A DNA stretch of 64,000 nt, taken from Oscillatoria princeps RMCB-10 (lineage in GTDB: Bacteria; Cyanobacteriota; Cyanobacteriia; Cyanobacteriales; Oscillatoriaceae). How positions within the stretch are numbered: the first letter of the stretch is position 1; each line of letters begins with the position of its first letter. A program made the translations under genes and the position numbers. The DNA is taken from positions 124,001-188,000 of the forward strand of contig JAHHHT010000013.1 of the NCBI GenBank assembly GCA_019359235.1. Direction: 5' to 3'. Below, in pieces: positions 1-64,000 of the stretch. The notes under the pieces were generated by a model. That model was not told where the DNA came from. It saw only the letters and a program-made list of their open reading frames with translations, and did not search any database.

Positions 1-245
1 GGGCGGTGCCGGTACCGGCGGAGGAGTGAATGTCGAAGACATCGGAGAGGCGGCGGATAGCGCCCAGGCCGGTTCCGGCTGTGCCGGCAGTGGAAAAGCC
101 ATCGTTGAGGCAGCGGCTGACATTGGCCATGCCCGGGCCTCTGTCTAGGGCCAAGATTTCTATGCCGGTGCTGCCATCCCAGTGTAAAGATTGCAGCACT
201 AGCTCGCCGGTGGTGGCGTGCTTGACTAAGTTACTGGCAGGAAAA
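1..245 (-). pseudogene. 5'-truncated GHKL ATPase (anti-sigma factor / RsbT-type), runs off the window
   Basis: The reverse strand reads as the C-terminal part of a histidine-kinase-like ATPase of the anti-sigma/RsbT serine kinase type. Seen directly: an N box (NLVKHA), a G1 box (DRGPGM) and a G2 box (GTGLGAI), in the normal order. Upstream of the N box the frame gives only low-complexity residues and meets a TGA about seven codons before it, and no start codon is present. The first helix and strand of the family (about 30-40 residues) are therefore missing. The family controls sigma factors in partner-switching pathways, often beside SpoIIE-type phosphatases. The 3' end lies outside the window. 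A broken relic is the simplest reading; a frameshift separating an N-terminal part that I cannot see is the alternative. Confidence 0.6.
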
Positions 246-360
246 AAAGATAAAATTCAAGGAAACGGAGGGGGGGGAATTTGTCCCCCGGTCAAAAGCC
301 TGTCGCTGGGCGGGAGGGGTTGAGATAGGATTGCTAAAATTTAGTTGGGTCAACCGGCTT

Positions 361-2739
361 TTAGGGTGTGCCGGTGCACGCCGGTTTCTCGGCACTGTCT
401 TCGGAAGCATCTACCGGTACAAAGACATAACCTGTAGAGCATTTATCCCGCACTAATTTGACCAGATCTATAACCGGTTCCTTCCTTTCGCCGCCGCTAA
501 AACTAATCGTCCCCGTAGCACCGCTGGCTTTAAAGTAGGGATCTGATAAAGCCAGCCGCACGTCAGAACGGTTCGGTTGAGGTTTTTTTGCTAAAGCCGC
601 TATCAGTGCGCGAGTGGCGTCATAGGCTGAAGCCGTGCGCCAGCTGACTTCTCCTCCCCACTTTTCTTTAGCGGCTTTGGAAAATTCTGGGTTAGAATTG
701 CTGGAACTGTGCCAGTAAATAGCCGCCACCAAGCAGTTCGCAGCCGCTGGCCCTACGATTTTTAATATATCCGGATTGTAAAGGTTATCTCCTCCCATCA
801 TCCAATAACGTCCCTGATTGGCTGTAATCACCGGTAAGGTATGTAGAAAGGAGTTTTCCCTCTTCTGGCTGTCCGGAAATAAGACAAGCGCTGTCGCTCC
901 TTTTTGCTGGGCCCGGTTTATGGCAGTACCGGCATTGAAGGAGGCGTCAGACAAATCAACCTCCTCTATGACTGCTCCGCCACTCGCCTCGAAGCTAATG
1001 CGGAATTGCTGCCGCAAATCTCTGCTGTAATTGCTCTGGGGATTGTAAAAGACTGCCGCTTTTTTCTGCTGGGCGCGGTTGATCAGATAGCCAGCTAAAG
1101 CTGGGGCAGATACGGAATTATTGTGTGTGGTGCGAAAGAAAACGTGATTGATCATATTGCCGTAAGGTACAAGGTCTACTGAGGTGCTGGCTGCCGCAAT
1201 CAAGACCAACTGGTGCTGCTGGTAGACAGGCACTGCCTCCAGAGTTGCGTCACTAGAAAAGTGACCGACAGTGGCTAAAATGTCGCCTTTCGACACCAGC
1301 GCGTTTGCAATGAGTTTAGCTTTGGCACGGTCATTGGCATCATCCGCAATCAGCACTTTCAAACCTGTGCCATTATTTTTTGGATCGCCATTGAACTCAT
1401 CTTGGGCTTGGGCGACTCCCCGCAAAATTTCCTGCGCGTTGTCCGGGTTGTTGGTGATGGGTGCGACAACGGCGATCGGGTGAGCGTAAGCGTTTTGCTT
1501 CATCAGTCGGGCATTATTCAGGTAAATCAAAGTTTCGGGATCGCGCCGCGTCTTCCACGCCTCGTCTAGCCGGTTAATCGCTACGCTGTAATTCCCATTA
1601 GCGAAGGCATTCGCCCCGTTTTGCTTTGCCGGCACCTGAGCGTCTGGTATTAGGATTTCTTCCCCACAACTCAGATCGTCGCCTTGAGGAAAACTCCTGA
1701 TCCCAATTTTGGAACACCCGCCCGGTTCAGTTATATACCACCCGCCGGTTGCTGCTGCCAGTCCCAGCAGCAGCAGCGCCGCACTGCCGGCAAGCAGTTT
1801 GTAGTGAGGCGCATCAACCTTTGTCGGCGGCTGTTCAAGCTCTTTGAGAAACCGCAAAATCTCTTGCGGATTTTGAGGCCGGTTTTTAATCTGCGGCGAC
1901 ATCAGTTTATCGATAAAATCGGCTAGATTACGCGATAGGTTGGGCGCTTTGTCTCGCCAGTTTATCTTGTTTGGGTTTGACTTATTTCCCAGATTTTTCG
2001 GTTCTTCCCCCGTTAGGAGGTAGACAAAGGTGCGCCCGAGGGAAAAGAAATCGGATTGCGGAACGGGTTTTCTGTCTTCTTGCTCGGTCGCGGTGTACCC
2101 CACTGAAAGAACTTTCGTGACCTCTTGCCGGCGAATGACTGTCTCCGTAACCTCTCTAACTGCGCCAAAGTCAATCAGTACCAGTTCGCCACTGGGTTCC
2201 CTGCGCATGATGTTGGAAGGCTTGATATCCCGGTGTATAATATTGTTTTGATGCACCTGTTCCAAAATCAGGGCTAGCTGTCGGAGCCAATCTAGGGCTT
2301 GTTCTTCGGTAATTGGCCCGTGCGACCTCACCCACTCCTGCAAATTCTGCCCCGCTATTTTATCCATGACCAAGCAGTGCAGTCTCTCGGTTGCATCGGG
2401 AGGTGAGAAAATGAAGTATTCATGAAATCTGGCAACTTTTGGATGACTCAGCTGGTTTAAAACTTGCGCCTCTCGTTTAAAGAGGGTTATCAAATAATGA
2501 TCATTTTCGGGATGGCTGTCTGAGCTGCTGTCGCGCAGAACCTTCATAACTTGCGGTTCAGGCCGGTCTCTGTGCTTGACTTCAAATATCTCCGCATTGT
2601 GGCCATTGAAGCCGCGCAGGGATCTGACTAGCTCATATCCGTGCTGACTTCTGAGAAATTCATAGTGACAGGAGGCTCCGCATTCCGAAGGGTTCGGATT
2701 GTCGCGATACCGGCACTGAGGGTTGATGCAATAGCTCAT
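361..2739 (-). CDS. Ser/Thr protein kinase fused to a periplasmic branched-chain-amino-acid-type binding domain
   Basis: A 792-residue membrane-spanning receptor kinase. Residues 1-30 form a cysteine-rich head (CxxxC and CxxxC pairs). The kinase domain follows at about residues 35-310, with catalytic loop HRDIKPSN near 166 and DFG near 187. The glycine loop is unusual, lacking a clear GxGxxG. One transmembrane helix lies at about 318-340. The C-terminal 430 residues resemble the type I periplasmic-binding fold of ABC transporters for branched-chain amino acids (Peripla_BP_6), including a run typical of the family (VVAPITNNP) and a late motif SAYDATRAL. The likely layout is a cytoplasmic kinase with an outside ligand sensor. 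Ligand and targets are unknown. It stands alone, upstream of long non-coding DNA. Confidence 0.9.
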   Translation of the reverse strand: MSYCINPQCRYRDNPNPSECGASCHYEFLRSQHGYELVRSLRGFNGHNAEIFEVKHRDRPEPQVMKVLRDSSSDSHPENDHYLITLFKREAQVLNQLSHPKVARFHEYFIFSPPDATERLHCLVMDKIAGQNLQEWVRSHGPITEEQALDWLRQLALILEQVHQNNIIHRDIKPSNIMRREPSGELVLIDFGAVREVTETVIRRQEVTKVLSVGYTATEQEDRKPVPQSDFFSLGRTFVYLLTGEEPKNLGNKSNPNKINWRDKAPNLSRNLADFIDKLMSPQIKNRPQNPQEILRFLKELEQPPTKVDAPHYKLLAGSAALLLLGLAAATGGWYITEPGGCSKIGIRSFPQGDDLSCGEEILIPDAQVPAKQNGANAFANGNYSVAINRLDEAWKTRRDPETLIYLNNARLMKQNAYAHPIAVVAPITNNPDNAQEILRGVAQAQDEFNGDPKNNGTGLKVLIADDANDRAKAKLIANALVSKGDILATVGHFSSDATLEAVPVYQQHQLVLIAAASTSVDLVPYGNMINHVFFRTTHNNSVSAPALAGYLINRAQQKKAAVFYNPQSNYSRDLRQQFRISFEASGGAVIEEVDLSDASFNAGTAINRAQQKGATALVLFPDSQKRENSFLHTLPVITANQGRYWMMGGDNLYNPDILKIVGPAAANCLVAAIYWHSSSNSNPEFSKAAKEKWGGEVSWRTASAYDATRALIAALAKKPQPNRSDVRLALSDPYFKASGATGTISFSGGERKEPVIDLVKLVRDKCSTGYVFVPVDASEDSAEKPACTGTP

Positions 2740-3671
2740 AGTGTGTTAGATTTTATTAAGGTTTGGAGTGGGCGCTTAAGCTGTCAGTGCGGCGTCCCAC
2801 AGTATAAGGATGATTGAAACTTTTTCCACTCCTGGAAAACCCCCTGAAACTCCCCCTCCGGTGCCTGAACGCCTCGGGGGGTGGGGGGTGGGGTTCATCC
2901 CACGCTTGGGTGCGACGCTGGTTGGTGTCTCAGCGCCGGTGCGTGTGCTGGGGAAATTCTCCCACAGGTGGCTTGATATCCAGTCCAGTTATCGGACAGG
3001 ATAAGAGATCAGAATTGTATGCCGGTGCTGATAGTATCTAATATTACCAGACACCGGCGCTGTGTGGCAACCCCCCGCTGTGGAAGCGGGCTTTCGCGCC
3101 CCGCCGGCTGAAGTCGGGGGGCAGAACCCGACTCGCAGCTTCCAGCCAGCAGAGGCCGGCTACTTGCCACCCTTTTTTCTCTCTGGCTTGCTTAATTTTG
3201 GTCAGCCCCTTCTTAGAGGTCATTTATAAAGAAAAAGTGAAGTCACAATAAACCGGGTTTCTTGTGGTGGGTGAGCCGAAAAACTCTGCTTTCCTACAGA
3301 AGAAACCCGGTTTCTGGCCCGGGAGGTGCCTTAACAATTACTTTATAAACCCGAGCTTAGAAGCTCCGAACGCGGTCATTTGCTCACCCCCCTCACCGGG
3401 CGACTCTCAAGAGCAATTTTTAAGCATCGCCCAACCGCTCCTGAACCGTTCCAGTCAAACCGGGGCGAATCAAAGATTGTAGAGATATAGCGCGTCTAAA
3501 TCCTTCGTGTAAATTTCAGAACCCCGGTTTCTTTAAGAAACCGGGGTTCTGGGCCCTACTTCATCCAACTGAAACCCGCTATAGTGAGACTTGAAGGTTT
3601 CGAGAAGCCGGTTTGTTAAACAAAGCGGGTTGCTGGAACCACCGCTGTTACCCCCTGAGGAGGAATTTGTG
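2740..3671. other. Long non-coding, repeat-rich gap
   Basis: No convincing gene is present. The stretch holds GC-rich palindromic fragments (around 2865-2900 and 3068-3125), two arms of the AAACCGGGTTTC repeat (3249-3263 and 3301-3316) and a compact copy at 3517-3552. The last lies inside a larger unit whose ends both read ATATAGC-like (about 3486-3583), suggesting a small mobile element. The short frames are out-of-frame readings of these repeats. Confidence 0.6.
3517..3552. repeat. Palindromic repeat, AAACCGGGTTTC family
   Basis: Two near-perfect arms (CAGAACCCCGGTTTCTT and its complement) around a short TTAA loop. Similar copies are at 17809, 25521, 28622, 35552 and 36853. All lie between genes, consistent with a REP/MITE-type element that folds into a hairpin. 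Confidence 0.8.
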
Positions 3672-4937
3672 ATGAGCGAGTCGGCAACCTTAGAGCGTCC
3701 GTTGTGGGAGCGCATCCCCCTTTACTTGCAGATTTTAATTGCCCTGATTTTGGCAGTGGCTTTCGGGATTTTGCTGGGTGCCGGTCAGCCCAGCCCGGAA
3801 AATGTCGCCTTGATTAACAACTTGGCAATTCCCTCCAACGTGGTGCTGAAAGCTCTCCGCGCCCTGGCCACACCGCTGATTTTGCTGGCGGTGCTGCACT
3901 CCTTTTTGACCGCCCCGGGAACCGCGGGTAGCCGGCTGGCGAGTCTTCTGCTGACAAATACGACTGTTGCTATTATAATAGGTATTTTGGTTGCGAATGT
4001 CGTGCAACCTGGCCGCTGGGGTTACATCTCCGCACCGTCGGCTCCATCTGAAATCAGCCAAACGCTCGATCCCTGGAAACTGTTTCAGGATCTGGTGCCA
4101 GATGCGGTGCTCAAGCCTCTGGTTGACAACAATGTGATCCAGCTGATTTTCCTCGCTCTCGCTTTCGGGATTGCTCTGCGCGGTTTGAAAGCCGAGCAAA
4201 TTGCCAAGGGGAAGACAGACTACAGGGCAATTGAGCAGGGAATCTCGATGTTGTTCGAGGCGGTGATTCGCATTTTGCACTGGGTAATCACCCTAGTTCC
4301 CCTGGCAGTTTTTGGAATTGTTGCCAAAACGATTGCCCTTCAAGGTTTCGCGCCGTTTAAATCCCTGGGTGCGTTCGTGCTGGCGGTGCTGGTGGCGCTG
4401 TTTTTGCAGGTTTGCTATTACCTGCTGCGGGTGAAGTTCGGCTCTTGGGTGAGTCCGCAACGCTTGCTGACTGGCGGTTCGGATGCGCTACTGATGGCTT
4501 TTTCGACATCTTCCTCAATAGCGGCGATGCCGATTACTTATGAAGCTTTGCAGGAAAAAGTCGGTTTGCGGGAATCTTCCGCTTCTCTGGGGGCGCTAGT
4601 CGGCAGCAATTTCAACCATGACGGCACTGCTCTTTATGAGGCAATGTCTGCCCTATTTGTCGCTCAAGTTATTGGGGTCAATCTTTCCCTCCCGCAGCAG
4701 GTTACTGTGGTGCTTACGTCTATTTTGGCCTCCGTGGGTGCGGCGGGGATTCCTGAGGCGGGTTTGGTGACGATGACGCTGGTGTTCTCGGCGGTTGGTT
4801 TGCCGGTGGAGTATATCGTTTTGCTGATAACTGTGGACTGGTTTCTCGACCGGTGCCGCACTGCCATTAATGTGATGGGTGACATGACGGTTAGTTGCTT
4901 GCTGGATGGCAAGGAGCGCCAGAACGAGGTTGAGTGA
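3672..4937 (+). CDS. Dicarboxylate/amino acid:cation symporter (DAACS family)
   Basis: A 421-residue polytopic inner-membrane carrier of the glutamate/aspartate/C4-dicarboxylate sodium or proton symporter family. Visible family signatures are the serine-rich loop MAFSTSSSIAAMP, the segment NFNHDGTALYEA, and the late motif with a conserved Asp and Arg (DWFLDRCRTAINVMGD). Eight or so hydrophobic helices are evident. I chose the ATG at 3672 because GAGGAGGA lies 7 bases upstream; an in-frame TTG at 3591 would add 27 residues encoded by repeat-like DNA. The stop overlaps the GTG of the next gene by four bases, suggesting translational coupling with the now broken TPM gene. Substrate cannot be told from sequence. 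Confidence 0.92.
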   Translation: MSESATLERPLWERIPLYLQILIALILAVAFGILLGAGQPSPENVALINNLAIPSNVVLKALRALATPLILLAVLHSFLTAPGTAGSRLASLLLTNTTVAIIIGILVANVVQPGRWGYISAPSAPSEISQTLDPWKLFQDLVPDAVLKPLVDNNVIQLIFLALAFGIALRGLKAEQIAKGKTDYRAIEQGISMLFEAVIRILHWVITLVPLAVFGIVAKTIALQGFAPFKSLGAFVLAVLVALFLQVCYYLLRVKFGSWVSPQRLLTGGSDALLMAFSTSSSIAAMPITYEALQEKVGLRESSASLGALVGSNFNHDGTALYEAMSALFVAQVIGVNLSLPQQVTVVLTSILASVGAAGIPEAGLVTMTLVFSAVGLPVEYIVLLITVDWFLDRCRTAINVMGDMTVSCLLDGKERQNEVE

Positions 4938-5386
4938 TTAAACCGCTGTTAGCAGTACAGTTCAAGCAAATTTTAGGTGCGGGAATGCTGAGTATTGCTG
5001 TCCTCAGCATTCCCTCTGCCGGTGTGGCTGTCACGGTGCAGCAAGTTCCCAGCCACCGTCAGGTAAACGGCGGTTGGGTGACGGATATGGCTGGCGTGCT
5101 GAGTCCCTCAACGGAAGCGGAACTCAATCAGATTATATCGCAGTTGGAGGCAAAAAATGGCAGTGAAATTCCTGTGGTGACTGTGCCGGATACTGCACGA
5201 TCCGCTACTCCCAAGCAGTTCGCTACATCGCTATTTAATTACTGGGAAATGGACAAGGGACAGGCGAGACGCCTGTCCTACGAGATAAATCCGTGCCCCT
5301 CTTTCCCAGCCTCAGGCTGGGAACGCCTCTCAGGAGGCAGAGCCTCCTTTGAAGGGAAAAGCAGCATTATTAGCGTAACAGCTTAG
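4934..5386 (+). pseudogene. TPM-domain (YgcG-type) exported protein truncated by repeat insertion
   Basis: The first 107 or so residues are a normal N-terminus: a signal-like hydrophobic stretch, then the start of a TPM domain (VNGGWVTDMAGVLS, ELNQIISQLE, EIPVVTV, FATSLFNYW). At about base 5255 homology stops abruptly. The frame then runs through a GACAGGCGAGACGCCTGTC palindrome (5259-5280) and a second double-hairpin repeat (5301-5360), ending at 5386. TPM proteins of this kind are usually 220-280 residues with a C-terminal transmembrane or glycine-rich tail, so more than half is missing. The GTG start overlaps the symporter stop. The product, if made, is unlikely to be functional. Confidence 0.8.
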
Positions 5387-5434
5387 TGCTATACTAGCAG
5401 TGAATTTTTTTTCCAGTCTTGTGGATAGAAAGCA

Positions 5435-5929
5435 CTACCAACCCTGTGTGCCCGGTTCTCCTTTGAATGGCCCAACAATTTCGCTCGTGATCCAGCCCCC
5501 ATAGAAGTTACCAGGCTGTGGTTTCACTAGCTCGCCCTCTACATAGCAGGCATCCATTAGCCCCGGATAAAAACTGACGCAGTTCTTTATAGCCAAGAAG
5601 GAGGGAACAGGATTAAGATAAGACCACGCTGCATTTTCCGCTTGCTTGTCACCGACTTTTACTGTATAGTACGAACCCCCTCCTTTCCACTCACACCAAG
5701 TTTCCCGCTGTGTCTTTAGCAGAGTGCCCTGCTTGATGTCCTCAAAAGGAATATAGTAGGCGGGAGGATGGCTTGTTTCCAACACTCGCTTGGCCCGATG
5801 GGTATCTGCAATAATCTCCCCATTAAAAATTACTTGGATATGCTTGGTCACTTCCTCCAAGCGAGGCGGACGGGGGTAATCCCAAACTGATTCTTGCCCT
5901 GGACCTGGGGGTATGCGTTCTGGTTTCAC
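5435..5929 (-). CDS. DUF427 domain protein
   Basis: A 164-residue soluble protein of the DUF427 family, a small beta-tent fold found widely in bacteria with no established biochemical role. Family features seen are VIFNGEIIADT near residue 34, YYIPFEDI near 78, TWCEWKGGGSYYTV near 97 and the late FYGGWIT segment near 142. Length matches the family. It stands alone and converges on the TPM relic. Confidence 0.85.
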   Translation of the reverse strand: MKPERIPPGPGQESVWDYPRPPRLEEVTKHIQVIFNGEIIADTHRAKRVLETSHPPAYYIPFEDIKQGTLLKTQRETWCEWKGGGSYYTVKVGDKQAENAAWSYLNPVPSFLAIKNCVSFYPGLMDACYVEGELVKPQPGNFYGGWITSEIVGPFKGEPGTQGW

Positions 5930-6067
5930 TGTTAACTACCTCCTGTTAAAATCGATCCTACAAGACCGGCGGCTTCCGCGCAAGTAGCGGCGGCGGCGGA
6001 AGTCCACCGGCACTCGGTAAAATGCCCTAATATTGCCTTGACTCCCACCGACAAGCCGGTCAAGCCT

Positions 6068-6328
6068 ATGTCTTTTCCTGACATCACCGTAACCGTGAAA
6101 CTGTTCGCCATCTACCAAGAAGCCTTTGGCGTCCCTGAACTGGTGCTGGAATTCCCCGCCGGCACCCCCGTTTCTGCTGTCCTCGACCGCCTGTACTCGG
6201 AAAATCCAGAACTCGAACGGTGGCGCGACATCACCCGCTTCGGCGTTAACCTCGACTTCGCACAGCCTGACACGGTTCTGCAAAACGGCGACGAGGTGGT
6301 GCTCATTCCCCCCGTCAGCGGCGGCTAA
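6068..6328 (+). CDS. MoaD/ThiS-family ubiquitin-like sulfur carrier
   Basis: An 86-residue beta-grasp protein ending in Gly-Gly (PPVSGG), the tail adenylated and thiocarboxylated in MoaD, ThiS and CysO proteins. The segment VTVKLFAIYQEAFG and the acidic GDEVVLIPP before the tail are typical of MoaD, the small subunit of molybdopterin synthase. I chose the ATG at 6068; the upstream TTG at 6038 would add ten residues. No moaE or moaB neighbour is visible. Instead threonine synthase follows 263 bases downstream, and a second carrier follows that, so a role outside molybdopterin synthesis is possible. Confidence 0.85.
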   Translation: MSFPDITVTVKLFAIYQEAFGVPELVLEFPAGTPVSAVLDRLYSENPELERWRDITRFGVNLDFAQPDTVLQNGDEVVLIPPVSGG

Positions 6329-6591
6329 GGGAGAGGGGATGAGGGGGAGCTCTCTTGTAGAACGCCGAATCGCGTCTGACCTCTTGCAGAACGCCGAATC
6401 GCGTCTGGGCCCAATCCCCGATGCCCAATCCCCAGCGCCCCATTCCCAGCGCCCCATTTCCAGCGCCGTCACTAATCCCGACAAAATTTATCTGGTATAG
6501 TTGACGCACTCTTGACGGTGTGATACTATCGATTCACAATCAAAAAAGATAACTCCCCAGACCGCACCGCCCCCCACCAGAGGATTGACCC

Positions 6592-7905
6592 ATGACCCAG
6601 GCGACTCAACTGCACGCACCCGGAATCCAAACCAGCGCTGCCACCTTCAAATCCCTTATCTGTAAGGAATGTGGCGCGGAGTACGAACCTCTTGCCACCC
6701 ACGTTTGCGAGTTCTGTTTTGGCCCGCTGGAATTGGGCTACGACTACGACGCCCTGCGCCGGCACGTCACCCGCGAAAGCATCTCTGCAGGTCCGAACTC
6801 CATCTGGCGCTACCGTCCTTTCCTGCCGGTGGCCACGGACAATCCCATCGATGTGGGCACCGGCATGACGCCCCTGGTTCGCTCCCACCGGCTGGCTCGT
6901 CGCCTGGGCCTCAAAAAACTTTACATTAAGAACGATGCGGTGAACATGCCCACCCTCAGCTTCAAGGACAGGGTGGTGTCTGTCGCCCTCACCCGCGCCA
7001 AAGAGCTCGGCTTCACCACAGTCTCCTGCGCCAGCACCGGCAACCTGGCCAACTCCACCGCCGCCATCGCCGCCTATGCCGGTTTGGACTGTTGCGTCTT
7101 CATCCCCGCCGACTTGGAAGCAGGCAAAGTCCTGGGCACCCTGATCTACAGCCCCACCGTGATTGCAGTCCACGGCAACTACGACCAAGTAAACCGCCTC
7201 TGCTGCGAAGTCGCCAACACCCACGGCTGGGGATTTGTCAATATCAACCTGCGCCCCTACTATTCCGAAGGCTCCAAAACCCTGGGCTACGAAGTGGCAG
7301 AACAGCTGGGCTGGCAGCTTCCCGACCACATTGTCGCACCTCTGGCCTCCGGCTCCCTGTTCACAAAAATTTACAAAGGTTTTCAAGAATTTATTAAAGT
7401 CGGGCTGGTGGACGAGAAAAATGTCCGCTTCAGCGGCGCGCAAGCAGACGGGTGCTCCCCGATCGCCGCAGCCTTCCGGGAAGGGCGCGACTTCGTGACG
7501 CCGGTCAAACCCAACACCATTGCCAAATCGATTGCGATTGGCAACCCCGCAGACGGCATCTACGCTCTGGATGTGGCGCGTCAAACCGGCGGCAATATTG
7601 AATCCGTCAGCGATGCGGAAATTATTGAAGGCATCAAGCTGCTGGCAGAAACCGAAGGCATCTTCACCGAAACAGCCGGTGGCACCACGATCGCCGTGCT
7701 CAAGAAACTGGTAGAAGCTGGCAAGATTGACCCAGAAGAAAGCACCGTCGTGTACATCACCGGCAATGGGCTGAAAACCCAGGAAGCAGTGCAAGGATTT
7801 ATCGGCGAACCCCTCACCATTGAGCCCAAGCTGGAGAGTTTCGAGCGGGCTTTAGAGCGCTCCCGCACCCTCGACCGGCTGGAATGGCAGCAAGTATTGG
7901 TTTAA
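6592..7905 (+). CDS. thrC: Threonine synthase
   Basis: A 437-residue fold-type II PLP enzyme converting O-phosphohomoserine to threonine. Visible signatures: a cysteine-rich head (CKECGAEY, CEFCFGPLE at residues 24-46) seen in cyanobacterial and plant-like ThrC, the PLP-lysine segment TLSFKDRVV near 120, the STGNLANSTAA phosphate-binding loop near 144, and a C-terminal ITGNGLKT. ATG at 6592 follows a weak GAGGA 9 bases upstream. It is flanked on the same strand by two MoaD/ThiS-like sulfur carriers (6068 and 8034). The cysteine head may bind zinc. Confidence 0.95.
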   Translation: MTQATQLHAPGIQTSAATFKSLICKECGAEYEPLATHVCEFCFGPLELGYDYDALRRHVTRESISAGPNSIWRYRPFLPVATDNPIDVGTGMTPLVRSHRLARRLGLKKLYIKNDAVNMPTLSFKDRVVSVALTRAKELGFTTVSCASTGNLANSTAAIAAYAGLDCCVFIPADLEAGKVLGTLIYSPTVIAVHGNYDQVNRLCCEVANTHGWGFVNINLRPYYSEGSKTLGYEVAEQLGWQLPDHIVAPLASGSLFTKIYKGFQEFIKVGLVDEKNVRFSGAQADGCSPIAAAFREGRDFVTPVKPNTIAKSIAIGNPADGIYALDVARQTGGNIESVSDAEIIEGIKLLAETEGIFTETAGGTTIAVLKKLVEAGKIDPEESTVVYITGNGLKTQEAVQGFIGEPLTIEPKLESFERALERSRTLDRLEWQQVLV

Positions 7906-8033
7906 TTTTGAATTTTTAACCGCAGATGCATGCAGGTAAACGCAGATAGGTATTTAGGAATATTTATCTTGGGCTTGCAGTTCTGCGGTTGCTGACTGAT
8001 AATCACAGAAAAGTTGATACGCGACATCTAACT

Positions 8034-8309
8034 ATGGCCGTAAAAGTTTTGATTCCGACTCCCTTGCAAAAATTCACCAATAATCAAGCCACTGTGGAGT
8101 GTTCGAGCAGCAGTATTGCTGAATTGCTGGACACTCTGGAGCATATCTATCCGGACACGAAAAACCGGCTGCGCGATGAAACAGGTAAGCCGCGCCGGTT
8201 TTTGAACATTTACGTCAATAGCGAAGACATCCGCTTCTTGGACGGGACAGATACGCCGCTGAAAGAGGGGGATGAAGTCAGCATTGTGCCGGCGGTTGCC
8301 GGGGGCTAG
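8034..8309 (+). CDS. MoaD/ThiS-family ubiquitin-like sulfur carrier (CysO-like)
   Basis: A 91-residue beta-grasp protein ending in Gly-Gly (PAVAGG). Compared with the carrier at 6068 it is closer to CysO/ThiS-like proteins: [14 protein letters not shown] at the start, [14 protein letters not shown] in the middle and [13 protein letters not shown] at the end. CysO-type carriers donate sulfide from a C-terminal thiocarboxylate to a PLP enzyme. The nearest PLP enzyme is ThrC, 128 bases upstream on the same strand. I chose ATG 8034; a TTG at 7989 would add 15 residues that look non-coding. Confidence 0.85.
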
Positions 8310-8410
8310 CGACAGAGAGCTTTATTATTAAAATACGGGCAGCTCCGCCCTGGCTCGCTAGCTGAGGCAGCGAGTAATTGCCAAAATACGCACAAGGATT
8401 GATCCGAACG

Positions 8411-8947
8411 ATGGCAGAAGAAACACCGACTAATCCCAACCCCGAAGAAGGGCAGACCGCACCGGAAACAGCTGACAGCCCCGCATTAGCCAAGCCGGCA
8501 GCTACAAAGCCTGCTGAAACAGCTGGGGGTGAGGAGCCTCCAGCCAAGGCGGCTAAAAAGGAAAAGGCACCGGCAGTTGAAGACAAGCCGTTTGCTGAGT
8601 TTATCAATCAAGACTACCTGCCGGCACTGAAAAATGCCCTAGCCAAGCAGGGAGTTGCGGATGTGGAGCTGGGTTTGTCAAAGCAAAAGATTCCCATTGC
8701 TGGCTTGAATTCCGCCGAGGAGTGCTGGCAAGTGATTGGGCGCTGGAATGGTGGGAAGCGCCAGTTCTCTATTTATTTCCCGAAAGGGGAGATTGGCGGT
8801 CAGAAAGCGTTTTCCTGCGCTGACAGTGGCACCAAACCGAGTACGATTGAGCCGTTCTTGATTGACGAGCGCAAGATTACGCTCGACTTGCTGGTGTTTG
8901 GCGTCGTGCAGCGCCTGAACGCTCAAAAGTGGCTGGCGAGAAATTAG
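8411..8947 (+). CDS. DUF2996 family protein
   Basis: A 178-residue protein of a family restricted largely to cyanobacteria and plastids. The first 65 residues are a disordered Ala/Pro/Lys/Glu tract; the conserved domain starts at about KPFAEFINQDYLPAL and carries W-rich strands (CWQVIGRWNGGKRQFSIYF) and the tail LDLLVFGVVQRLNAQKWL. No catalytic residues are evident. ATG 8411 is preceded by AAGGA at about 8393, which is distant; the TTG at 8378 is the alternative. It follows the sulfur-carrier gene by about 100 bases, so co-transcription is possible. Confidence 0.85.
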   Translation: MAEETPTNPNPEEGQTAPETADSPALAKPAATKPAETAGGEEPPAKAAKKEKAPAVEDKPFAEFINQDYLPALKNALAKQGVADVELGLSKQKIPIAGLNSAEECWQVIGRWNGGKRQFSIYFPKGEIGGQKAFSCADSGTKPSTIEPFLIDERKITLDLLVFGVVQRLNAQKWLARN

Positions 8948-9150
8948 GGAGTTAGGGGTCAGGGATTAGGGATTAGGGGTTAGGGGTTAGGGGTTAGGGG
9001 TTAGGTCTAGCACCTAGCACCTAGCACCTAACACCTCACTCCTCACACATAGCACCTATAAACTCACGCACAGCATCTCACACATAAGCCTCACACATAA
9101 GATATCACCCCCTGCACCTAACACCTAACACCTAACACCTAACACCTAGG
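8948..9150. repeat. Heptamer short tandem repeats (TTAGGGG and ACACCTA types)
   Basis: Runs of TTAGGGG-type heptamers (8960-9006) are followed by runs of CACCTAG/ACACCTA heptamers (9010-9060 and 9115-9150). Such STRR arrays are a known feature of filamentous cyanobacteria. They sit between convergent genes. Confidence 0.85.
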
Positions 9151-9211
9151 GGTTTGGTTTCAGGAATAACCCCATGCCCAATGCTCGGCGCTCCATGCCC
9201 CAAGCCCCTCT

Positions 9212-9688
9212 CTAAAGTTCGTTGAACCGATACATCACTACGCCGGTAAGGTAATCGTTTTCAGCGCTGACGTAATCGGTTTTCACCATCTCCTTCAAAA
9301 CGGCTTCTACCTCGGCAAAGCTGGCTTCCGTATCCATCACCGCTTGGGTTACAGAAATTTTGCCGCCCCTCGCTTCAGCCGCTTTGACGAGTTTGACCAT
9401 CAGCTTGTCTTTGGCGGGCTGGATAACTGTTTCTGCGATTGAGGATTGGCTCAGAGGCACGCCGCTGGCAGACACTCCCAGCCTGGCTCTCAGTTTGAAG
9501 TCGTGTTCCTCAACCATACTGGGAATAATAAATAGATCGACAAACTGCCCAATACCAAAAACGCCCCAAGTCAACAGCCACAGCAGTCCTGTACCAATTT
9601 TGCCATTGTACAGGCGATGGAGACCTCCCAAGCCAAAAAACCAGACAATGCAGAGAATATATGAGGTGGAAAGACGGTTACTATTCAT
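9212..9688 (-). CDS. TM2-domain membrane protein
   Basis: A 158-residue protein. Residues 5-55 form a TM2 domain: two hydrophobic helices ([17 protein letters not shown] and the later [20 protein letters not shown]) with the family GxHRLYNGK link. Residues 80-158 are a soluble tail that looks like a small winged-helix-like module ([25 protein letters not shown]). The whole protein matches the C-terminal 150 residues of the adjacent kinase at 9780-11237, so the two arose by duplication or fusion. Probably an inner-membrane accessory protein; function unknown. Confidence 0.85.
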
Positions 9689-9779
9689 AGGCTTTACAGG
9701 TGCCGGTGATTTATTTTTCTTATAGTTGAGATAGATTCCCCCCTTTTTATTTTATATCACCGCCGGCAGGCAGCCGGTG

Positions 9780-11237
9780 TTACAGTTGGTTGAACCGGTA
9801 AGTGACGGCACCGGTAACTCGGTCATTGGCGACGCTGACGTAACCAATTTTGACCATCTCGTGCAAAACGGCTTCCACTTCCACAAAGCCTGCGCCGGTG
9901 GCTATCATCGCTTGAGTGAGGGAAAGCTGACCGCCGCTAGAGCGGGCGGCTTGCAGGAGTTTGAGGATGAGTTGCCCGCGGGAGGGGAGTTGGACGGTCT
10001 GGGTGATGGCTGCGGGCTCGGTGAGCGGCAGACCGGCAGGGGACAAGCCCATTCTGGCTCTGGCCTTTTCGCGGTACTCATCCACCATTTCCGGAATCAG
10101 GAACAGATCCACCAAGTGCCCGACATCACCCACCAGTGGAATCATCCACAGCAAGCCGGTGACAATTTTGCCGTTGTAGAGGCGGTGGAATCCTTTGATG
10201 GGGCGAAAGGCTGTGCCCAGGACTAACTCCGCCGCCCACATCAGGTAGGTGTCCCTGAGACGGTTGCGGTTCGGGTCAAAAGCGCTGCCGGTGCCGGTTG
10301 GGTCAAGGGAGGTGGGAGCGCCGGAAGGAGCCGGCGCTGCAGTCACCGGCTCGCCATTCAAGTCTTTGAGGACTTCAGCGGCGGACTGATAGCGCCGCTT
10401 GATGGGAATTTCCAGCATTTTGTCCAGCACCTGACCTAGCTGGGGGCTGACGGGATTGTTTACCAAGTAATCCCGCCACACCCAAGTGCCTTCGCGGGTG
10501 TCGAACAAGTCGAAGGGGGGAACTTGTGTCAGCAGGTGGGTGCAGGTGACGCCCAAGCTGTAGAGGTCGCTGGCAAAAACCGCTTTGCCCAGGGCTTGCT
10601 CTGGGGCGGCGTACCCAGCGGAGCCAATGACGGTGCCGGTTGCGCCCAGTGCCGTGCCGGTGGCGGATTTCGCCGCCCCAAAGTCAACGAGCACCAGTTT
10701 CCCGTCAAAGCGGTGGCGAATAATGTTTTCCGGTTTGATATCCCGGTGAATCACCTGGTGATCGTGGACAAACTGTAGCACCGGCAGCAAGTCACTGAGC
10801 AGCTGGCGGATTTGGGCTTCGTTGAAAGGGCCTTCCTCATCCAGCTCTCGGGCCAGGTTTTGCCCGTCGATGTGCTGCTGCACCACATACTGCCGCCCTT
10901 CTTGCTCAAAATGGGCCAGCAGTTCGGGAATCTGGGGGTGTTTGCCCAGTCGCTCCAGCTGCGCCGCTTCTTGGCGAAATAACTCAGCGGCTTTGGCTTG
11001 TCTGCTGCTGTCTTGCAGGCGAAACTGCTTAATCACGCAGCGGGGTTTGGACGGTTTGCACTCATCCACCCCCAAGAAAGTTCTGCCAAAGCCTCCGCTG
11101 TCAATTGGTTTGATTGCCCGGTAGCGCTCGCCCAGCAGTAACTTTGCGCCGCAAGTTTGACAGGTTTGTTGCGCTGTTTCGGCTGTCTGGGGGAAGTTTT
11201 GAGGCTTCTGGCAGTGGGGATTGAGGCAGTAGCTCAT
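9780..11237 (-). CDS. Ser/Thr protein kinase with C-terminal TM2 domain
   Basis: A 485-residue kinase. The zinc-ribbon-like head begins MSYCLNPHC with a second pair CQTCG near residue 30. The kinase domain covers about 40-300: glycine loop GGFGRTF, catalytic loop HRDIKPEN and DFGAAK. A low-complexity linker follows, then two hydrophobic helices with HRLYNGKI (TM2 domain) and a tail ending TYRFNQL. That tail closely matches the neighbouring TM2 protein (9212-9688). I chose ATG 11237 because it starts the conserved head; an upstream in-frame ATG at 11282 would add 15 unrelated residues. The architecture suggests a membrane-anchored kinase whose anchor derives from the neighbour. Confidence 0.92.
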   Translation of the reverse strand: MSYCLNPHCQKPQNFPQTAETAQQTCQTCGAKLLLGERYRAIKPIDSGGFGRTFLGVDECKPSKPRCVIKQFRLQDSSRQAKAAELFRQEAAQLERLGKHPQIPELLAHFEQEGRQYVVQQHIDGQNLARELDEEGPFNEAQIRQLLSDLLPVLQFVHDHQVIHRDIKPENIIRHRFDGKLVLVDFGAAKSATGTALGATGTVIGSAGYAAPEQALGKAVFASDLYSLGVTCTHLLTQVPPFDLFDTREGTWVWRDYLVNNPVSPQLGQVLDKMLEIPIKRRYQSAAEVLKDLNGEPVTAAPAPSGAPTSLDPTGTGSAFDPNRNRLRDTYLMWAAELVLGTAFRPIKGFHRLYNGKIVTGLLWMIPLVGDVGHLVDLFLIPEMVDEYREKARARMGLSPAGLPLTEPAAITQTVQLPSRGQLILKLLQAARSSGGQLSLTQAMIATGAGFVEVEAVLHEMVKIGYVSVANDRVTGAVTYRFNQL

Positions 11238-11599
11238 ACACGGATTAGGCGGCGTGCAGTTTCTCTTTTCATGGTGGCACATCGCAGTCGTGACGATCGG
11301 CCTGCCGACTGCTGTTTGAAGAAAAGGAAACCGTGATTAGCACCCAGATACCTTGACTTTCGCGACCAAGTGTGTTATTGCGTGTTATTGCTGTTCCGGC
11401 AGCAAAGCTGAGAAAAGTTCACAAAACTTTATAATGCTTAGTAACTCTTAACACAACCGGCTGTCTGGAGTCCCTGGGTGTGCTGTACACTGGAGGGCAT
11501 AGCGAAAGCAGCCATGATTGTAAAATTCTCTTAACTGAGCCTGAGAGAGGGCAGCACAGTTCAAGCCCTCTGCGATCAAACAACAGCCCAAACAGACCT
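11238..11599. other. Intergenic region between divergent kinase and acsF
   Basis: About 360 bases between divergent genes, so promoters for both must lie here. I see no repeat family and no clear -35/-10 pair that I would defend. Confidence 0.5.
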
Positions 11600-12676
11600 A
11601 TGGTAGACTCCCTGAAAAAACCCGCCTTTGAAGAGCTCCGCCCCGGGGTGAAAGTCCCCGCCAAGGAAACCATCCTCACCCCTCGGTTCTACACCACCGA
11701 TTTTGAGGCGATGGCGAAAATGGACATCTCGCCCAATGAAGACGAGCTCAGAGCCATCCTGGAGGAGTTCCGCACCGATTACAATCGGCACCACTTCGTG
11801 CGGGATGCGGAGTTTGAACAGTCCTGGGCTCACATCGATGGCCAAACGCGCCAGCTGTTCGTCGAATTCCTGGAGCGCTCTTGCACGGCTGAGTTTTCTG
11901 GCTTCCTGCTCTACAAGGAACTGGGCCGGCGGCTGAAGGACAAAAGCCCCGTGCTGGCGGAGTGCTTTATGCTGATGTCGCGGGATGAGGCTCGCCACGC
12001 CGGCTTCCTGAACAAGGCGATGTCAGATTTCAATATGTGCCTGGATCTGGGATTTCTGACGAAAAATCACACCTACACCTTCTTTAAGCCGAAATTCATC
12101 TTCTACGCCACCTACCTCTCGGAAAAGATTGGCTACTGGCGCTACATCACCATCTACCGCCACCTGGAAGCCCATCCCGAACACCGGATCTATCCGATCT
12201 TCCGCTTCTTCGAGAACTGGTGCCAGGATGAAAACCGCCACGGGGATTTCTTTGACGCCATCATGAAGGCTCAGCCGCAGATGCTGAACGACTGGAAGGC
12301 CAAGCTGTGGAGCCGGTTCTTCCTGCTGTCGGTGTTTGTCACCATGTATCTCAACGACATCCAGCGCTCTGCCTTCTACGCCTGTCTCGGTCTGGACGCC
12401 CGCGAGTATGACATTTATGTGATTAAGAAGACCAACGAGACGGCTGGGCGCGTGTTCCCGGTGATGCTGGACGTGGAGAACCCAGAATTTTACCGCCGTC
12501 TGGACATTTGCACGCAAAATAATGCTAAACTAGCAGACATTGCTAAATCGGACGCACCTAAATTGGTGAAGTTTTTCCAAAAACTGCCCCTTTATGTCTC
12601 GAATGTGTGGCAGTTAGGCCGGCTGTACTTGATGAAGCCGGTAGAGACTGCTCCGATGCAAGGGGTAGTTAGTTAG
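11600..12676 (+). CDS. acsF: Magnesium-protoporphyrin IX monomethyl ester (oxidative) cyclase, aerobic
   Basis: A 358-residue diiron oxygenase that closes the fifth (isocyclic) ring of chlorophyll, turning Mg-protoporphyrin IX monomethyl ester into divinyl protochlorophyllide with O2. Diiron ligand motifs are visible: SCTAEFSGF near residue 95, SRDEARHAG near 129 and [11 protein letters not shown] near 213. Length matches cyanobacterial AcsF/ChlA-I. The ATG at 11600 gives the usual N-terminus; the frame is open further upstream but codes for nothing family-like. No other chlorophyll genes are nearby. Oxygenic phototrophy follows directly from this gene. Confidence 0.96.
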
Positions 12677-12847
12677 GTTTCCGGTTTCGCTCCTCTGTTA
12701 GTTCGGATTTCGGTTCTGCGTGACGTGGAACCGCTTTTTTTTTGGCAGGGCACGCTCGCGGGGAGGGTGCCGGCACATTATATCAAATCCAGGGTGCTGC
12801 ATAATAAAAAGATGATTAAAACTTTTTGCTAAATTCTAGACCCCGGC

Positions 12848-12880
12848 ACCCAACCCCCTCCCCGCACGCGGGGAGGGGGC
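12848..12880. repeat. GC-rich palindrome, CCCTCCCCG...CGGGGAGGG family
   Basis: A perfect GC hairpin between acsF and the next gene. Relatives are at 33419-33449, 33462-33495, 42439-42480, 55860 and 56094-56125. It could also act as a terminator, but there is no T run. Confidence 0.65.
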
Positions 12881-12904
12881 TAAGGGAAGAGCTTCACCCC
12901 ACTA

Positions 12905-13693
12905 ATGAGCAACGCCAAATCCGCCAGTATGGTTCTGTTCGCCGTCAGGACTTTAGTCCGAGCTCTCCGCTTCAGCGCGAAAACCGGCACTCTGCTGGGC
13001 GCATGCTTGGCCCTCGCACCGGCACCGGGCTGGTGCGGGACTCCCCCACAAGGGCTGGCGGCAAATTTGCAGGCGCAATCCCCTGGTACTCCCGTCGGCG
13101 AGTTGGATTTACCCCCTGAAGTCATCGAAGGTTCGCCGGTGTTGCAGCGCTGGCTGCGCCAGGTGCCCAATGTTTTGCAAGATATTGAAAATGACCCCAG
13201 CTTCAAAACTCGGGTGCGGCTGGGCTTTTCGCAGTTTCCCTCGGCGGCGGGAAAGGCTGGGTGGAATGCCGGTGTGGAAGATGTCTTTGTCGGGCGCACC
13301 GGCTTGACGGTGAGCGGTGACTGTCAAGCGTCTTTTAATGGCGAAACCCAGGCTTATGGCGCTCAGTTGCGCTATTACCTGCGCCCGCTGGGCAGTTATA
13401 TTAATGTTGCGCCGGTGGTGGGCTACCGGCATCTGGAAACCGATTCTTACTCCAGGGGTGGCGTGAATGTTGGGGCGCGGCTGCTGCTGGCACTGTCTCG
13501 CGGCGGCGCGGCGGATATTTCTTTAACTCAAAGCTGGGTTAAGCCGGGAACCGGTGAGGAAGTTGGTTTGACGGCGGTTTCGGTGGGCTATGCTGTGACT
13601 CGCCACCTGCGCCTTTCTGCGGATATTGAGAAGCAAAATGCCAGGGAGAGTAAGGACAGTCGCGTGGGGATTGTGCTGGAGTGGGTGCCGTAG
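12905..13693 (+). CDS. Exported conserved hypothetical protein, possible small beta-barrel
   Basis: A 262-residue protein I do not recognise by name. Residues 10-45 include a basic start and a hydrophobic stretch (LLGACLALAPAPGWCG) like a signal peptide. After a proline-rich linker, residues 95-262 show alternating polar/hydrophobic strands with glycine turns (RVRLGFSQF, GLTVSGDCQASF, QLRYYLRPLGSYINVAPVVGY, VGARLLLAL, AVSVGYAV, LRLSADIEKQ) ending VGIVLEWVP. That pattern suggests an outer-membrane or periplasmic beta-rich fold. It stands alone between acsF and a methyltransferase. Confidence 0.6.
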   Translation: MSNAKSASMVLFAVRTLVRALRFSAKTGTLLGACLALAPAPGWCGTPPQGLAANLQAQSPGTPVGELDLPPEVIEGSPVLQRWLRQVPNVLQDIENDPSFKTRVRLGFSQFPSAAGKAGWNAGVEDVFVGRTGLTVSGDCQASFNGETQAYGAQLRYYLRPLGSYINVAPVVGYRHLETDSYSRGGVNVGARLLLALSRGGAADISLTQSWVKPGTGEEVGLTAVSVGYAVTRHLRLSADIEKQNARESKDSRVGIVLEWVP

Positions 13694-13729
13694 GGATTAG
13701 AATTATCCCCTCGTTTACCCTCGTTCCCA

Positions 13730-13975
13730 GGCTCCGCCTGGGAACGAAACTCTGGAGGCTCTGCCTCCCTTTTTACAATAAGCAGATTAAAAGCATAAAA
13801 GCTTTGAATAGACCAGTATTGAAATAAGGAGTGATACCAAGTTGGTAAGCTGTTAGGCTAATAATGCTGCTTGTCTGCCCGAAGGAGGCAGAGCCTCCAG
13901 GACGGCGTTCCCAGCCTGAGGCTGGGAACGAGGGGATAGAATCCAAAATCCAAAATCCAAAATCCAAAATGGGTA
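13730..13975. repeat. Paired double-hairpin repeats and CCAAAAT heptamers
   Basis: Two opposed copies of a repeat built of CCCAGGCTCCGCCTGGG and GGAGGCTCTGCCTCC hairpins (13733-13772 and 13882-13935), about 110 bases apart, so the whole stretch is a large inverted repeat. It ends in four CCAAAAT-type heptamers (about 13940-13970) just before the methyltransferase start. Other copies of the hairpins are at 5301-5360, 42371-42396 and 62172-62225. Confidence 0.75.
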
Positions 13976-13980
13976 GTATA

Positions 13981-15360
13981 ATGGCTACTGGGATTCCCAA
14001 AACTCAATGGAACGGCGACCTCACACCGGCTTTTCCCGCCACCACAAATAGTCTGGATGTGTGCCTTTCCTATCCAGGTAAACTGCCAGAAAGTGAGATT
14101 TTAGCAACAAAACCGTCTGACTCTGTTGTGTTGTGGCCGACCAATCAAAGGCAAGAGGGCGAAGATGAAAACCGGCTTTACTACGGTGACAACTTACCGT
14201 TACTGGCATCTTTTCTTGATGATTATGCCATTCGAGAGCAAGTAAGGCTGATTTACATCGACCCACCGTTTGCCACTAAGAGCGTCTTTCAATCCCGCTC
14301 TCAGGCTGATGCTTATTGTGACTTGTTAGCCGGCGCACATTACATTGAATTTATCCGCCAAAGGTTGATACTTCTGCGAGAGCTGTTAGCGGATGACGGG
14401 TCTATCTATGTCCATCTGGATGAAAACATGGCATTCCATATTAAAGTGATTATGGATGAGGTGTTCGGGAAAGGGAATTTTAGGAATTGGATTACGCGCA
14501 AGAAGTGCAACCCGAAAAACTACACGCGCAAGACCTACGGAAATGTCGCTGACTTCATTCTATTTTACACAAAATCAGAGACTTATGTCTGGAACCGGCC
14601 TGTGGAGCAGTGGACGGATGAGCGGGCTTTAAAAGAATATGAATACATTGAAAAGGAAACGGGGCGCAGATATAAGAAAGTTCCGCTTCACGCCCCTGGG
14701 GTGCGAAATGGGGAAACCGGCAAGTCTTGGCGAGGGATGAGTCCGCCACCAGGGAAGCACTGGCAGTTTCCACCCAAGACACTCGACGAGATGGATGCGC
14801 GGGGGGAGATATATTGGTCTGCCAATGGCAACCCCCGCCGCAAGATATATTTGGATGAAAGTAAGGGCATTCCTGTACAAGATATTTGGCTTGAGTTTCG
14901 GGACGCCTACAATCATAATATTAAAATTACCGGCTACCCAACGGAGAAAAACCCGGATTTGCTGGCTCGGATTATTCAGGCTTCCTCAAATCCGGGAGAT
15001 TTGGTGCTGGATTGCTTTTCTGGTTCGGGAACGGCGCTGGCTGTGGCTTCGCAGTTGGGGCGCAGGTGGATAGGGATTGATAATAGTTCCGAGGCGATTG
15101 CTACGACTCTGCGGCGATTTGCTAAAGGGTGCGAGCGGATGGGGGATTTCGTCAGTCAGAAAACATCCCCGCAGAAGAATGAACCGGGGGAAGCACCCCA
15201 GCAGCTATCGCTGTTCAGTCTGGAAACGCCCAATTTCGCGTCTGCGCAGCCCAGTGAGGTAAGGCATGAAAAAGGGAATCCTGTCCAGAACTTTTCTGTT
15301 TGGGCAACTGAGTCATCAGCTGGGGAATTAGAAGGTATCCTGAAACAGTGGGGGGAGTGA
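13981..15360 (+). CDS. Orphan DNA methyltransferase (N4/N6, beta-type motif order)
   Basis: A 459-residue site-specific amino-methyltransferase. The catalytic motif DPPF occurs first (YIDPPFATK, about residue 93) and the SAM-binding motif FSGSG later (LDCFSGSGTALA, about 345), the order typical of beta-class enzymes. The target recognition region lies between and includes RKKCNPKNYTRKTYG. ATG 13981 follows repeat DNA and has no strong Shine-Dalgarno; an ATG at 13969 and longer forms are open but would encode repeat sequence. No restriction endonuclease is adjacent, so it looks like an orphan methylase or the remnant of a restriction-modification system. Confidence 0.9.
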   Translation: MATGIPKTQWNGDLTPAFPATTNSLDVCLSYPGKLPESEILATKPSDSVVLWPTNQRQEGEDENRLYYGDNLPLLASFLDDYAIREQVRLIYIDPPFATKSVFQSRSQADAYCDLLAGAHYIEFIRQRLILLRELLADDGSIYVHLDENMAFHIKVIMDEVFGKGNFRNWITRKKCNPKNYTRKTYGNVADFILFYTKSETYVWNRPVEQWTDERALKEYEYIEKETGRRYKKVPLHAPGVRNGETGKSWRGMSPPPGKHWQFPPKTLDEMDARGEIYWSANGNPRRKIYLDESKGIPVQDIWLEFRDAYNHNIKITGYPTEKNPDLLARIIQASSNPGDLVLDCFSGSGTALAVASQLGRRWIGIDNSSEAIATTLRRFAKGCERMGDFVSQKTSPQKNEPGEAPQQLSLFSLETPNFASAQPSEVRHEKGNPVQNFSVWATESSAGELEGILKQWGE

Positions 15361-15380
15361 CAGCCGCCGCCGGCGGGTTT

Positions 15381-15635
15381 GTAGTAGGGCTTTAGCCCCA
15401 CCGTTTGTAGTAGGGCTTTAGCCCAAAGGTTCGTAGTAGGGCTTTAGCCCAAAGGTTCGTAGTAGGGCTTTAGCCCAAAGGTTCGTAGTAGGGCTTTAGC
15501 CCAAAGGTTCGTAGTAGGGCTTTAGCCCAAAGGTTCGTAGTAGGGCTTTAGCCCAAAGTTTGTAGTAGGGCTTTAGCCCAAAGTTTGTAGTAGGGCTTTA
15601 GCCCCACCGTTTGTAGTAGGGCTTTAGCCCCACCG
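15381..15635. repeat. Ten-copy 26-bp tandem repeat (GTAGTAGGGCTTTAGCCC unit)
   Basis: Ten units start at 15381, 15407, 15433, 15459, 15485, 15511, 15537, 15562, 15587 and 15613. The core GTAGTAGGGCTTTAGCCC is invariant and contains the palindrome GGGCTTTAGCCC; the linker varies between AAAGGTTC, AAAGTTT and CACCGTTT. There are no unique spacers, so this is not a CRISPR array. Confidence 0.95.
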
Positions 15636-15705
15636 GCTCCCTTTCCCTGTCGGGGCTGTTCGAGGTATACTGAGTGGCTGTTGCCATGAGAAACTGAGGT
15701 ACACT

Positions 15706-16131
15706 GTGACTCCTGAAGACTTTATGAGGATAGCTCTGGAAGAAGCCATGAAAGGCGACATGCCTTTCGGGGCAGTTATTGTGAGAGATAATGAAGTGGT
15801 TGCCAGAGGGCACAATACGGTCACGAGAGATAGCGATCCGTCAGCTCACGCTGAAGTGAATGTGATTCGCAATCTGACTCGCCAGCTGAAGAATCCATCT
15901 TTGGAAGGGTATACGCTGTACGCGACGGGTGAGCCTTGCCCGATGTGCGCGGCTACCTGTGTCTGGGCGGGAGTTTCGGAAATTATATTTGCGGCTTCTA
16001 TCCAGGATTTGAGGGATGCCGGTGTTAATCAAATCGAGATTTCTTGTGAGGAAGTGATTGCTAAGGGGTTTAGAAAAATAAAACTTAGCAAAGGGCTTCT
16101 CCGAGAGGAGTCTGTGCGGCTGTTTAAATAA
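15706..16131 (+). CDS. Nucleoside/nucleobase deaminase (cytidine deaminase-like fold)
   Basis: A 141-residue zinc hydrolase with HAEV (His ligand and proton-shuttling Glu, about residue 46) and PCPMC (two Cys ligands, about residue 76). The family includes guanine deaminase, cytosine deaminase and tRNA adenosine deaminase TadA. Here the tail (GVNQIEISCEEVIAKGFRKIKL) and length fit a guanine-deaminase-like or general nucleoside deaminase better than TadA, but substrate is uncertain. The start is GTG at 15706. Confidence 0.85.
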   Translation: MTPEDFMRIALEEAMKGDMPFGAVIVRDNEVVARGHNTVTRDSDPSAHAEVNVIRNLTRQLKNPSLEGYTLYATGEPCPMCAATCVWAGVSEIIFAASIQDLRDAGVNQIEISCEEVIAKGFRKIKLSKGLLREESVRLFK

Positions 16132-16201
16132 GTCGTTGGTGCGCCGCCAACCGGCTCGACCGGCAGGAGAATTGACTGAAAAGACGCGGCGCAAGCTCCG
16201 C

Positions 16202-17050
16202 TCAGTCAGCCGTGCCGGCGGCTACCTTGCCATTGGCCTTGCTCGCCACCTCCAGCTCAGTGCCGCAGATTTTGCAGAAACTAGCGTCGGCGTCGTGCAA
16301 AGACAAGCCACAACCAGAACAGCGCACTTGTTTCTGGTTAGCTGTTTTCACCAATTGTTTGATCAGGTCGCCCAGCTGCCAGGGTATGAAGGCAATGCCG
16401 GTCAAAATCATCATCACCGTCATCACGCGCCCCCCTTGTGATGCGGGGGTGAGATCGCCAAACCCAACCGTTGTCATGGTGACGACGGAGAAATAAACGG
16501 CGTCAAAAAACGTGCTGAACGCCTCCGGGTTGACGGGATGCTCAACTTGGTAAATTAAGCCCGAGTAGACGAAGATTATAGCAAATAAAGTGAATAATAT
16601 GCGGGCGACTATGACGCCATCTTCCGTGCTGATGGTGCCAAATAGTGTTTGGGGGTCAATAAAACGAATCAGGCGCAAAATCCGCAGCCATCGAAAGATG
16701 AGAATAAAGCTGACGTCGAGAGCGCCCAGGAAAAAGGGCAAGATGACGATCAGATCGACCAGAGAGTAGAGGCTTATAAAAAACTTCAACTTGCGCTCCG
16801 CGCACCATAAACGTATGAGGTACTCGGCGGCGAAAATCATCAGAATACCCGTGTTAAGCGCATCCAGATAGAGGCGCACGCTAGCAGGGATTGGGTAGGT
16901 TTCTGCGACAAAAATTGCTGAGGATAGTAAAACCGAGCCGGCAATGAGCAAATTAACGGCTCTGCCGGCGGGGGTTTCAATGTCTTCCAGATAAAAGGCA
17001 AGTTTTTGTCGCAGCAACATGGGCGGTAGCAGTGGCGTTCTAGGATTCAT
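16202..17050 (-). CDS. Voltage-gated-type potassium channel with C-terminal zinc ribbon
   Basis: A six-transmembrane ion transporter of about 282 residues. The pore filter TVGFGDLTP is visible near residue 196, followed by the last helix. The S4-like segment RWLRILRLIRF carries spaced arginines, suggesting voltage sensing. The C-terminus holds two CxxC pairs (CSGCG, CKICG), a small zinc ribbon. I chose ATG 17050, just before the conserved LRQKLAFYLEDIETP; the frame remains open to 17281 but that part is Pro/Ser-rich and unlike the family. ATG 17020 is another possibility. Confidence 0.85.
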   Translation of the reverse strand: MNPRTPLLPPMLLRQKLAFYLEDIETPAGRAVNLLIAGSVLLSSAIFVAETYPIPASVRLYLDALNTGILMIFAAEYLIRLWCAERKLKFFISLYSLVDLIVILPFFLGALDVSFILIFRWLRILRLIRFIDPQTLFGTISTEDGVIVARILFTLFAIIFVYSGLIYQVEHPVNPEAFSTFFDAVYFSVVTMTTVGFGDLTPASQGGRVMTVMMILTGIAFIPWQLGDLIKQLVKTANQKQVRCSGCGLSLHDADASFCKICGTELEVASKANGKVAAGTAD

Positions 17051-17321
17051 GGCTCTGGCGGGGAGTGCCGGTTCTGGCTTCTTGGGATTGGCCACACCGG
17101 CGGCACCTGAATGATTCTGCATAAATCTTAAGATTTTGCCAGCGCCACCGGCACCCTTTCCGCACGAGCTAGGCTCTGGGGCTCCTGCCGATGGCCGGGA
17201 ATTGCGATTCCTGGAGTGGATTCCAGGGCGCAAGCCCGAGGCTTGAGTCGCGCTCGCCGGCAGCAAAAACCCCCCTAGCATTGCTCTGCTAGAGGGTGGA
17301 TTTGCAGATGTTTCGCTTGGA

Positions 17322-17741
17322 CTAGCTCACCAGAGTCAGCTCTCTGTCGCGGCTGGGGGAAGCTTCTTCGCTGCTTGGGGAGGAGAAAGCTTCTTGAGGA
17401 ATTGCCAGCGAGGAGGAATCTTGCAGAGAGTCTTCTGGAGCGACGTCACCGGTCTCCGGCTGGAGCTTGCCGGTACGACGAGCTTTGTAAGCCATACCCG
17501 CTGCAAACAAGCCTGCAAGCGAGGCAATCGATGCGGCGGCGATTCCGAATTTATTGGGCTCCTGTTTCTTGGGAGACAGACTCGACAGGTTGCTGCGAGT
17601 TACAGCCGCAGAAGTCCCGCCAGACTTGCTAAACGGACAGCCAAAAGCTTGAGTGGGATTCGCCGCAGCTAGCAACACGCCGCCGGTAATGGCGGTTGCG
17701 GACACGATGGCTGCTAGAGATAAATTTGGTTTCACAGTCAT
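17322..17741 (-). CDS. Small exported/membrane protein of unknown function
   Basis: A 139-residue protein. Residues 1-32 look like a signal peptide (LAAIVSATAITGGVLLAAA then TQAFG). A second hydrophobic stretch lies at about 66-86 (FGIAAASIASLAGLFAAGMAY), followed by a positive stop-transfer run KARRTGK and an acidic Ser/Glu-rich tail. This suggests a single-pass membrane protein. I do not recognise the family. Confidence 0.6.
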   Translation of the reverse strand: MTVKPNLSLAAIVSATAITGGVLLAAANPTQAFGCPFSKSGGTSAAVTRSNLSSLSPKKQEPNKFGIAAASIASLAGLFAAGMAYKARRTGKLQPETGDVAPEDSLQDSSSLAIPQEAFSSPSSEEASPSRDRELTLVS

Positions 17742-18361
17742 ATTGAAGTCGAAATGATTGCTGGCGTTATTATAGCGGTTCTAAATGATTTGTGAAACCT
17801 CTGGGTGCCAGAAACCCGGTTTCTCAAAGAAACCGGGTTTCTATGCTCTCACAACTCAAATAGAAACGCTGTATTGCTTATTTTATATAGAAGTGGCAGA
17901 TAAAAGGTAACAAAAATAACAAATTTTTGGCAACCTTGGCTCAAAGGCAGGAAAGTATAAGTTTTTCTTATTCGTGCGCAGCTCGCACATTGGAAGAACG
18001 CTGGTTTTCCCGTATTGACAGGGCGGACGCGAACGAAAGGCCAGCGCGTGGCGGGATTGATTAAGCGTAAATTAACTAAGCGGATTTTATCGGAGGGGCA
18101 GGAGGGGAGAGCTGCCGGCTGCTGCCGCACTGTCGAGGCCGCTCTCAGGCGGGGAAGGCTTGTCAGAGGTTTCAATCCCGTTGCCGGGATTCAGCTGGCC
18201 AAAAATATTCTTCTCCTGCCCCCTGCTGAAATCATTATCGCATTCATTTCGGCTTCTTTGCATCAGGGGGGATGCTCCCTGTCAGAGCACCGATTGTTGC
18301 GTCACGAGCGAGTGCGCACTCCTGTCTTGATGTAAGCTTCACACTTCTCAGAAAGATTTTT
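17742..18361. other. Non-coding gap with a TATAGC-ended repeat element
   Basis: From about 17771 to 17876 is a small element: the left end TATAGCGGTTCTAAATGATTTGTGA is mirrored imperfectly at the right end, around the palindrome at 17809-17842. The rest (17880-18361) carries no gene I can defend. Confidence 0.55.
17809..17842. repeat. Palindromic repeat, AAACCGGGTTTC family
   Basis: Arms CAGAAACCCGGTTTCT and its complement with a CAAA loop, inside the TATAGC-ended unit. Confidence 0.8.
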
Positions 18362-19048
18362 ATGGAAACTTCCTCAAATCCTCTGGACAGCTGGATACCT
18401 CAATGGTTTAAGATTGAGGGTATATTCCTTGAGGGGTATTACCCCACACCCCCGTCCGGGGGTGTGTCAGGAAACCCTGCAGACTTCACTCCCTTAAAAC
18501 GCAATGCCGCTGAGTTAGCCATGCTACACCTTCTCACTTCCCCAAAGCAGGAGGGCAAGCCGCCCCTTTATGTCCAACAATTCTTGGATGGGATTGACCC
18601 TGTAGCGCGGGGGCGTTCCGCGCCTCAGCTTGTGCGTGTGGAGGAACTGCGAGCTATGCCGGCGGGCACTTTTGGCCGCGCTTGGGCGGACTTCCTCGAC
18701 CGGCACCAGCTGCAACCCCTGACCTCCGGTCCACCGCGCGAACAGCTCCATGATGGCACACACGTGCTCACGGGTTACGGCACTGACGCCATCGGTAAAG
18801 CCCAAGTCCAGGCGTTTTTGCTGGGGGCAAAGTTGAGGCCGGTGAATCTCGTGCTGCTGCTGGGGCTGCTGGCAGCGGCTGACAAACAGCTGCAGCAGTG
18901 CGCAGACCGGCGGTATAATTGCCCCTGGCAATACCTGTGGCCTGCCTACCAGCGAGGGCGCAACTCGCTGTTTGACCCCGATGACTGGGAGCCTGAGTTG
19001 CTGTGGCAATTCCCCCTGCAAGACGTGCGGGATCTTTTCCGTATCTAA
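18362..19048 (+). CDS. Coq4-like protein lacking the usual metal-site glutamate
   Basis: A 228-residue protein whose centre carries HDGTHVLTGYGTDAIGKAQ (about residues 130-148). This matches the Coq4 family signature HDxxHVLTGYG, a metal-binding site involved in ubiquinone biosynthesis in eukaryotes. The family has a conserved Glu twelve residues after the second His; here it is Lys. Residues around 27-38 hold a glycine/proline insertion with no family counterpart. ATG 18362 is the first start past repeat-like DNA. Cyanobacteria make plastoquinone rather than ubiquinone, so the role is unclear. Confidence 0.65.
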   Translation: METSSNPLDSWIPQWFKIEGIFLEGYYPTPPSGGVSGNPADFTPLKRNAAELAMLHLLTSPKQEGKPPLYVQQFLDGIDPVARGRSAPQLVRVEELRAMPAGTFGRAWADFLDRHQLQPLTSGPPREQLHDGTHVLTGYGTDAIGKAQVQAFLLGAKLRPVNLVLLLGLLAAADKQLQQCADRRYNCPWQYLWPAYQRGRNSLFDPDDWEPELLWQFPLQDVRDLFRI

Positions 19049-19318
19049 TCAGCCGTTAGTTATTCGCAGGCAGGTTGGCTAGCTGGCAGCTAGCCTGGTG
19101 CCGGTATAAAAAACTTAATCAAAATACGTTTGATTACTTTTGCAACGAGCGGTCGCTGCGACCGCCTGCAATAAAGGACTGTTCATTAGTATTTAAAAAT
19201 ATTCAAGGCTGGGCGCACGAGGGAGCCGGCTGACAAAATTAGGGCAACCCCAACAGGATTGCCCCAACGCAGTCCGCCTAAAGGCAAGGCTGGACTTTAT
19301 GGATGTTAGCTGGCGTTG

Positions 19319-19510
19319 CTATGCCTGGATGATAACGTCAGTAGCCGCCAGGACAGGATGACCGGTGAGCGTGGCTTCTTGAGCGCCGGTGCCAAAGCCA
19401 GCCGCAGTGCCATTCTGGTTGTAGAACAAATTGCCACTGACAGAGTTGTAGACGATATCGGCTGCAGAAGTGGCAGCGGCGGTGTCAGTGGTGACAGTGG
19501 CTTTCCTCAG
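19319..19510 (-). pseudogene. Frameshifted C-terminal end of the RTX protein
   Basis: In the frame adjacent to that of the RTX gene, this piece encodes the usual terminal module of such proteins ([28 protein letters not shown], then a tail with LTGHPVLAATD). It overlaps the end of the larger frame at about 19499-19508, where the coding strand has GAGGAAAGCC. A one-base insertion or deletion there joins the two frames naturally. It may be a real mutation or an assembly error. Confidence 0.75.
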
Positions 19511-22500
19511 AGCCAAGGCTGCCCCCAGCGACAGCGCTCAGCGCCGTGAAAACTGTCTTGTCAAGGACAATTTTGTCGCCTTGAGCCACAACAAAGTCAG
19601 TAATGACATCGATACCAACAGCCGCACTGCTGAAGGCAGCACCCGTGTCGTAAAGGAAGCGATCGCTGCCAGTTCCTCCTGTCAGGGTGTCGTTGCCGGC
19701 ACCTCCGATGAGGGTGTCTGCCCCATCGCCACCCGTGAGGGTGTCACTGCCGGCTGCCCCATTGAGGGTGTTGTTGCCGGCATTGCCGGTGATGATGTTG
19801 TTGAGGGCGTTGCCAGTGCCGTTAATCGCGGCTGTCCCATTGAGAGTCAGGTTTTCCAGCTCAGCGCCGAGGGTGTAGCTGATAGAGGCTTGCACGAGGT
19901 CTGTGCCACCGGCAGCCGCTTCTGTTAGCACATCCGTGGCAACATCCACCACATAGGTGTCATTGCCGGTGCCGCCAACCATCGTGTCACTGCCGGCACC
20001 GCCGGTGAGGGAGTCATTGCCATCCCCACCGGCAAGGGAATCATTGCCCGCGCCGCCATTAATCGTGTCACTGCCGGCTGCCCCATTGAGGGTGTTGTTG
20101 CCGGCATTGCCGGTTAGCTGATTGTTGAGGGCGTTGCCGGTGCCGCTTATTGCAGCGGTGCCAGTCAGGGTGAGGTTTTCCAGCTCAGCGCCGAGGGTGT
20201 AGCTCAATGAGGCCAACACGGCGTCTGTGCCACCGGCAGCGACTTCTGTTACGGCATCCGTGGCAACATCCACCACATAAGTGTCGTTGCCGGTGCCGCC
20301 AACCATCGTGTCAGTGCCGGCACCGCCTGTCAGGGAGTCATTGCCATCCCCACCGGCAAGGGAATCATTGCCCGCGCCGCCATTAATCGTGTCACTGCCG
20401 GCTGCCCCATTGAGGGTGTTGTTGCCGGCATTGCCGGTGATGGTGTTATTGAGGGCGTTGCCGGTGCCGTTAATCGCGGCTGTCCCATTGAGAGTCAGGT
20501 TTTCCAGCTCAGCGCCGAGGGTGTAGCTCAATGAGGCCAACACGGCGTCGGTGCCACCGGCTGCCGCTTCTGTTAGCGCATCCGTGGCAACATCCACCAC
20601 ATAGGTGTCGTTGCCGGTGCCGCCAACTATTGTGTCAGTGCCGGCACCGCCGGTCAGGGAGTCATTGCCATCCCCACCGGCAAGGGAATCATTGCCCGCG
20701 CCGCCATTAATCGTGTCACTGCCGGCTGCCCCATTGAGGGTGTTGCTGCCGGCATTGCCGGTGATGGTGTTGTTGAGGGCGTTGCCGGTGCCCTTAATCG
20801 CGGCGGTGCCGGTGAGAGTCAGGTTTTCCACCTCAGCGCCCAGGGTGTAGCTGATAGAGGCTTGCATGAGGTCTGTGCCACCGGCAGCGGCTTCTGTTAC
20901 GGCATCCGTGGCGGCATCGATCACATAGGTGTCATTGCCGGTGCCGCCGGTCATCGTGTCAGTGCCGGCACCGCCGGTCAGGGAGTCATTGCCATCCCCA
21001 CCGGCAAGGGAATCATTGCCCGCGCCGCCATCAATCGTGTCACTGCCGGCTGCCCCATTGAGGGTGTTGTTGCCGGTATTGCCGGTTAGCTGATTGTTGA
21101 GGGCGTTGCCGGTGCCGTTAATCGCGGCTGTCCCATTGAGAGTCAGGTTTTCCAGCTCAGCGCCGAGGGTGTAGCTCAATGAGGCCAACACGGCGTCTGT
21201 GCCACCGGTAGCGGCTTCTGTTAGCACATCGGTGGCGGCATCCACCACATAGGTGTCGTTGCCGGTGCCGCCAACCATCGTGTCACTGCCGGCACCGCCG
21301 GTGAGGGAGTCATTGCCATCCCCACCGGCAAGGGAATCATTGCCCGCGCCGCCATTAATCGTGTCACTGCCGGCTGCCCCATTGAGGGTGTTGTTGCCGG
21401 TATTGCCGGTGATGATGTTGTTGAGGGCGTTGCCGGTGCCGTTAATCGCGGCGGTGCCGGTGAGGGTGAGGTTTTCCAGCTCAGCGCCCAGGGTGTGGCT
21501 GATAGAGGCTTGTACGAGGTCTGTGCCACCGGCAGCCGCTTCTGTTAGCACATCCGTGGCAACATCCACCACATAGGTGTCGTTGCCGGTGCCGCCCACC
21601 ATCGTGTCAGTGCCGGCACCGCCGGTGAGGGAGTCATTGCCGGTGCCGCCATTGAGGGAGCCATTGCCGTCTCCGCCATAAAGGGTGTCATTGCCGTCCC
21701 CGCCATCGAGGGTGTCATCGCCATAGGAGCTGTAGAGGGAGTCATTGCCGGTGCCGCCATTGAGGGTGTCATTGCCGTCCCCACCATTGAGGGTGTCGTT
21801 GCCGGCTCCGCCATAGAGGGAGTCATTGGCGTAATCCGGCCAATACGGGTACCACCAGTTCTGATCGGAGCTATCATCGATGAAGCCATTAAGGGAGTCA
21901 TCGCCGTCCCCCCCATCGATAGTGTCACTGCCCAGGAACAAAACCTCGTACATGTTCCCGAATGGGTCCTGCTGCGCCCCCAAGCAGTCGCTCGCGTACT
22001 CGCCACAGAGGGTGTCATTGCCGGTGCCCCCAGACAGGGAGCTATTGCCTGTGCCGCCGTTAACAAAGTCATTGCCGGCTCCGCCGTCGAAGTAGCCATT
22101 GTTATACAAACTGCCATACGAGTAATAACCACCAGAGAGGGAGTCATTGCCGTCCCCGCCATAGAGGGTGTCATTGTCGTCGCTGGCATTGAGGGTGTCA
22201 TTCCCCGCCCCGCCATAGAGGGAGTCATCGCCGTAGCCGCCATCAAGGGAGTCATTACCGTCGCTGCCATCGAGGGTGTCATCACCCGCCCTACCGCTGA
22301 GGGTGTCGCTGAGGGTTCCTCCTCGCAGATAGTCGTCGCCGTCTGTGCCTGTGATTTGGAACTGCTCGATGTTATTGAAGGAGAGGTAGCTGGGGTAATT
22401 CCACGAGCCACTGCCGGTGCTCGGCTCCCAGGTGTAGTAGGACCAGGTAGAGAGCGGCATAGAGAACCGGGAGTAGTCGAGCACTAGGAGGTCGGTGCCC

Positions 22501-22943
22501 CCCCCGCCATCAACGTTTTCAAACCCGTACCAATCCGCGCCACCGGGGGCTAGGGTGTCGTCGCCCTCCCCGCCATAGAGGTTGTCAGCGCCGGTTCCAC
22601 CGCTAATGCTGTCGCTGCCGTACCCGCCATCAATGAAGTTAGCGCCGTTCCCACCATCGAGGATATCATTGCCGTCCTCGCCATAGAGGATATCATCGCC
22701 GTCCTCGCCATAGAGGATATCATCGCCGGTGCCGCCATCGAGGTAGTCATTGCCCGCCCCGCCATAGATAGTGTTACGGTCTAAAGTGGAAAGGTAGAAA
22801 AGGTAGTCGTCCGGTAATGGGTAATAAAAGTAGGGGTCGGAATAGCCGCCATCAAGGTAGTCATTGCCTCCATAGCCATAGATGCTGTCAGGGTCTGACG
22901 TGCCATAGAGGTAGTCGTCCGATTCTGTGCCATATATGTTCAT
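19485..22943 (-). CDS. RTX-type calcium-binding repeat protein, probably secreted
   Basis: A 1,152-residue acidic protein made almost wholly of RTX nonapeptides (GGxGNDxLx), which form calcium-bound beta-rolls and usually mark type I secretion. The N-terminal third has irregular RTX blocks with Tyr-rich spacers. The C-terminal 650 residues are six 108-residue units, each with an RTX block followed by [20 protein letters not shown] and GTGNALNN segments. The start is firm: ATG 22943 lies 7 bases after AAGGAG. The frame ends early after SLGSEE, and the expected last 60 residues are in the next frame. No HlyB/HlyD-type exporter is in the window. A structural or surface-layer-like role is plausible but unproven. 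Confidence 0.92.
19680..21620. repeat. Six 324-bp tandem units within the RTX gene
   Basis: The same landmark (GTTTTCCAGC on the + strand) recurs at 19851, 20175 and 20499 and again at 324-base steps to about 21471. The copies are nearly identical at the DNA level, including silent positions, so the array has been homogenised recently by recombination. Confidence 0.9.
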
Positions 22944-23854
22944 GACTTAACTCCTTGACTGAATCAGCTTGAGCAGCACTCTTTTCAGCCATTACTTGTT
23001 CTGCGATGTCTCGGTGCCGGGGAGGCTAACTTACCTGGCCACGCGAAACCGCTCTCAGCACTTCTGACTCCTCACCCAACGTTTTGCGTTCTTTATGTCT
23101 GCTTGCAGGGTAAGCGCCGCAGGCGACTCTACAGACTTTCTTGTTCTGCGAACTCTGTCTCACACTCTTCTATTATCCGCTGAGTAGAAAGACTTATTCA
23201 AGTTCCGCTCTCAAAATTTACCATATCTTCACTGTCGGGAGACGGCCTCAGTAAAAATTCGCAGACAGCGGTAATTCTGTTTAAAGATGTAAAGTTTTTT
23301 GGCGGTCGCTGGTTAATGGGTCATCGGTCTGGGTAGGGGGAAAGAACCTTACCCTCTAGCAACTAACCCCCTCCCCCGTATCCTTGACAGAGAGACAAAT
23401 AGAAACAAAACTTAATAGGGGGTTTGATGAAGAAAAGTTAAGATTATTTTAAATGAAGCTTCTCAGGGGCTGACGGAAGAAAATGAGGGAGGGAAGGGCG
23501 GGCCCGCCGGCAGGGGCAAAGATTAAAATCTATATGAAAATTAACTTGACAAACAAGGTAGTGAGGAGTAAAATTGAGGGGGGAGTTAAAGGGCAAACAG
23601 TGGGGGATTCTTCGGGGCTGAATGCGGCCACTTAGCCATATGTGCCGGCTCGGTCTGGCAAGCTGCCGGCTTTTGTTTCGCTGCCAGGGCGGGGGCGGGG
23701 TTAGTTTAGACCAAACGCTGGTGCCAGAGGAAGGGCGGGGCAAGCAAACAACCTTGGTCGGGTGACAAATATAGCAGTAGCCACTTAGGTTAGGACATTA
23801 CACCTTAAGGGCAGGCGAGACGCCTGCCCTACGTCTATATCTCCTAGGCTAACT
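22944..23854. other. Non-coding gap upstream of the RTX gene
   Basis: About 900 bases without a defensible gene. It must hold the RTX promoter. Near the far end (23772-23850) is a unit starting ATATAGCAGTAG that carries a GGCAGGCGAGACGCCTGCC palindrome, matching the unit at about 28806-28940. Confidence 0.5.
23809..23832. repeat. Palindrome, GACAGGCGAGACGCCTGTC family
   Basis: A variant copy (GGGCAGGCGAGACGCCTGCCC) followed by TACGTC. The same family occurs at 5259, 28863, 31874-31992 (three copies), 36735, 39419 and 40388. Confidence 0.8.
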
Positions 23855-25285
23855 TCAAGTTGGCGATTGCAGCGCCATTAAAACAAAGCGCAGGACAAAA
23901 ACACCGGCAAGCACCCAAACTGCAGGTGTTATTTCATGGGCTTTGCCTTGAAAGGCTTTGATCAGGGGGTAAGTGATGAAGCCAATCGCTAAGCCTTCCG
24001 CAATGGAAAAACTCAAAGGCATGATCGCAAGGGTGAGAAACGAGGGTATTGACTCGGCTGGGTCATCCCAGCGAATCGCCCGCACATTGCCAGCCATGAG
24101 AACGCCGACAATCAGCAGCGCCGGTGCGGTGGCAAAAGCGGGAATGGCTGAGAGCAGGGGGATAAAAAATACCGACAGAACAAACAGCAAAGCCACGGTG
24201 ATGCCGGTAAAGCCGGTGCGCCCGCCTTCGGAGACACCGGCAGCTGACTCAATATAAGTGGTGACGCAGGAAGTTCCCAAGACAGCACCGACGGTGGTGC
24301 CCACCGCATCCGCCAGCAGCGTTTCCTTGGCGCGGGGGAGTTCGCCATTTTCATCCATGTATCCCCCTTGGATGCCCACACCGGCAACCGTGCCAATGGT
24401 GTCGAAGAAATCCACGAATAAAAAGACAAAAGTGACGGCTAGGAAGTCCCAGACATTCGTTTCGTTCATTTGACCCAGCCCCACAAGCGCTTGGCCCAGC
24501 AAATCCCCTGGCCACTGGGGCAGGGCCACAATCCCCGCCGGCCAGGGGGCGACGCCCAGAATCCACCCCAGCAGGGAGGTTGCCAGAATCGCCCACAGGA
24601 GTGCGCCTTTGATGCGGCGGGCGACTAGGGCACAGGTGAGCAGGATGCCGGCAATCGCCATCAGGGTAGCAGGCTGGTTGAAGCTGCCCAAGGCGGTTTT
24701 AGTGGCGGGATCGGCAACAATAATGCCCGCGCCACCGCTGGCTGGATCGCCAGAGAGGGCGATATAGGCGAGAAACAAGCCAATGCCGACTGCAGTGGCG
24801 TGTTTCAGGCATTCGGGGATGGCTCTGAGAATTAGGCTGCGAATGTTGGAGAGGGTGAGGGCAATCACAATCAGCCCCTCAATCAGCACAGAAGTCAGCG
24901 CTACGCGCCAGCTGATTCCCAGCCCCTGCACGACAGAGACGGCAAAGAAGGCGTTCAGCCCCATTCCGGGGGCGAGGGCGAAGGGGTAGTTGGCGATTAA
25001 GCCCATGACTAGGGTGGCGATGGCAGAGGAGATCGCAGTGGCGAACACCAACTCCTCAGACAGATCGCCGGGGTTTTCCAGAAAAATGGCACCCGACAAA
25101 ATCGCCGGGTTGACCGCCAGAATGTAAGCCATTGTCATAAACGTCGTCACCCCAGCGAGCACCTCCGTGCGGAAGTCGGTTTGGAGTTCGGCAAATTTGA
25201 AAAATCTGGCAATGGCTGCGAGGGTGCGGGCGGCGGGCGGCTCACCGGCGGGTTCGGGAGTGGGATTGGATGGGGACTGACTCAT
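23855..25285 (-). CDS. NCS2/AzgA-type purine permease
   Basis: A 476-residue inner-membrane transporter for hypoxanthine, adenine or guanine. Family features: an N-terminal RTEVLAGVTTFMTMAYIL, the NPAIL loop, ALAPGMGLNAFFA (near residue 115) and the later DFFDTIGTVAGVG and LGTSCVTTYIESAAGVSEGGRTG segments, which are hallmarks of the AzgA branch. Twelve to fourteen hydrophobic segments are evident. ATG 25285 is chosen; 23 further in-frame residues upstream look unrelated. Confidence 0.93.
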   Translation of the reverse strand: MSQSPSNPTPEPAGEPPAARTLAAIARFFKFAELQTDFRTEVLAGVTTFMTMAYILAVNPAILSGAIFLENPGDLSEELVFATAISSAIATLVMGLIANYPFALAPGMGLNAFFAVSVVQGLGISWRVALTSVLIEGLIVIALTLSNIRSLILRAIPECLKHATAVGIGLFLAYIALSGDPASGGAGIIVADPATKTALGSFNQPATLMAIAGILLTCALVARRIKGALLWAILATSLLGWILGVAPWPAGIVALPQWPGDLLGQALVGLGQMNETNVWDFLAVTFVFLFVDFFDTIGTVAGVGIQGGYMDENGELPRAKETLLADAVGTTVGAVLGTSCVTTYIESAAGVSEGGRTGFTGITVALLFVLSVFFIPLLSAIPAFATAPALLIVGVLMAGNVRAIRWDDPAESIPSFLTLAIMPLSFSIAEGLAIGFITYPLIKAFQGKAHEITPAVWVLAGVFVLRFVLMALQSPT

Positions 25286-25520
25286 TGGCTTGACTGTTTG
25301 TCTTTTAGGCTGGCACACTGCCAGAGTGGAGCTTGTGGGAGCTATTTTTGCCACAATGCCACAGAATTATCTTTTGTGCCGGGATCTAGCTGGCAGCCGG
25401 CAGGCAGCCGGTGAGCGGATGCCGGCGATGCATGGCAGCGCCGGTCGCCGGCTGCCAACATTTTACTCAGTGTGCCGGCAAAAATAAACGGATCGTCAAC
25501 AAACAGCATCAAGAAACATC

Positions 25521-25556
25521 TAGAAACCGGGTTTCTTTTTAAAACCCGGTTTCTGG
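25521..25556. repeat. Palindromic repeat, AAACCGGGTTTC family
   Basis: Arms TAGAAACCGGGTTTCT and complement, 100 bases upstream of the mannosyltransferase, in a 370-base gap that otherwise shows only GCCGGC-rich sequence. Confidence 0.8.
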
Positions 25557-25655
25557 CCTCTGCTTAAAGACCCCATGTTTCTGGGAGGCGCTATGTTATG
25601 CTTGAGTGAGTGCGCCCACTTAGCAGTGAAGTATTAAGCTTTAACGATTAACAAG

Positions 25656-27230
25656 ATGAATCTCAAATCCCAGCCCTCGGAAAGTGAGGGATTCCGCTCG
25701 CTCCAAAAGCCAAAATTGCTGGGACAGCTCTATAACCGGCCTGTTCCCTGGTTTGGGTTGGGGATGGCGGGCGTGTTTCTTCTAGCAGCCGCCCTGCGTT
25801 TTTGGTGGCTGAGCCGGTTTAACACTCTGGTGTTTGATGAGGTTTACTATGCTAAATTTGGCATGAATTATTTAGAGGGGGTGTCTTTTTTTGACGCCCA
25901 TCCCCCTTTGGGCAAATACGCCATCGCTCTGGGGATATGGATTGGCGAGAGGCTGCCTTTCTCAGGGGGGATGCGGAATGGATTAACCGGCACGCTGCTG
26001 TCTCCTTTCAGTTACCGCTGGCTGAATGCTCTGACGGGCTCTCTGATTCCGGTAATTGCTGCCGGTATTGCCTACCAGCTGAGTCACCGCCGCAGCTTTG
26101 CGCTAATAGCAGGTTTGCTGACCGCCGCTGACGGTTTGCTTCTGGTGGAGTCGCGCTACGCGCTGATTAATATTTATCTGGTTTTTTTCGGGCTGTTGGG
26201 TCAGTGGCTGTTCCTGCTGGCGCTGGAAAGGCGGGGAAGAAGGCGCACTTTTTGGCTGGCTGCTGCCGGCGCGTGTTTGGGAGCGTCCGCTGCGGTGAAG
26301 TGGAACGGTTTGGGTTTTCTGCTGGGCGTATATCTGGTTTGGCTCGCCGCGAGGGCGCAATCGATTTTAGATTTTATACTTTTTGTTTTCAATTTAACCG
26401 CCCCCAATCCAAAATCCAAAATTAAAAATCCAAAATCCAAAATCCAAAATCCAAAATCCCCCCTCCAGCAAAACCTGACGCAACTGAATTTTATGCAAAT
26501 GCTGCTGTGTTTGGGGATGCTGCCGGCTGCTGTGTATGGTTTGGCTTGGATTCCCCACTTGAAGCTCGAACCAAAGTGGGGATTCTGGGAAGTGCACGAG
26601 CAAATCCTGAAGTTCCACAGAGAGATGAAGAATAGCGAGCAGGTGCACCCTTACTGCTCGGGTTGGTACAGCTGGCCGGTGATGGTTCGACCGATTGTGT
26701 ATTTTTACGAGAGGGCTCGCAACACAGCGGAGGCGGTTGCGGCTCACCCACCTTTACCGGAGGGTGCCGGTCAGGTGATTTACGACGTTCACGCGATGGG
26801 GAATCCCGTGCTGTGGTGGCTGTCTGGCGCTGCTATGTTGCTGCTGTTTTTTATGCTGGCTCACCGGCTGTGGGTAGAGGTATTTGGGACGAATGCGAGC
26901 CGGCAGCCGTTTCGGTTCCCCCAGCCGGCTGAGTTGTGGGCGGTGTTTTATTTGGCTGTGAATTATGCAGCTAATTGGCTGCCTTGGATGCTGGTGACGC
27001 GCTGCACGTTTATTTATCTTTATATGGGGGCTTCTGTGTTTTCGTTTTTGGGGTTGGCGTGGGCGGTTGAGCGCTGGCTGCGGAGTTACCAACCCCAGCG
27101 CCGCGCGATGGGGGTGACGGTGATTTTTGCCATTCTTCTCGCTTTGGTGTTTTGGCTGCCGGTGTACTGGGGGCTTCCCCTGTCGCAGGGGGAGTTTGAC
27201 CTCCGCATGTGGTTCCGTTCTTGGATTTAA
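25656..27230 (+). CDS. PMT-family protein mannosyltransferase (GT39), with a repeat-encoded insert
   Basis: A 524-residue polytopic glycosyltransferase that uses a lipid-linked sugar on the outer face of the membrane. The first loop carries FDEVYYAKFGMNYLEG and the catalytic-region HPPLGKY (about residues 60-87), as in dolichyl-phosphate-mannose protein mannosyltransferases. About ten hydrophobic helices are evident; the C-terminal region keeps YLYMGASVFSFLG. Residues 248-270 are a run of Asn-Pro-Lys-Ser repeats encoded by CCAAAAT heptamers. They lie in a loop between helices and keep the frame. The remainder is intact, so the gene is probably functional. Confidence 0.88.
   Translation: MNLKSQPSESEGFRSLQKPKLLGQLYNRPVPWFGLGMAGVFLLAAALRFWWLSRFNTLVFDEVYYAKFGMNYLEGVSFFDAHPPLGKYAIALGIWIGERLPFSGGMRNGLTGTLLSPFSYRWLNALTGSLIPVIAAGIAYQLSHRRSFALIAGLLTAADGLLLVESRYALINIYLVFFGLLGQWLFLLALERRGRRRTFWLAAAGACLGASAAVKWNGLGFLLGVYLVWLAARAQSILDFILFVFNLTAPNPKSKIKNPKSKIQNPKSPLQQNLTQLNFMQMLLCLGMLPAAVYGLAWIPHLKLEPKWGFWEVHEQILKFHREMKNSEQVHPYCSGWYSWPVMVRPIVYFYERARNTAEAVAAHPPLPEGAGQVIYDVHAMGNPVLWWLSGAAMLLLFFMLAHRLWVEVFGTNASRQPFRFPQPAELWAVFYLAVNYAANWLPWMLVTRCTFIYLYMGASVFSFLGLAWAVERWLRSYQPQRRAMGVTVIFAILLALVFWLPVYWGLPLSQGEFDLRMWFRSWI
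26400..26462. repeat. CCAAAAT heptamer array inside a coding sequence
   Basis: About seven copies of CCAAAAT or near variants, in frame within the mannosyltransferase. The same heptamer is intergenic at 13940-13970. Confidence 0.85.
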
Positions 27231-27302
27231 TCAGCGGTGAGCGCCTGTCGGGGGGGCCGACGGGGCCCATCTGTTTGAAGTTTTGATTTTTTGTCGCCCT
27301 GA

Positions 27303-27331
27303 TTGACAGCAGAGAAAGTTTAAGCTAGAAT
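27303..27331 (+). promoter_or_regulatory. Sigma70-type promoter
   Basis: TTGACA at 27303-27308 and TAGAAT at 27326-27331, separated by 17 bases. This is the best housekeeping-promoter match I noticed in the window. It lies 75 bases before a small ORF with a strong Shine-Dalgarno and 225 bases before rsgA. Confidence 0.6.
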
Positions 27332-27405
27332 GTGAGAAACCTGCAGGAGCCAGAGATTGAATGGGAACTGCTGGGAAGTCCACAAGTAGTTCAGGAGGAA
27401 AAGTG

Positions 27406-27501
27406 ATGTCTGAGTCGGTAGCCACCCACACCCCTGTGACCAAGGTGCAGAGCAAGGAATTCTCAGAGGTTCTCGTTTTCTCAGTTCTTTACAGGGAATG
27501 A
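27406..27501 (+). CDS. Possible 31-residue small protein, or relic of a TusA-like gene
   Basis: ATG at 27406 follows AGGAGG by 7 bases and a sigma70-like promoter by 75. The product starts MSESVATHTPVTKV and ends at TGA 27499-27501, 56 bases before rsgA. In other cyanobacteria a TusA-like sulfurtransferase often precedes rsgA and begins with a similar Ser/Thr/Pro-rich stretch (from memory, not checked). This could therefore be an internally deleted relic whose promoter and start still serve rsgA as a leader. It could also be a real small protein. Confidence 0.35.
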   Translation: MSESVATHTPVTKVQSKEFSEVLVFSVLYRE

Positions 27502-27557
27502 AAGCCAGAAGTCCTCTGTGAGCCTTGCTGAGAGCGAGATTCACATTGAGGCAAGAA

Positions 27558-28619
27558 ATGGACTTAAATCGGTTGGGATGGAACAGTTTTTTTGCCCAAA
27601 GCTTTGAAAGCTACCGGCAGCAAGGATACGCTGCAGGACGGGTTGCGATTGAGCACAAGCACACCTACATTCTGTATACGGAATATGGGGAGCTGCTGGC
27701 GGACGTTGCCGGCAAGTTGCGGCACCGTGCGGTTTCGGCCCAAGACTGGCCGGCGGTAGGCGACTGGGTAGCGATTGGGGTCAGGGAGGAGGAAAAAAGA
27801 GCAACGATTCACGGGATTTTGCCCAGAGCTAGCAAATTTTCCAGGAAGACAGCTGGCGCTAAAACAGAAGAGCAAATTGTTGCGGCAAATATCGATACGG
27901 TCTTTTTAGTTTCGGGGCTGGATGGAAATTTCAAACCGAGACGGATCGAGCGCTATTTGATTCTAGCCTGGGAGAGCGGAGCCAATCCGGTCATTGTCCT
28001 GAACAAGGCAGATTTGTGCGAGAGTGTTGAGGAGCGAGTTTTGGAGGTAGAAGCCGTCGCTATTGGGGTGCCGGTTGCTGTCTTGAGCGCGGCTAGCAAT
28101 CAAGGACTGGATGCGCTGACGCCCTATCTCCAAGAAGGACAGACCGTAGCTTTGCTTGGGTCTTCTGGTGTCGGGAAATCGACTATCGCGAATCAATTAA
28201 CCGGCAACTTCGCGCAAAAAGTGCAGCCAGTTCGCCAGAATGACAGCCGGGGAAGGCATACGACGACCAGCCGGGAGCTGATTTGGCTGCCATCCGGCGG
28301 TTTGCTGATCGATACTCCCGGGATGCGGGAAATCCAAATTTGGGCAAAAGAGGAGGGTTTGCAGGAAGCTTTTGCGGATCTGGAAAGCCTAGCAGAAAAA
28401 TGCCGGTTCCGGGACTGCCATCACGAGGGAGAACCGGGCTGTGCGGTGCAGGAAGCGCTGAGTGAGGGAACGCTTGACCCTGAGCGTTTTTTCAGCTACC
28501 AGAACCTGCAAAAAGAGCTGGACTACCTTTCCCGGCGACAGGATCAAAAAGCGTCTTTAGTCGAGAAGGAACGGTGGAAAAAGATACACAAAGCTCTGCG
28601 AAATATCAGCAAGAGGTAA
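27558..28619 (+). CDS. rsgA: Small ribosomal subunit maturation GTPase RsgA
   Basis: A 353-residue circularly permuted GTPase that helps late maturation of the 30S subunit. Motifs occur in the permuted order: G4 NKAD (about residue 154), then G1 GSSGVGKST (about 207), then G3 DTPGM (about 255). An N-terminal OB-fold segment precedes them, and a C-terminal zinc site [14 protein letters not shown] is intact. ATG 27558 is preceded by GAGG at about 27547; the frame is open 11 codons further upstream. Probably transcribed from the promoter at 27303. Confidence 0.96.
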
Positions 28620-28621
28620 TT

Positions 28622-28945
28622 AAGAAACCGGGTTTCTTTAAGGAACCCGGTTTCTGGCCCCATTCAATTGACCCGATAGGATATAGCAGGTCTAAATGAT
28701 TTGCGCAACCGCGCTTGGGTCCAGAACCTCGGTTTCGTAGGGGCGGGCCCCCGTGCCCGCCCTCTTCCGGGGTTCTGAAATTTCCACGAAGGTTATTGAC
28801 GCGCTATATAGCAGTAGACAGCTCAGTAATGGACAGGGCATCTCACTTAGTAGTAGGTATAGGGACAGGCGAGACGCCTGTCCTACGTCCTAACCTAAGT
28901 GGCTACTCAGTACCTCACTAATATGAGAAACGCTATATAATATTT
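28622..28945. repeat. Cluster of three repeat units after rsgA
   Basis: First an AAACCGGGTTTC palindrome (28622-28656). Next a unit with ATATAGC-type ends (about 28680-28805) enclosing a GGGGCGGGCCCCCGTGCCCGCC core. Then a second ATATAGC-ended unit (about 28806-28940) enclosing a GACAGGCGAGACGCCTGTC palindrome (28863-28886). No gene lies here. Confidence 0.7.
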
Positions 28946-28952
28946 GGGCAGC

Positions 28953-29477
28953 CTACTCTTTTTTTTGTTGGGAGACTTTTCCATCGGGGAGGATGGTTGC
29001 ATTGAGGTTGGCGCTGGTTAAGTTGGCTCCATTCAGGTTGGCTTCTCGGAGATTGGTTTGAAATAAGCTGGCACCGTTCAGGTCGGCATTGCTAAGATTT
29101 GCCTGGAGCAGAAACGCTCTATTCAGGCGGACATTTCTCAGGTTGGCACCGCTCAAGTTCGCGCCATTCAGGTAGGCGTTTTCCAGGTCGGAACCGGCTA
29201 GATTGGTGTTGCTCAAGTTGGCTTTTCTGAAGTTGGTGCGGATGAGGATTGCGCCGGAAAGATCCGCACCGGAGAGGTCGGCACCCTCCAGGTAGGAACC
29301 GCGCAAATCGGCTTTGCTGAGGTTGGCTCCGCTCAAATTAGCGCCGCTCAAATTGCACATTTTGCATTCTTTTGTTTCCAGAAGTCGTTTAACGTGCGCG
29401 TCATTTTGTGCGACAGCCGGTGCTGTTAAACTGATGCCGGTGAGCAGGGTAGTGAGGGCGAGGATTGGTAATTTCAT
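28953..29477 (-). CDS. Exported pentapeptide-repeat protein
   Basis: A 174-residue protein. Residues 1-23 are a signal peptide (LALTTLLTGISLTAPAVAQ). From residue 42 on it is a run of about 24 A(D/N)LxX pentapeptides (GANLSGANLSKADLRG and onward), which fold as a right-handed quadrilateral beta-helix. Two cysteines (CKMC) sit just before the repeats. The signal peptide suggests a periplasmic or lumenal location, as in several cyanobacterial pentapeptide proteins. Function unknown. Confidence 0.9.
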   Translation of the reverse strand: MKLPILALTTLLTGISLTAPAVAQNDAHVKRLLETKECKMCNLSGANLSGANLSKADLRGSYLEGADLSGADLSGAILIRTNFRKANLSNTNLAGSDLENAYLNGANLSGANLRNVRLNRAFLLQANLSNADLNGASLFQTNLREANLNGANLTSANLNATILPDGKVSQQKKE

Positions 29478-29511
29478 GTGGGGTTCACTCTTGCTGCGAT
29501 TCGGGGGGGTT

Positions 29512-30147
29512 TCAACGGCGTGCGAATAAGGCGCGATACACCGGCTCTCCCCGCTCTAGGGTGGAGAGTTCGCGCTCGGTGGGCACCGGCATGGGGTTTT
29601 CTGCAGTCCACTCTCCGCTGTGCGTTTTCGCAAAGGCTGGGTGGGAGTTGAAGCGAGCGCAGATTTCTCTGGCGACGGCTTCAACATCAGATTGGATGAA
29701 AACCTGTGCGCCGGGGATGAGATAGGTGGCTATCTCGTCTACCATTGCCGGTTGCACCATGCGGCGTTTTTGGTGCCGGTGTTTGAACCAGGGATCGGGA
29801 AATTGGATGGTGACGCGCTGCAAGGTGCCGGCTGGTAAAGATTCTAGCAAAGGTTTGAGGGAGTTATTGGCGTTGCAGAATAGGTAGTGGAGGTTGGTTA
29901 AACCGAGCTGGTTGCGGGATGCGAGCGCTTGCTCGACCAGGGGTTCGCGGATTTCCATCCCGAGGAAGTTCCAGTCGGGCATAAGTTGAGCCATGCTGAG
30001 CAAAAACCGCCCCCACCCGCACCCGATATCGAGATGCACCGGCTGGGTTGGGTTAGCGTACACTTCAGTCCAGTCGGGTGGGGAAGCCGGTGTTTGATAG
30101 ATGTTGCTCAGTGGGTTGACGTGCTGGCGCACTCGTACTCGTACCAA
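29512..30147 (-). CDS. trmB: tRNA (guanine-N7)-methyltransferase TrmB
   Basis: A 211-residue SAM-dependent enzyme that methylates G46 in tRNA variable loops. Motifs: SAM site LDIGCGWGRFL (about residue 40), MEIREPLVEQA, and the family block QFPDPWFKHRHQKRR (about 114). I place the start at TTG 30147: AGGAGG (30156-30161) lies 8 bases upstream, and the N-terminus VRVRVRQHVNPL matches the family. The frame is open to an ATG at 30207, but that start has no ribosome site and adds 20 foreign residues. Confidence 0.93.
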   Translation of the reverse strand: MVRVRVRQHVNPLSNIYQTPASPPDWTEVYANPTQPVHLDIGCGWGRFLLSMAQLMPDWNFLGMEIREPLVEQALASRNQLGLTNLHYLFCNANNSLKPLLESLPAGTLQRVTIQFPDPWFKHRHQKRRMVQPAMVDEIATYLIPGAQVFIQSDVEAVAREICARFNSHPAFAKTHSGEWTAENPMPVPTERELSTLERGEPVYRALFARR

Positions 30148-30393
30148 TGTTTGTACCTCCTGTTTGGATTGTGAGCTGCCGGTGCCTATTTTAGCAATAA
30201 ATGCCATCGGGATAGCGGCTCACCCTGAATGTCAAGGCACCTGGTTTCTTTAAGAAAGCCGGTGTCTCAACAGGGGGAAATGTTTTGCAGGGGCGGGGTT
30301 CCGGGGCAAAAGTTACTTTGTTAGGCTACAGTAGGGTTGCCCGACAGTCGCTTCTGTTTTATAATATAAGGAGACTCACCAAGGAGTTATGGT

Positions 30394-30963
30394 ATGAGCC
30401 AAACGGTAACTGACAGAGTGCGATGGACTGTCGCGGACATAGACCTCTTACCCGCAAGTGAGGGGACGCGATATGAAATTATAGATGGAGAATTGTATAT
30501 GACAAGAGCGCCTCACTGGAGACATCAGCGAACTTGCGGTAAAATCTTCAGAGCGCTTGATGACTGGTCAGAATCCAGCGGTCTAGGGCAAGCAAGCATC
30601 ACGGCTGGGGTGCTGTTTAGCGAGTCGGACAATGTCATACCAGATGTGGTTTGGGCTAGCAATGAAAGATTAGCCGCACTGCTAGACGAGGCGGGACACC
30701 TGACCGGCGCACCAGAGTTAGTGGTGGAGGTGCTGTCGCCGGGGAAAGAGAATGAAGGGCGAGACAGAGAAGCTAAACTAAAGCTCTATTCATCGCGGGG
30801 GGTTCAGGAGTATTGGATTGCCGATTGGCGTTTGCGACAAGTTCAGATCTACCGGCGGGAAAATGCCAAGCTTGTGTTAATTGCGACCCTGCTGAATGGG
30901 GATGAAATTAGTTCGCCTCTGCTGTCCGGGTTTAGCTGTCCTGTGGCGCGGTTTTTTGGGTAG
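30394..30963 (+). CDS. Uma2 family (DUF820) putative endonuclease
   Basis: A 189-residue protein of the Uma2/DUF820 family, which has a PD-(D/E)XK nuclease fold and is strongly expanded in cyanobacteria. Visible: the opening RYEIIDGELYM, PDVVWAS (catalytic Asp region, about residue 88), APELVVEVLSPG (Glu, about 112) and the later EYWIAD. No partner gene is adjacent. Biological role is unsettled; transposon-derived or defence functions have been proposed for the family. Confidence 0.88.
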   Translation: MSQTVTDRVRWTVADIDLLPASEGTRYEIIDGELYMTRAPHWRHQRTCGKIFRALDDWSESSGLGQASITAGVLFSESDNVIPDVVWASNERLAALLDEAGHLTGAPELVVEVLSPGKENEGRDREAKLKLYSSRGVQEYWIADWRLRQVQIYRRENAKLVLIATLLNGDEISSPLLSGFSCPVARFFG

Positions 30964-31093
30964 AGGTGGGGGGAGTGTCTGCCATCAGCTTCCTTGTTAC
31001 CGAGTTGTTGTTGACTCGCTGGCTGTCGTTCTGGGTGAGGCTTGCCCGGCACGCCTATGGGGATTCCAGGGGCAAGCCGGTGGGGAATGCCCA

Positions 31094-31501
31094 TCATGCC
31101 GGCAACTCCCAGTCCTCTAACCGCAGTCCATCAACCCGACTGAACTCACGGGTGTTGTGAGTGACTATAATTAAGTTGTTGGCGAGTGCGATAGCGGCAA
31201 TCTGGAGGTCGTAAGGCCCGATGGGTGTGCCCAAAGCAGCCAGTTGAGCGCGAATCCGACTGGAAATTATGGCAGCTCGGTCATCAAAGGGTAAAGATAT
31301 AAAACGGTTGAGAAATTCTTGCTGTAGGGCAAGCGTTCGCTCTGGATTATTGCTTCTCATCGCCCCATAAAATAGCTCAGCCTTGACAATCGAACAGACA
31401 GCCACATCCTCTGGGGATAGAGTTTCTAACCGGCTGCGAACACCAGACATCGGGCGATTGAGATAAACAATACAGGCATTGGTATCTAGCAAATAAATCA
31501 C
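31094..31501 (-). CDS. VapC-type PIN-domain toxin
   Basis: A 135-residue PIN-fold ribonuclease. Acidic metal ligands are visible: LLDTN at residue 4-8, KAELFYG near 41 and YDLQIAA near 100, with a final THNTREF segment. Such toxins cut tRNA or rRNA when freed from their antitoxin. The start overlaps the stop of the antitoxin gene by four bases, the classic coupled order. Confidence 0.92.
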   Translation of the reverse strand: MIYLLDTNACIVYLNRPMSGVRSRLETLSPEDVAVCSIVKAELFYGAMRSNNPERTLALQQEFLNRFISLPFDDRAAIISSRIRAQLAALGTPIGPYDLQIAAIALANNLIIVTHNTREFSRVDGLRLEDWELPA

Positions 31502-31782
31502 AGTAGCTCCTCGCGCTCCTCATATTCCCCTTGTGGCCACCGGACTATTGGGTCATCTTGCAAACATCCAGCAGTATTCTCAAAGAAACCAGGAGGCCAT
31601 CCTAATTCTTCAGGCGTTTTGGCACCGGCATTCGCCTCAGGTTTGTCAGCCGGTTTGACTTGCGCCGCTTCCTCCAGGATGTGCTTTAATTCCGCTTCCA
31701 GCGTTCGCCCGTGTTCCCTAGCAAGCGCTTCCAGTCTCTCTACCAACGCCTGGTCTAAATCTTCGATAATAAGTTGAGCCAT
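31498..31782 (-). CDS. FitA/VapB-type ribbon-helix-helix antitoxin
   Basis: A 94-residue antitoxin. Residues 1-40 form a ribbon-helix-helix DNA-binding domain (QLIIEDLDQALVERLEALAREHGRTLEAELK), the FitA-like type. The acidic, Trp-containing tail (DDPIVRWPQGEYEEREE) probably wraps the toxin active site. It precedes the PIN toxin and is likely to repress its own operon. Confidence 0.9.
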   Translation of the reverse strand: MAQLIIEDLDQALVERLEALAREHGRTLEAELKHILEEAAQVKPADKPEANAGAKTPEELGWPPGFFENTAGCLQDDPIVRWPQGEYEEREELL

Positions 31783-31873
31783 TTTTCTTACCTCCTTGTG
31801 CTATCATTATAGATGAATTATAGATGAAACGTGGCAGATTGCACCGGCAAGATCCCTGCCCTACAAAAAAGGC

Positions 31874-31992
31874 GTAGGACAGGCGTCTCGCCTGTCCCAA
31901 TCCCAATCCCAAAAAGACGTAGGACAGGCGTCTCGCCTGTCCTCTCACCTGTCCCAATCCCAAAAGACGTAGGACAGGCGTCTCGCCTGTCC
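31874..31992. repeat. Three tandem copies of the GTAGGACAGGCGTCTCGCCTGTCC palindrome
   Basis: Copies at about 31874-31897, 31919-31942 and 31969-31992, separated by variable CCCAATCCCAAAA-type linkers. They lie between the antitoxin start and the end of the TldE gene. The reading frames here are merely repeat translation. Confidence 0.9.
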
Positions 31993-32030
31993 TCCCGCCT
32001 GTCCTCATGTCCTCAAAATCAGTCAGAGAC

Positions 32031-33374
32031 TCACTCGCCGGTAATCGACAGCCCCTCAACCCAAATTCGCGGGCACACCCCACCAGGAGTCAGTTCCGCC
32101 TCTTGTTCCACAAAAACAATCGATTTCAGGACTTCTAAAAAGTCTCCCGCAACCGTTGCTGAGTCAATGCTCGTCAATTTCCCATTTGACACCATCCAGC
32201 CGTCAAACGGCAGAGAAAACGAGCCTTGCAGCGCTTTAACTCCCGCGTGTAGCGCTTGCAAATCGTCGATAAAAATAACATTATCGGCGCTCGCAAGGCT
32301 GCACTCCTTTTCCGCCGGCTTTCCTGGAAAGACGTGATAGAAGTGCGAGCCAACCGTCACTTTCGCGCCCATATTCCCGTGTCCCGTGGGCTGGGCGTTC
32401 AGCCTTTTGGCCGTACCGGCACTGTGCAGGAAGCCGGTTAAAACCCCCTCCTCAATCAGCGAAACCCGGCGGGTAGGCGTTCCTTCCCCATCAAAAGTCT
32501 CCGCTCCTACGTTAGCGGGATGCAGCGCATCATCGCACACCGACAGCAGGGGAGAAGCAATTGGCGCGCCCAGGGATTCAGGAGTGGACAGGCTTTGCTT
32601 GTCCAGAATATTCTGAGCGTTGAAAATGTTGGAAAAAGCTCCCAGCAAGCTCAAGAAAGCCTCCGGCGAGAAAACCACAGTATATTTCCCAGACTTGACC
32701 TTTTGATAATTCAAGTGGCTGATAGTTTTATCGGCGGCTTCTTTCAGGCACCCCTGAAGATCCAGCAGGTCCAGACTGCGGCTGATTCTGAAAGCGCCGG
32801 CGCTGCGAGGCTTTTTCCCTTCTTCCTCTGTTTTGGTGTAAAGATAGAGCGATGCGTAGGAGCGCGATTCATTCCGGAGAGCGCTGCCGCTGTTGAGATA
32901 AAATCTGTCTATATCTCGTTGCGACAGCCCGTTATAGGGCACTCCTTTAATAGCCGGGTGAGCCGACAGCAGCTCTTTTTCAGCACCAATCAAGGTTTCT
33001 AGCAGTTTTGCCACCGGCACTTGCGGCGCTTTCTCGCTAGGGATGTCTGCTGCCAGCGGCGCGTCAGCCTCCGGGCTAAAATCCGGCACGTTTTCCTTGA
33101 CGCCAAAAAAACTCGCCTCGTAAGCAGTTTTCAGTGCCATTTCAAGCCCTTTCGGGTCTACATCTGTCGTGCTGGTGACGCCCATTGTCTGCTCTTCATT
33201 CCACACCCGAACCGTCACGCTAGAACGATTGGAGGCTTTGACTTGTTTGGGCTCCCCCCCATCTACTTGCACGCTGCTTTCATCTACAGTTGCCCCATAG
33301 ATGTCAAATTTCTTGATGCCAAGCTGACCGGCTATTTCGCGAGCGTGAGTTGCAATATCCTCGATCTTCGTCAC
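32031..33374 (-). CDS. TldE/PmbA subunit of the TldD/TldE metalloprotease
   Basis: A 447-residue protein of the TldD/PmbA family. It lacks the HExxxH zinc motif of its neighbour and carries PmbA-like features: an opening ARELAGQLGI-like helix, DALHPANVGAETFDGEGTPTRR (about residue 285) and the late GSFSLPFDGWMVSNGK. In other bacteria TldE pairs with TldD to degrade unstructured peptides and mature peptide natural products or CcdA antitoxin. It sits 127 bases downstream of tldD on the same strand, so the two are probably one operon. No peptide precursor gene is evident nearby. Confidence 0.92.
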   Translation of the reverse strand: MTKIEDIATHAREIAGQLGIKKFDIYGATVDESSVQVDGGEPKQVKASNRSSVTVRVWNEEQTMGVTSTTDVDPKGLEMALKTAYEASFFGVKENVPDFSPEADAPLAADIPSEKAPQVPVAKLLETLIGAEKELLSAHPAIKGVPYNGLSQRDIDRFYLNSGSALRNESRSYASLYLYTKTEEEGKKPRSAGAFRISRSLDLLDLQGCLKEAADKTISHLNYQKVKSGKYTVVFSPEAFLSLLGAFSNIFNAQNILDKQSLSTPESLGAPIASPLLSVCDDALHPANVGAETFDGEGTPTRRVSLIEEGVLTGFLHSAGTAKRLNAQPTGHGNMGAKVTVGSHFYHVFPGKPAEKECSLASADNVIFIDDLQALHAGVKALQGSFSLPFDGWMVSNGKLTSIDSATVAGDFLEVLKSIVFVEQEAELTPGGVCPRIWVEGLSITGE

Positions 33375-33418
33375 AGTGATACCCCTTTTGTGTTTTTAGT
33401 CTAATTCTACCCGGCACC

Positions 33419-33495
33419 CCTTCCCCCTCCCCGTTAACGGGGAGGGGGAGAATTATTCCCTTTCCCCCGCACCGGGCGGGGGAAAGGGGGTGGGG
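33419..33495. repeat. GC-rich palindrome pair between tldD and tldE genes
   Basis: Two hairpins of the CCCTCCCCG...CGGGGAGGG type (33419-33449 and about 33462-33495) inside the 127-base gap. They may attenuate transcription between the genes. Confidence 0.65.
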
Positions 33496-33501
33496 TTCAA
33501 C

Positions 33502-34986
33502 TTACCGGCCACCCACGGTGATAGAATCAACCTTAATGTGAGGCTGTCCTACCGTCGTGTAAATACTGCCGCTGACTGAACCGCAGAAACCGGCAGCCAG
33601 CGCCAAATCTTGAGAGCACATGGAAATTTTATTCATAATCTCCTTGGCTTCCCCGATCAGGGTGGCTCCCTTCAGCGGTTTGGTGACTTTTCCACCCTCA
33701 ATCAGATAGGCTTCTTCTACGGCAAAGTTGAACTGACCCGTAGCTCCCACACTACCGCCACCCATCTTTTTACAGTAAATGCCTTTGTCGATGGATGCAA
33801 ACAAGTCTTCCGTGGTGTAGTCTCCCGGCGCAATATAAGTATTGCGCATGCGGCTGGCGGCGGCAAAGGTGTAATTCTGCCGGCGTCCGCTGCCGGTTCT
33901 GGGGTGTCCCGTGCGCAGAGAGCCGGCGCGATCTGCCAAGAAATTCTTGAGCACACCTTTTTCAATCAGCAGGGTTCGCTGCGCCGGCATCCCCTCATCA
34001 TCCATGTCAATCGTCCCGAAAGCTTTGGTCGAAAGCCCCTCATCCCAAGCTGTCAAACTTTCGTGGGCAATTTTCTCGCCTTTCTTGTCGGCAAATGGCG
34101 TAGTTTTGCGCTCAATCTGGGTGGTTTCCAGCAAGTGCCCGCAAGCTTCGTGGAAGATCACCCCGCCAAACTCATTCGCCATCACAATCGGGTAAGTTCC
34201 CGACTCGACATAATCAGCGTAGAGCATTCGCCCTGCGGATTCCGCCACTTCCTCAGCCGCTTCTTCATAATTCCACGAGCGCAGGAAATCTGGCGAGCTA
34301 GTGTCACCGGCACGCTTGGCAATCGACGAGCGTTGAGCGCCATCCGCGCACAAAAGATTGTATCCTACCGATTGAGCCAGTCGAATATCGCGGGCGAAAG
34401 TGCCGTCACTCGCCGCCACCAAAACTTCCTGCCAATCTCGGAAATAGGTCGCTCGCCGCGATTGCACATGACTGGCTTTCTGGTTCAGCAGAGCGTTAGC
34501 ATTCAGGAGAACATCCCCCATTTCCCGCATGGAGCTGCTTTGAGAAAGCCAAGCATCTTTGCCCTTTTTTGTCGCGTAGTCTCGCAGCAGTTCCAGATTG
34601 ATTTCCGGGATAAAGGAGCTGGGAGCCGGCAGTTGCAGCCCCATGATTGACAGACCTTTTTCTAAGGCGGCTTTCAGACCGGAAAATGACAGGTCATTGG
34701 TGCTGACATAGCAGTCAGCCTGCCCTTTGAACACCCGCACACCGGCACCCGTTGAAAGCCGGGGCGAAATGCTGGTAATCGTGTCTTCTTCCGCCAGACA
34801 GCTGATATAATTCACCCGCTCCAAGAAGAATTCGATGAAGTCCGCGCCGGCGGCTCGTCCCAATCCCAGAAGGGTTGACAGGGGAGCCTCCCAGGTTTCA
34901 TCGAAGCGATCCGGGGTGGAGGTGTATTTCAGGCTGGGCAGTTCTCTAGAGAGAAGCAGGGTACTTGGATAGATGGATAGCGTCAT
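33502..34986 (-). CDS. tldD: TldD catalytic subunit of the TldD/TldE metalloprotease
   Basis: A 494-residue zinc protease subunit. The HExxxH motif is intact ([15 protein letters not shown], about residue 263). The conserved [14 protein letters not shown] and the [13 protein letters not shown] region follow. I place the start at ATG 34986, where family-like sequence begins; the frame is open for 43 more codons up to 35115, but that part overlaps the end of the next gene. Works with the TldE subunit at 32031-33374. Confidence 0.93.
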
Positions 34987-35072
34987 CGGCTGGCGTCCTT
35001 CACAGGGTTGACTGACTTTTGTCCTATGTTCCTCAGTATAGCGAATCGCTAAAATTTTAGCTAGCAAATCCT

Positions 35073-35462
35073 CTAGCGAATCAGGGGACTGCCGTGGTGG
35101 TGGACTAAATACCACTTTCCTCCCAGCAGCTCAAAGATGTTCGTCGCCACCGACTTGGCCTCGATTCTCCTGCCGCCGCTGACTTGGAACACATTCTCTG
35201 CCAGTATAACATAGGCGATAGTGCTGCGCACCTCTGTGGCAATAATCGAGGTTTCGATTTCCAGGTAGCTGGTGTTCTTAAATATCAGCTCCCAAGAGGC
35301 GCGAATATCCTTCCACCCCCGCAGCGCACTGCGTCCGGGGTGAATGCAAAGGCTGCCGGTTCCCTGCGACCACACCGCACTCATCGCTTCGATGTCTTTT
35401 CTCTCAAAGGCTCGGTAAAAAGCCTGGTTGGCTGCTAATACTTCAGTTCGCTCGTCAGTCAT
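35073..35462 (-). CDS. SnoaL-like / NTF2-like protein
   Basis: A 129-residue alpha+beta barrel protein. Seen: [19 protein letters not shown], then [16 protein letters not shown] (about residues 38-55) and the last strand [12 protein letters not shown]. The family covers ketosteroid-isomerase-like and scaffold proteins; none of the catalytic sets is evident. It is immediately upstream of tldD on the same strand. Confidence 0.85.
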
Positions 35463-35524
35463 ATCGATTTGGCAGACAGGGTTTTTTTATTTTAACCGCA
35501 GATGAACGCAGATAAACGCAGATA

Positions 35525-35610
35525 TAGCGTTTTTCATATTGGTGAGGTGCTGAGAAACCCGGTTTCTTAAAGAAACCGGGTTTCTGGGGGGTACTGTCTG
35601 CGTTTATCGT
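35525..35610. repeat. ATATAGC-ended unit with AAACCGGGTTTC palindrome
   Basis: Begins ATATAGCGTTTTTCATATTGGTGAGGT, whose complement recurs at the right end of the unit at 28806-28940. The palindrome core is at 35552-35586. Confidence 0.65.
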
Positions 35611-35624
35611 GCGGGTGCTATTTC

Positions 35625-36644
35625 CTAGCGCCGGTATTCATCGCCGCAGTCGCCTATCAGCTGGTACAAATCCCGCGATTGACCTACCACGGCTTCGATG
35701 CGCCGGTCGTCCTCAGCATCGGGGCTGAAATTAAACACCCTGGCGTTGTCTTCCAAGTGTTGCGATATCCCCAGCCGCGCGCCGACAATTACGCCCCCAA
35801 CTGCCGGTCGATCCAAGATGTAGCGCACCGCCACGTTAGCAATGCTGACTCCATGCTTGCCGGCAATCTCTTTGAGGGCATTCAGCAACTCTTGAAATAG
35901 GCTCCAGCCGCCCCACGCATCCACCATATTCTTGTATTTTCTCAAGCTCACGGTGTAAAGCTCTCCCCCTCGCGGTTCGGGCTGTCCCAGGTACTTTTCT
36001 GACAGCAAGCCGCCACAGAGTGTGCCGTAGGTGAAAAGTTTGATGTCGTGCTGCTGGCAAAACTGGGCCATATTCACTAAAGGCCGGCGATCCACGAGCG
36101 AAAACTGCACCTGGTTGGAGACTATTTTGATGCCGGCGTCAACAATTATTTTCAGGTGTTCCGTATCAAAATTTGTCAGAGCCAGGTGCTTGATTTTGCC
36201 CTCCTGCTGGAGTTCCGCCATGTACTTGAGCGCGTCCAGGTAGTTTTTATCCCGGTACTCCCACCAGTGAAACTGCATCAAGTCCAAGCAGTTCACTCCC
36301 ATCCTTCGCAGGGATATGCCGATATTCTCCTCAACCACCTTGCGCGTCATTTTTGCCGGTCTTGGCACCCACTTGGTAAAAGCTTGCAGGTTGTTGAGAG
36401 CTTCCTCGCCACGGGTGGCGGCTAGCTGACGCCGGAACTCGCCAATAAAATCCTCCGCCGGCCCGTAATGATCTGCCAAGTCCCAAGTCGTGTAACCGGC
36501 ATCCACATACTGAAACATCGTCTGAATGGCGCTTTTTTGGTCAATACGTCCGTGAGCGCCAGACACCTGCCACATGCCATTTAATAGGCGGCAGATATTC
36601 ATATCCGGGGTGAATTGCAGCCGGCTTGATTCGGGTAGCTTCAT
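35625..36644 (-). CDS. Aldo/keto reductase
   Basis: A 339-residue NADPH-dependent (beta/alpha)8 oxidoreductase. The catalytic tetrad is visible: Asp and Tyr in TTWDLADHYGPAE (about residues 53-65), Lys in FTKWVPRP (about 90) and His in MQFHWWEY (about 123). A long-form AKR similar to those using plant-type or sugar-related carbonyls; substrate unknown. It stands alone. Confidence 0.92.
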   Translation of the reverse strand: MKLPESSRLQFTPDMNICRLLNGMWQVSGAHGRIDQKSAIQTMFQYVDAGYTTWDLADHYGPAEDFIGEFRRQLAATRGEEALNNLQAFTKWVPRPAKMTRKVVEENIGISLRRMGVNCLDLMQFHWWEYRDKNYLDALKYMAELQQEGKIKHLALTNFDTEHLKIIVDAGIKIVSNQVQFSLVDRRPLVNMAQFCQQHDIKLFTYGTLCGGLLSEKYLGQPEPRGGELYTVSLRKYKNMVDAWGGWSLFQELLNALKEIAGKHGVSIANVAVRYILDRPAVGGVIVGARLGISQHLEDNARVFNFSPDAEDDRRIEAVVGQSRDLYQLIGDCGDEYRR

Positions 36645-36734
36645 CTTCCAGTCTTGGTTCTCTATAAGGTGGACAGTGTTTCAAACAATTTCCCCTTTAT
36701 CTTATCCCCCCTCTGAGCCTATCGGCTCAGAGGC

Positions 36735-36888
36735 GTAGGACAGGCGGGACGCCTGTCCCAAAAGCGGAAAAGACGCTAAAGGGTGAGGTTCCAATCTCTT
36801 TAGAAGATTTTAACACAGCAGGTAAACTTTTGTACCCCCCCCCGGATAAAACTAGAAACCGGGTTTCTTGAAGAAACCCGGTTTCTGG
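36735..36888. repeat. Two palindromes upstream of the aldo/keto reductase
   Basis: One GACAGGCGGGACGCCTGTC copy (36735-36758) and one AAACCGGGTTTC copy (36853-36888). No gene lies in the 269-base gap. Confidence 0.8.
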
Positions 36889-36913
36889 ATGTTTCTACTT
36901 TACAAACCCGCTC

Positions 36914-37243
36914 TTAGCGCCAGCCTTTTTCAGAACGCTCCAGCACATAAGTGGCGACATCTTCGATTTGCTGTGCGCTTAAGCGGTCTTTGAAAGCGGA
37001 CATATTGTTTTTGCCGTTCGCCACCAGAGAGGCGATCGCCTCAAGTGAATCCATGTTATATTTTTTCAGCGCTTTTTGGCTGAGGTTCTTACCCCGCCGG
37101 ATAATATTGCCCCCGTTCGGGTGACAGCCGGCACAGTGGACGCTAAAAACCTGTGCGCCGCTCGCAGTATCCGCCGCAAAAGCCGGCAAACTCAAGGCAA
37201 CAGTTAGCACTGTCAGCAGTATGGCTGTGAGTATCTTTCTCAA
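36914..37243 (-). CDS. Cytochrome c6-family protein
   Basis: A 109-residue precursor of a soluble c-type cytochrome. A signal peptide covers residues 1-23 (ending ALSLPAFAAD). The heme site CAGCH is at about 37-41 and the axial Met lies in NNMSAF near 80; the tail EKGWR is typical. The insert HPNGGNIIRRGKNLS after the heme site differs from the main PetJ-type c6 and suggests a c6-like paralog. It carries electrons in the thylakoid lumen or periplasm. Confidence 0.88.
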   Translation of the reverse strand: MRKILTAILLTVLTVALSLPAFAADTASGAQVFSVHCAGCHPNGGNIIRRGKNLSQKALKKYNMDSLEAIASLVANGKNNMSAFKDRLSAQQIEDVATYVLERSEKGWR

Positions 37244-37315
37244 CGAACTTCTCCCTCCGCTCAGATATACTTAATGATTAGCATTATAAGCGCAAGCGTT
37301 AACCCGCCGGCTCAA

Positions 37316-37588
37316 TCAAGCACCTTCGTCTTTTGGCATCGCCCACTCTTCGCCGCTCTCCTGCGCTTCTTGCAAAAACAGCAGTGCTAATCTGTTATAT
37401 GTACCCGCCCCGACATATTGAGGGTAGGTGTGAGACCGGCTGTACACCCACACCAACTCCTCTCCGTCATAAATGCGGATGTCTTCAAACAGACTCTTGC
37501 ATTTTGGTTTGAGAGATTTGGCCGCATTCAAGGCATCTGTCCATCTCTCGAATTCTTGGGAGAAACCAGGGGTTATCACTTTAAACAT
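37316..37588 (-). CDS. Small conserved hypothetical protein
   Basis: A 90-residue soluble protein with no recognised domain. It opens FKVITPGFSQEFERWTDALNAAKSLKPKCKS and has a middle strand pair IRIYDGEELVWVYSRS. It lies 72 bases upstream of the cytochrome gene on the same strand, so the two may be co-transcribed. Confidence 0.6.
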   Translation of the reverse strand: MFKVITPGFSQEFERWTDALNAAKSLKPKCKSLFEDIRIYDGEELVWVYSRSHTYPQYVGAGTYNRLALLFLQEAQESGEEWAMPKDEGA

Positions 37589-37733
37589 CGCTCGGCACTT
37601 AGGGTGGTTTTTCTAGGTTGACACAGGAAGGCACGGTTGGCCTGATATACTGGGGTGCGTGACGCTGAGCTGAACTGATATAATAGCGGGATGGGCCAGA
37701 CCGTCACGCATTTAACTGGGGTAATAATAATGA

Positions 37734-37884
37734 TAACTCAAGTTGCTACTTACAAGAGAGTCAGGGGAGATCCCCCCCTAGCCCCCCTTAAAAAGGGGGG
37801 GACATCCTCAAAGCCCCCCTTTTCTTTTTAAGGGGGGTTTGGGGGGATCTGGATGCTTGGGCTTGTAGGTAGCAACTTGGGTTA
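37734..37884. mobile_element. MITE-like element, copy 1 (151 bp)
   Basis: Imperfect terminal inverted repeats: TAACTCAAGTTGCTACTTAC at the left and the complement of TAACCCAAGTTGCTACCTAC at the right. The inside is a second inverted repeat of GATCCCCCC and AAGGGGGG tracts. A close copy is at 42510-42656. No coding capacity and no clear target duplication here. Confidence 0.85.
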
Positions 37885-37915
37885 AGGATACAGTAAGTCA
37901 GGATAAAGTAAATCC

Positions 37916-39115
37916 ATGAATAAGCCAAAACGCTGCTTCGTCTGCAAGGCTCCTTTTACTGAGGATCACTCTTTTTATCGGGGACTGTGTGTGAATTGTG
38001 GGGAGTTCAACTTCGCCAAGCGCAATCAAACAGCTAACCTGCAAGGGTTGACCGCACTGATCACCGGCGCGCGAGTCAAGATAGGGTACGCCGTTGCTTT
38101 GAAATTGCTGAGAGCCGGCGCTTTTGCGATTGTCACGACGCGCTTTCCCCACGATGCCGGTCAGCGATACGCGCAAGAACCGGATTTCCATGAGTGGAAG
38201 CACCGGCTGCACATTTATGACTTGGATCTCCGCCACCTGAGGGGCGTTGAGCATTTCACAAATCACGCACTCCGGTTTTATCCGCGACTTGATATTATTA
38301 TTAATAACGCAGCCCAGACAGTTCGCAGACCGCCGGCATTTTACAGGCACCTGCTGGAATTTGAATCCCTGGAACTGCATCAATTGCCGGCGGAAATTCA
38401 ACCCCTCGTCGCCCCCAACCGCGATCTGGCTGCCGGCACTTTTGCAGAACTGCCGGTGCCCGACTCTGAGCCGGCGGAGAATTATTTGACGCCCACTCAG
38501 CCTTTCAACTCGCAGCTGAACTCAGCCGCTTTATCGCAGATTCCTTTGATTGCCGGTGACGAAAACTTTGACGCCGCTCTCTTCCCTCCCGGAATCTACG
38601 CGGACGACCGGCAGCAACTGGATTTGCGCCCTTTCAACAGCTGGCAGATGAAAGATGAGGAAGTGCCTATTTTGGAACTCCTGGAAGTGCACATCATCAA
38701 CGCCATCGCTCCCTTCATCATCAACAGCCGGCTCAAGCGACTGATGAAGACCCATCCCGAAAGCAGCAAATATATCGTTAACGTTACTTCACAGGAGGGG
38801 CGATTCACCGGCACAGAAAAAAACTGGCGTCACCCCCACACCAACATGGCAAAAGCCTCCCTGAACATGATGACTCGCACCTGCGCCAAAGAGTACGCCA
38901 AGTCAGGCATTTTTATGAATAGCGTCGATCCGGGATGGATTAGCTTTCTGCACCCCTATCCCCAAGCGAAAGCAATGCGAGAGCGCGGCGAGGAACCGCC
39001 ATTCGATGTCACCGACGCCGCAGCGCGAATTTGCGATCCGGTATATGTCGGATTGAACGAAGGGCGCAACCTGTTCGGCAAATTCTTCAAAGACTACGCT
39101 GAGTCAGAGTGGTGA
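37916..39115 (+). CDS. SDR-family oxidoreductase with N-terminal zinc-ribbon-like head and altered active site
   Basis: A 399-residue Rossmann-fold protein. The head has CFVCK and CVNCG pairs (residues 8-26). The cofactor loop TGARVKIG is at about 51 and INNAAQT at about 124. Where classical SDRs have Tyr-x-x-x-Lys, this protein has Thr-Asn-Met-Ala-Lys within HPHTNMAKAS (about 300), so the catalytic Tyr is absent. The C-terminal part NSVDPGWISF is normal. It may use other residues or act as a non-classical reductase. A MITE ends 31 bases before its start. Confidence 0.85.
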   Translation: MNKPKRCFVCKAPFTEDHSFYRGLCVNCGEFNFAKRNQTANLQGLTALITGARVKIGYAVALKLLRAGAFAIVTTRFPHDAGQRYAQEPDFHEWKHRLHIYDLDLRHLRGVEHFTNHALRFYPRLDIIINNAAQTVRRPPAFYRHLLEFESLELHQLPAEIQPLVAPNRDLAAGTFAELPVPDSEPAENYLTPTQPFNSQLNSAALSQIPLIAGDENFDAALFPPGIYADDRQQLDLRPFNSWQMKDEEVPILELLEVHIINAIAPFIINSRLKRLMKTHPESSKYIVNVTSQEGRFTGTEKNWRHPHTNMAKASLNMMTRTCAKEYAKSGIFMNSVDPGWISFLHPYPQAKAMRERGEEPPFDVTDAAARICDPVYVGLNEGRNLFGKFFKDYAESEW

Positions 39116-39216
39116 GCGTAGTAGGGTGCGTTTCCCAAGAACGCACCGGCACAAATTGTAAAGAATTATTGCCCGCAAGTCACAATGAGCAACCCTAAAG
39201 TACAATAGGAGTGTGT

Positions 39217-39287
39217 GGCGGCGTAGCTCAACGCTAGAGCGCTTTCTTTGCAAGAAAGAGATAACCGTTTAACTCGGTTCGCCGCCA
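39217..39287 (+). tRNA. Divergent tRNA-Ala(UGC)-like gene
   Basis: A full cloverleaf can be drawn: a perfect 7-bp acceptor (GGCGGCG/CGCCGCC), D stem GCTC/GAGC, anticodon stem CTTTC/GAAAG with loop TTTGCAA (anticodon TGC), and T stem AACCG/CGGTT. The T loop is TTTAACT rather than TTCRANY, the D loop lacks GG, and the acceptor has C3-G70 instead of the G3-U70 alanine signal. It is therefore not the standard alanine tRNA; it resembles the atypical tRNAs in cyanobacterial tRNA arrays. Confidence 0.5.
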
Positions 39288-39290
39288 CAG

Positions 39291-39361
39291 AACGGTGTAG
39301 TTCAAAGAACAGAACGCCCTGGAGTAGACCGGGAAATGCGGGTGCAAATCCCGCCATCGCC
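39291..39361 (+). tRNA. Degenerate tRNA-like sequence beside the first
   Basis: Starts 3 bases after the first. D stem GTTC/GAAC and T arm GCGGG-TGCAAAT-CCCGC are sound, and the acceptor pairs at five positions (one a G-U wobble). The anticodon arm is poor: either a 6-base loop with CCTGG/CCGGG, or a 7-base loop with one mismatch and no U33. The anticodon cannot be assigned. Probably a remnant of a tRNA array. Confidence 0.35.
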
Positions 39362-39418
39362 CAAATTCTTGTAGAGACCGAAAATGTACGGTCTCTACAA
39401 ATTTATACCTTAAATTAG

Positions 39419-39475
39419 GACGTAGGACAGGCGTCGCGCTTACGCGCCGCTGCGCTAACGCCTGTCCCTCTGTCC
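39419..39475. repeat. Expanded GACAGGCGT...ACGCCTGTC palindrome
   Basis: A GTAGGACAGGCGT arm and its complement flank an extra inner hairpin (CGCGCTTACGCGCCGCTGCGCTAACG), just past the aminotransferase stop. It may serve as its terminator. Confidence 0.65.
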
Positions 39476-39484
39476 CTGTGGCAT

Positions 39485-40684
39485 CTACCCACCGGCTCCC
39501 GCAATCTTTTGCAGCCCCCGCACCAATCGCCCGATACCTTCCTGAGCAGTCTCCTTTTCCAGCGCACCGTAAGCCACGCGCAGGTAGCACCCGGAATCCA
39601 TCCCGAAAGTCGTCCCCGGAATCGCCGCCACCCCATGCTCGCGGACAAGCTTTTCCACCAGATCCATTGCGCCCAACTCAGTGTGAACTTTCAGCAGAAA
39701 ATAGAACGCTCCATCCGCCTCCGGAATCGTGCAGAAATCTCGCACTCCCTCCAGTTCATCCAGCACCAGCTGTCGCACCTCAGCAATCGCATTTATCTTT
39801 TCCCGGTAATAGCTTGAACCCGCCTGCAAAGCCCCCAAAGCCGCATACTGCGAAACCACCGGCGGACAGATCAGAATCGTATCTTGGATTTTTTGCACAG
39901 AGAGGAACAAGTGTTCCGGGATTACCATGTAGCCGATGCGCCAGCTGGCAAATCCGTAAGCCTTGGAAAGCGTGAAAAGTGATATCGCGTGTTCGCTGCT
40001 ATTTTCAATTGAACCGGGCGAAAAATGTTGAACCCCGTCGTAGGTAAAATATTCATACGCTTCGTCACTGATGTGGTACAATCTTCTTGTGCGGCAAATT
40101 TCATTCACAGCCCGCAGCGCCTCTGGGGAATACACCGCGCCGGTGGGATTGTTCGGCGAAATTGTCACAACAGCCCGCGTTTTGCCGGTAATCGCCCCCT
40201 CTATCGCATCCGGGCGCAGCTGGTAATTCTCATCAGTCCCAACCAGCACAGGGCGACAGCCGGCTGTGACAATCGCCATCTCGTGGTTGAAATAATAGGG
40301 CGTCTGGATTATAATTTCATCACCGGGGGAAGTGATGGCGAGAATCGCATTCATAAATCCCATATTGCTGCCGGCGGTGACAACAATGACAGGCGAGACG
40401 CCTGTCCTACGGTAATTTTGCCAGTTGGTGCTAATGCCGTTCTCGGCGTTCAGCTTTTGGGAAATCACCTCCCGCAGCGGCGCAATTCCATGCACCGCCT
40501 TGTACTTGTGATTTTCCGGGTCAGCCAGAAATTGAGAAATCTGCTGCGCCGCCTCAGGCGGAGGGCTATAATAGACAACGCCCTGTCCCAGCGATATCGT
40601 ACCCGGACAGCTGCGGATCAGTTCCCCGACAGCGGGTATAATCGGTGACTGCACAGCCTGCATTCTAGACGTGTAATTTTCCAT
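39485..40684 (-). CDS. Class I aminotransferase with an in-frame palindrome insert
   Basis: A 399-residue fold-type I PLP enzyme related to aspartate/aromatic aminotransferases. PLP lysine is in LFTLSKAYGFASWRIGY (about residue 235); NNPTGAVY is near 175 and the late Arg site near YLRVAYG. At residues 92-99 the peptide YRRTGVSPV is the translation of a mobile palindrome (40388-40410), inserted just before the conserved VVTAGSNMGF strand. The frame is kept and all key residues remain, so the enzyme may be active. Exact substrate unknown. Confidence 0.9.
   Translation of the reverse strand: MENYTSRMQAVQSPIIPAVGELIRSCPGTISLGQGVVYYSPPPEAAQQISQFLADPENHKYKAVHGIAPLREVISQKLNAENGISTNWQNYRRTGVSPVIVVTAGSNMGFMNAILAITSPGDEIIIQTPYYFNHEMAIVTAGCRPVLVGTDENYQLRPDAIEGAITGKTRAVVTISPNNPTGAVYSPEALRAVNEICRTRRLYHISDEAYEYFTYDGVQHFSPGSIENSSEHAISLFTLSKAYGFASWRIGYMVIPEHLFLSVQKIQDTILICPPVVSQYAALGALQAGSSYYREKINAIAEVRQLVLDELEGVRDFCTIPEADGAFYFLLKVHTELGAMDLVEKLVREHGVAAIPGTTFGMDSGCYLRVAYGALEKETAQEGIGRLVRGLQKIAGAGG
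40388..40410. repeat. GACAGGCGAGACGCCTGTC palindrome inserted in a coding sequence
   Basis: Identical in core to the intergenic copies at 5259 and 28863, but here inside the aminotransferase gene and read as RRTGVSPV. Confidence 0.9.
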
Positions 40685-40713
40685 TAGAGTATATCGAAGA
40701 AGGAGTGAGTGGG

Positions 40714-42348
40714 ATGAGGAAAAAGAAGCAATCGCGACGGGCTTTTTTAGCTGGAATTTTTGCCCTAGCTGCAGTTAGCGCCAGCTGCGGCGCACCCCCG
40801 AACACCGGCAGCCCGCAAGCCAACCAGCCAGGGGCGCTCGTTTTCGGTTCTGGGGGACAGCCGGTAAACCTCGAACCTGGCAATATCACCGACGGCAACT
40901 CCATCATTGTACAGCGCCAAATCTACCAGCGCTTGCTGGAATTCAAGCCAGGAACTACCGAACTTCAACCCAGTCTGGCGACGGCTTGGTCGGTTTCCAA
41001 AGACGGCAAAGTCTGGACTTTCAAACTGCGAACTGGCGTTAAATTTCACGACGGCACTGAGTTCAATGCCGAAGCAGTAAAATTCAACGTAGAGCGCTGG
41101 TGGGACCCCAAACACCCCCACGGCTACCGCAACGCCGGCAAAACCTACGAAATCTGGCAGCAGCTGTTCGGCGGCTTCAAAGGCGACCCGAAATCCCTCC
41201 TCCAAGATATCAAAGTTTCTGACAATTATACCATACAATTCACCCTCAAACAGCCCTTCGCCGCCTTCCCCGCCGCCATCGGTTCCGGATATTTCGGCAT
41301 CGCCAGTCCCGCAGCTATCCAAAAAGCCGGTGCGAGCTACGGAACTCCCAGCTCCCTGGCGGTGGGCACCGGCCCATTCATTTTCAAAGAATGGCGCACC
41401 GGCGACCGCATTTTACTGGAAAAGAACCCCAACTACTGGCAGCCCGGACTTCCCAAAACCAACCAATTCGTCATCCGCTTCATAACAGATCCCGCCGCCA
41501 GACTCGCGCAACTGAGAGCCGGTCAAGTCGATTTTACAGTAGACTTATCCCCAGACCAAATGCCAGAAATTCAGCGCGACCCCAATCTCGATCCGGTTCC
41601 CCGCCCATCCTTAAATCTCGGCTACCTAGCGCTCAATCCCAGCTACAAACCCCTCTCAGACGTGCGGGTGCGCCAAGCCATCGCCCTAGCCATCAACAAA
41701 AAAGCAATCGTGCAAGCTTTCTGGGGAACACTGGGCACCGGCGACAGCCACTTCACCCCGCCTTCCCTAAATTGGTCGCAATCTGCTAAAATTGCCGATT
41801 ATGAACACAACCCGCAAAAATCCAAACAGCTGCTCGCCGAAGCAGGCTACCCCAACGGTTTTGACTTAGAATTGTGGTACATGCCGGTGTCCCGACCCTA
41901 TTTTCCCACTCCCAAACCCATAGCAGAAGCCTTCGCCGCCGACTTGAGCGCTATCGGCATTCGAGTCAGCCTCAAAACCAAAGATTGGGCAGCCTACCTC
42001 GCAGATCGCAACAAAGCCCCCGGCTATCAAGCCTTCATGCTCGGCTGGACCGGCGATTACGGCGATCCCGACAACTTCTACTACCCCCACTTCGGACCTG
42101 GTTCAACCCAAGACTTAGGCGGCTGGAAAAACGACCGGCTCCTCAAATTGCTCGATTCAGGAAGGGCTACTGGAGACAGTGCGGCTAGGGCAAAAATCTA
42201 CGCCGAAGTCGATGAGATACTTCACCGCGAAGTCGTGCGCCTGCCGGTTGTCCACTCCCAGCCCCTTTTAGCCAAACGCAAGAATCTTGCCGGTTGGGTT
42301 CCCAGCCCCCTCGGTTCCGAATCTTTTGAAACAGTGGAGAAAAAGTAA
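40714..42348 (+). CDS. Peptide-type ABC transporter substrate-binding lipoprotein
   Basis: A 544-residue SBP_bac_5-family protein that captures peptides, nickel complexes or similar ligands for import. The N-terminus has a twin-arginine-like SRRAFLAG and a lipobox ending AVSASC (Cys near residue 27), so it is probably a lipid-anchored protein exported folded. Family features: LEPGNITDGNS, TFKLRTGVKFHDGTEFNAEAVKFN (about 90-115) and the late DYGDPDNFYYPHFGPGS. ATG 40714 is preceded by a weak GGAGTG. Two permease genes follow after a MITE. Confidence 0.92.
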   Translation: MRKKKQSRRAFLAGIFALAAVSASCGAPPNTGSPQANQPGALVFGSGGQPVNLEPGNITDGNSIIVQRQIYQRLLEFKPGTTELQPSLATAWSVSKDGKVWTFKLRTGVKFHDGTEFNAEAVKFNVERWWDPKHPHGYRNAGKTYEIWQQLFGGFKGDPKSLLQDIKVSDNYTIQFTLKQPFAAFPAAIGSGYFGIASPAAIQKAGASYGTPSSLAVGTGPFIFKEWRTGDRILLEKNPNYWQPGLPKTNQFVIRFITDPAARLAQLRAGQVDFTVDLSPDQMPEIQRDPNLDPVPRPSLNLGYLALNPSYKPLSDVRVRQAIALAINKKAIVQAFWGTLGTGDSHFTPPSLNWSQSAKIADYEHNPQKSKQLLAEAGYPNGFDLELWYMPVSRPYFPTPKPIAEAFAADLSAIGIRVSLKTKDWAAYLADRNKAPGYQAFMLGWTGDYGDPDNFYYPHFGPGSTQDLGGWKNDRLLKLLDSGRATGDSAARAKIYAEVDEILHREVVRLPVVHSQPLLAKRKNLAGWVPSPLGSESFETVEKK

Positions 42349-42363
42349 CAGCAATTTCCTGAT

Positions 42364-42480
42364 TTTCTCGTTACCAGGCGGAGCCTGGGAACGAGAGAAA
42401 TGAGGGAAACGAGGTAAAATTTAATCTTTTTCTTACTCCCCCTCTCCCCTTGTGGGAGAGGGGGTTGGGGGGTGAGGGGG
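42364..42480. repeat. Double repeat after the binding-protein gene
   Basis: A CCAGGCGGAGCCTGG hairpin (42374-42390) and a CTCCCCTTGTGGGAG hairpin with G-rich tail (42439-42480). Confidence 0.65.
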
Positions 42481-42509
42481 CTGCGGTAATTTAAGGACAT
42501 GATATAAAA

Positions 42510-42656
42510 TAACCTAAGTTGCTACTTACCAGTGAGTCAGGTGAGATCCCCCCCTAGCCCCCCCTTAAAAAGGGGGGGAAATGCTCAAAGCCCCCCTTTT
42601 TTAGGGGGGTTTGGGGGGATCTAGATGCTTAGACTTGTAGGTAGCAACTTGGGTTA
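42510..42656. mobile_element. MITE-like element, copy 2 (147 bp)
   Basis: Close relative of the element at 37734-37884, with ends TAACCTAAGTTGCTACTTACC and the complement of TAACCCAAGTTGCTACCTAC. If the element proper is taken to begin AACCTAAG and end CTTGGGTT, it is flanked on both sides by AAAAT, a likely 5-bp target duplication. It separates the binding-protein gene from the first permease. Confidence 0.88.
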
Positions 42657-42722
42657 AAATAAAAAAGGCAACTCCTTCCTGTAAATCAGGGCTCTCACAG
42701 CGTCTAGAAACCCTCAAACTTC

Positions 42723-43733
42723 ATGTGGCAATACATCGCTAAACGCCTACTCAGCCTGCTGCCGGTACTCTTGGGAATCACCCTTTTGGTGTTCACCTTC
42801 TTGCACCTGATACCCGGCGACCCAGCCGTGGTGCTGCTTGGCGAAAGAGCCACACCCGAACAGATTGCAGCCCTCCGACAGCAATTAGGTCTAAATCAAC
42901 CCCTGCCGGTGCAGTATCTCGCCTTTCTGGGAAACCTGATTCGCTTAGACTTCGGCACCAGCATCATCAGCGGAATTCCCATCGCAGAGGAAATCCGAAA
43001 CAGATGGCCGGCTACTTTTGAATTATCCGTTGCGGCTATGCTCGTCGCGCTGCTGCTGGGAATACCGGCAGGAGTGTTCGCAGCAGTGCGCAAAAACGGC
43101 TGGCTGGACAACCTGCTGATGACCGGCTCTTTAATAGGAGTCTCCCTGCCGGTATACTGGTTAGGATTGCTGCTCATTTACCTGTTCGCGGTCAACCTGC
43201 AGTGGCTCCCCGCCAGCGGAAGGCTCAGCACTGACTTAGCCTTCACCTTTAAGCCACTCACCGGCTTTTACACACTCGACGCACTGCTCAAGCTAAATAT
43301 AACAGCCCTCAAAGACACCCTCGCTCACCTGATACTGCCGGCACTCACCCTGGGCACAATTCCCCTAGCAATCCTAGCGCGGATGACCCGCAGCGCCATG
43401 CTGGAAGTTCTCTCCCAAGACTACATCCGCACCGCCAGAGCCAAGGGCGTTCCGGAATACCGGATAATTTTCCTGCACGCCCTGAAAAATGCCCTGCTGC
43501 CGGTGATCACCACTATTGGTTTGCAGTTCGGCACCCTCCTCGCCGGTGCTATCCTGACTGAAACTATCTTCTCATGGCCGGGAATCGGCTCGTGGATTTA
43601 TGATGGAATTCTGGCGCGAGACTATCCAGTCGTGCAAGCCGGTGTGGTGTTCGTCTCTGTTACCTTTGTGTCAATTAACCTGCTCGTTGATATTTCCTAT
43701 GCCTTCCTCGATCCGAGGATTACCTACCGGTAA
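42723..43733 (+). CDS. Peptide-type ABC transporter permease (DppB-like)
   Basis: A 336-residue inner-membrane subunit with about six helices. The N-terminus YIAKRLLSLLPVLLGITLLVF and LIPGDPAVVLLGERATPEQI are typical of DppB/OppB. The ATPase-contact (EAA) loop DYIRTARAKGVPEYRIIFLHALKNALLPVI lies at about 238-267. Partner of the second permease at 44164. No ATPase gene follows. Confidence 0.94.
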   Translation: MWQYIAKRLLSLLPVLLGITLLVFTFLHLIPGDPAVVLLGERATPEQIAALRQQLGLNQPLPVQYLAFLGNLIRLDFGTSIISGIPIAEEIRNRWPATFELSVAAMLVALLLGIPAGVFAAVRKNGWLDNLLMTGSLIGVSLPVYWLGLLLIYLFAVNLQWLPASGRLSTDLAFTFKPLTGFYTLDALLKLNITALKDTLAHLILPALTLGTIPLAILARMTRSAMLEVLSQDYIRTARAKGVPEYRIIFLHALKNALLPVITTIGLQFGTLLAGAILTETIFSWPGIGSWIYDGILARDYPVVQAGVVFVSVTFVSINLLVDISYAFLDPRITYR

Positions 43734-43749
43734 ATTGCCCAGATGCCGG

Positions 43750-44073
43750 GCGATTGAAAGAGACTGTTGGCGAATTCGTGAGGGGTGAGACCCCCTATTT
43801 GGCCAACGTTGAGGGCGAAGCATTGGCGAATGAAGATATTGAGTGGGGTCTCAAAGTCTGTCGCGCCAATGCTTCGCCCCTACACAAGATCCGATGTAGG
43901 GGCGAAGCATGAGCGTGACTATTTATGGGACTCAAGGAAAAGATTACATCCGCTCATGCTTCGCCCAACCCCAAAGCGCTACCAGCAGACAAACCCCAAA
44001 ACCTATCCCCAAAAGGGGGCATCATGGTGGGGTAAGACCCCACATCAATTCGCCAACAGTCTCTTGAAATCGC
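43750..44073. mobile_element. MITE-like element of 324 bp between two permease genes
   Basis: Terminal inverted repeats of about 27 bases (GCGATTGAAAGAGACTGTTG at the left, complement at the right) enclose further inverted pieces such as GGGGCGAAGCATGAGCG and GGTGGGGTAAGACCCC. No transposase is encoded. A single end of the same type occurs at about 55757-55783. It splits what is normally a tight dppB-dppC operon. Confidence 0.85.
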
Positions 44074-44130
44074 GGCTACACAAACGTAGACGCGCCAGCG
44101 GCTTCCCGAAGGGTAGTCCGCCTTCGCGGA
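44074..44130. repeat. Short GCGCCAGCGGCTTCCCGAAGGG repeat
   Basis: Contains AGACGCGCCAGCGGCTTCC and a TCCGCCTTCGCGGA hairpin, both familiar from Nostoc-type genomes (from memory). It lies just before the second permease. Confidence 0.5.
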
Positions 44131-44163
44131 CTAAAGAAAGAATATCTAAACTAACAGCAACTC

Positions 44164-45003
44164 GTGCAAAACTCTTTCCAGCGATTTTGGCAGTCCACTT
44201 CCGGGAAAATTGGCTTCGCCCTCACCGTCGCCCTGGTGCTGATGGCACTCCTAGCCCCGTTGCTCCACCCCTACGATCCCGCCACTGACCGGGACTATTT
44301 GGCGCGGCTGAAACCCCCCAGCGCCCAGCACTGGTTGGGCACTGACGGACTGGGGCGGGATATTTTGGTGCTGGTGTGGTACGGGATGCGCACCTCTCTC
44401 AGCGCCGGTGGAGTGTCCGTGGGGCTGGGAATGGCTGCCGGCGTGCTTTTGGGGCTGATTGCCGGCTATTTTCGGGGGCCGGTGGAAACCTCCATTGGCT
44501 GGCTGACAGACATCCTCTTGGCTTTTCCCTCCATTCTCCTGGCCATCGCCGTCGTCACCGTCACCGGCCCCAGCCTGCACGGCGTTATGCTAGCAGTGGG
44601 ACTCGTGCAAATCCCCATTTACATCCGCCTCACCCGCAGCATGGCACTGTCCCTCAGAGAGCGGGAATTCGTTATGGCGGCGAAAGCCCTCGGAGCCTCA
44701 CCGGCACGCATCCTGTTGCGCCACATCTTGCCGGCAACTCTGGGCCCGCTTGTCGTCCAGGCCACCCTCTCCACCGGCACCGCCACCCTGGAAGCTGCCG
44801 GTTTGGGATTCTTGGGACTCGGAGCCCAACCCCCCACCCCAGAACTCGGAACCATGCTCGCCGACGCCTTCAAAGGCGGCTACTCTCTCTCCTCCCCCTG
44901 GACAACCCTGTTTCCCGGTTTAGCGATTACGATGAGTGTTCTAGCGTTTAACCTCTTGGGCGACGGTCTGCGCGATGCCCTAGACCCGCGCTCTAAGAAT
45001 TAA
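44164..45003 (+). CDS. Peptide-type ABC transporter permease (DppC-like)
   Basis: A 279-residue inner-membrane subunit. Features: the periplasmic stretch HPYDPATDRDYLARLKPPSAQHWLGTDGLGRDIL (about 36-70) typical of DppC/OppC, and the EAA loop EFVMAAKALGASPARILLRHILPA (about 166-190). Start is GTG 44164. It has been moved 430 bases from its partner permease by the MITE. Confidence 0.93.
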   Translation: MQNSFQRFWQSTSGKIGFALTVALVLMALLAPLLHPYDPATDRDYLARLKPPSAQHWLGTDGLGRDILVLVWYGMRTSLSAGGVSVGLGMAAGVLLGLIAGYFRGPVETSIGWLTDILLAFPSILLAIAVVTVTGPSLHGVMLAVGLVQIPIYIRLTRSMALSLREREFVMAAKALGASPARILLRHILPATLGPLVVQATLSTGTATLEAAGLGFLGLGAQPPTPELGTMLADAFKGGYSLSSPWTTLFPGLAITMSVLAFNLLGDGLRDALDPRSKN

Positions 45004-45230
45004 ATTTATTTAATTTATGTTTAATCACTTATGCAAATTATCTGGGCGAAATTTGGGAGTGGGGCAGGAGTTATTGGTGTCAACTGAACCAGAAGAGGCC
45101 AAAATTTCAAGGGAGAGAGCGGCAGAGTCTTTATGCCGCTTTCTAACGGTTTTAACTGCACTCTCAATCCCAGGTTGGGGAAGTTAGTAATATTGGATTG
45201 GAGAATGTGAGCGGATTAGAGAGTCAAATT

Positions 45231-45458
45231 ATGGACAGAGAAGAGTTAGTCAGACGGTACGCTGCAGGGGAGAGGAATTTTGCCGGTATCGTTTTGAGAA
45301 ATATTAACTTGAGAGGTGCCCAGCTAGCCGGTGCCACTCTAAGCTAAGCCGATCTGTCTGATGCGGACTTGAGCGAGGCTAACCTGTTCGGTGCTAAGCT
45401 GGGGGGAGCTTTCGAGGAAACGCTCATGCCCGATGGCAGCGTGCGCAGTGGTAGCTGA
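45231..45458 (+). pseudogene. Pentapeptide-repeat gene with nonsense codon and internal deletion
   Basis: ATG 45231 opens MDREELVRRYAAGERNF, the family start shared with the gene at 47070. The frame meets TAA at 45345-45347 in the middle of the repeat (TLS-stop-ADLS), where a CAA or similar would be expected. It then continues in frame to a tail (FEETLMPDGSVRSGS) identical to that of the gene at 45597. It looks like a nonsense mutation in a gene already shortened, or fused to the tail of its neighbour by recombination. Confidence 0.8.
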
Positions 45459-46367
45459 GATATAGATATTCATCAGCGGTAGAGCGGCAGACAAAGCTAT
45501 CAGGAGCGACACCAGGCGTCAATCGAACTGGACGGTTGATGTCGAAAGGGCAAGCGTGCTATTCTAAAGAATAGAAACTTGTCTGGGAGAAATGGTATGC
45601 GCCTGAAAAAAATTCTCTTTGGTGACCTGCTCCGCCGGTATAGCGCAGGGGAAAGAGACTTTAGTAAAGTTAGTGTGGAGACGGCTTCTGGAGAAAAAAG
45701 AACTTGGGATCAAGGACAATTCAAAGGGTTGGATTTGAGCGGTATTATTCTGCGCAAGAGCAGCATCAGGTGGATTAAAGTTTTCATGGACGGGGTGATT
45801 CTGCGCGGGGCGGACTTGACCGATGTTGACTTGGGTGAGAGCAACTTCGAGGGGGCGGATCTGAGCAATGCTATTCTGCGGGGAACCAGATTTTTTCAAT
45901 CGGTTTTCAACGGAGCCAATCTCAGCAGGGCCGATTTGACGGGAGCTGCATTGGTTGAGAGTGGCTTTTTTGGCGCTAATCTGAGTGGAGCCAACTTAAA
46001 CAATGCGAGAATCAGCAGTATGGGATTTGTCTGCACTGATTTGACGGAGGCGACCTTCAAGGGAGCCCGGTTGGCAAGCGTTTGGTTTGAAGAAGCCAAG
46101 TTGCTCCGGACGGACTTCCTTGGTGCTGAATTCAGCCCGGAAACCTTTAGGGGCTCCGGAGTAAGATTTCGAGATTGCCATTTCGAGGAAACGCTCATGC
46201 CCGATGGCAGCGTGCGCAGTGGTAGCTGAGATATAGATATTCATCAGCGGTAGAGCGGCAGACAAAGCTATCGGGAGCGACACCAGGCGTCAATCGAACT
46301 GGACAGTTGATGTCGAAAGAGCAAGCGTGCTATTCTAAAGAATAGAAACTTGTCTTGGAGAAATGGT
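45409..46367. repeat. Direct duplication covering gene tail, spacer and next gene start
   Basis: The stretch from about 45412 to 45620 (tail GAGGAAACGCTCATGCCCG, spacer, ATG and first codons) is repeated almost exactly at about 46183-46391, 771 bases later. The pattern indicates unequal crossing-over between neighbouring pentapeptide genes. Confidence 0.9.
45597..46229 (+). CDS. Pentapeptide-repeat protein A
   Basis: A 210-residue soluble protein. It opens MRLKKILFGDLLRRYSAGERDF, then about 25 pentapeptides (GVILRGADLTDVDLGESNFEGADLS and onward), ending EETLMPDGSVRSGS. No signal peptide. ATG 45597 follows GGGAGA by 7 bases. About 80 percent identical by eye to the next gene; a recent duplicate. 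Confidence 0.92.
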   Translation: MRLKKILFGDLLRRYSAGERDFSKVSVETASGEKRTWDQGQFKGLDLSGIILRKSSIRWIKVFMDGVILRGADLTDVDLGESNFEGADLSNAILRGTRFFQSVFNGANLSRADLTGAALVESGFFGANLSGANLNNARISSMGFVCTDLTEATFKGARLASVWFEEAKLLRTDFLGAEFSPETFRGSGVRFRDCHFEETLMPDGSVRSGS

Positions 46368-47018
46368 ATGCGCCTGAAAAAGATTCTCTTTGGAGACCTC
46401 ATACGTCGCTATAGGGCAGGAAAAAGAAACTTTAGGAAAGTTAGTGTGGAGATTCCTTTTCCCGAATCCATGTCTTGGGAGCAAGGACAATTCAAAGGGT
46501 TAGATTTGAGCGGTATTATTTTGCGCAAGAGCAGCCTCAGGTGGGTCAGAATCTTCATGGACGGGGTGATTCTGCGCGGGGCGGACTTGACCGATGTTGA
46601 CTTGGGTGAGAGCAACTTCGAGGGGGCGGATCTAAGCCATGCCATTTTGCGGGGAACCAGATTTTTTCAATCGGTTCTCGACAGAGCCAATCTCAGCGGG
46701 GCCGATTTGACAGGAGCTGCATTGGTTGAGAGTCAATTTTTCTGCGCTAACTTCAGTGGAGTCAACTTGAGTAATGCAAGAATCAGCAGCATCGGGTTTG
46801 TCCGAAATGATTTTACGGAGGCGACTTTCCAGGGAGCCAGGTTGCAAAGCGTTTGGTTTGAAAAAACCAAGTTGCTCCGGACGGACTTCCGTGGTGCTGA
46901 ATTCAGCCCGGAAACCTTTAGGGGCTCCGGAGTCAGATTTCGAGATTGCCATTTCGAGGAAACGCTCATGCCCGATGGCAGCGTGCGCAGTTGCCAAGTA
47001 GGACGGGCGGGGATATAA
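46368..47018 (+). CDS. Pentapeptide-repeat protein B
   Basis: A 216-residue paralog of the preceding gene with the same start, spacer and repeat region. Differences gather in residues 20-35 and 120-150. The tail reads SVRSCQVGRAGI: a change just before the shared stop alters the last residues. Confidence 0.92.
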   Translation: MRLKKILFGDLIRRYRAGKRNFRKVSVEIPFPESMSWEQGQFKGLDLSGIILRKSSLRWVRIFMDGVILRGADLTDVDLGESNFEGADLSHAILRGTRFFQSVLDRANLSGADLTGAALVESQFFCANFSGVNLSNARISSIGFVRNDFTEATFQGARLQSVWFEKTKLLRTDFRGAEFSPETFRGSGVRFRDCHFEETLMPDGSVRSCQVGRAGI

Positions 47019-47069
47019 TTATAGAAAGTGGTATCGTAATTAAAAAATAAGTGAGAGCAGAGGAAAGTT

Positions 47070-47606
47070 ATGGATGGGGCAGAATTGCTCGCCAGATATG
47101 CTGCTGGAGAAACCAACTTTATAGGAGTTGATTTGAGAGGAGCTAATCTCAAAGGTGCTTACTTATCTCTGGTCAACTTGAAAGGAGCCAATCTGAGCGG
47201 CGCTAATTTGAGTGGTGCTTACTTGGTAGGTGCCTGTCTGCAAGGTGCTAATCTCAGTTGGGCCGATCTAAGAAGGGCTATGGTGTACAATACCCAGCTA
47301 GAACGTGCCAACCTCAGTGGTGCCAACCTGCGGCGTTCCGAGCTGGGCGAGTCCAACTTGAGGAACGTTCTCCTGATTGGAGCTGCTCTTTGTGGTGCGG
47401 GGCTGATCCAAACAAGGCTATATGGTTCTGATTTAACTGCTGCTAATTTGCAACGCAGCCGTCTCGATATGGCTCGTTTCCGAGGAGCGAATCTCAGCCA
47501 CGCCAACTTGAGACGCGCTACTGGTGCCTACGTTGAAGATGCCATTCTCTGTAACACGACTATGCCAGATGGGACAATTCGCAATGACGGCGATCCGCAA
47601 AGCTGA
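47070..47606 (+). CDS. Pentapeptide-repeat protein C
   Basis: A 178-residue protein built from residue 20 on of pentapeptides (VDLRGANLKGAYLSLVNLKG), with opening MDGAELLARYAAGETNF like the pseudogene at 45231. It ends NTTMPDGTIRNDG, a weaker version of the shared tail. More diverged than A and B. Its end faces the end of the giant gene. Confidence 0.92.
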   Translation: MDGAELLARYAAGETNFIGVDLRGANLKGAYLSLVNLKGANLSGANLSGAYLVGACLQGANLSWADLRRAMVYNTQLERANLSGANLRRSELGESNLRNVLLIGAALCGAGLIQTRLYGSDLTAANLQRSRLDMARFRGANLSHANLRRATGAYVEDAILCNTTMPDGTIRNDGDPQS

Positions 47607-47691
47607 GCACCATATAGCTGAAGTCTTGCCGTATACCACTTTGAAAATTAGTAATTCATTTACCTCTCAGCGGTTCCGGCAGAGTGCTCAA

Positions 47692-50600
47692 TTAATCATC
47701 GACATCTACGTCAAAATCAAATTCATCATACCAGTCCAATGGACTAGAAATTCCGACCTCAATTAGCTGGTCATTAGTTTCGATAGCATCCTGGATATCT
47801 TTCGGAAGATTGGAAAAGAAGTTATAGCCAGTGATATTTTCAATTTCTCTCACAGACTTTTTAGTAGTTCTCCAGTCACGAGCTTCACCAGTCAGGGGAT
47901 CTATCAGCTCTTTATTATCCATGTAAAATCCGATTGTATAGGCATCATTTCCAACATCTGGTATTCCCTGGCCTGGGGAATCCAAAACCAACATAACTTT
48001 CCAGAAATTTGCTGGAATTTTAATAACTCCATTAGTCGGGGGTAACAGTATAGGCGTCCCATCCTCTTGCTTCTTAGTTCCATGCGTACCAGCAATTATG
48101 TAAACCTCCTTGCCTTGCTTTGCCAACTTTTGAGCATAGCTCTCAGTCGCAGCCCACTGATTGTCATTGAGTTCGCTCTGCATGGGAACTATGTTTGACA
48201 GCAAATTAACCGCAACAAGATCCTTCCGGTTGCTAAATCTATCCCGGTCAGCAAAGGCAGTTAAATGTCCTCCTTCATATTGGATGCCATCAATATCTAC
48301 GTTATTCGGCGTTTTATAAGTGCCAGGTAACACTTTCGGGAACCCAGAAGGAAAGGTTTTATCTCGGTGAAGTGTACCTCGAATCACAGCCGGATCTCCT
48401 GGCTCAAACCGCCAGGATTTATTCAGTTGCCAACTCGCCCAATTAGCGGTGTTCGTGTCACCGTTGTAGGATAAGGCATACTGCGGTCTCTCAATCAGCA
48501 AGTTCTCTGCATAAGCGTTATCTGTAAAAGGCGCATTGCTGTATCTTGCCTCTCCTGGATTGCCAAACTTAAGGTGAACACTTTTGAAGGAAACATCATC
48601 AATGTAAGCTTCAGGAGCGGAGCCTATTAGCTCAAACTTAGGGATTACCGTGCGATTTTTTAACTTGTATAGCTTGGCCTCATCAATCTGAAAGGTTTCA
48701 AATCCCTTGGTTCCATAACCAAGTTTACGGGTGTCGGCTTCGTAAGCTGTATTACTGCCAGTTGCTTTTACTAAGCTAATAGTTGTTGTCACCGAGTTGC
48801 TGGCGTCATTAGCATCTTGGAGAGTGACTATAAGCACTCCTTTATCTAAAGCTGTTTCAGGAACGTGAAGGTTGAAACGGAACGCTCCCCACTCAGGCAC
48901 AACAAGAGGATTATGGATGGCTTTATTGATGCCATTAACTCCTCCAAGATGTAGGGCGCGGTTGGGTTGAGTGCCATCGTAGCCCACACCTGTTTTGTAA
49001 TGCTCGCTTAAGGTTTTAATGTCCTTCCATTCAACCAAATACTTTTGCAGCGCTTCATCTTCTACGTCACTCGCCGCAACGCCGCTGTCATTGTGGAGTG
49101 ACCAACCGGGAATAGGCTGGCTATCTATCTTGTATGCAATTGCATCAAAGTTGCCATTAAACACCGTAGGCACCGCAAAATCACCCCGCATCCCGGCGTC
49201 ATAGGTGTTGTCAAAATATACTGGAGTCCGCTCACTGGCCACCGGCGGAAGCAATGAACGCTTGTGGGAACCGCCACCCAGCACTGAATAGTACCAACCC
49301 GTGCCAATTCCTTCCCACTGGGCGTCCTCGTCACCCACCGGCTGTCCCGTATGGTTGGGCGTGTACCACGGCTTAGCATCCGGGAAATTCGGATCGAACA
49401 GCTCACCGTAACTGAAATCCCCACTGCGCCGGTGAATTGGATACCCCAAAGGATTGTCTTTGCCCCAACTCAAATCGGCTGTACCGCCATACCAAGCGAC
49501 AGTCCGCCCGTGAGAGTTGTTGCCATCCTTGACATCTTGCGTAAACCCAGCACGACTTGAGGGACTTAGGTTCCCAGACTCGTCAAACCCGCCGAGATGA
49601 ACTGATAAATCTGCCCTGTTCTCATTGGTGTCACTATCCGGCGGCAGCCATTCAGAGGGAATAATATTGACAATATCCCGCCCTCTGGGGTTGCTTGTCG
49701 TTGCCGTCTGGTAGTAATTGTCGGCAAAAGTGACATTTTCCCAAACCTGAACCTGTGGGTCAAAGTAGTTGAGGGTTTGGCTATTAAGTTCCTGAGCGAA
49801 ATCATTCGGATCTACAGTCGTCATCTGGAGATCGGGGAACATCTCTGGATGCGTATCTTTCGGGAAGAAAGTCCCCAGACGCTGGATAATCTCGCTATTC
49901 ACTACCGCACCGCGACCGAAGCCAATAAAGTGCATCGGTGAGTTGAACAGAGCGTCTTTCGGAGTGCCCTCCGCCTCGCCATAGCTTTGGTTTAATCCAA
50001 CCAAACCAGCAAACAGAGCATCGGCTGCTGCCTCAGAGAAGCCAGAATTAAGTTTGTCTGCTGTAGAATCTTGGCTCCAATCTGCAACCAGCACCAGCGG
50101 TTTGCCCAGCCCCCCATCGCCAGAGAGAACCTGCCACTCACCTGAGTCAGGTAAGTATTGCATAACTGTGCCGTCAGTGCCTTGGCCATCGATATTACCG
50201 GCAATGCTGCCAGCAATTTCCCTGGCGGAGACAAGTCCTTTTGGATCGAAAGCCATGCCGTCAGGAGTTAAAAAGGTAACGCTGCTGTAGGTTTCAGGTG
50301 CCGGTGCGGCTGCAGGTGCTAGCGGCAGGTAAAATTGACCGTCGGACTGACGGATAGTACCTCTGGTCAGACTCTTGGCTTGAACGCCCCAATAGTAGGT
50401 CTGTCCGCGAGTGAGGTTCAGAAGATCCGCAAAAGGAAATTGGTTGTTGGGAACTAATTCCTCTATGATTTTCCCGGCCACCTCCCACTGACCGAGACCA
50501 TTAGCCACATCAATGACTCTCCAAGTCGCCGTCAGGTTGCGGTTGGGATTGTAATCCGCCACACCAGAGGTAGATTTCTTCAATTTGTTTTCATCTAAAC

Positions 50601-53600
50601 CGGGTGGCAGGGGTCTTTCAACAAATGACTCTTCTCCAGGGAAAAGTCCCTCGCCCTCAGGAAATGTGCTGATAGTCAGGTTGATCTCAACAATATCAAA
50701 TGTATTGATGATTGTCCAAATCAAGATAGGAATCACTACCTCAGGTGGCGCAGGCGTCGGGACAAGTTCAGGTGCAACTACAGGTTCCTTCTTCCACTGC
50801 ACCTCTGCCAAATCCAGCCAATCCGCCGGCGCTGCACTCAGACCCCAAGACCCACCGGCAAGAGCAACCGGCCCCCGTGTGCTATCTTGAGGCACGCCAT
50901 AGGTAAACTGGTAACTCGCCCAATTCCCCTGAACAATCCCATAGTCAGCAGCAACACTAATTTCCGGATTGATATCATCCACCGGCACCCTTGACAAATC
51001 CTCCCAAGTAGCACTCTTCGCCGAACCGGCATCGAAGAAAGGAGACCCCTCCCCTCTATCCAACCCGTCAATAAGGAAATTCCCAGGATTTTCCAGAGTT
51101 TCGATAATCTCCTCTACATCAAAAACATATGTACTGCCGGTGCCATTCAAGTTCGGATAGGAAGCGTAGAGATATTTACTGTCATTTGAAAGCACAAGGT
51201 CTGCAGTCATAGCTCCGGGAATCGGTCGAGTTGCCGCCACCAACTGCGGATTAGTCAGCGGGTCTTTAATAATCCCAATATTGCCCCCAGCCCGCTTATC
51301 AGTTTGCAGGACACTGCCCTGACGGTTGCGACCGGCAACAAACGCATACCGCCCATCTGGCATCACTGTTACCGCCACCCCCTCATTGACATCAAAATAA
51401 TCATTGGCATTCCCCAAAGATAAATTTATGTATCGGGCACTGGCTGCAAAATTGAGAGGGTCATCATTCGTTACCTCAAGCACGCCGAAGCCGTTTGCGT
51501 CGCTATTCTGTTGTCCATTGGTAAACGTTAGCTTCAACGGATCTGCAGTAGCTGCCACCCCGTCCGCCCCGTTGTTTGTCAGAACCGCCCCAATCTGTTC
51601 GTGCCACTTGCGCTCGTTCTGATTTGGAGCAGTGGGCCGGTCTTGCCCATCAATATTAATGACATAAATATAACCATTCGCCCCTGTGACAAAAAGCTTC
51701 CGCCCGTCACTGCTAATAGCCATCTTCCGCCGCCCAGAGGACGCTGGATTCACCGCAATAGTCTGAATTACCTGATGATAGGTATCCGAGAACGGATTGA
51801 TATCCAGTATGTAGATATTTCCCCTCGCACTGTCGGCAATGTAGGCGTATTCATTGCGCGAGTTAATAGCAATTGACCAAGGAACAGCACCGGCAGGCAG
51901 ATTAATCGGATTAATATCCGGAATATCCGGTTGAGTGTCCACCTGCTGCAACACTATTGGATCTACTAACGCCACGCGCCCCGTACTCTCCAAAACCACA
52001 TAAACGCGAGTTCCATCACTCGTTACAGCGCTCGCTCGCGGCCTATCTATTCGGTCAGGAGTGCCGACCGGAATGCTGGCGAGGAGCAATTTACTGCTGT
52101 TGCTGGCTGACACTACTGATTCTGGGTCAGTGCCGTCGAGAACCGCAAGCCGGTCTGCCCCTCTTTGAGCAGCAAAAATGTACTCAGCGCCCTGATTTAT
52201 CCGGATATTATTGCTGTCGTACTCGACTTCTTCATACACCGGCTCTGTGCCATTTTGACCGGCCAAATGGTTCTGCCGGCGCGTCAGGACAATGCGCGAC
52301 GCACCCAGAGGCACAGTATTGGGCACCTTAACCGCCACCTCAAAGCGATTGTCCCCCAACTCTCGGCTCAGATTGGGCAAAACCGTCCCCTCATACGCCG
52401 TATCCCCGACATAAAATTTAGCAATCAAATCCTCAAACCGGCTGCCAAGAAGGTCACTCCCGCTATTCACCAGCACATTACTGCCGGTCAGAAAAAGAAC
52501 CGGCTGATTGTTCTCGAATGCCTGATTGTTCTCATCCGCAAACTTCAGCTCAGCTTCTTGCAGCACCGGCGGTGCCGTCGGGTCAGACTCAGCCGGTGCC
52601 GGCATATTCAATGCCGCCGAAAAACTAGCAATCCCATCCTGATTGCGCTGCACACCCACCTCTGTAATCACCGGCAGTCCCACCGTCGGCACCGCCATCA
52701 CCTTCACCGACGAGATATCATAAGAAACCGTCAATGCTACATTGGCACTGCCAAATTGGTCAGGCATCAGCAACTGACCGATTTTTCCCAGCGAGTCCAT
52801 CACGCCATAAAATGCAATCGGCAAATTATAATTTACCGTCAGCTGACCCTTGACAAGCGTGACACTTTCGCTTTCTCCCGAATATGCGACTATATATTCT
52901 CCCGGTCTGATGATACCAGGCCACGGCGGCGAAGACGTGCGAATCATGCCATCAGCACCCACTATGCCAGACTCTTCTTGCAGCCAAATAGGATTCCAGG
53001 TGCCGGTTTCATCCGGAAGCGCACCTTTACGCATAAAATAAACTTCAGTTCCCGCCGGCAACCCAGCCGGTGCGGGAATTGCCAGCTGCGCCGGCACCTT
53101 CATCGGGTCATCCCCAGCATCTAAATTGAACGCACCGGCAATCTCGAATCCTTCTGGAACAGGAAGCGATAAATCCTCCCGAGTCAGCGGAGTCAAACTG
53201 ACAGTTGTGTCCTCTTCTAGAGCGCCAGGAGCCACCATGACCATTGAGCCATCAGAAGCTCGCACCACACCCCCAGTATCTCCCAAAGTTGCCGGTCCAA
53301 GCTGCGGATTTTGCACCCGGATTGGAATAACTTCCACCGCTGAACCGTTGCTAACCGTTACAGTAGCGTCTCCCGACTTCAATGCGGTAACTAACCCATC
53401 CTCACTCACACTCAAAACCGATGGGTCACTCACCTCATATCGCGTCCCCGACTCATCAGTATTTAAGTCAGGCGAATTGGGCAATTCGTTTACTTTCACC
53501 GATAATTGCCGCGTCCCCCCAACCGGCAGAGAAATCGCATCGGGATAAGGATCTAACCCATAGATTTGAGCCAGCGCCACACTAAATTCTACTTCACTGA

Positions 53601-54978
53601 CATCACTGCCTGAATCATTGGTCGCCGCCGGCACAAGGGTGAAGCGAATCCCCTCAAACCCCGACACATTGCCATTTTCATCTATCGCCCGCAAATAAAG
53701 GGTGTGACTTCCCTCTGACAGCGCCCCGCCGAATATTTCCTCTAAGGCGTTGCGGTCTAATGAAAACGTTCCATCCTCATTGAGCCGGCTGGCAATCTCA
53801 GTAAAACTCTCCACCGGCATCCCCTCAAAACCGGCACGCAAGCTGAAAATCCCGCTGACATCAATAACACTCCCCGCAATCGCCGGGTCAGAGGTAATCC
53901 CATCTGCAGTGTCCTCACCCGTATCGTTCTCTAGATATGCCGCAATTTCAGGGGGTTCGGTGTCCGCTGAATTGATTTCATCTAAAATTTGGCCCCCCAA
54001 AACTGTCCCGCGCCAGTCTAGGGATGGTACAATTATATTATTTACCGATGGGGCTGTGCCAGTCGCACCGGCGACCTGAAACATCACATCGTTGTAATCC
54101 CTATCCGCACCGGCATTCACCTGCATATCTTCAAAAGCAAAAGCATACCCCTTGCCGGTGACATCAGCTATTTGCCCAGAATTGAAAGCATCCCTGGGGT
54201 TAGATGTCGCTAATGAGAACAGGGGGCGGCGCGTGCCGGTCAGTGCCGGATTGTTAAAGACATCCTGTATCCTATTCCGGGGGGCTAAAATAATCCCAAA
54301 CTCATCCCCCGGATTCATAGATACTGTCTTGATGCCCTGGTATGTCCCCTTGTTCCAATTTTGCGGCTCAGCCCCCAAAATGCCGGTCAACTTAGCGCCT
54401 TCCGTGAAGTCAGAGATTCCCACATGCCCCTCTGAAGAATTACTCAGCGCCCGCCGCGCGGCTTCTTTGACAAAAGCACTGTGATCGGTCAGGAAAGCCG
54501 ACATCCCCTTCAGGTTAAAGATGCCTACCTCTCCCTCATAGAAGCCGCCATCAAACAGATAACTTATATCGACTTTCCCCGTTGGGCCTACTTTAAACAC
54601 TCCCGACTCAAAGGGGCTGTTATTGCTGGGGGCTAGGGGCTGACCTGTGAGCGGGTCAGTGTTGGTTTTGGGACTCACCTCCAGAATATAGTCTGTGTCG
54701 CCGCTCACCCGAGAGATTTCAATCGAGTAGTCCCCCGCAATTAAGGCATCGGCATTAATCGCTTCTGGACTTGTTCCACTATTAGATGATGTGCGCAGTA
54801 CAGAGCCGGTGCTGTCCAGCAATTTTATATCGGCATCGGCGCTCAATTCGCCCACAGACAGACTGAAACTGCCCGGTGCGTCCAGACTAAGCCGGTAAAT
54901 GTCTGTTGGGTCGGCACTCAAGACATTGCCGATATACGTTGAACTGTTGTCTAGCGAGCCAATATTGAAGTCGGACAT
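47692..54978 (-). CDS. Giant modular extracellular protein with C-terminal nuclease-like domain
   Basis: A 2,428-residue acidic protein. In order: a PPC-like domain (residues 10-105), a DUF4114 domain (about 125-305, with AGADRDYNDVMF), a Big_2-like Ig domain (about 470-556), a ZU5-like block (DGSMVMVAPGALEEDT, about 571), a YVTN-type beta-propeller (about 930-1285), an alpha/beta-hydrolase-like region (about 1625-1800) whose nucleophile elbow reads GFGRG where GxSxG is expected, a carbohydrate-binding-like region (about 1920-2135), and a DNA/RNA non-specific endonuclease-like domain (about 2190-2428; EGGHLTAF, then NIVPMQSELNDNQWA). It lacks a classical signal peptide. ATG 54978 follows GAGG by 7 bases. 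No partner gene lies downstream on its strand. Secretion route and role are unknown. Confidence 0.88.
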   Translation of the reverse strand: MSDFNIGSLDNSSTYIGNVLSADPTDIYRLSLDAPGSFSLSVGELSADADIKLLDSTGSVLRTSSNSGTSPEAINADALIAGDYSIEISRVSGDTDYILEVSPKTNTDPLTGQPLAPSNNSPFESGVFKVGPTGKVDISYLFDGGFYEGEVGIFNLKGMSAFLTDHSAFVKEAARRALSNSSEGHVGISDFTEGAKLTGILGAEPQNWNKGTYQGIKTVSMNPGDEFGIILAPRNRIQDVFNNPALTGTRRPLFSLATSNPRDAFNSGQIADVTGKGYAFAFEDMQVNAGADRDYNDVMFQVAGATGTAPSVNNIIVPSLDWRGTVLGGQILDEINSADTEPPEIAAYLENDTGEDTADGITSDPAIAGSVIDVSGIFSLRAGFEGMPVESFTEIASRLNEDGTFSLDRNALEEIFGGALSEGSHTLYLRAIDENGNVSGFEGIRFTLVPAATNDSGSDVSEVEFSVALAQIYGLDPYPDAISLPVGGTRQLSVKVNELPNSPDLNTDESGTRYEVSDPSVLSVSEDGLVTALKSGDATVTVSNGSAVEVIPIRVQNPQLGPATLGDTGGVVRASDGSMVMVAPGALEEDTTVSLTPLTREDLSLPVPEGFEIAGAFNLDAGDDPMKVPAQLAIPAPAGLPAGTEVYFMRKGALPDETGTWNPIWLQEESGIVGADGMIRTSSPPWPGIIRPGEYIVAYSGESESVTLVKGQLTVNYNLPIAFYGVMDSLGKIGQLLMPDQFGSANVALTVSYDISSVKVMAVPTVGLPVITEVGVQRNQDGIASFSAALNMPAPAESDPTAPPVLQEAELKFADENNQAFENNQPVLFLTGSNVLVNSGSDLLGSRFEDLIAKFYVGDTAYEGTVLPNLSRELGDNRFEVAVKVPNTVPLGASRIVLTRRQNHLAGQNGTEPVYEEVEYDSNNIRINQGAEYIFAAQRGADRLAVLDGTDPESVVSASNSSKLLLASIPVGTPDRIDRPRASAVTSDGTRVYVVLESTGRVALVDPIVLQQVDTQPDIPDINPINLPAGAVPWSIAINSRNEYAYIADSARGNIYILDINPFSDTYHQVIQTIAVNPASSGRRKMAISSDGRKLFVTGANGYIYVINIDGQDRPTAPNQNERKWHEQIGAVLTNNGADGVAATADPLKLTFTNGQQNSDANGFGVLEVTNDDPLNFAASARYINLSLGNANDYFDVNEGVAVTVMPDGRYAFVAGRNRQGSVLQTDKRAGGNIGIIKDPLTNPQLVAATRPIPGAMTADLVLSNDSKYLYASYPNLNGTGSTYVFDVEEIIETLENPGNFLIDGLDRGEGSPFFDAGSAKSATWEDLSRVPVDDINPEISVAADYGIVQGNWASYQFTYGVPQDSTRGPVALAGGSWGLSAAPADWLDLAEVQWKKEPVVAPELVPTPAPPEVVIPILIWTIINTFDIVEINLTISTFPEGEGLFPGEESFVERPLPPGLDENKLKKSTSGVADYNPNRNLTATWRVIDVANGLGQWEVAGKIIEELVPNNQFPFADLLNLTRGQTYYWGVQAKSLTRGTIRQSDGQFYLPLAPAAAPAPETYSSVTFLTPDGMAFDPKGLVSAREIAGSIAGNIDGQGTDGTVMQYLPDSGEWQVLSGDGGLGKPLVLVADWSQDSTADKLNSGFSEAAADALFAGLVGLNQSYGEAEGTPKDALFNSPMHFIGFGRGAVVNSEIIQRLGTFFPKDTHPEMFPDLQMTTVDPNDFAQELNSQTLNYFDPQVQVWENVTFADNYYQTATTSNPRGRDIVNIIPSEWLPPDSDTNENRADLSVHLGGFDESGNLSPSSRAGFTQDVKDGNNSHGRTVAWYGGTADLSWGKDNPLGYPIHRRSGDFSYGELFDPNFPDAKPWYTPNHTGQPVGDEDAQWEGIGTGWYYSVLGGGSHKRSLLPPVASERTPVYFDNTYDAGMRGDFAVPTVFNGNFDAIAYKIDSQPIPGWSLHNDSGVAASDVEDEALQKYLVEWKDIKTLSEHYKTGVGYDGTQPNRALHLGGVNGINKAIHNPLVVPEWGAFRFNLHVPETALDKGVLIVTLQDANDASNSVTTTISLVKATGSNTAYEADTRKLGYGTKGFETFQIDEAKLYKLKNRTVIPKFELIGSAPEAYIDDVSFKSVHLKFGNPGEARYSNAPFTDNAYAENLLIERPQYALSYNGDTNTANWASWQLNKSWRFEPGDPAVIRGTLHRDKTFPSGFPKVLPGTYKTPNNVDIDGIQYEGGHLTAFADRDRFSNRKDLVAVNLLSNIVPMQSELNDNQWAATESYAQKLAKQGKEVYIIAGTHGTKKQEDGTPILLPPTNGVIKIPANFWKVMLVLDSPGQGIPDVGNDAYTIGFYMDNKELIDPLTGEARDWRTTKKSVREIENITGYNFFSNLPKDIQDAIETNDQLIEVGISSPLDWYDEFDFDVDVDD

Positions 54979-56168
54979 CACTCACCTCGCCTGCAAAGTA
55001 CGCACCATCTATAACTGCACTCATCTCTCCCTCACACCTGTCGGGAGCGGCTGACTTGTTTTTTACTGTAGCGAGTTTTTTTTTTGCTGTCAAACTTCTG
55101 CACTCTCCCCCTCTGATGCTGGGGTTATAAAATTTTATCTTTTTGATTAGTATTTCTAATCTTTGCGGTTGAGCGCCTGAAGCCCCGGTCTTTGTTCTGA
55201 TTAAACAGCCGTAAATTAGAAATATGCCCCGCACCGGCACCCCCCTCCGCACCCCCTGAGGGAGCGTTTTTAGCACGCCAGAGGGCGGAATCATTAAAAA
55301 TTTAAATTATTCTTAAGCGGAATTATTAGAAATTTCTATAGACGCCCGCCATGCCAGCCGGCACACTGCTGCTTAACACCCAAAAGGTGCCGGTGTCAAG
55401 GGGGAATCTCTTAAAAAAGACTCTTCTCAATCAGCTCTTGCAGCTAGAGCAGCTGTCTTTTGGGCCATCGACCGCAGGCGCGGCGCGTCTATAGCGCTGC
55501 TGCACAGTGCAGGGATGAAACTGTAGGGGCAACTCCCGCCGCGACTGTCCCGAAAGGATGACAGGGCGGTCTGGTGCCCGGTCCCCGCCGGTGTCAGGAG
55601 GTCGGCCACGGGGGGCTTAAGAGAAGAGCTAGAATCTTAAAACCCAAGCCGAAGCGGGTGCAAGTCTGTATAGCTGCGGTTTCAACCGCCCAGAGACTAC
55701 AGGACACAGCTTAAGTTGACATCGATGCACGGGGGGCCGCCCCTACAGCTATCGGGCCAATGCAAAGAGACTGTTGGCGAATCTCATCGGGGTTAGGGCC
55801 GGGTTTTTCGGTGTTACTTTCTTAGAAAGACAATCTCAGCAAAACTCCCATCTCTTTCTCCCCCTCCCCGCAAGCGGCTTCGGTTTATACACAAATCCCG
55901 AGTCATGCCAATTTTCCATGTTTCGCCCGGGGTAGGGTGCGTTCCCTTTTAGGGAACGCACCCTACGAGTCACACGCTGTCGCCCGTGCCCAAGATGTGT
56001 ATAAACGGTAGCCGCAAGCGGGGAGGGGGTTGGGGGGTGGGGTTCTTCCTCCCCGAAATAGACAATCTCAGCAAAACTCCCCCATCTCTTTCTCCCCCTC
56101 CCCGCTTGCGGGGAGGGGGTTGGGGGGTGGGGTTCTTCTCTTGGCGCTCCCTCACGGGGCCGGTTCAA
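54979..56168. other. Long non-coding gap with nested repeats
   Basis: Nearly 1.2 kb. Up to 55400 is ordinary AT-rich leader of the giant gene. 55420-55720 is GC-rich with stems (such as GGTGTCAGGAGGTCGGCC) and could be a transposon end or structured RNA; I cannot identify it. At about 55757-55783 is a single end of the 324-bp element found at 43750. From 55820 to 56140 two copies of a CAATCTCAGCAAAACTCCC-hairpin unit are present, the first split by an inserted element. Confidence 0.5.
55878..56012. mobile_element. 135-bp MITE-like insert with 9-bp target duplication, inside another repeat
   Basis: The element has imperfect inverted ends sharing GTTTATACACA and a central GTAGGGTGCGTTCCC hairpin. 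It is flanked by CGCAAGCGG at 55869-55877 and again at 56013-56021. Removing it restores a standard CCCCTCCCCGCAAGCGGGGAGGGG palindrome, so this is a clear insertion event. Confidence 0.85.
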
Positions 56169-57215
56169 TCACTCAAAAACCTCCCGCAACAATTCCCGGT
56201 GAATCAGCGATCGGTCAGCGATAGATTGGAGCTGCGCCGGCGAGAGGGCGTCGCCATTAGCGTAGTGTTCCAGCCAAGTTTTGGTAATCGTCCTCGGGTC
56301 ATCTGGCAACTGGGGCAATTCCCATCCGGGCATATCCAATTCTGCCATCAGCTGGCTGACTTTGGGGTCATAGCTGAGCGCGAAACACCGGCACTCCTCC
56401 GCAGCAGCCATAATTAGAGCGTGCAGGCGCATTCCAACCGCCATTTCCACGCCGCGAAACACGCCTTTGAGCTCTCTGGGATCTTCGAGAGAGAGGATTT
56501 TGCTAACACCGGCGAGTTGGGAGTGGATAGACTCGGCGATTTCCAAATCTTGAGATGCCTGAAAAGGCAGGAGCAAAATGAAAGTGTCGGTTGCTTTTTG
56601 GAAGTCAATCAGGGCGCGGGTGAGGGTTTCCAGGCGTGCCGGTGTCAGTTGCGGGTGCTTGCGCAGCGTCACCGCCACGCGGGGTGCCGGCAAGTCCCAC
56701 AAACCCGGCACCTGCTTGGGTTCCAGCGCCCAAACGGGATCGGGAGCGAAATAGCAGGGGATTTGCCAGTCTGAGAGCAAAGCCGCTGAAGCGCGATCGC
56801 GCACGCTCACCGCCGCGCAGCCGGCAAACACTCGTCTAGCCATCTGGCGAGTCAAAGAGCGCTTCAGCGGGCCCACACCCTGCGCCCAAGCAATCGTTTT
56901 CAAGCCCAGCCGCTGAGCCAGTCCCATCAAGCCGGCATAATAGAAGGGGCTGAGTGCGCTGGTGGCGTCTTGGATCAAACTCCCCCCGCCCCAGATAAAG
57001 GCATCTGACTGGCGCAGAGATCGCAGCACCGGCATTGCATTCATGCGAGGGACCGCAGCCACCCCGTAGCGCTGGCGGGAAGCCGCTGGATTGCCAGAGA
57101 GAACCACCGGCGTCACATGGTCTGGTAACATTTGCAACAGGGAAGCCAGCAAAGCCTCATCGCCCCCATTGCCCAGGCCGTAATATCCGCACAACACTGC
57201 TCGCATCTGCCCCAT
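56169..57215 (-). CDS. csaB: Polysaccharide pyruvyl transferase CsaB
   Basis: A 348-residue enzyme that adds ketal pyruvate to cell-wall-linked polysaccharide, which in other bacteria anchors S-layer (SLH-domain) proteins. Signatures: CGYYGLGNGGDEALL (residues 9-23), WGGGSLIQD (about 75), AWAQGVGPL (about 108), SVRDRAS (about 136) and the late GMRLHALIMAAA (about 255). ATG 57215 is preceded by GAGG at 7 bases. It suggests pyruvylated surface glycan in this organism. Confidence 0.95.
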   Translation of the reverse strand: MGQMRAVLCGYYGLGNGGDEALLASLLQMLPDHVTPVVLSGNPAASRQRYGVAAVPRMNAMPVLRSLRQSDAFIWGGGSLIQDATSALSPFYYAGLMGLAQRLGLKTIAWAQGVGPLKRSLTRQMARRVFAGCAAVSVRDRASAALLSDWQIPCYFAPDPVWALEPKQVPGLWDLPAPRVAVTLRKHPQLTPARLETLTRALIDFQKATDTFILLLPFQASQDLEIAESIHSQLAGVSKILSLEDPRELKGVFRGVEMAVGMRLHALIMAAAEECRCFALSYDPKVSQLMAELDMPGWELPQLPDDPRTITKTWLEHYANGDALSPAQLQSIADRSLIHRELLREVFE

Positions 57216-57448
57216 GTCCTTCCTCAGCTGCTTGCCGCACTAGCTATAGTTTAGGGCAGTGGCTGGCGGCTTCCGTGAAATTTCTCAAAATTCTGCTGGC
57301 GGTTGCTTTTTGTGAATTCCGACTGAATCCTGTACATTCAACTCCGGCTCGCACGGAGGGGAAGTGAAAAAAGACAGCAAAAGTGGCTGTGTCTGGCACC
57401 GGCCCCCAGACAGCCACCCTGACATAATAAAAAATTATTCAATCGGAT

Positions 57449-57742
57449 TTAGGGGAAGCGTTTTCTGCGTGACCTTTCCTTTTTGGCATTGAAAGTTTTG
57501 GGCGTCGGGGGCCCTGCAAAGTAGCGTTTCATTTTAGAATTGGATGGATCTGGCTCAGAGTGAACCAAGCCCAAGCTGATCAGTATCAGCGTTTGTTTGT
57601 GGACGGTTCCATAAGTGACGCCGACAGCAGCCGCAATTTCTTCGGCATTCTGTCCGGGGTGATTGAGGATGGTGTCCAGAATCTTGTTTCGGTTGGTGTA
57701 AGCACTGGGGTGCGGTTTGAAGATATGGTTTGAGATAGCCAC
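57449..57742 (-). CDS. Small winged-helix DNA-binding protein
   Basis: A 97-residue protein. Residues 20-70 give a helix-turn-helix/winged-helix pattern (ILDTILNHPGQNAEEIAAAVGVTYGTVHKQTLILISLGLVHSE, split over several helices) like ArsR/MarR-type or MerR-less small regulators. The tail is basic (KKERSRRKRFP). Targets unknown. Confidence 0.75.
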   Translation of the reverse strand: MAISNHIFKPHPSAYTNRNKILDTILNHPGQNAEEIAAAVGVTYGTVHKQTLILISLGLVHSEPDPSNSKMKRYFAGPPTPKTFNAKKERSRRKRFP

Positions 57743-57975
57743 GGCTTTGAACCTGCAGTAAGCATTCAGACAGAAGAAGGGCGTTGGGACTGCCGGCTGG
57801 GGCTTAGGGGCTGAGAAGGAGAGGCTTTGCCCTCCGGGCTGCCGGTGGCCACTCTGCCGAAGGCCCCACCGAGAGTCCCAACGCCTTTCGACGTTAATTG
57901 CTGATAGCTTAACTTCATCTGGCTGGGATTTTCAGCGGTAGGATAGGAAAACTGAGGCAGTGTCAGGGATTTTTT

Positions 57976-58338
57976 ATGCACGCGCTTTCTATTCCTACCT
58001 GGATTATTCACATTTCCAGCGTTATCGAGTGGGTTGGGGCCATCTGGCTGATATGGACATACGGCGAAGTCACCGGCAACCGGGCGTGGCGGGCCCTGTC
58101 CGTGGCCATGCTGCCGGCATTAGTCAGCGCCATGTGCGCCTGCACCTGGCACTATTTTGACAACCCCGAATCCCTGGAGTGGCTCGTCACCCTGCAAGCC
58201 GCCATGACAGTGGTGGGGAACTGCACCATGTGCGCCGGCGCTTGGTGGATCTGGCGCGGAGCCCGGTTAAAGGAAAGCCAGCAACCCAGAGCCGGTGAAA
58301 ATACCGCTAACTTAGCCCCCACAGAATCGCGCCGATGA
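57976..58338 (+). CDS. Ycf49-like protein (DUF2499)
   Basis: A 120-residue membrane protein of the DUF2499 family, encoded also in some red-algal plastids as ycf49. Three or four helices: IIHISSVIEWVGAIWLIW, LSVAMLPALVSAMCACTWHYF and MTVVGNCTMCAGAWWIW. Conserved features include NPESLEWLVTLQA. Function unknown. Its stop overlaps the start of the next gene by four bases. Confidence 0.9.
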   Translation: MHALSIPTWIIHISSVIEWVGAIWLIWTYGEVTGNRAWRALSVAMLPALVSAMCACTWHYFDNPESLEWLVTLQAAMTVVGNCTMCAGAWWIWRGARLKESQQPRAGENTANLAPTESRR

Positions 58339-58622
58339 TTTCAAAAGAGAGTCTGTTTGCTATCTCCCTGTTTCCCTACCTGGGGTTCTTGTGGTTTCTC
58401 ACCCGATCGGGACAAGTGCCGCGTTTGGCCCTGACCGGCTTTTACATGACCCTGGTGTTTGTCGGCGTCACCATTCCCGCTGGGATTTACGCCAAAGTGG
58501 CCTATGGCCAGTCCTTAGCGAACGCAGATTTGTTGCACGGGGGGGCGGAATTCTTTTTGACGCTGGCCAATATTTTGATTGTGTTGGGCTTTCAGCAAGC
58601 GGTCAGTCGGGTGCGCGAATAG
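58335..58622 (+). CDS. DUF3593 membrane protein
   Basis: A 95-residue protein with three hydrophobic helices (LFAISLFPYLGFLWFL, GFYMTLVFVGVTIPAGIY, FFLTLANILIVLGFQ) and the conserved YGQSLANADLLHGGAE loop. It is translated from an ATGA overlap with the Ycf49-like gene, so the pair is a coupled operon. Both families share distribution in cyanobacteria and plant plastids; a common complex is plausible. Confidence 0.9.
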   Translation: MISKESLFAISLFPYLGFLWFLTRSGQVPRLALTGFYMTLVFVGVTIPAGIYAKVAYGQSLANADLLHGGAEFFLTLANILIVLGFQQAVSRVRE

Positions 58623-58810
58623 CAGTCCCGACAGCCGCACCAGAGCCCCCCGCACCCCCCACCCCCGCACCCCCTGCCCCCTGAGGGATAGATGTTCATT
58701 GCCAATCGCTTTTCAAAAATATAAAATGTAATATTCTGCATCAGGTGAATTGAACTCAGGAAGGTGGGGAACACTTACCATAGAGTCAAGGCTCCCCATT
58801 GCTTTCGAGT

Positions 58811-60733
58811 ATGACGTTTTGTCTCAATCCCGCCTGTTCGCACCCGCAAAATCCAGATGGGTTAACGCATTGCATCAGTTGCGGGTCACAGTTACTGCTA
58901 AAACAGCGCTACCGTGCCATCCAACCCCTCGGGCAAGGGGGATTTGGCAGAACCTACCTGGCCGTGGATGAAGACCGGCTCTTAACTCGCTGCGTGATTA
59001 AACAGCTGCTGCCGCAAATCGAAGGAAGCGGCTCGCGAGCGCAAGCTTCACTGGAGAAGGCGATGCAGCTGTTCAATCAAGAAGCCATGCGACTGTGCGA
59101 ACTGGGAGAGCATCCGCAGATTCCGGCGCTTCTGGCTTTTTTTGAACAAAACCAGCGCCTGTATCTGGTGCAAGAGTACATTGACGGGCAAACTTTGTGG
59201 CACGAGCTGCAGGACAAGGGAGCTTTCAGCGAACAGCAGGTTCGGCACATTCTCAGCTCCCTGCTGCCGGTGCTCAAGTTTATCCACGCCCACAGTGTTA
59301 TTCACCGCGACATTACGCCGGTCAACATCTTGCGCCGGCAGCGCGATGGCCAATTGATGCTGATCGATTTTGGCGTCGCCAAGCTGCTGAGCAGAACCTC
59401 CGCCATGCAAACGGGTACGAAAATTGGCACCCAAGGCTATGCGCCCCTGGAACAGCTGCGCAGCGGCAAAGCCTATCCAGCAAGCGACATCTACAGTTTG
59501 GGCGTCACTTGCATTAACCTGCTGACCAGGGTGAAACCGGATCATCTCTTCGATCCCCTCAGGGGCTGGGTGTGGCGGGAGCATCTGGCCCAACAGGGGA
59601 CAGACATCAGCGAGCAATTGGCGCAAATCCTGGACAAGATGATCGAAGATATGGTCAGCGATCGCTACCAGTCAGCTGAGGAAGTGCTTAAAACTCTCAG
59701 CGAGATTAAAGCCGCACCCCCGCCGCCCCCGCCGCCCGCTCATATCCCTCCCCTCGCCAGAGTCGTAACCCCCCCACCGGCACCGACATCCAAGCCCAAA
59801 ACCCGCGGCTGGAAATGCGCCCACACGCTGACCGGACATTCCTCTTGGGTGACATCCGTCGCCATCAGCTCCAATGGCCTTATCCTTGCCACCGGCAGTC
59901 TCGACGACACCGTAAAGGTCTGGAATTTAAACACCGGCGAACTGCTGCACACTATGTTTGGGCATTTAAACGCCGTCAATGATGTGGCTATCAGTCCCGA
60001 TGGCCAGATTGTGGCCAGTTGCAGCGATGACGGCAAGGTCAAGCTGTGGCACACCGGCACCGGCACCTTGCAGGCCGATCTCGCTGGGCATTTGAGGGAT
60101 ATCAATGCCGTCGCCATCAGCCCGGATGGCAAAATCGTAGCCAGTGGCAGTGAGGACCGAACCGTCAAGCTCTGGCAGATCGCCAACGGCAAGAGCGACA
60201 CTCCCACCTACCCGACACGCACCCTCGGCGGTCGTTCCGGCATGGTCAAGTCCGTTGCCTTCAGTCCCAATGGGCAGATCCTGGCGAGCGGCGGTCTGGA
60301 TAACAAGATTTATATTTGGAACACCGCCACCGGCGAGCTGCTTAGCACCCTCTCCGGGCATTTGAACTCGGTGAATTCTGTCGCCATCAGTTCGGATGGG
60401 AAACTGCTCGCCAGCGGCAGTAAAGACCGAACTGTCAAGCTGTGGCAGATAACCCCAGACCCGCAGGGACGCCCACTGGGGTCTTTGCTGTACCGGCTCT
60501 CTGGCCATCTGGACATGGTGAATTCCGTGGCCTTCAGCGCTCAGGGCAGTAACCTGATCAGCGGCAGCCGTGACCAGACGGTCAAGTTGTGGAACACAAC
60601 CACCGGCAAACTGCTAGGCACTTTTTCCGGGCATGTAGGAGCAGTGAATTCCGTGGCGGTTAGCGCCGATGGCAAGACGATCGTCAGTGGCAGTTCCGAC
60701 AAGACCATTAAAATCTACCGCTGGGTTCCTTAG
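58811..60733 (+). CDS. Ser/Thr protein kinase with seven WD40 repeats and altered catalytic lysine
   Basis: A 640-residue protein. Head: CLNPAC and CISCG pairs (residues 3-25). Kinase domain about 35-300: glycine loop GQGGFGRTY, VIKQ lysine, catalytic loop HRDITPVN and DFGVAK. The loop has Thr where HRDxKxxN kinases have Lys, a single-base change (AAG to ACG). A proline-rich linker (about 305-330) leads to seven WD40 repeats that would form one closed propeller. ATG 58811 is chosen; TTG 58799 is four codons earlier. First of three related kinases in a row. Confidence 0.94.
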   Translation: MTFCLNPACSHPQNPDGLTHCISCGSQLLLKQRYRAIQPLGQGGFGRTYLAVDEDRLLTRCVIKQLLPQIEGSGSRAQASLEKAMQLFNQEAMRLCELGEHPQIPALLAFFEQNQRLYLVQEYIDGQTLWHELQDKGAFSEQQVRHILSSLLPVLKFIHAHSVIHRDITPVNILRRQRDGQLMLIDFGVAKLLSRTSAMQTGTKIGTQGYAPLEQLRSGKAYPASDIYSLGVTCINLLTRVKPDHLFDPLRGWVWREHLAQQGTDISEQLAQILDKMIEDMVSDRYQSAEEVLKTLSEIKAAPPPPPPPAHIPPLARVVTPPPAPTSKPKTRGWKCAHTLTGHSSWVTSVAISSNGLILATGSLDDTVKVWNLNTGELLHTMFGHLNAVNDVAISPDGQIVASCSDDGKVKLWHTGTGTLQADLAGHLRDINAVAISPDGKIVASGSEDRTVKLWQIANGKSDTPTYPTRTLGGRSGMVKSVAFSPNGQILASGGLDNKIYIWNTATGELLSTLSGHLNSVNSVAISSDGKLLASGSKDRTVKLWQITPDPQGRPLGSLLYRLSGHLDMVNSVAFSAQGSNLISGSRDQTVKLWNTTTGKLLGTFSGHVGAVNSVAVSADGKTIVSGSSDKTIKIYRWVP

Positions 60734-60736
60734 GGG

Positions 60737-60805
60737 TTAGGGGGCATTGGGCATTGGGCACTGGGCACTGGGCACTGGGCACTGGGCACTGCCCCATGCC
60801 TGATG
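60737..60805. repeat. GGGCACT/GGGCATT heptamer tandem repeat
   Basis: Seven or so heptamers (TTGGGCA, CTGGGCA) then two CCCCATGCC inverted pieces, in the short gap between kinase genes. Confidence 0.85.
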
Positions 60806-60876
60806 CCCCATGCCCCAAGGGCAAAATCGCCGTGCTAGAGGGCACAATAGATACAGTGTCGCTCCCCGTTGCCGGT

Positions 60877-62121
60877 ATGAGTTATTGCCTCAATCCCAGC
60901 TGCCCAAACCCCCAGAATCCTGAGGGGGCAAGGTTTTGCCAAGCTTGCGGCTGCCTTCTGCCGCTCAAGGAGCGCTACCGCGCCATCCGCCCGATCGGGG
61001 AAGGGGGATTTGGCCGCACTTTCTTGGCGGTGGATGAAGACCGGCTCAACTCTCGCTGCGTTATCAAGCAATTTTTTCCCCAATTTCAAGGCACTGTAGC
61101 GTTGCAGAAAGCTACGGAACTCTTTAGCCGCGAGGCGGTGCGGCTGGACGAACTGGGCGAACACCCGCAAATTCCCGACCTGCTGGCTTTTTTTGAGCAA
61201 GACAAGCGACTGTATCTGGTACAGGAGTTTATTGATGGGCCTTCTTTGCTGCAGGAGTTGCGCGAGAGGGGCGCTTTCAGCGAGCTGCAGATCCGCCAAC
61301 TGCTCGGGGATTTGCTGCCGGTGCTGCAGTTTATCCACGAGCGCAAGGTGATTCACCGCGACATTAAGCCAGAGAATATTGTGCGCCGGCGGAAAAATGG
61401 CCAGCTGGTGCTGGTGGATTTTGGCGTGGCGTCCCAAGGTGCCGGTACGGAACTGGCAGAAACCGGCACCAGAGCGGGCACCCAAGGTTACGCGCCAATG
61501 GAGCAAATGCGCGGCGGTGCGGCATATCCTGCGAGCGACCTTTACAGTTTGGCGGTGACTTGTCTGGTGCTGCTGGCTGCTAGTATGCCGGACAATTTGT
61601 TTGACCCGCTGGAAGGCGAGTGGATCTGGCGAGAAAAGCTGGCGAAAAGCGGCAAACCCGTCAGCCCTCGCTTGGGGCAAATTTTGGACAAGATGCTGCA
61701 AAACTCGGTGAGAGACAGATATCAGTCAGCGGCGGTGGTGCTCGAAGAACTCAATCCGGCAAAAGCCGGCACCCGGCACCCACCGGCAGTCCCCAAAGTC
61801 ACCCCGGCAACCCCGGCACCCCCACCCCCGCAGCCTGCAACTCAGCCCCCTCCCCCCAATAGCACATCTCGCGCGAAAAGTCAAGCGCCCTCGCGCGATA
61901 TTGATATGATTGCGGCGGAACTGGCGTTGGTGAGTCAGGCGCAACCGGCACCCCCGAACGCCGGTGCGCCGGCGATCGAGCCGCCGGCACCCTCGCCAGC
62001 ACCGCCGCAAAAGCCGCCCGCCGGTGGCACTCAATCGCCCCTGGGGAAAAGTAAATCTGCCGGTTCTGACATTGATGCGGAATTGGAGTCGCTCAAGTCG
62101 GAGTATCGCCCGGAAAGCTAA
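60877..62121 (+). CDS. Ser/Thr protein kinase with proline-rich tail
   Basis: A 414-residue kinase closely related to its neighbours. Head MSYCLNPSC and CQACGC, glycine loop GEGGFGRTF, catalytic loop HRDIKPEN and DFGVAS. From about 290 the tail is Pro/Ala-rich and disordered, with two short acidic motifs (RDIDMIAAEL and SDIDAELESL) and no WD40 or transmembrane part. ATG 60877 starts the conserved head; 41 further upstream codons consist of heptamer-repeat translation. All catalytic residues appear intact. Confidence 0.93.
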   Translation: MSYCLNPSCPNPQNPEGARFCQACGCLLPLKERYRAIRPIGEGGFGRTFLAVDEDRLNSRCVIKQFFPQFQGTVALQKATELFSREAVRLDELGEHPQIPDLLAFFEQDKRLYLVQEFIDGPSLLQELRERGAFSELQIRQLLGDLLPVLQFIHERKVIHRDIKPENIVRRRKNGQLVLVDFGVASQGAGTELAETGTRAGTQGYAPMEQMRGGAAYPASDLYSLAVTCLVLLAASMPDNLFDPLEGEWIWREKLAKSGKPVSPRLGQILDKMLQNSVRDRYQSAAVVLEELNPAKAGTRHPPAVPKVTPATPAPPPPQPATQPPPPNSTSRAKSQAPSRDIDMIAAELALVSQAQPAPPNAGAPAIEPPAPSPAPPQKPPAGGTQSPLGKSKSAGSDIDAELESLKSEYRPES

Positions 62122-62156
62122 TATCAATTTGAGCGTTTAGATGCCCGGATTCGCCT

Positions 62157-62280
62157 CGTTACCCTCGTTTCCCCTCGTTCCCAGGCTCCGCCTGGGAATG
62201 CTGCTTGGGAGGCTCTGCCTCCCTTTGGATCGCAAGCAGAAGTAGGGTGCGTTCCGCCCTTGGCGGAACGCACCCTACTC
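62157..62280. repeat. Double-hairpin repeat and GTAGGGTGCGTTCC palindrome
   Basis: CCCAGGCTCCGCCTGGG (62181-62197) with GGAGGCTCTGCCTCC (62209-62223), then GTAGGGTGCGTTCCGCC and its complement (62243-62278). The last is the same type as the core of the insert at 55878-56012. Confidence 0.8.
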
Positions 62281-62341
62281 CCCAGCAAACAGGGATTCCA
62301 GTCAATTTAAAATATAAAATGTAAAAGATAAAATTGATGTT

Positions 62342-64000
62342 ATGATACATTGCCTGAATCCTTATTGCCAGAATCCGCTGAATCCTGACGGGAAAGTGTT
62401 TTGCCAGAGTTGTGGCTCAAAGCTGCAACTGAAAGATCGCTACTGTGCGATAAAGCTGCTGGGCGAGGGGGGATTCGGCAGGACCTTCATCGCCTCAGAT
62501 GCCGACCGGCTGGAGGCTCCCTGCGTGATTAAGCAATTTTTGCCGCTGTCGCAAGTGCAGCAAAATCGGGGGTTGCTGGAAAAAGCGACGGAAATGTTCG
62601 CCGGGGAGGCAAAGCAGCTGCTGCAGCTGGGAGATCACCCGCAGATTCCCACCCTGTTTGCCGATTTTGAAGAAGAGGGGCGGCTGTATTTGGTGCAAGA
62701 GTTTATTGACGGGCAGAATTTGTTGCAGGAGTTGGAAGAGGGAGGGGCGTTTAGTGGGGAGAAGATAGAGGAACTGTTGCTGGATTTGCTGCCGGTGCTG
62801 AAGTACATCCACTCCAAACAGGTGATTCACCGGGATATTAAGCCAGAGAATGTCTTGCGCCGCAAGAGTGACGGCAAATTAGTGCTGATTGATTTTGGGG
62901 TTGCCAAGCAATTAACCGGCAGCGTTTTGATAAAAACCGGCACTAAACTGGGCACCGAAGGCTACGCGCCCATTGAGCAGCTGCGAGGCGGAAAAGCCTA
63001 TCCGGCGAGCGACCTTTACAGTTTGGGGGTCACCTGCATTCACCTGCTGACGGATACAGCACCCGACGAACTTCACGATCCGATGAAAGGGCGGTGGCTG
63101 TGGCGAAATAAGCTGATAGAACAGGGGAGAACCGCCAGCGATCGGTTGGGGAAAGTGATAGACAAACTGCTGCAAGACTGGGTGAGCGATCGCTACCAGT
63201 CAGCAGAGGAAGCGATCGCAGACCTTTACTGGGGGAATGCTGGAGCGCCAGCCGGCAATCCGCAACCTAAACTCACCAAATTTCAGCCGGCAACCACCAA
63301 GATTCAGCCCGCGCCGCCCCAGACTTGGCGGTGCGTGCACACGCTCACCGGGCACACAAATTATGTCATAGGCGTCGCCATCAGCCCAGATAGCAAAACC
63401 CTCGCCAGTTGCAGTTATGACAAAACCATCAAATTGTGGCATTTGGAAACCGGCAACCTGCTGGGAACCCTCACCGCGCACACCGGCTGGGTGAGTTGCC
63501 TCGCCATCAGTCCCGATGGCAAAACCCTCGCCAGCGGCAGTTTAGACAGCACCGTCAAACTGTGGGAAATTGGCAGTGGCAACCTCAGAAAAACGCTCAC
63601 CGGCCATTCGGGATATGTGATTTCTATGGCGATCAGCCCGGATGGTAAATTCCTCGCCAGTGGCTGTTTTGACAATAGCATAAAGCTGTGGGAATTGGCA
63701 ACCGGCAACCCGATTGGAACCCTAATGGGGCACACCGGCTATGTGGAATCCCTCGCCATCAGTCCGGATGGAAACACCCTCGCCAGCGGGGGTGGATATG
63801 ACGATCACAGTATCAAACTGTGGAATGTAAGAGATGGCATTCTGACCCACACCTTCCGAGGTCATTCCGCCTCAGTGCGCTCTTTGGCCTTCAGTCCCGA
63901 TGGCAAGAGAATCGTGAGTGGGAGTGAGGACAAGACCGTGAAGATTTGGGATGTGAGTGCGAAGAAAGAGCTCTACACGCTCTCGCATCCCTCATGGGTT
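62342..64000 (+). CDS. Ser/Thr protein kinase with WD40 repeats, 3' end outside the window
   Basis: At least 553 residues. It opens MIHCLNPYC with CQSCG (cysteine head), glycine loop GEGGFGRTF, catalytic loop HRDIKPEN and DFGVAK. From about 335 six or more WD40 repeats follow (for example GHTNYVIGVAISPDSKTLAS, later GSEDKTVKIWDV); at least one more would normally follow to complete a propeller. Unlike the gene at 58811 the catalytic Lys is present. The order of modules is otherwise the same, so the two WD40 kinases are duplicates separated by the proline-tailed one. Confidence 0.94.
   Translation, partial: MIHCLNPYCQNPLNPDGKVFCQSCGSKLQLKDRYCAIKLLGEGGFGRTFIASDADRLEAPCVIKQFLPLSQVQQNRGLLEKATEMFAGEAKQLLQLGDHPQIPTLFADFEEEGRLYLVQEFIDGQNLLQELEEGGAFSGEKIEELLLDLLPVLKYIHSKQVIHRDIKPENVLRRKSDGKLVLIDFGVAKQLTGSVLIKTGTKLGTEGYAPIEQLRGGKAYPASDLYSLGVTCIHLLTDTAPDELHDPMKGRWLWRNKLIEQGRTASDRLGKVIDKLLQDWVSDRYQSAEEAIADLYWGNAGAPAGNPQPKLTKFQPATTKIQPAPPQTWRCVHTLTGHTNYVIGVAISPDSKTLASCSYDKTIKLWHLETGNLLGTLTAHTGWVSCLAISPDGKTLASGSLDSTVKLWEIGSGNLRKTLTGHSGYVISMAISPDGKFLASGCFDNSIKLWELATGNPIGTLMGHTGYVESLAISPDGNTLASGGGYDDHSIKLWNVRDGILTHTFRGHSASVRSLAFSPDGKRIVSGSEDKTVKIWDVSAKKELYTLSHPSWV

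Follow-up and report, generated by a model that had tools for sequence, protein, structure and literature searches.

Layout of the modular gene and its neighbourhood

The window, meaning the whole 64,000-nucleotide stretch that was analysed, holds a giant gene for a modular protein, together with three pentapeptide-repeat protein (PRP) genes and the remnant of a fourth, all of which are directed at the giant gene. The features are located as follows:

47692..54978, reverse strand: modular protein with nuclease tip, putative polymorphic toxin, 2,428 aa
54712..54906, reverse strand: PPC domain, aa 25-89 (PF04151, 27.9 bits, cut-off 25.9)
54067..54318, reverse strand: DUF4114, aa 221-304 (PF13448, 69.4 bits)
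53344..53544, reverse strand: Big_2 Ig-like domain, aa 479-545 (PF02368, 30.4 bits)
51682..52044, reverse strand: beta-propeller-like stretch, aa 979-1099 (TIGR03866, E 0.001, under the cut-off, weak)
49133..54978, reverse strand: DNA stretch 93.7% identical to the C20 paralog, up to nt 5846
48589..50301, reverse strand: pre-tip module, aa 1560-2130, a hydrolase-like part with GFGRG and a mostly beta part; goes with the tips in relatives
47764..48588, reverse strand: NucA-type nuclease tip, aa 2131-2405 (H2238, N2271 and E2279 retained; NucA R122 replaced by G2236, R167 by Q)
47070..47606, forward strand: 178-aa PRP, candidate immunity protein, convergent, 85 bp from the toxin stop (PF00805 repeats, 118.4 bits; beta-helix, model pLDDT 96.4)
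46350..47018, forward strand: second PRP, ATG probably at 46368
45579..46229, forward strand: third PRP, near-duplicate of the second, ATG probably at 45597
45198..45458, forward strand: interrupted remnant of a fourth leader-type PRP gene

The single uninterrupted frame of 2,428 codons with a nuclease-like C-terminus, as described in the initial annotation, has been confirmed, and the PPC, DUF4114 and Ig-like domains proposed there correspond to profile matches; for the proposed beta-propeller there is the TIGR03866 match, which is weak and under the cut-off. A Pfam search of window positions 48700-50301, within the pre-tip module, returned zero matches. In the hydrolase-like part, the third residue of the GxSxG motif is G in 18 of 33 sequences and S in the other 15, and an alpha/beta hydrolase identity is plausible for aa 1560-1800. 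Haemagglutination/TPS or RHS repeats, traits of CdiA and Rhs proteins, are absent from the eight Pfam families that match the protein at E 1 or better, and a PADLOC scan against a defence-system library gave no match for it. The PPC-DUF4114 N-terminus, a reusable module, also begins other giant proteins, such as a subtilase that carries P-domains together with SBBP repeats (L055 3895-9966). Elsewhere in the window, a 1,152-aa protein with many GGxGxD-like repeats (19485-22943) was judged by eye to be RTX-like, and a CsaB-like polysaccharide pyruvyl transferase (56169-57215, likewise judged by eye) lies upstream of the toxin gene on the same strand.

The tip matches the Endonuclease_NS/NucA-type family profile, a comparison suggested in the initial annotation, and has the beta-beta-alpha-metal fold, with NucA as its closest solved relative. 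Together with the catalytic residues, these matches strongly support the nuclease tip of this fold that had been proposed. H2238, N2271 and E2279 correspond to H124, N155 and E163 of NucA, which we take to be the catalytic His, the metal-ligand Asn and the Glu; the Asn had been misassigned earlier. Across 81 distinct tips (92 tip matches in 84 locus ids examined, less 7 fragments and 4 duplicates), the catalytic His is kept in 80, the Asn in 70 and the Glu in 78, with Asp in two more. The DRGH-motif arginine (R122 of NucA) is R in 52 of these tips and K in 13, and the R167 position is R in 30, so that both are variable positions and not absolute within the family. Because it carries G and Q at these two positions, the window tip may be a weak or altered nuclease.

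Stem and tip mosaicism

The 8.49 Mb genome (60 contigs) contains four Endonuclease_NS loci, all of which have the stem in common, and the DNA upstream is likewise similar. Relative to the window copy, BLAST similarity is 94.5% for the C60 copy up to nt 4164 (about 50815) and 92.1% for the C49 copy up to nt 2058 (about 52921). Past these borders, and past that of the C20 copy, similarity drops to about 50-65%, and the four tips share 29-43% identity in six pairwise comparisons. The window copy is the sole single open frame among the four, the other three being broken into ORF pieces, which may reflect assembly error or decay.

The pre-tip module is present in 10 of 386 cyanobacterial genomes sampled across the phylum, and within the species collection it occurs at 71 named loci, 61 of which have a NucA-tip match. 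The remaining ten comprise two loci with an ART-like tip (L157, L162), two in which the module lies within giant non-nuclease proteins (L211, L216) and six that are broken or contig-limited (L182, L196, L199, L202, L209, L214). In L162 and in L107, a record that also appears as L157, the module is joined at the same border as in the NucA-tipped loci by the ART-like tip (PF18760, 30.8 bits, just under the cut-off of 31.2); in L107 the first such tip is followed by shorter copies. This is the one alternative tip type seen, in two related MAG records, and downstream of it the convergent PRP is absent from both loci. Stemless orphan tips also exist (L155, L173 and others), some in tandem arrays alternating with PRPs, with four tip-PRP pairs in L173 and three in L175. 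The shared stem with diverse tips, found on comparing C-terminal tips for swapping as had been suggested, the ART-like tip on the same module and the orphan tip arrays support the polymorphic-toxin-like character that the initial annotation considered.

Several smaller observations concern the module and its tips. Small Cys-rich ORFs and an OGFr_N-type protein (OGFr_N tested in L107) follow the ART-like tip in L162 (5817-7184) and L107 (3215-4858) and are candidate partners of that tip. In L143, L144, L211 and L216 the pre-tip module occurs in giant proteins without a nuclease, including those of a Planctomycetota MAG and Aurantiacibacter.

Nuclease tips and convergent PRP genes

The initial annotation had suggested that such a toxin would lack an adjacent immunity gene; the convergent PRP close to the toxin stop speaks against this, and the same layout occurs at 73 of the 81 distinct tips. 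A PRP gene lies within 1.3 kb 3' of 76 tips, and 73 of these PRPs are convergent, tail-to-tail with the tip, while 3 are codirectional. The convergent PRPs are a median of 142 bp from the tip (60 of 73 within 300 bp). The figure of 76 is the script count, to which by-eye corrections have not been added: among the five misses, L159 and L176 do possess a leader PRP in convergent orientation, L184 shows a PRP-like piece truncated at the contig end, and L172 accounts for two, one tip with a codirectional PRP-like gene and another without a PRP and with an inserted ORF, presumably a transposase. Loci L038, L040, L043, L045-L047, L049, L051, L056-L059, L061, L063, L135, L137, L138 and L140 were left out as the same records covered by other loci. 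Stand-alone NucA genes served as controls, in 20 neighbourhoods that extend about 7 kb to either side unless the contig is too short. A convergent PRP is absent from all 20; in one of them a 656-aa PRP-containing protein is encoded codirectionally. The difference between modular tips and stand-alone NucA gives a Fisher P of 5e-15, a value that is overstated since the loci are related by descent. Three further Endonuclease_NS proteins lacking the pre-tip module (L065-L067) have no PRP.

Homologues of NuiA were detected in 21 of 100 relatives, and in 6 of the 20 controls (G015, G022, G055, G083, G085, G090) NuiA is convergent with the stand-alone NucA at 44-169 bp. Among the matches listed, none adjoins a modular tip, and NuiA was rejected as partner of the window tip, the genome's sole match being elsewhere (G000:C29:126633). 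The PRP beside modular tips thus holds the position and orientation of the proven inhibitor NuiA beside free NucA, which is the strongest single argument for an immunity role.

As the genome holds 201 PF00805 matches, the mere presence of PRPs has not been used as evidence, and the leader motif, orientation and stand-alone NucA controls have been relied upon instead. Searched as DNA, the leader motif has 25 matches in the genome and 0 in a reversed control, with 15 of the 25 located within 6.3 kb 3' of the four tips; the pattern was derived from PRPs beside these tips, so that other genomes constitute the fair test. Leader-type PRPs are present in 92 of 100 relatives and, among the matches listed, many are distant from toxins, which indicates that the family has other roles. 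Scattered leader PRPs were also considered as partners of other toxins and rejected, their neighbours looking ordinary among the matches listed in a survey that excludes L097-L103 and parts of L096 and L104.

Divergence has been compared in 57 loci that have all three parts, tip, PRP and module. Distances between tips correlate with those between PRPs (r 0.454, P 0.0005), also when module distance is held constant (partial Mantel r 0.397, P 0.0005), with P values that overstate independence because the loci are related by descent. L153 and L192 are close in their tips (distance 0.19) and PRPs (0.29) and far apart in their modules (0.50), and L150 and L154 have similar modules (0.14) with differing tips (0.63) and PRPs (0.62), patterns that cassette exchange predicts. 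As in polymorphic toxins, both the presence and the divergence of the adjacent gene track the tip. A DNA mimic is expected to be acidic, and tip-adjacent PRPs are so on average (net charge -11.1, n 76), with -5.2 charges per 100 aa (76) versus -1.6 in scattered PRPs (23; P 1e-5). Charge as proof of DNA mimicry was dropped for the window, as its own three PRPs have net charges of 0, +6 and +3.

Of the 73 convergent PRP genes, 22 are nested antisense within a toxin frame that runs on through them (L134, L142, L048, L148, L149, L151, L153, L166, L174, L177, L179, L186, L190-L195, L197, L200, L203 and L207, with L166 truncated at the contig end). All 22 share one register, codon opposite codon. 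In that register, the stop frequency of non-nested PRPs is 4.66 per 100 codons, and a single one of the 51 is open; the zero stops of nested cases arise partly by construction, nestedness being defined by the ORF running through. Big_9, PKD and Calx-beta domains follow downstream in frame in each of five nested loci tested, and in the plasmid record of Calothrix sp. PCC 7716 a single CDS (13237-44220) spans the PRP region, the PRP being unannotated. Variation at codon positions 1, 2 and 3 is 0.395/0.295/0.524 in nested and 0.336/0.251/0.502 in non-nested PRPs; position 3 varies most in both, which indicates protein-level constraint on the PRP frame in either setting. Since substitutions follow the PRP codon positions, the PRP is a real gene and the opposite strand reads as a Ser/Thr/Gln-rich linker, for which the constraint seen in this test is stop avoidance only.

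Concerning export, the giant gene of L134 is followed by genes for a PPIase-domain protein, a C39-ABC exporter and HlyD, and the same pair or exporter occurs in L153 (first residues only), L186, L191 and L203, giving 5 of 14 nested loci checked, which points to type I secretion in the nested branch. For the window gene no linked exporter was found; the nearest homologue, an exporter with 58% identity, is located on another contig, and the ABC exporters of the genome are all unlinked to the toxin gene.

Proposed function, alternative readings and known systems

Taken together, it is likely that the window gene belongs to a cyanobacterial polymorphic toxin family with an exchangeable tip and a PRP antidote, represented four times in this genome. 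An exported long stem (PPC, DUF4114, Ig-like and propeller-like parts) and the conserved pre-tip module would bear the exchangeable C-terminal tip, here a predicted sugar-non-specific nuclease of NucA/EndoG type, which may enter competing cells and cut DNA and RNA through the His/Asn/Glu metal mechanism of NucA. Self-protection would be provided by cytoplasmic PRPs, encoded tail-to-tail beside the tip in the slot of NuiA, which probably act by binding the nuclease and occluding its active site, perhaps as nucleic-acid mimics. Tip and PRP would travel as one cassette, and extra and orphan PRPs would broaden immunity to kin tips. The sequence evidence for the pairing is strong, and the PRPs are probably the immunity proteins of the tips. 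More likely than not, they also form a new class of nuclease immunity whose antidote, in one branch, lies antisense within the toxin gene, linker and antidote being encoded on opposite strands.

Other explanations have been weighed. The protein could be a secreted scavenging or biofilm nuclease like NucA of Anabaena, with the PRP as a NuiA-like safety catch against leakage and no warfare involved; NucA is the nearest solved relative, NuiA occupies the same convergent slot at 6 of 20 stand-alone NucA genes, and such nucleases are believed, in the accessible text of one source, to be nutritional and sometimes bactericides (PMC4890671), a source that also reports the lack of a NucA homologue in Synechocystis PCC 6803. 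This is unlikely in view of the variable tips on homogenised stems, the stemless tip-PRP arrays, the multiple PRPs per locus and the ART-like tip, all hallmarks of conflict systems. A further proposal, that the PRPs are regulators, structural proteins or hitch-hikers on the same mobile cassette, would accommodate their abundance in the genome, the leader PRPs found elsewhere and the non-acidic PRPs of the window. It is rendered distinctly unlikely by the convergent PRP at 73 of 81 NucA tips as against 0 of 20 stand-alone NucA genes and neither ART-tipped locus, by the occupation of NuiA's slot and by divergence in step with the tip that exceeds what the pre-tip module accounts for. Finally, nested frames might simply follow from the codon usage of PRPs, with the toxin ORF open by chance and the real toxin gene ending earlier, a reading that gains from the partly circular definition of nestedness; the stop density of non-nested PRPs makes 22 open frames in 73 unexpected, and the in-frame PKD and Calx-beta domains and the single annotated CDS of PCC 7716 also oppose it, so that it is regarded as very improbable.

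If correct, the preferred toxin-antidote reading would give one PRP subgroup a concrete job, self-protection against NucA-type toxin tips, and with it a role to a protein family that ranks among the commonest and most poorly understood in cyanobacteria. A beta-helical repeat protein would join the known means of stopping a non-specific nuclease, a toxin family of filamentous and colonial cyanobacteria, so far annotated as hypothetical proteins, would be recognised, and the nested loci would offer a rare example of both strands of one stretch encoding functional proteins. In known toxin systems the immunity gene is usually codirectional and downstream of the toxin, whereas the PRPs described here are convergent with the tip. 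NucA-NuiA of Anabaena sp. PCC 7120 (PDB 2o3b, 1zm8) resembles the present system in the fold and catalytic His/Asn/Glu of the tip and in having, in relatives, an intracellular inhibitor whose gene converges on that of the nuclease; it differs in that the present nuclease sits at the end of a giant modular protein and varies at several active-site arginines, and in that a PRP instead of NuiA is encoded convergently. Tox-NucA polymorphic toxins, for which the accessible text of Zhang et al. (2012; PMC3482391) names Imm36, SUKH and NTF2 as partners and neither cyanobacteria nor the word "pentapeptide", likewise have a conserved stem, a variable C-terminal toxin, orphan cassettes and neighbouring immunity genes, while the stem, convergent orientation and antisense nesting of the present family differ. 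The leader helix and right-handed quadrilateral beta-helix are held in common with HetL (3du1), Np275/276 and Qnr/MfpA; Qnr-type PRPs shield gyrase from poisons, according to the portion available (PMC7897471), whereas the proposed target here is a secreted nuclease. The tagAB/tagB pentapeptide genes of type VI secretion islands also lie by effector islands; as far as the available text goes, they are described as of unknown function and, unlike those described here, are not paired with NucA tips (PMC3942780). A literature search, with subscription papers outside its reach, found no paper pairing PRPs with NucA-type toxins as immunity. The family is probably a polymorphic toxin variant with a new kind of immunity protein. 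A quarter of known PRPs are cyanobacterial; it is the PRPs of this phylum whose functions were called almost completely unknown in the accessible part of a 2021 review (PMC8145042).

Two records deserve mention in their own right. L060 (G002:C4) contains six leader-type PRP genes and no nuclease, resembles the clusters at C20 and C39, and is a possible orphan immunity island. L205 (= L051, G017), titled a Chloroflexaceae MAG, carries the full module, tip and PRP; its bin is perhaps mislabelled or contaminated, because the genome is classed in the window's own order.
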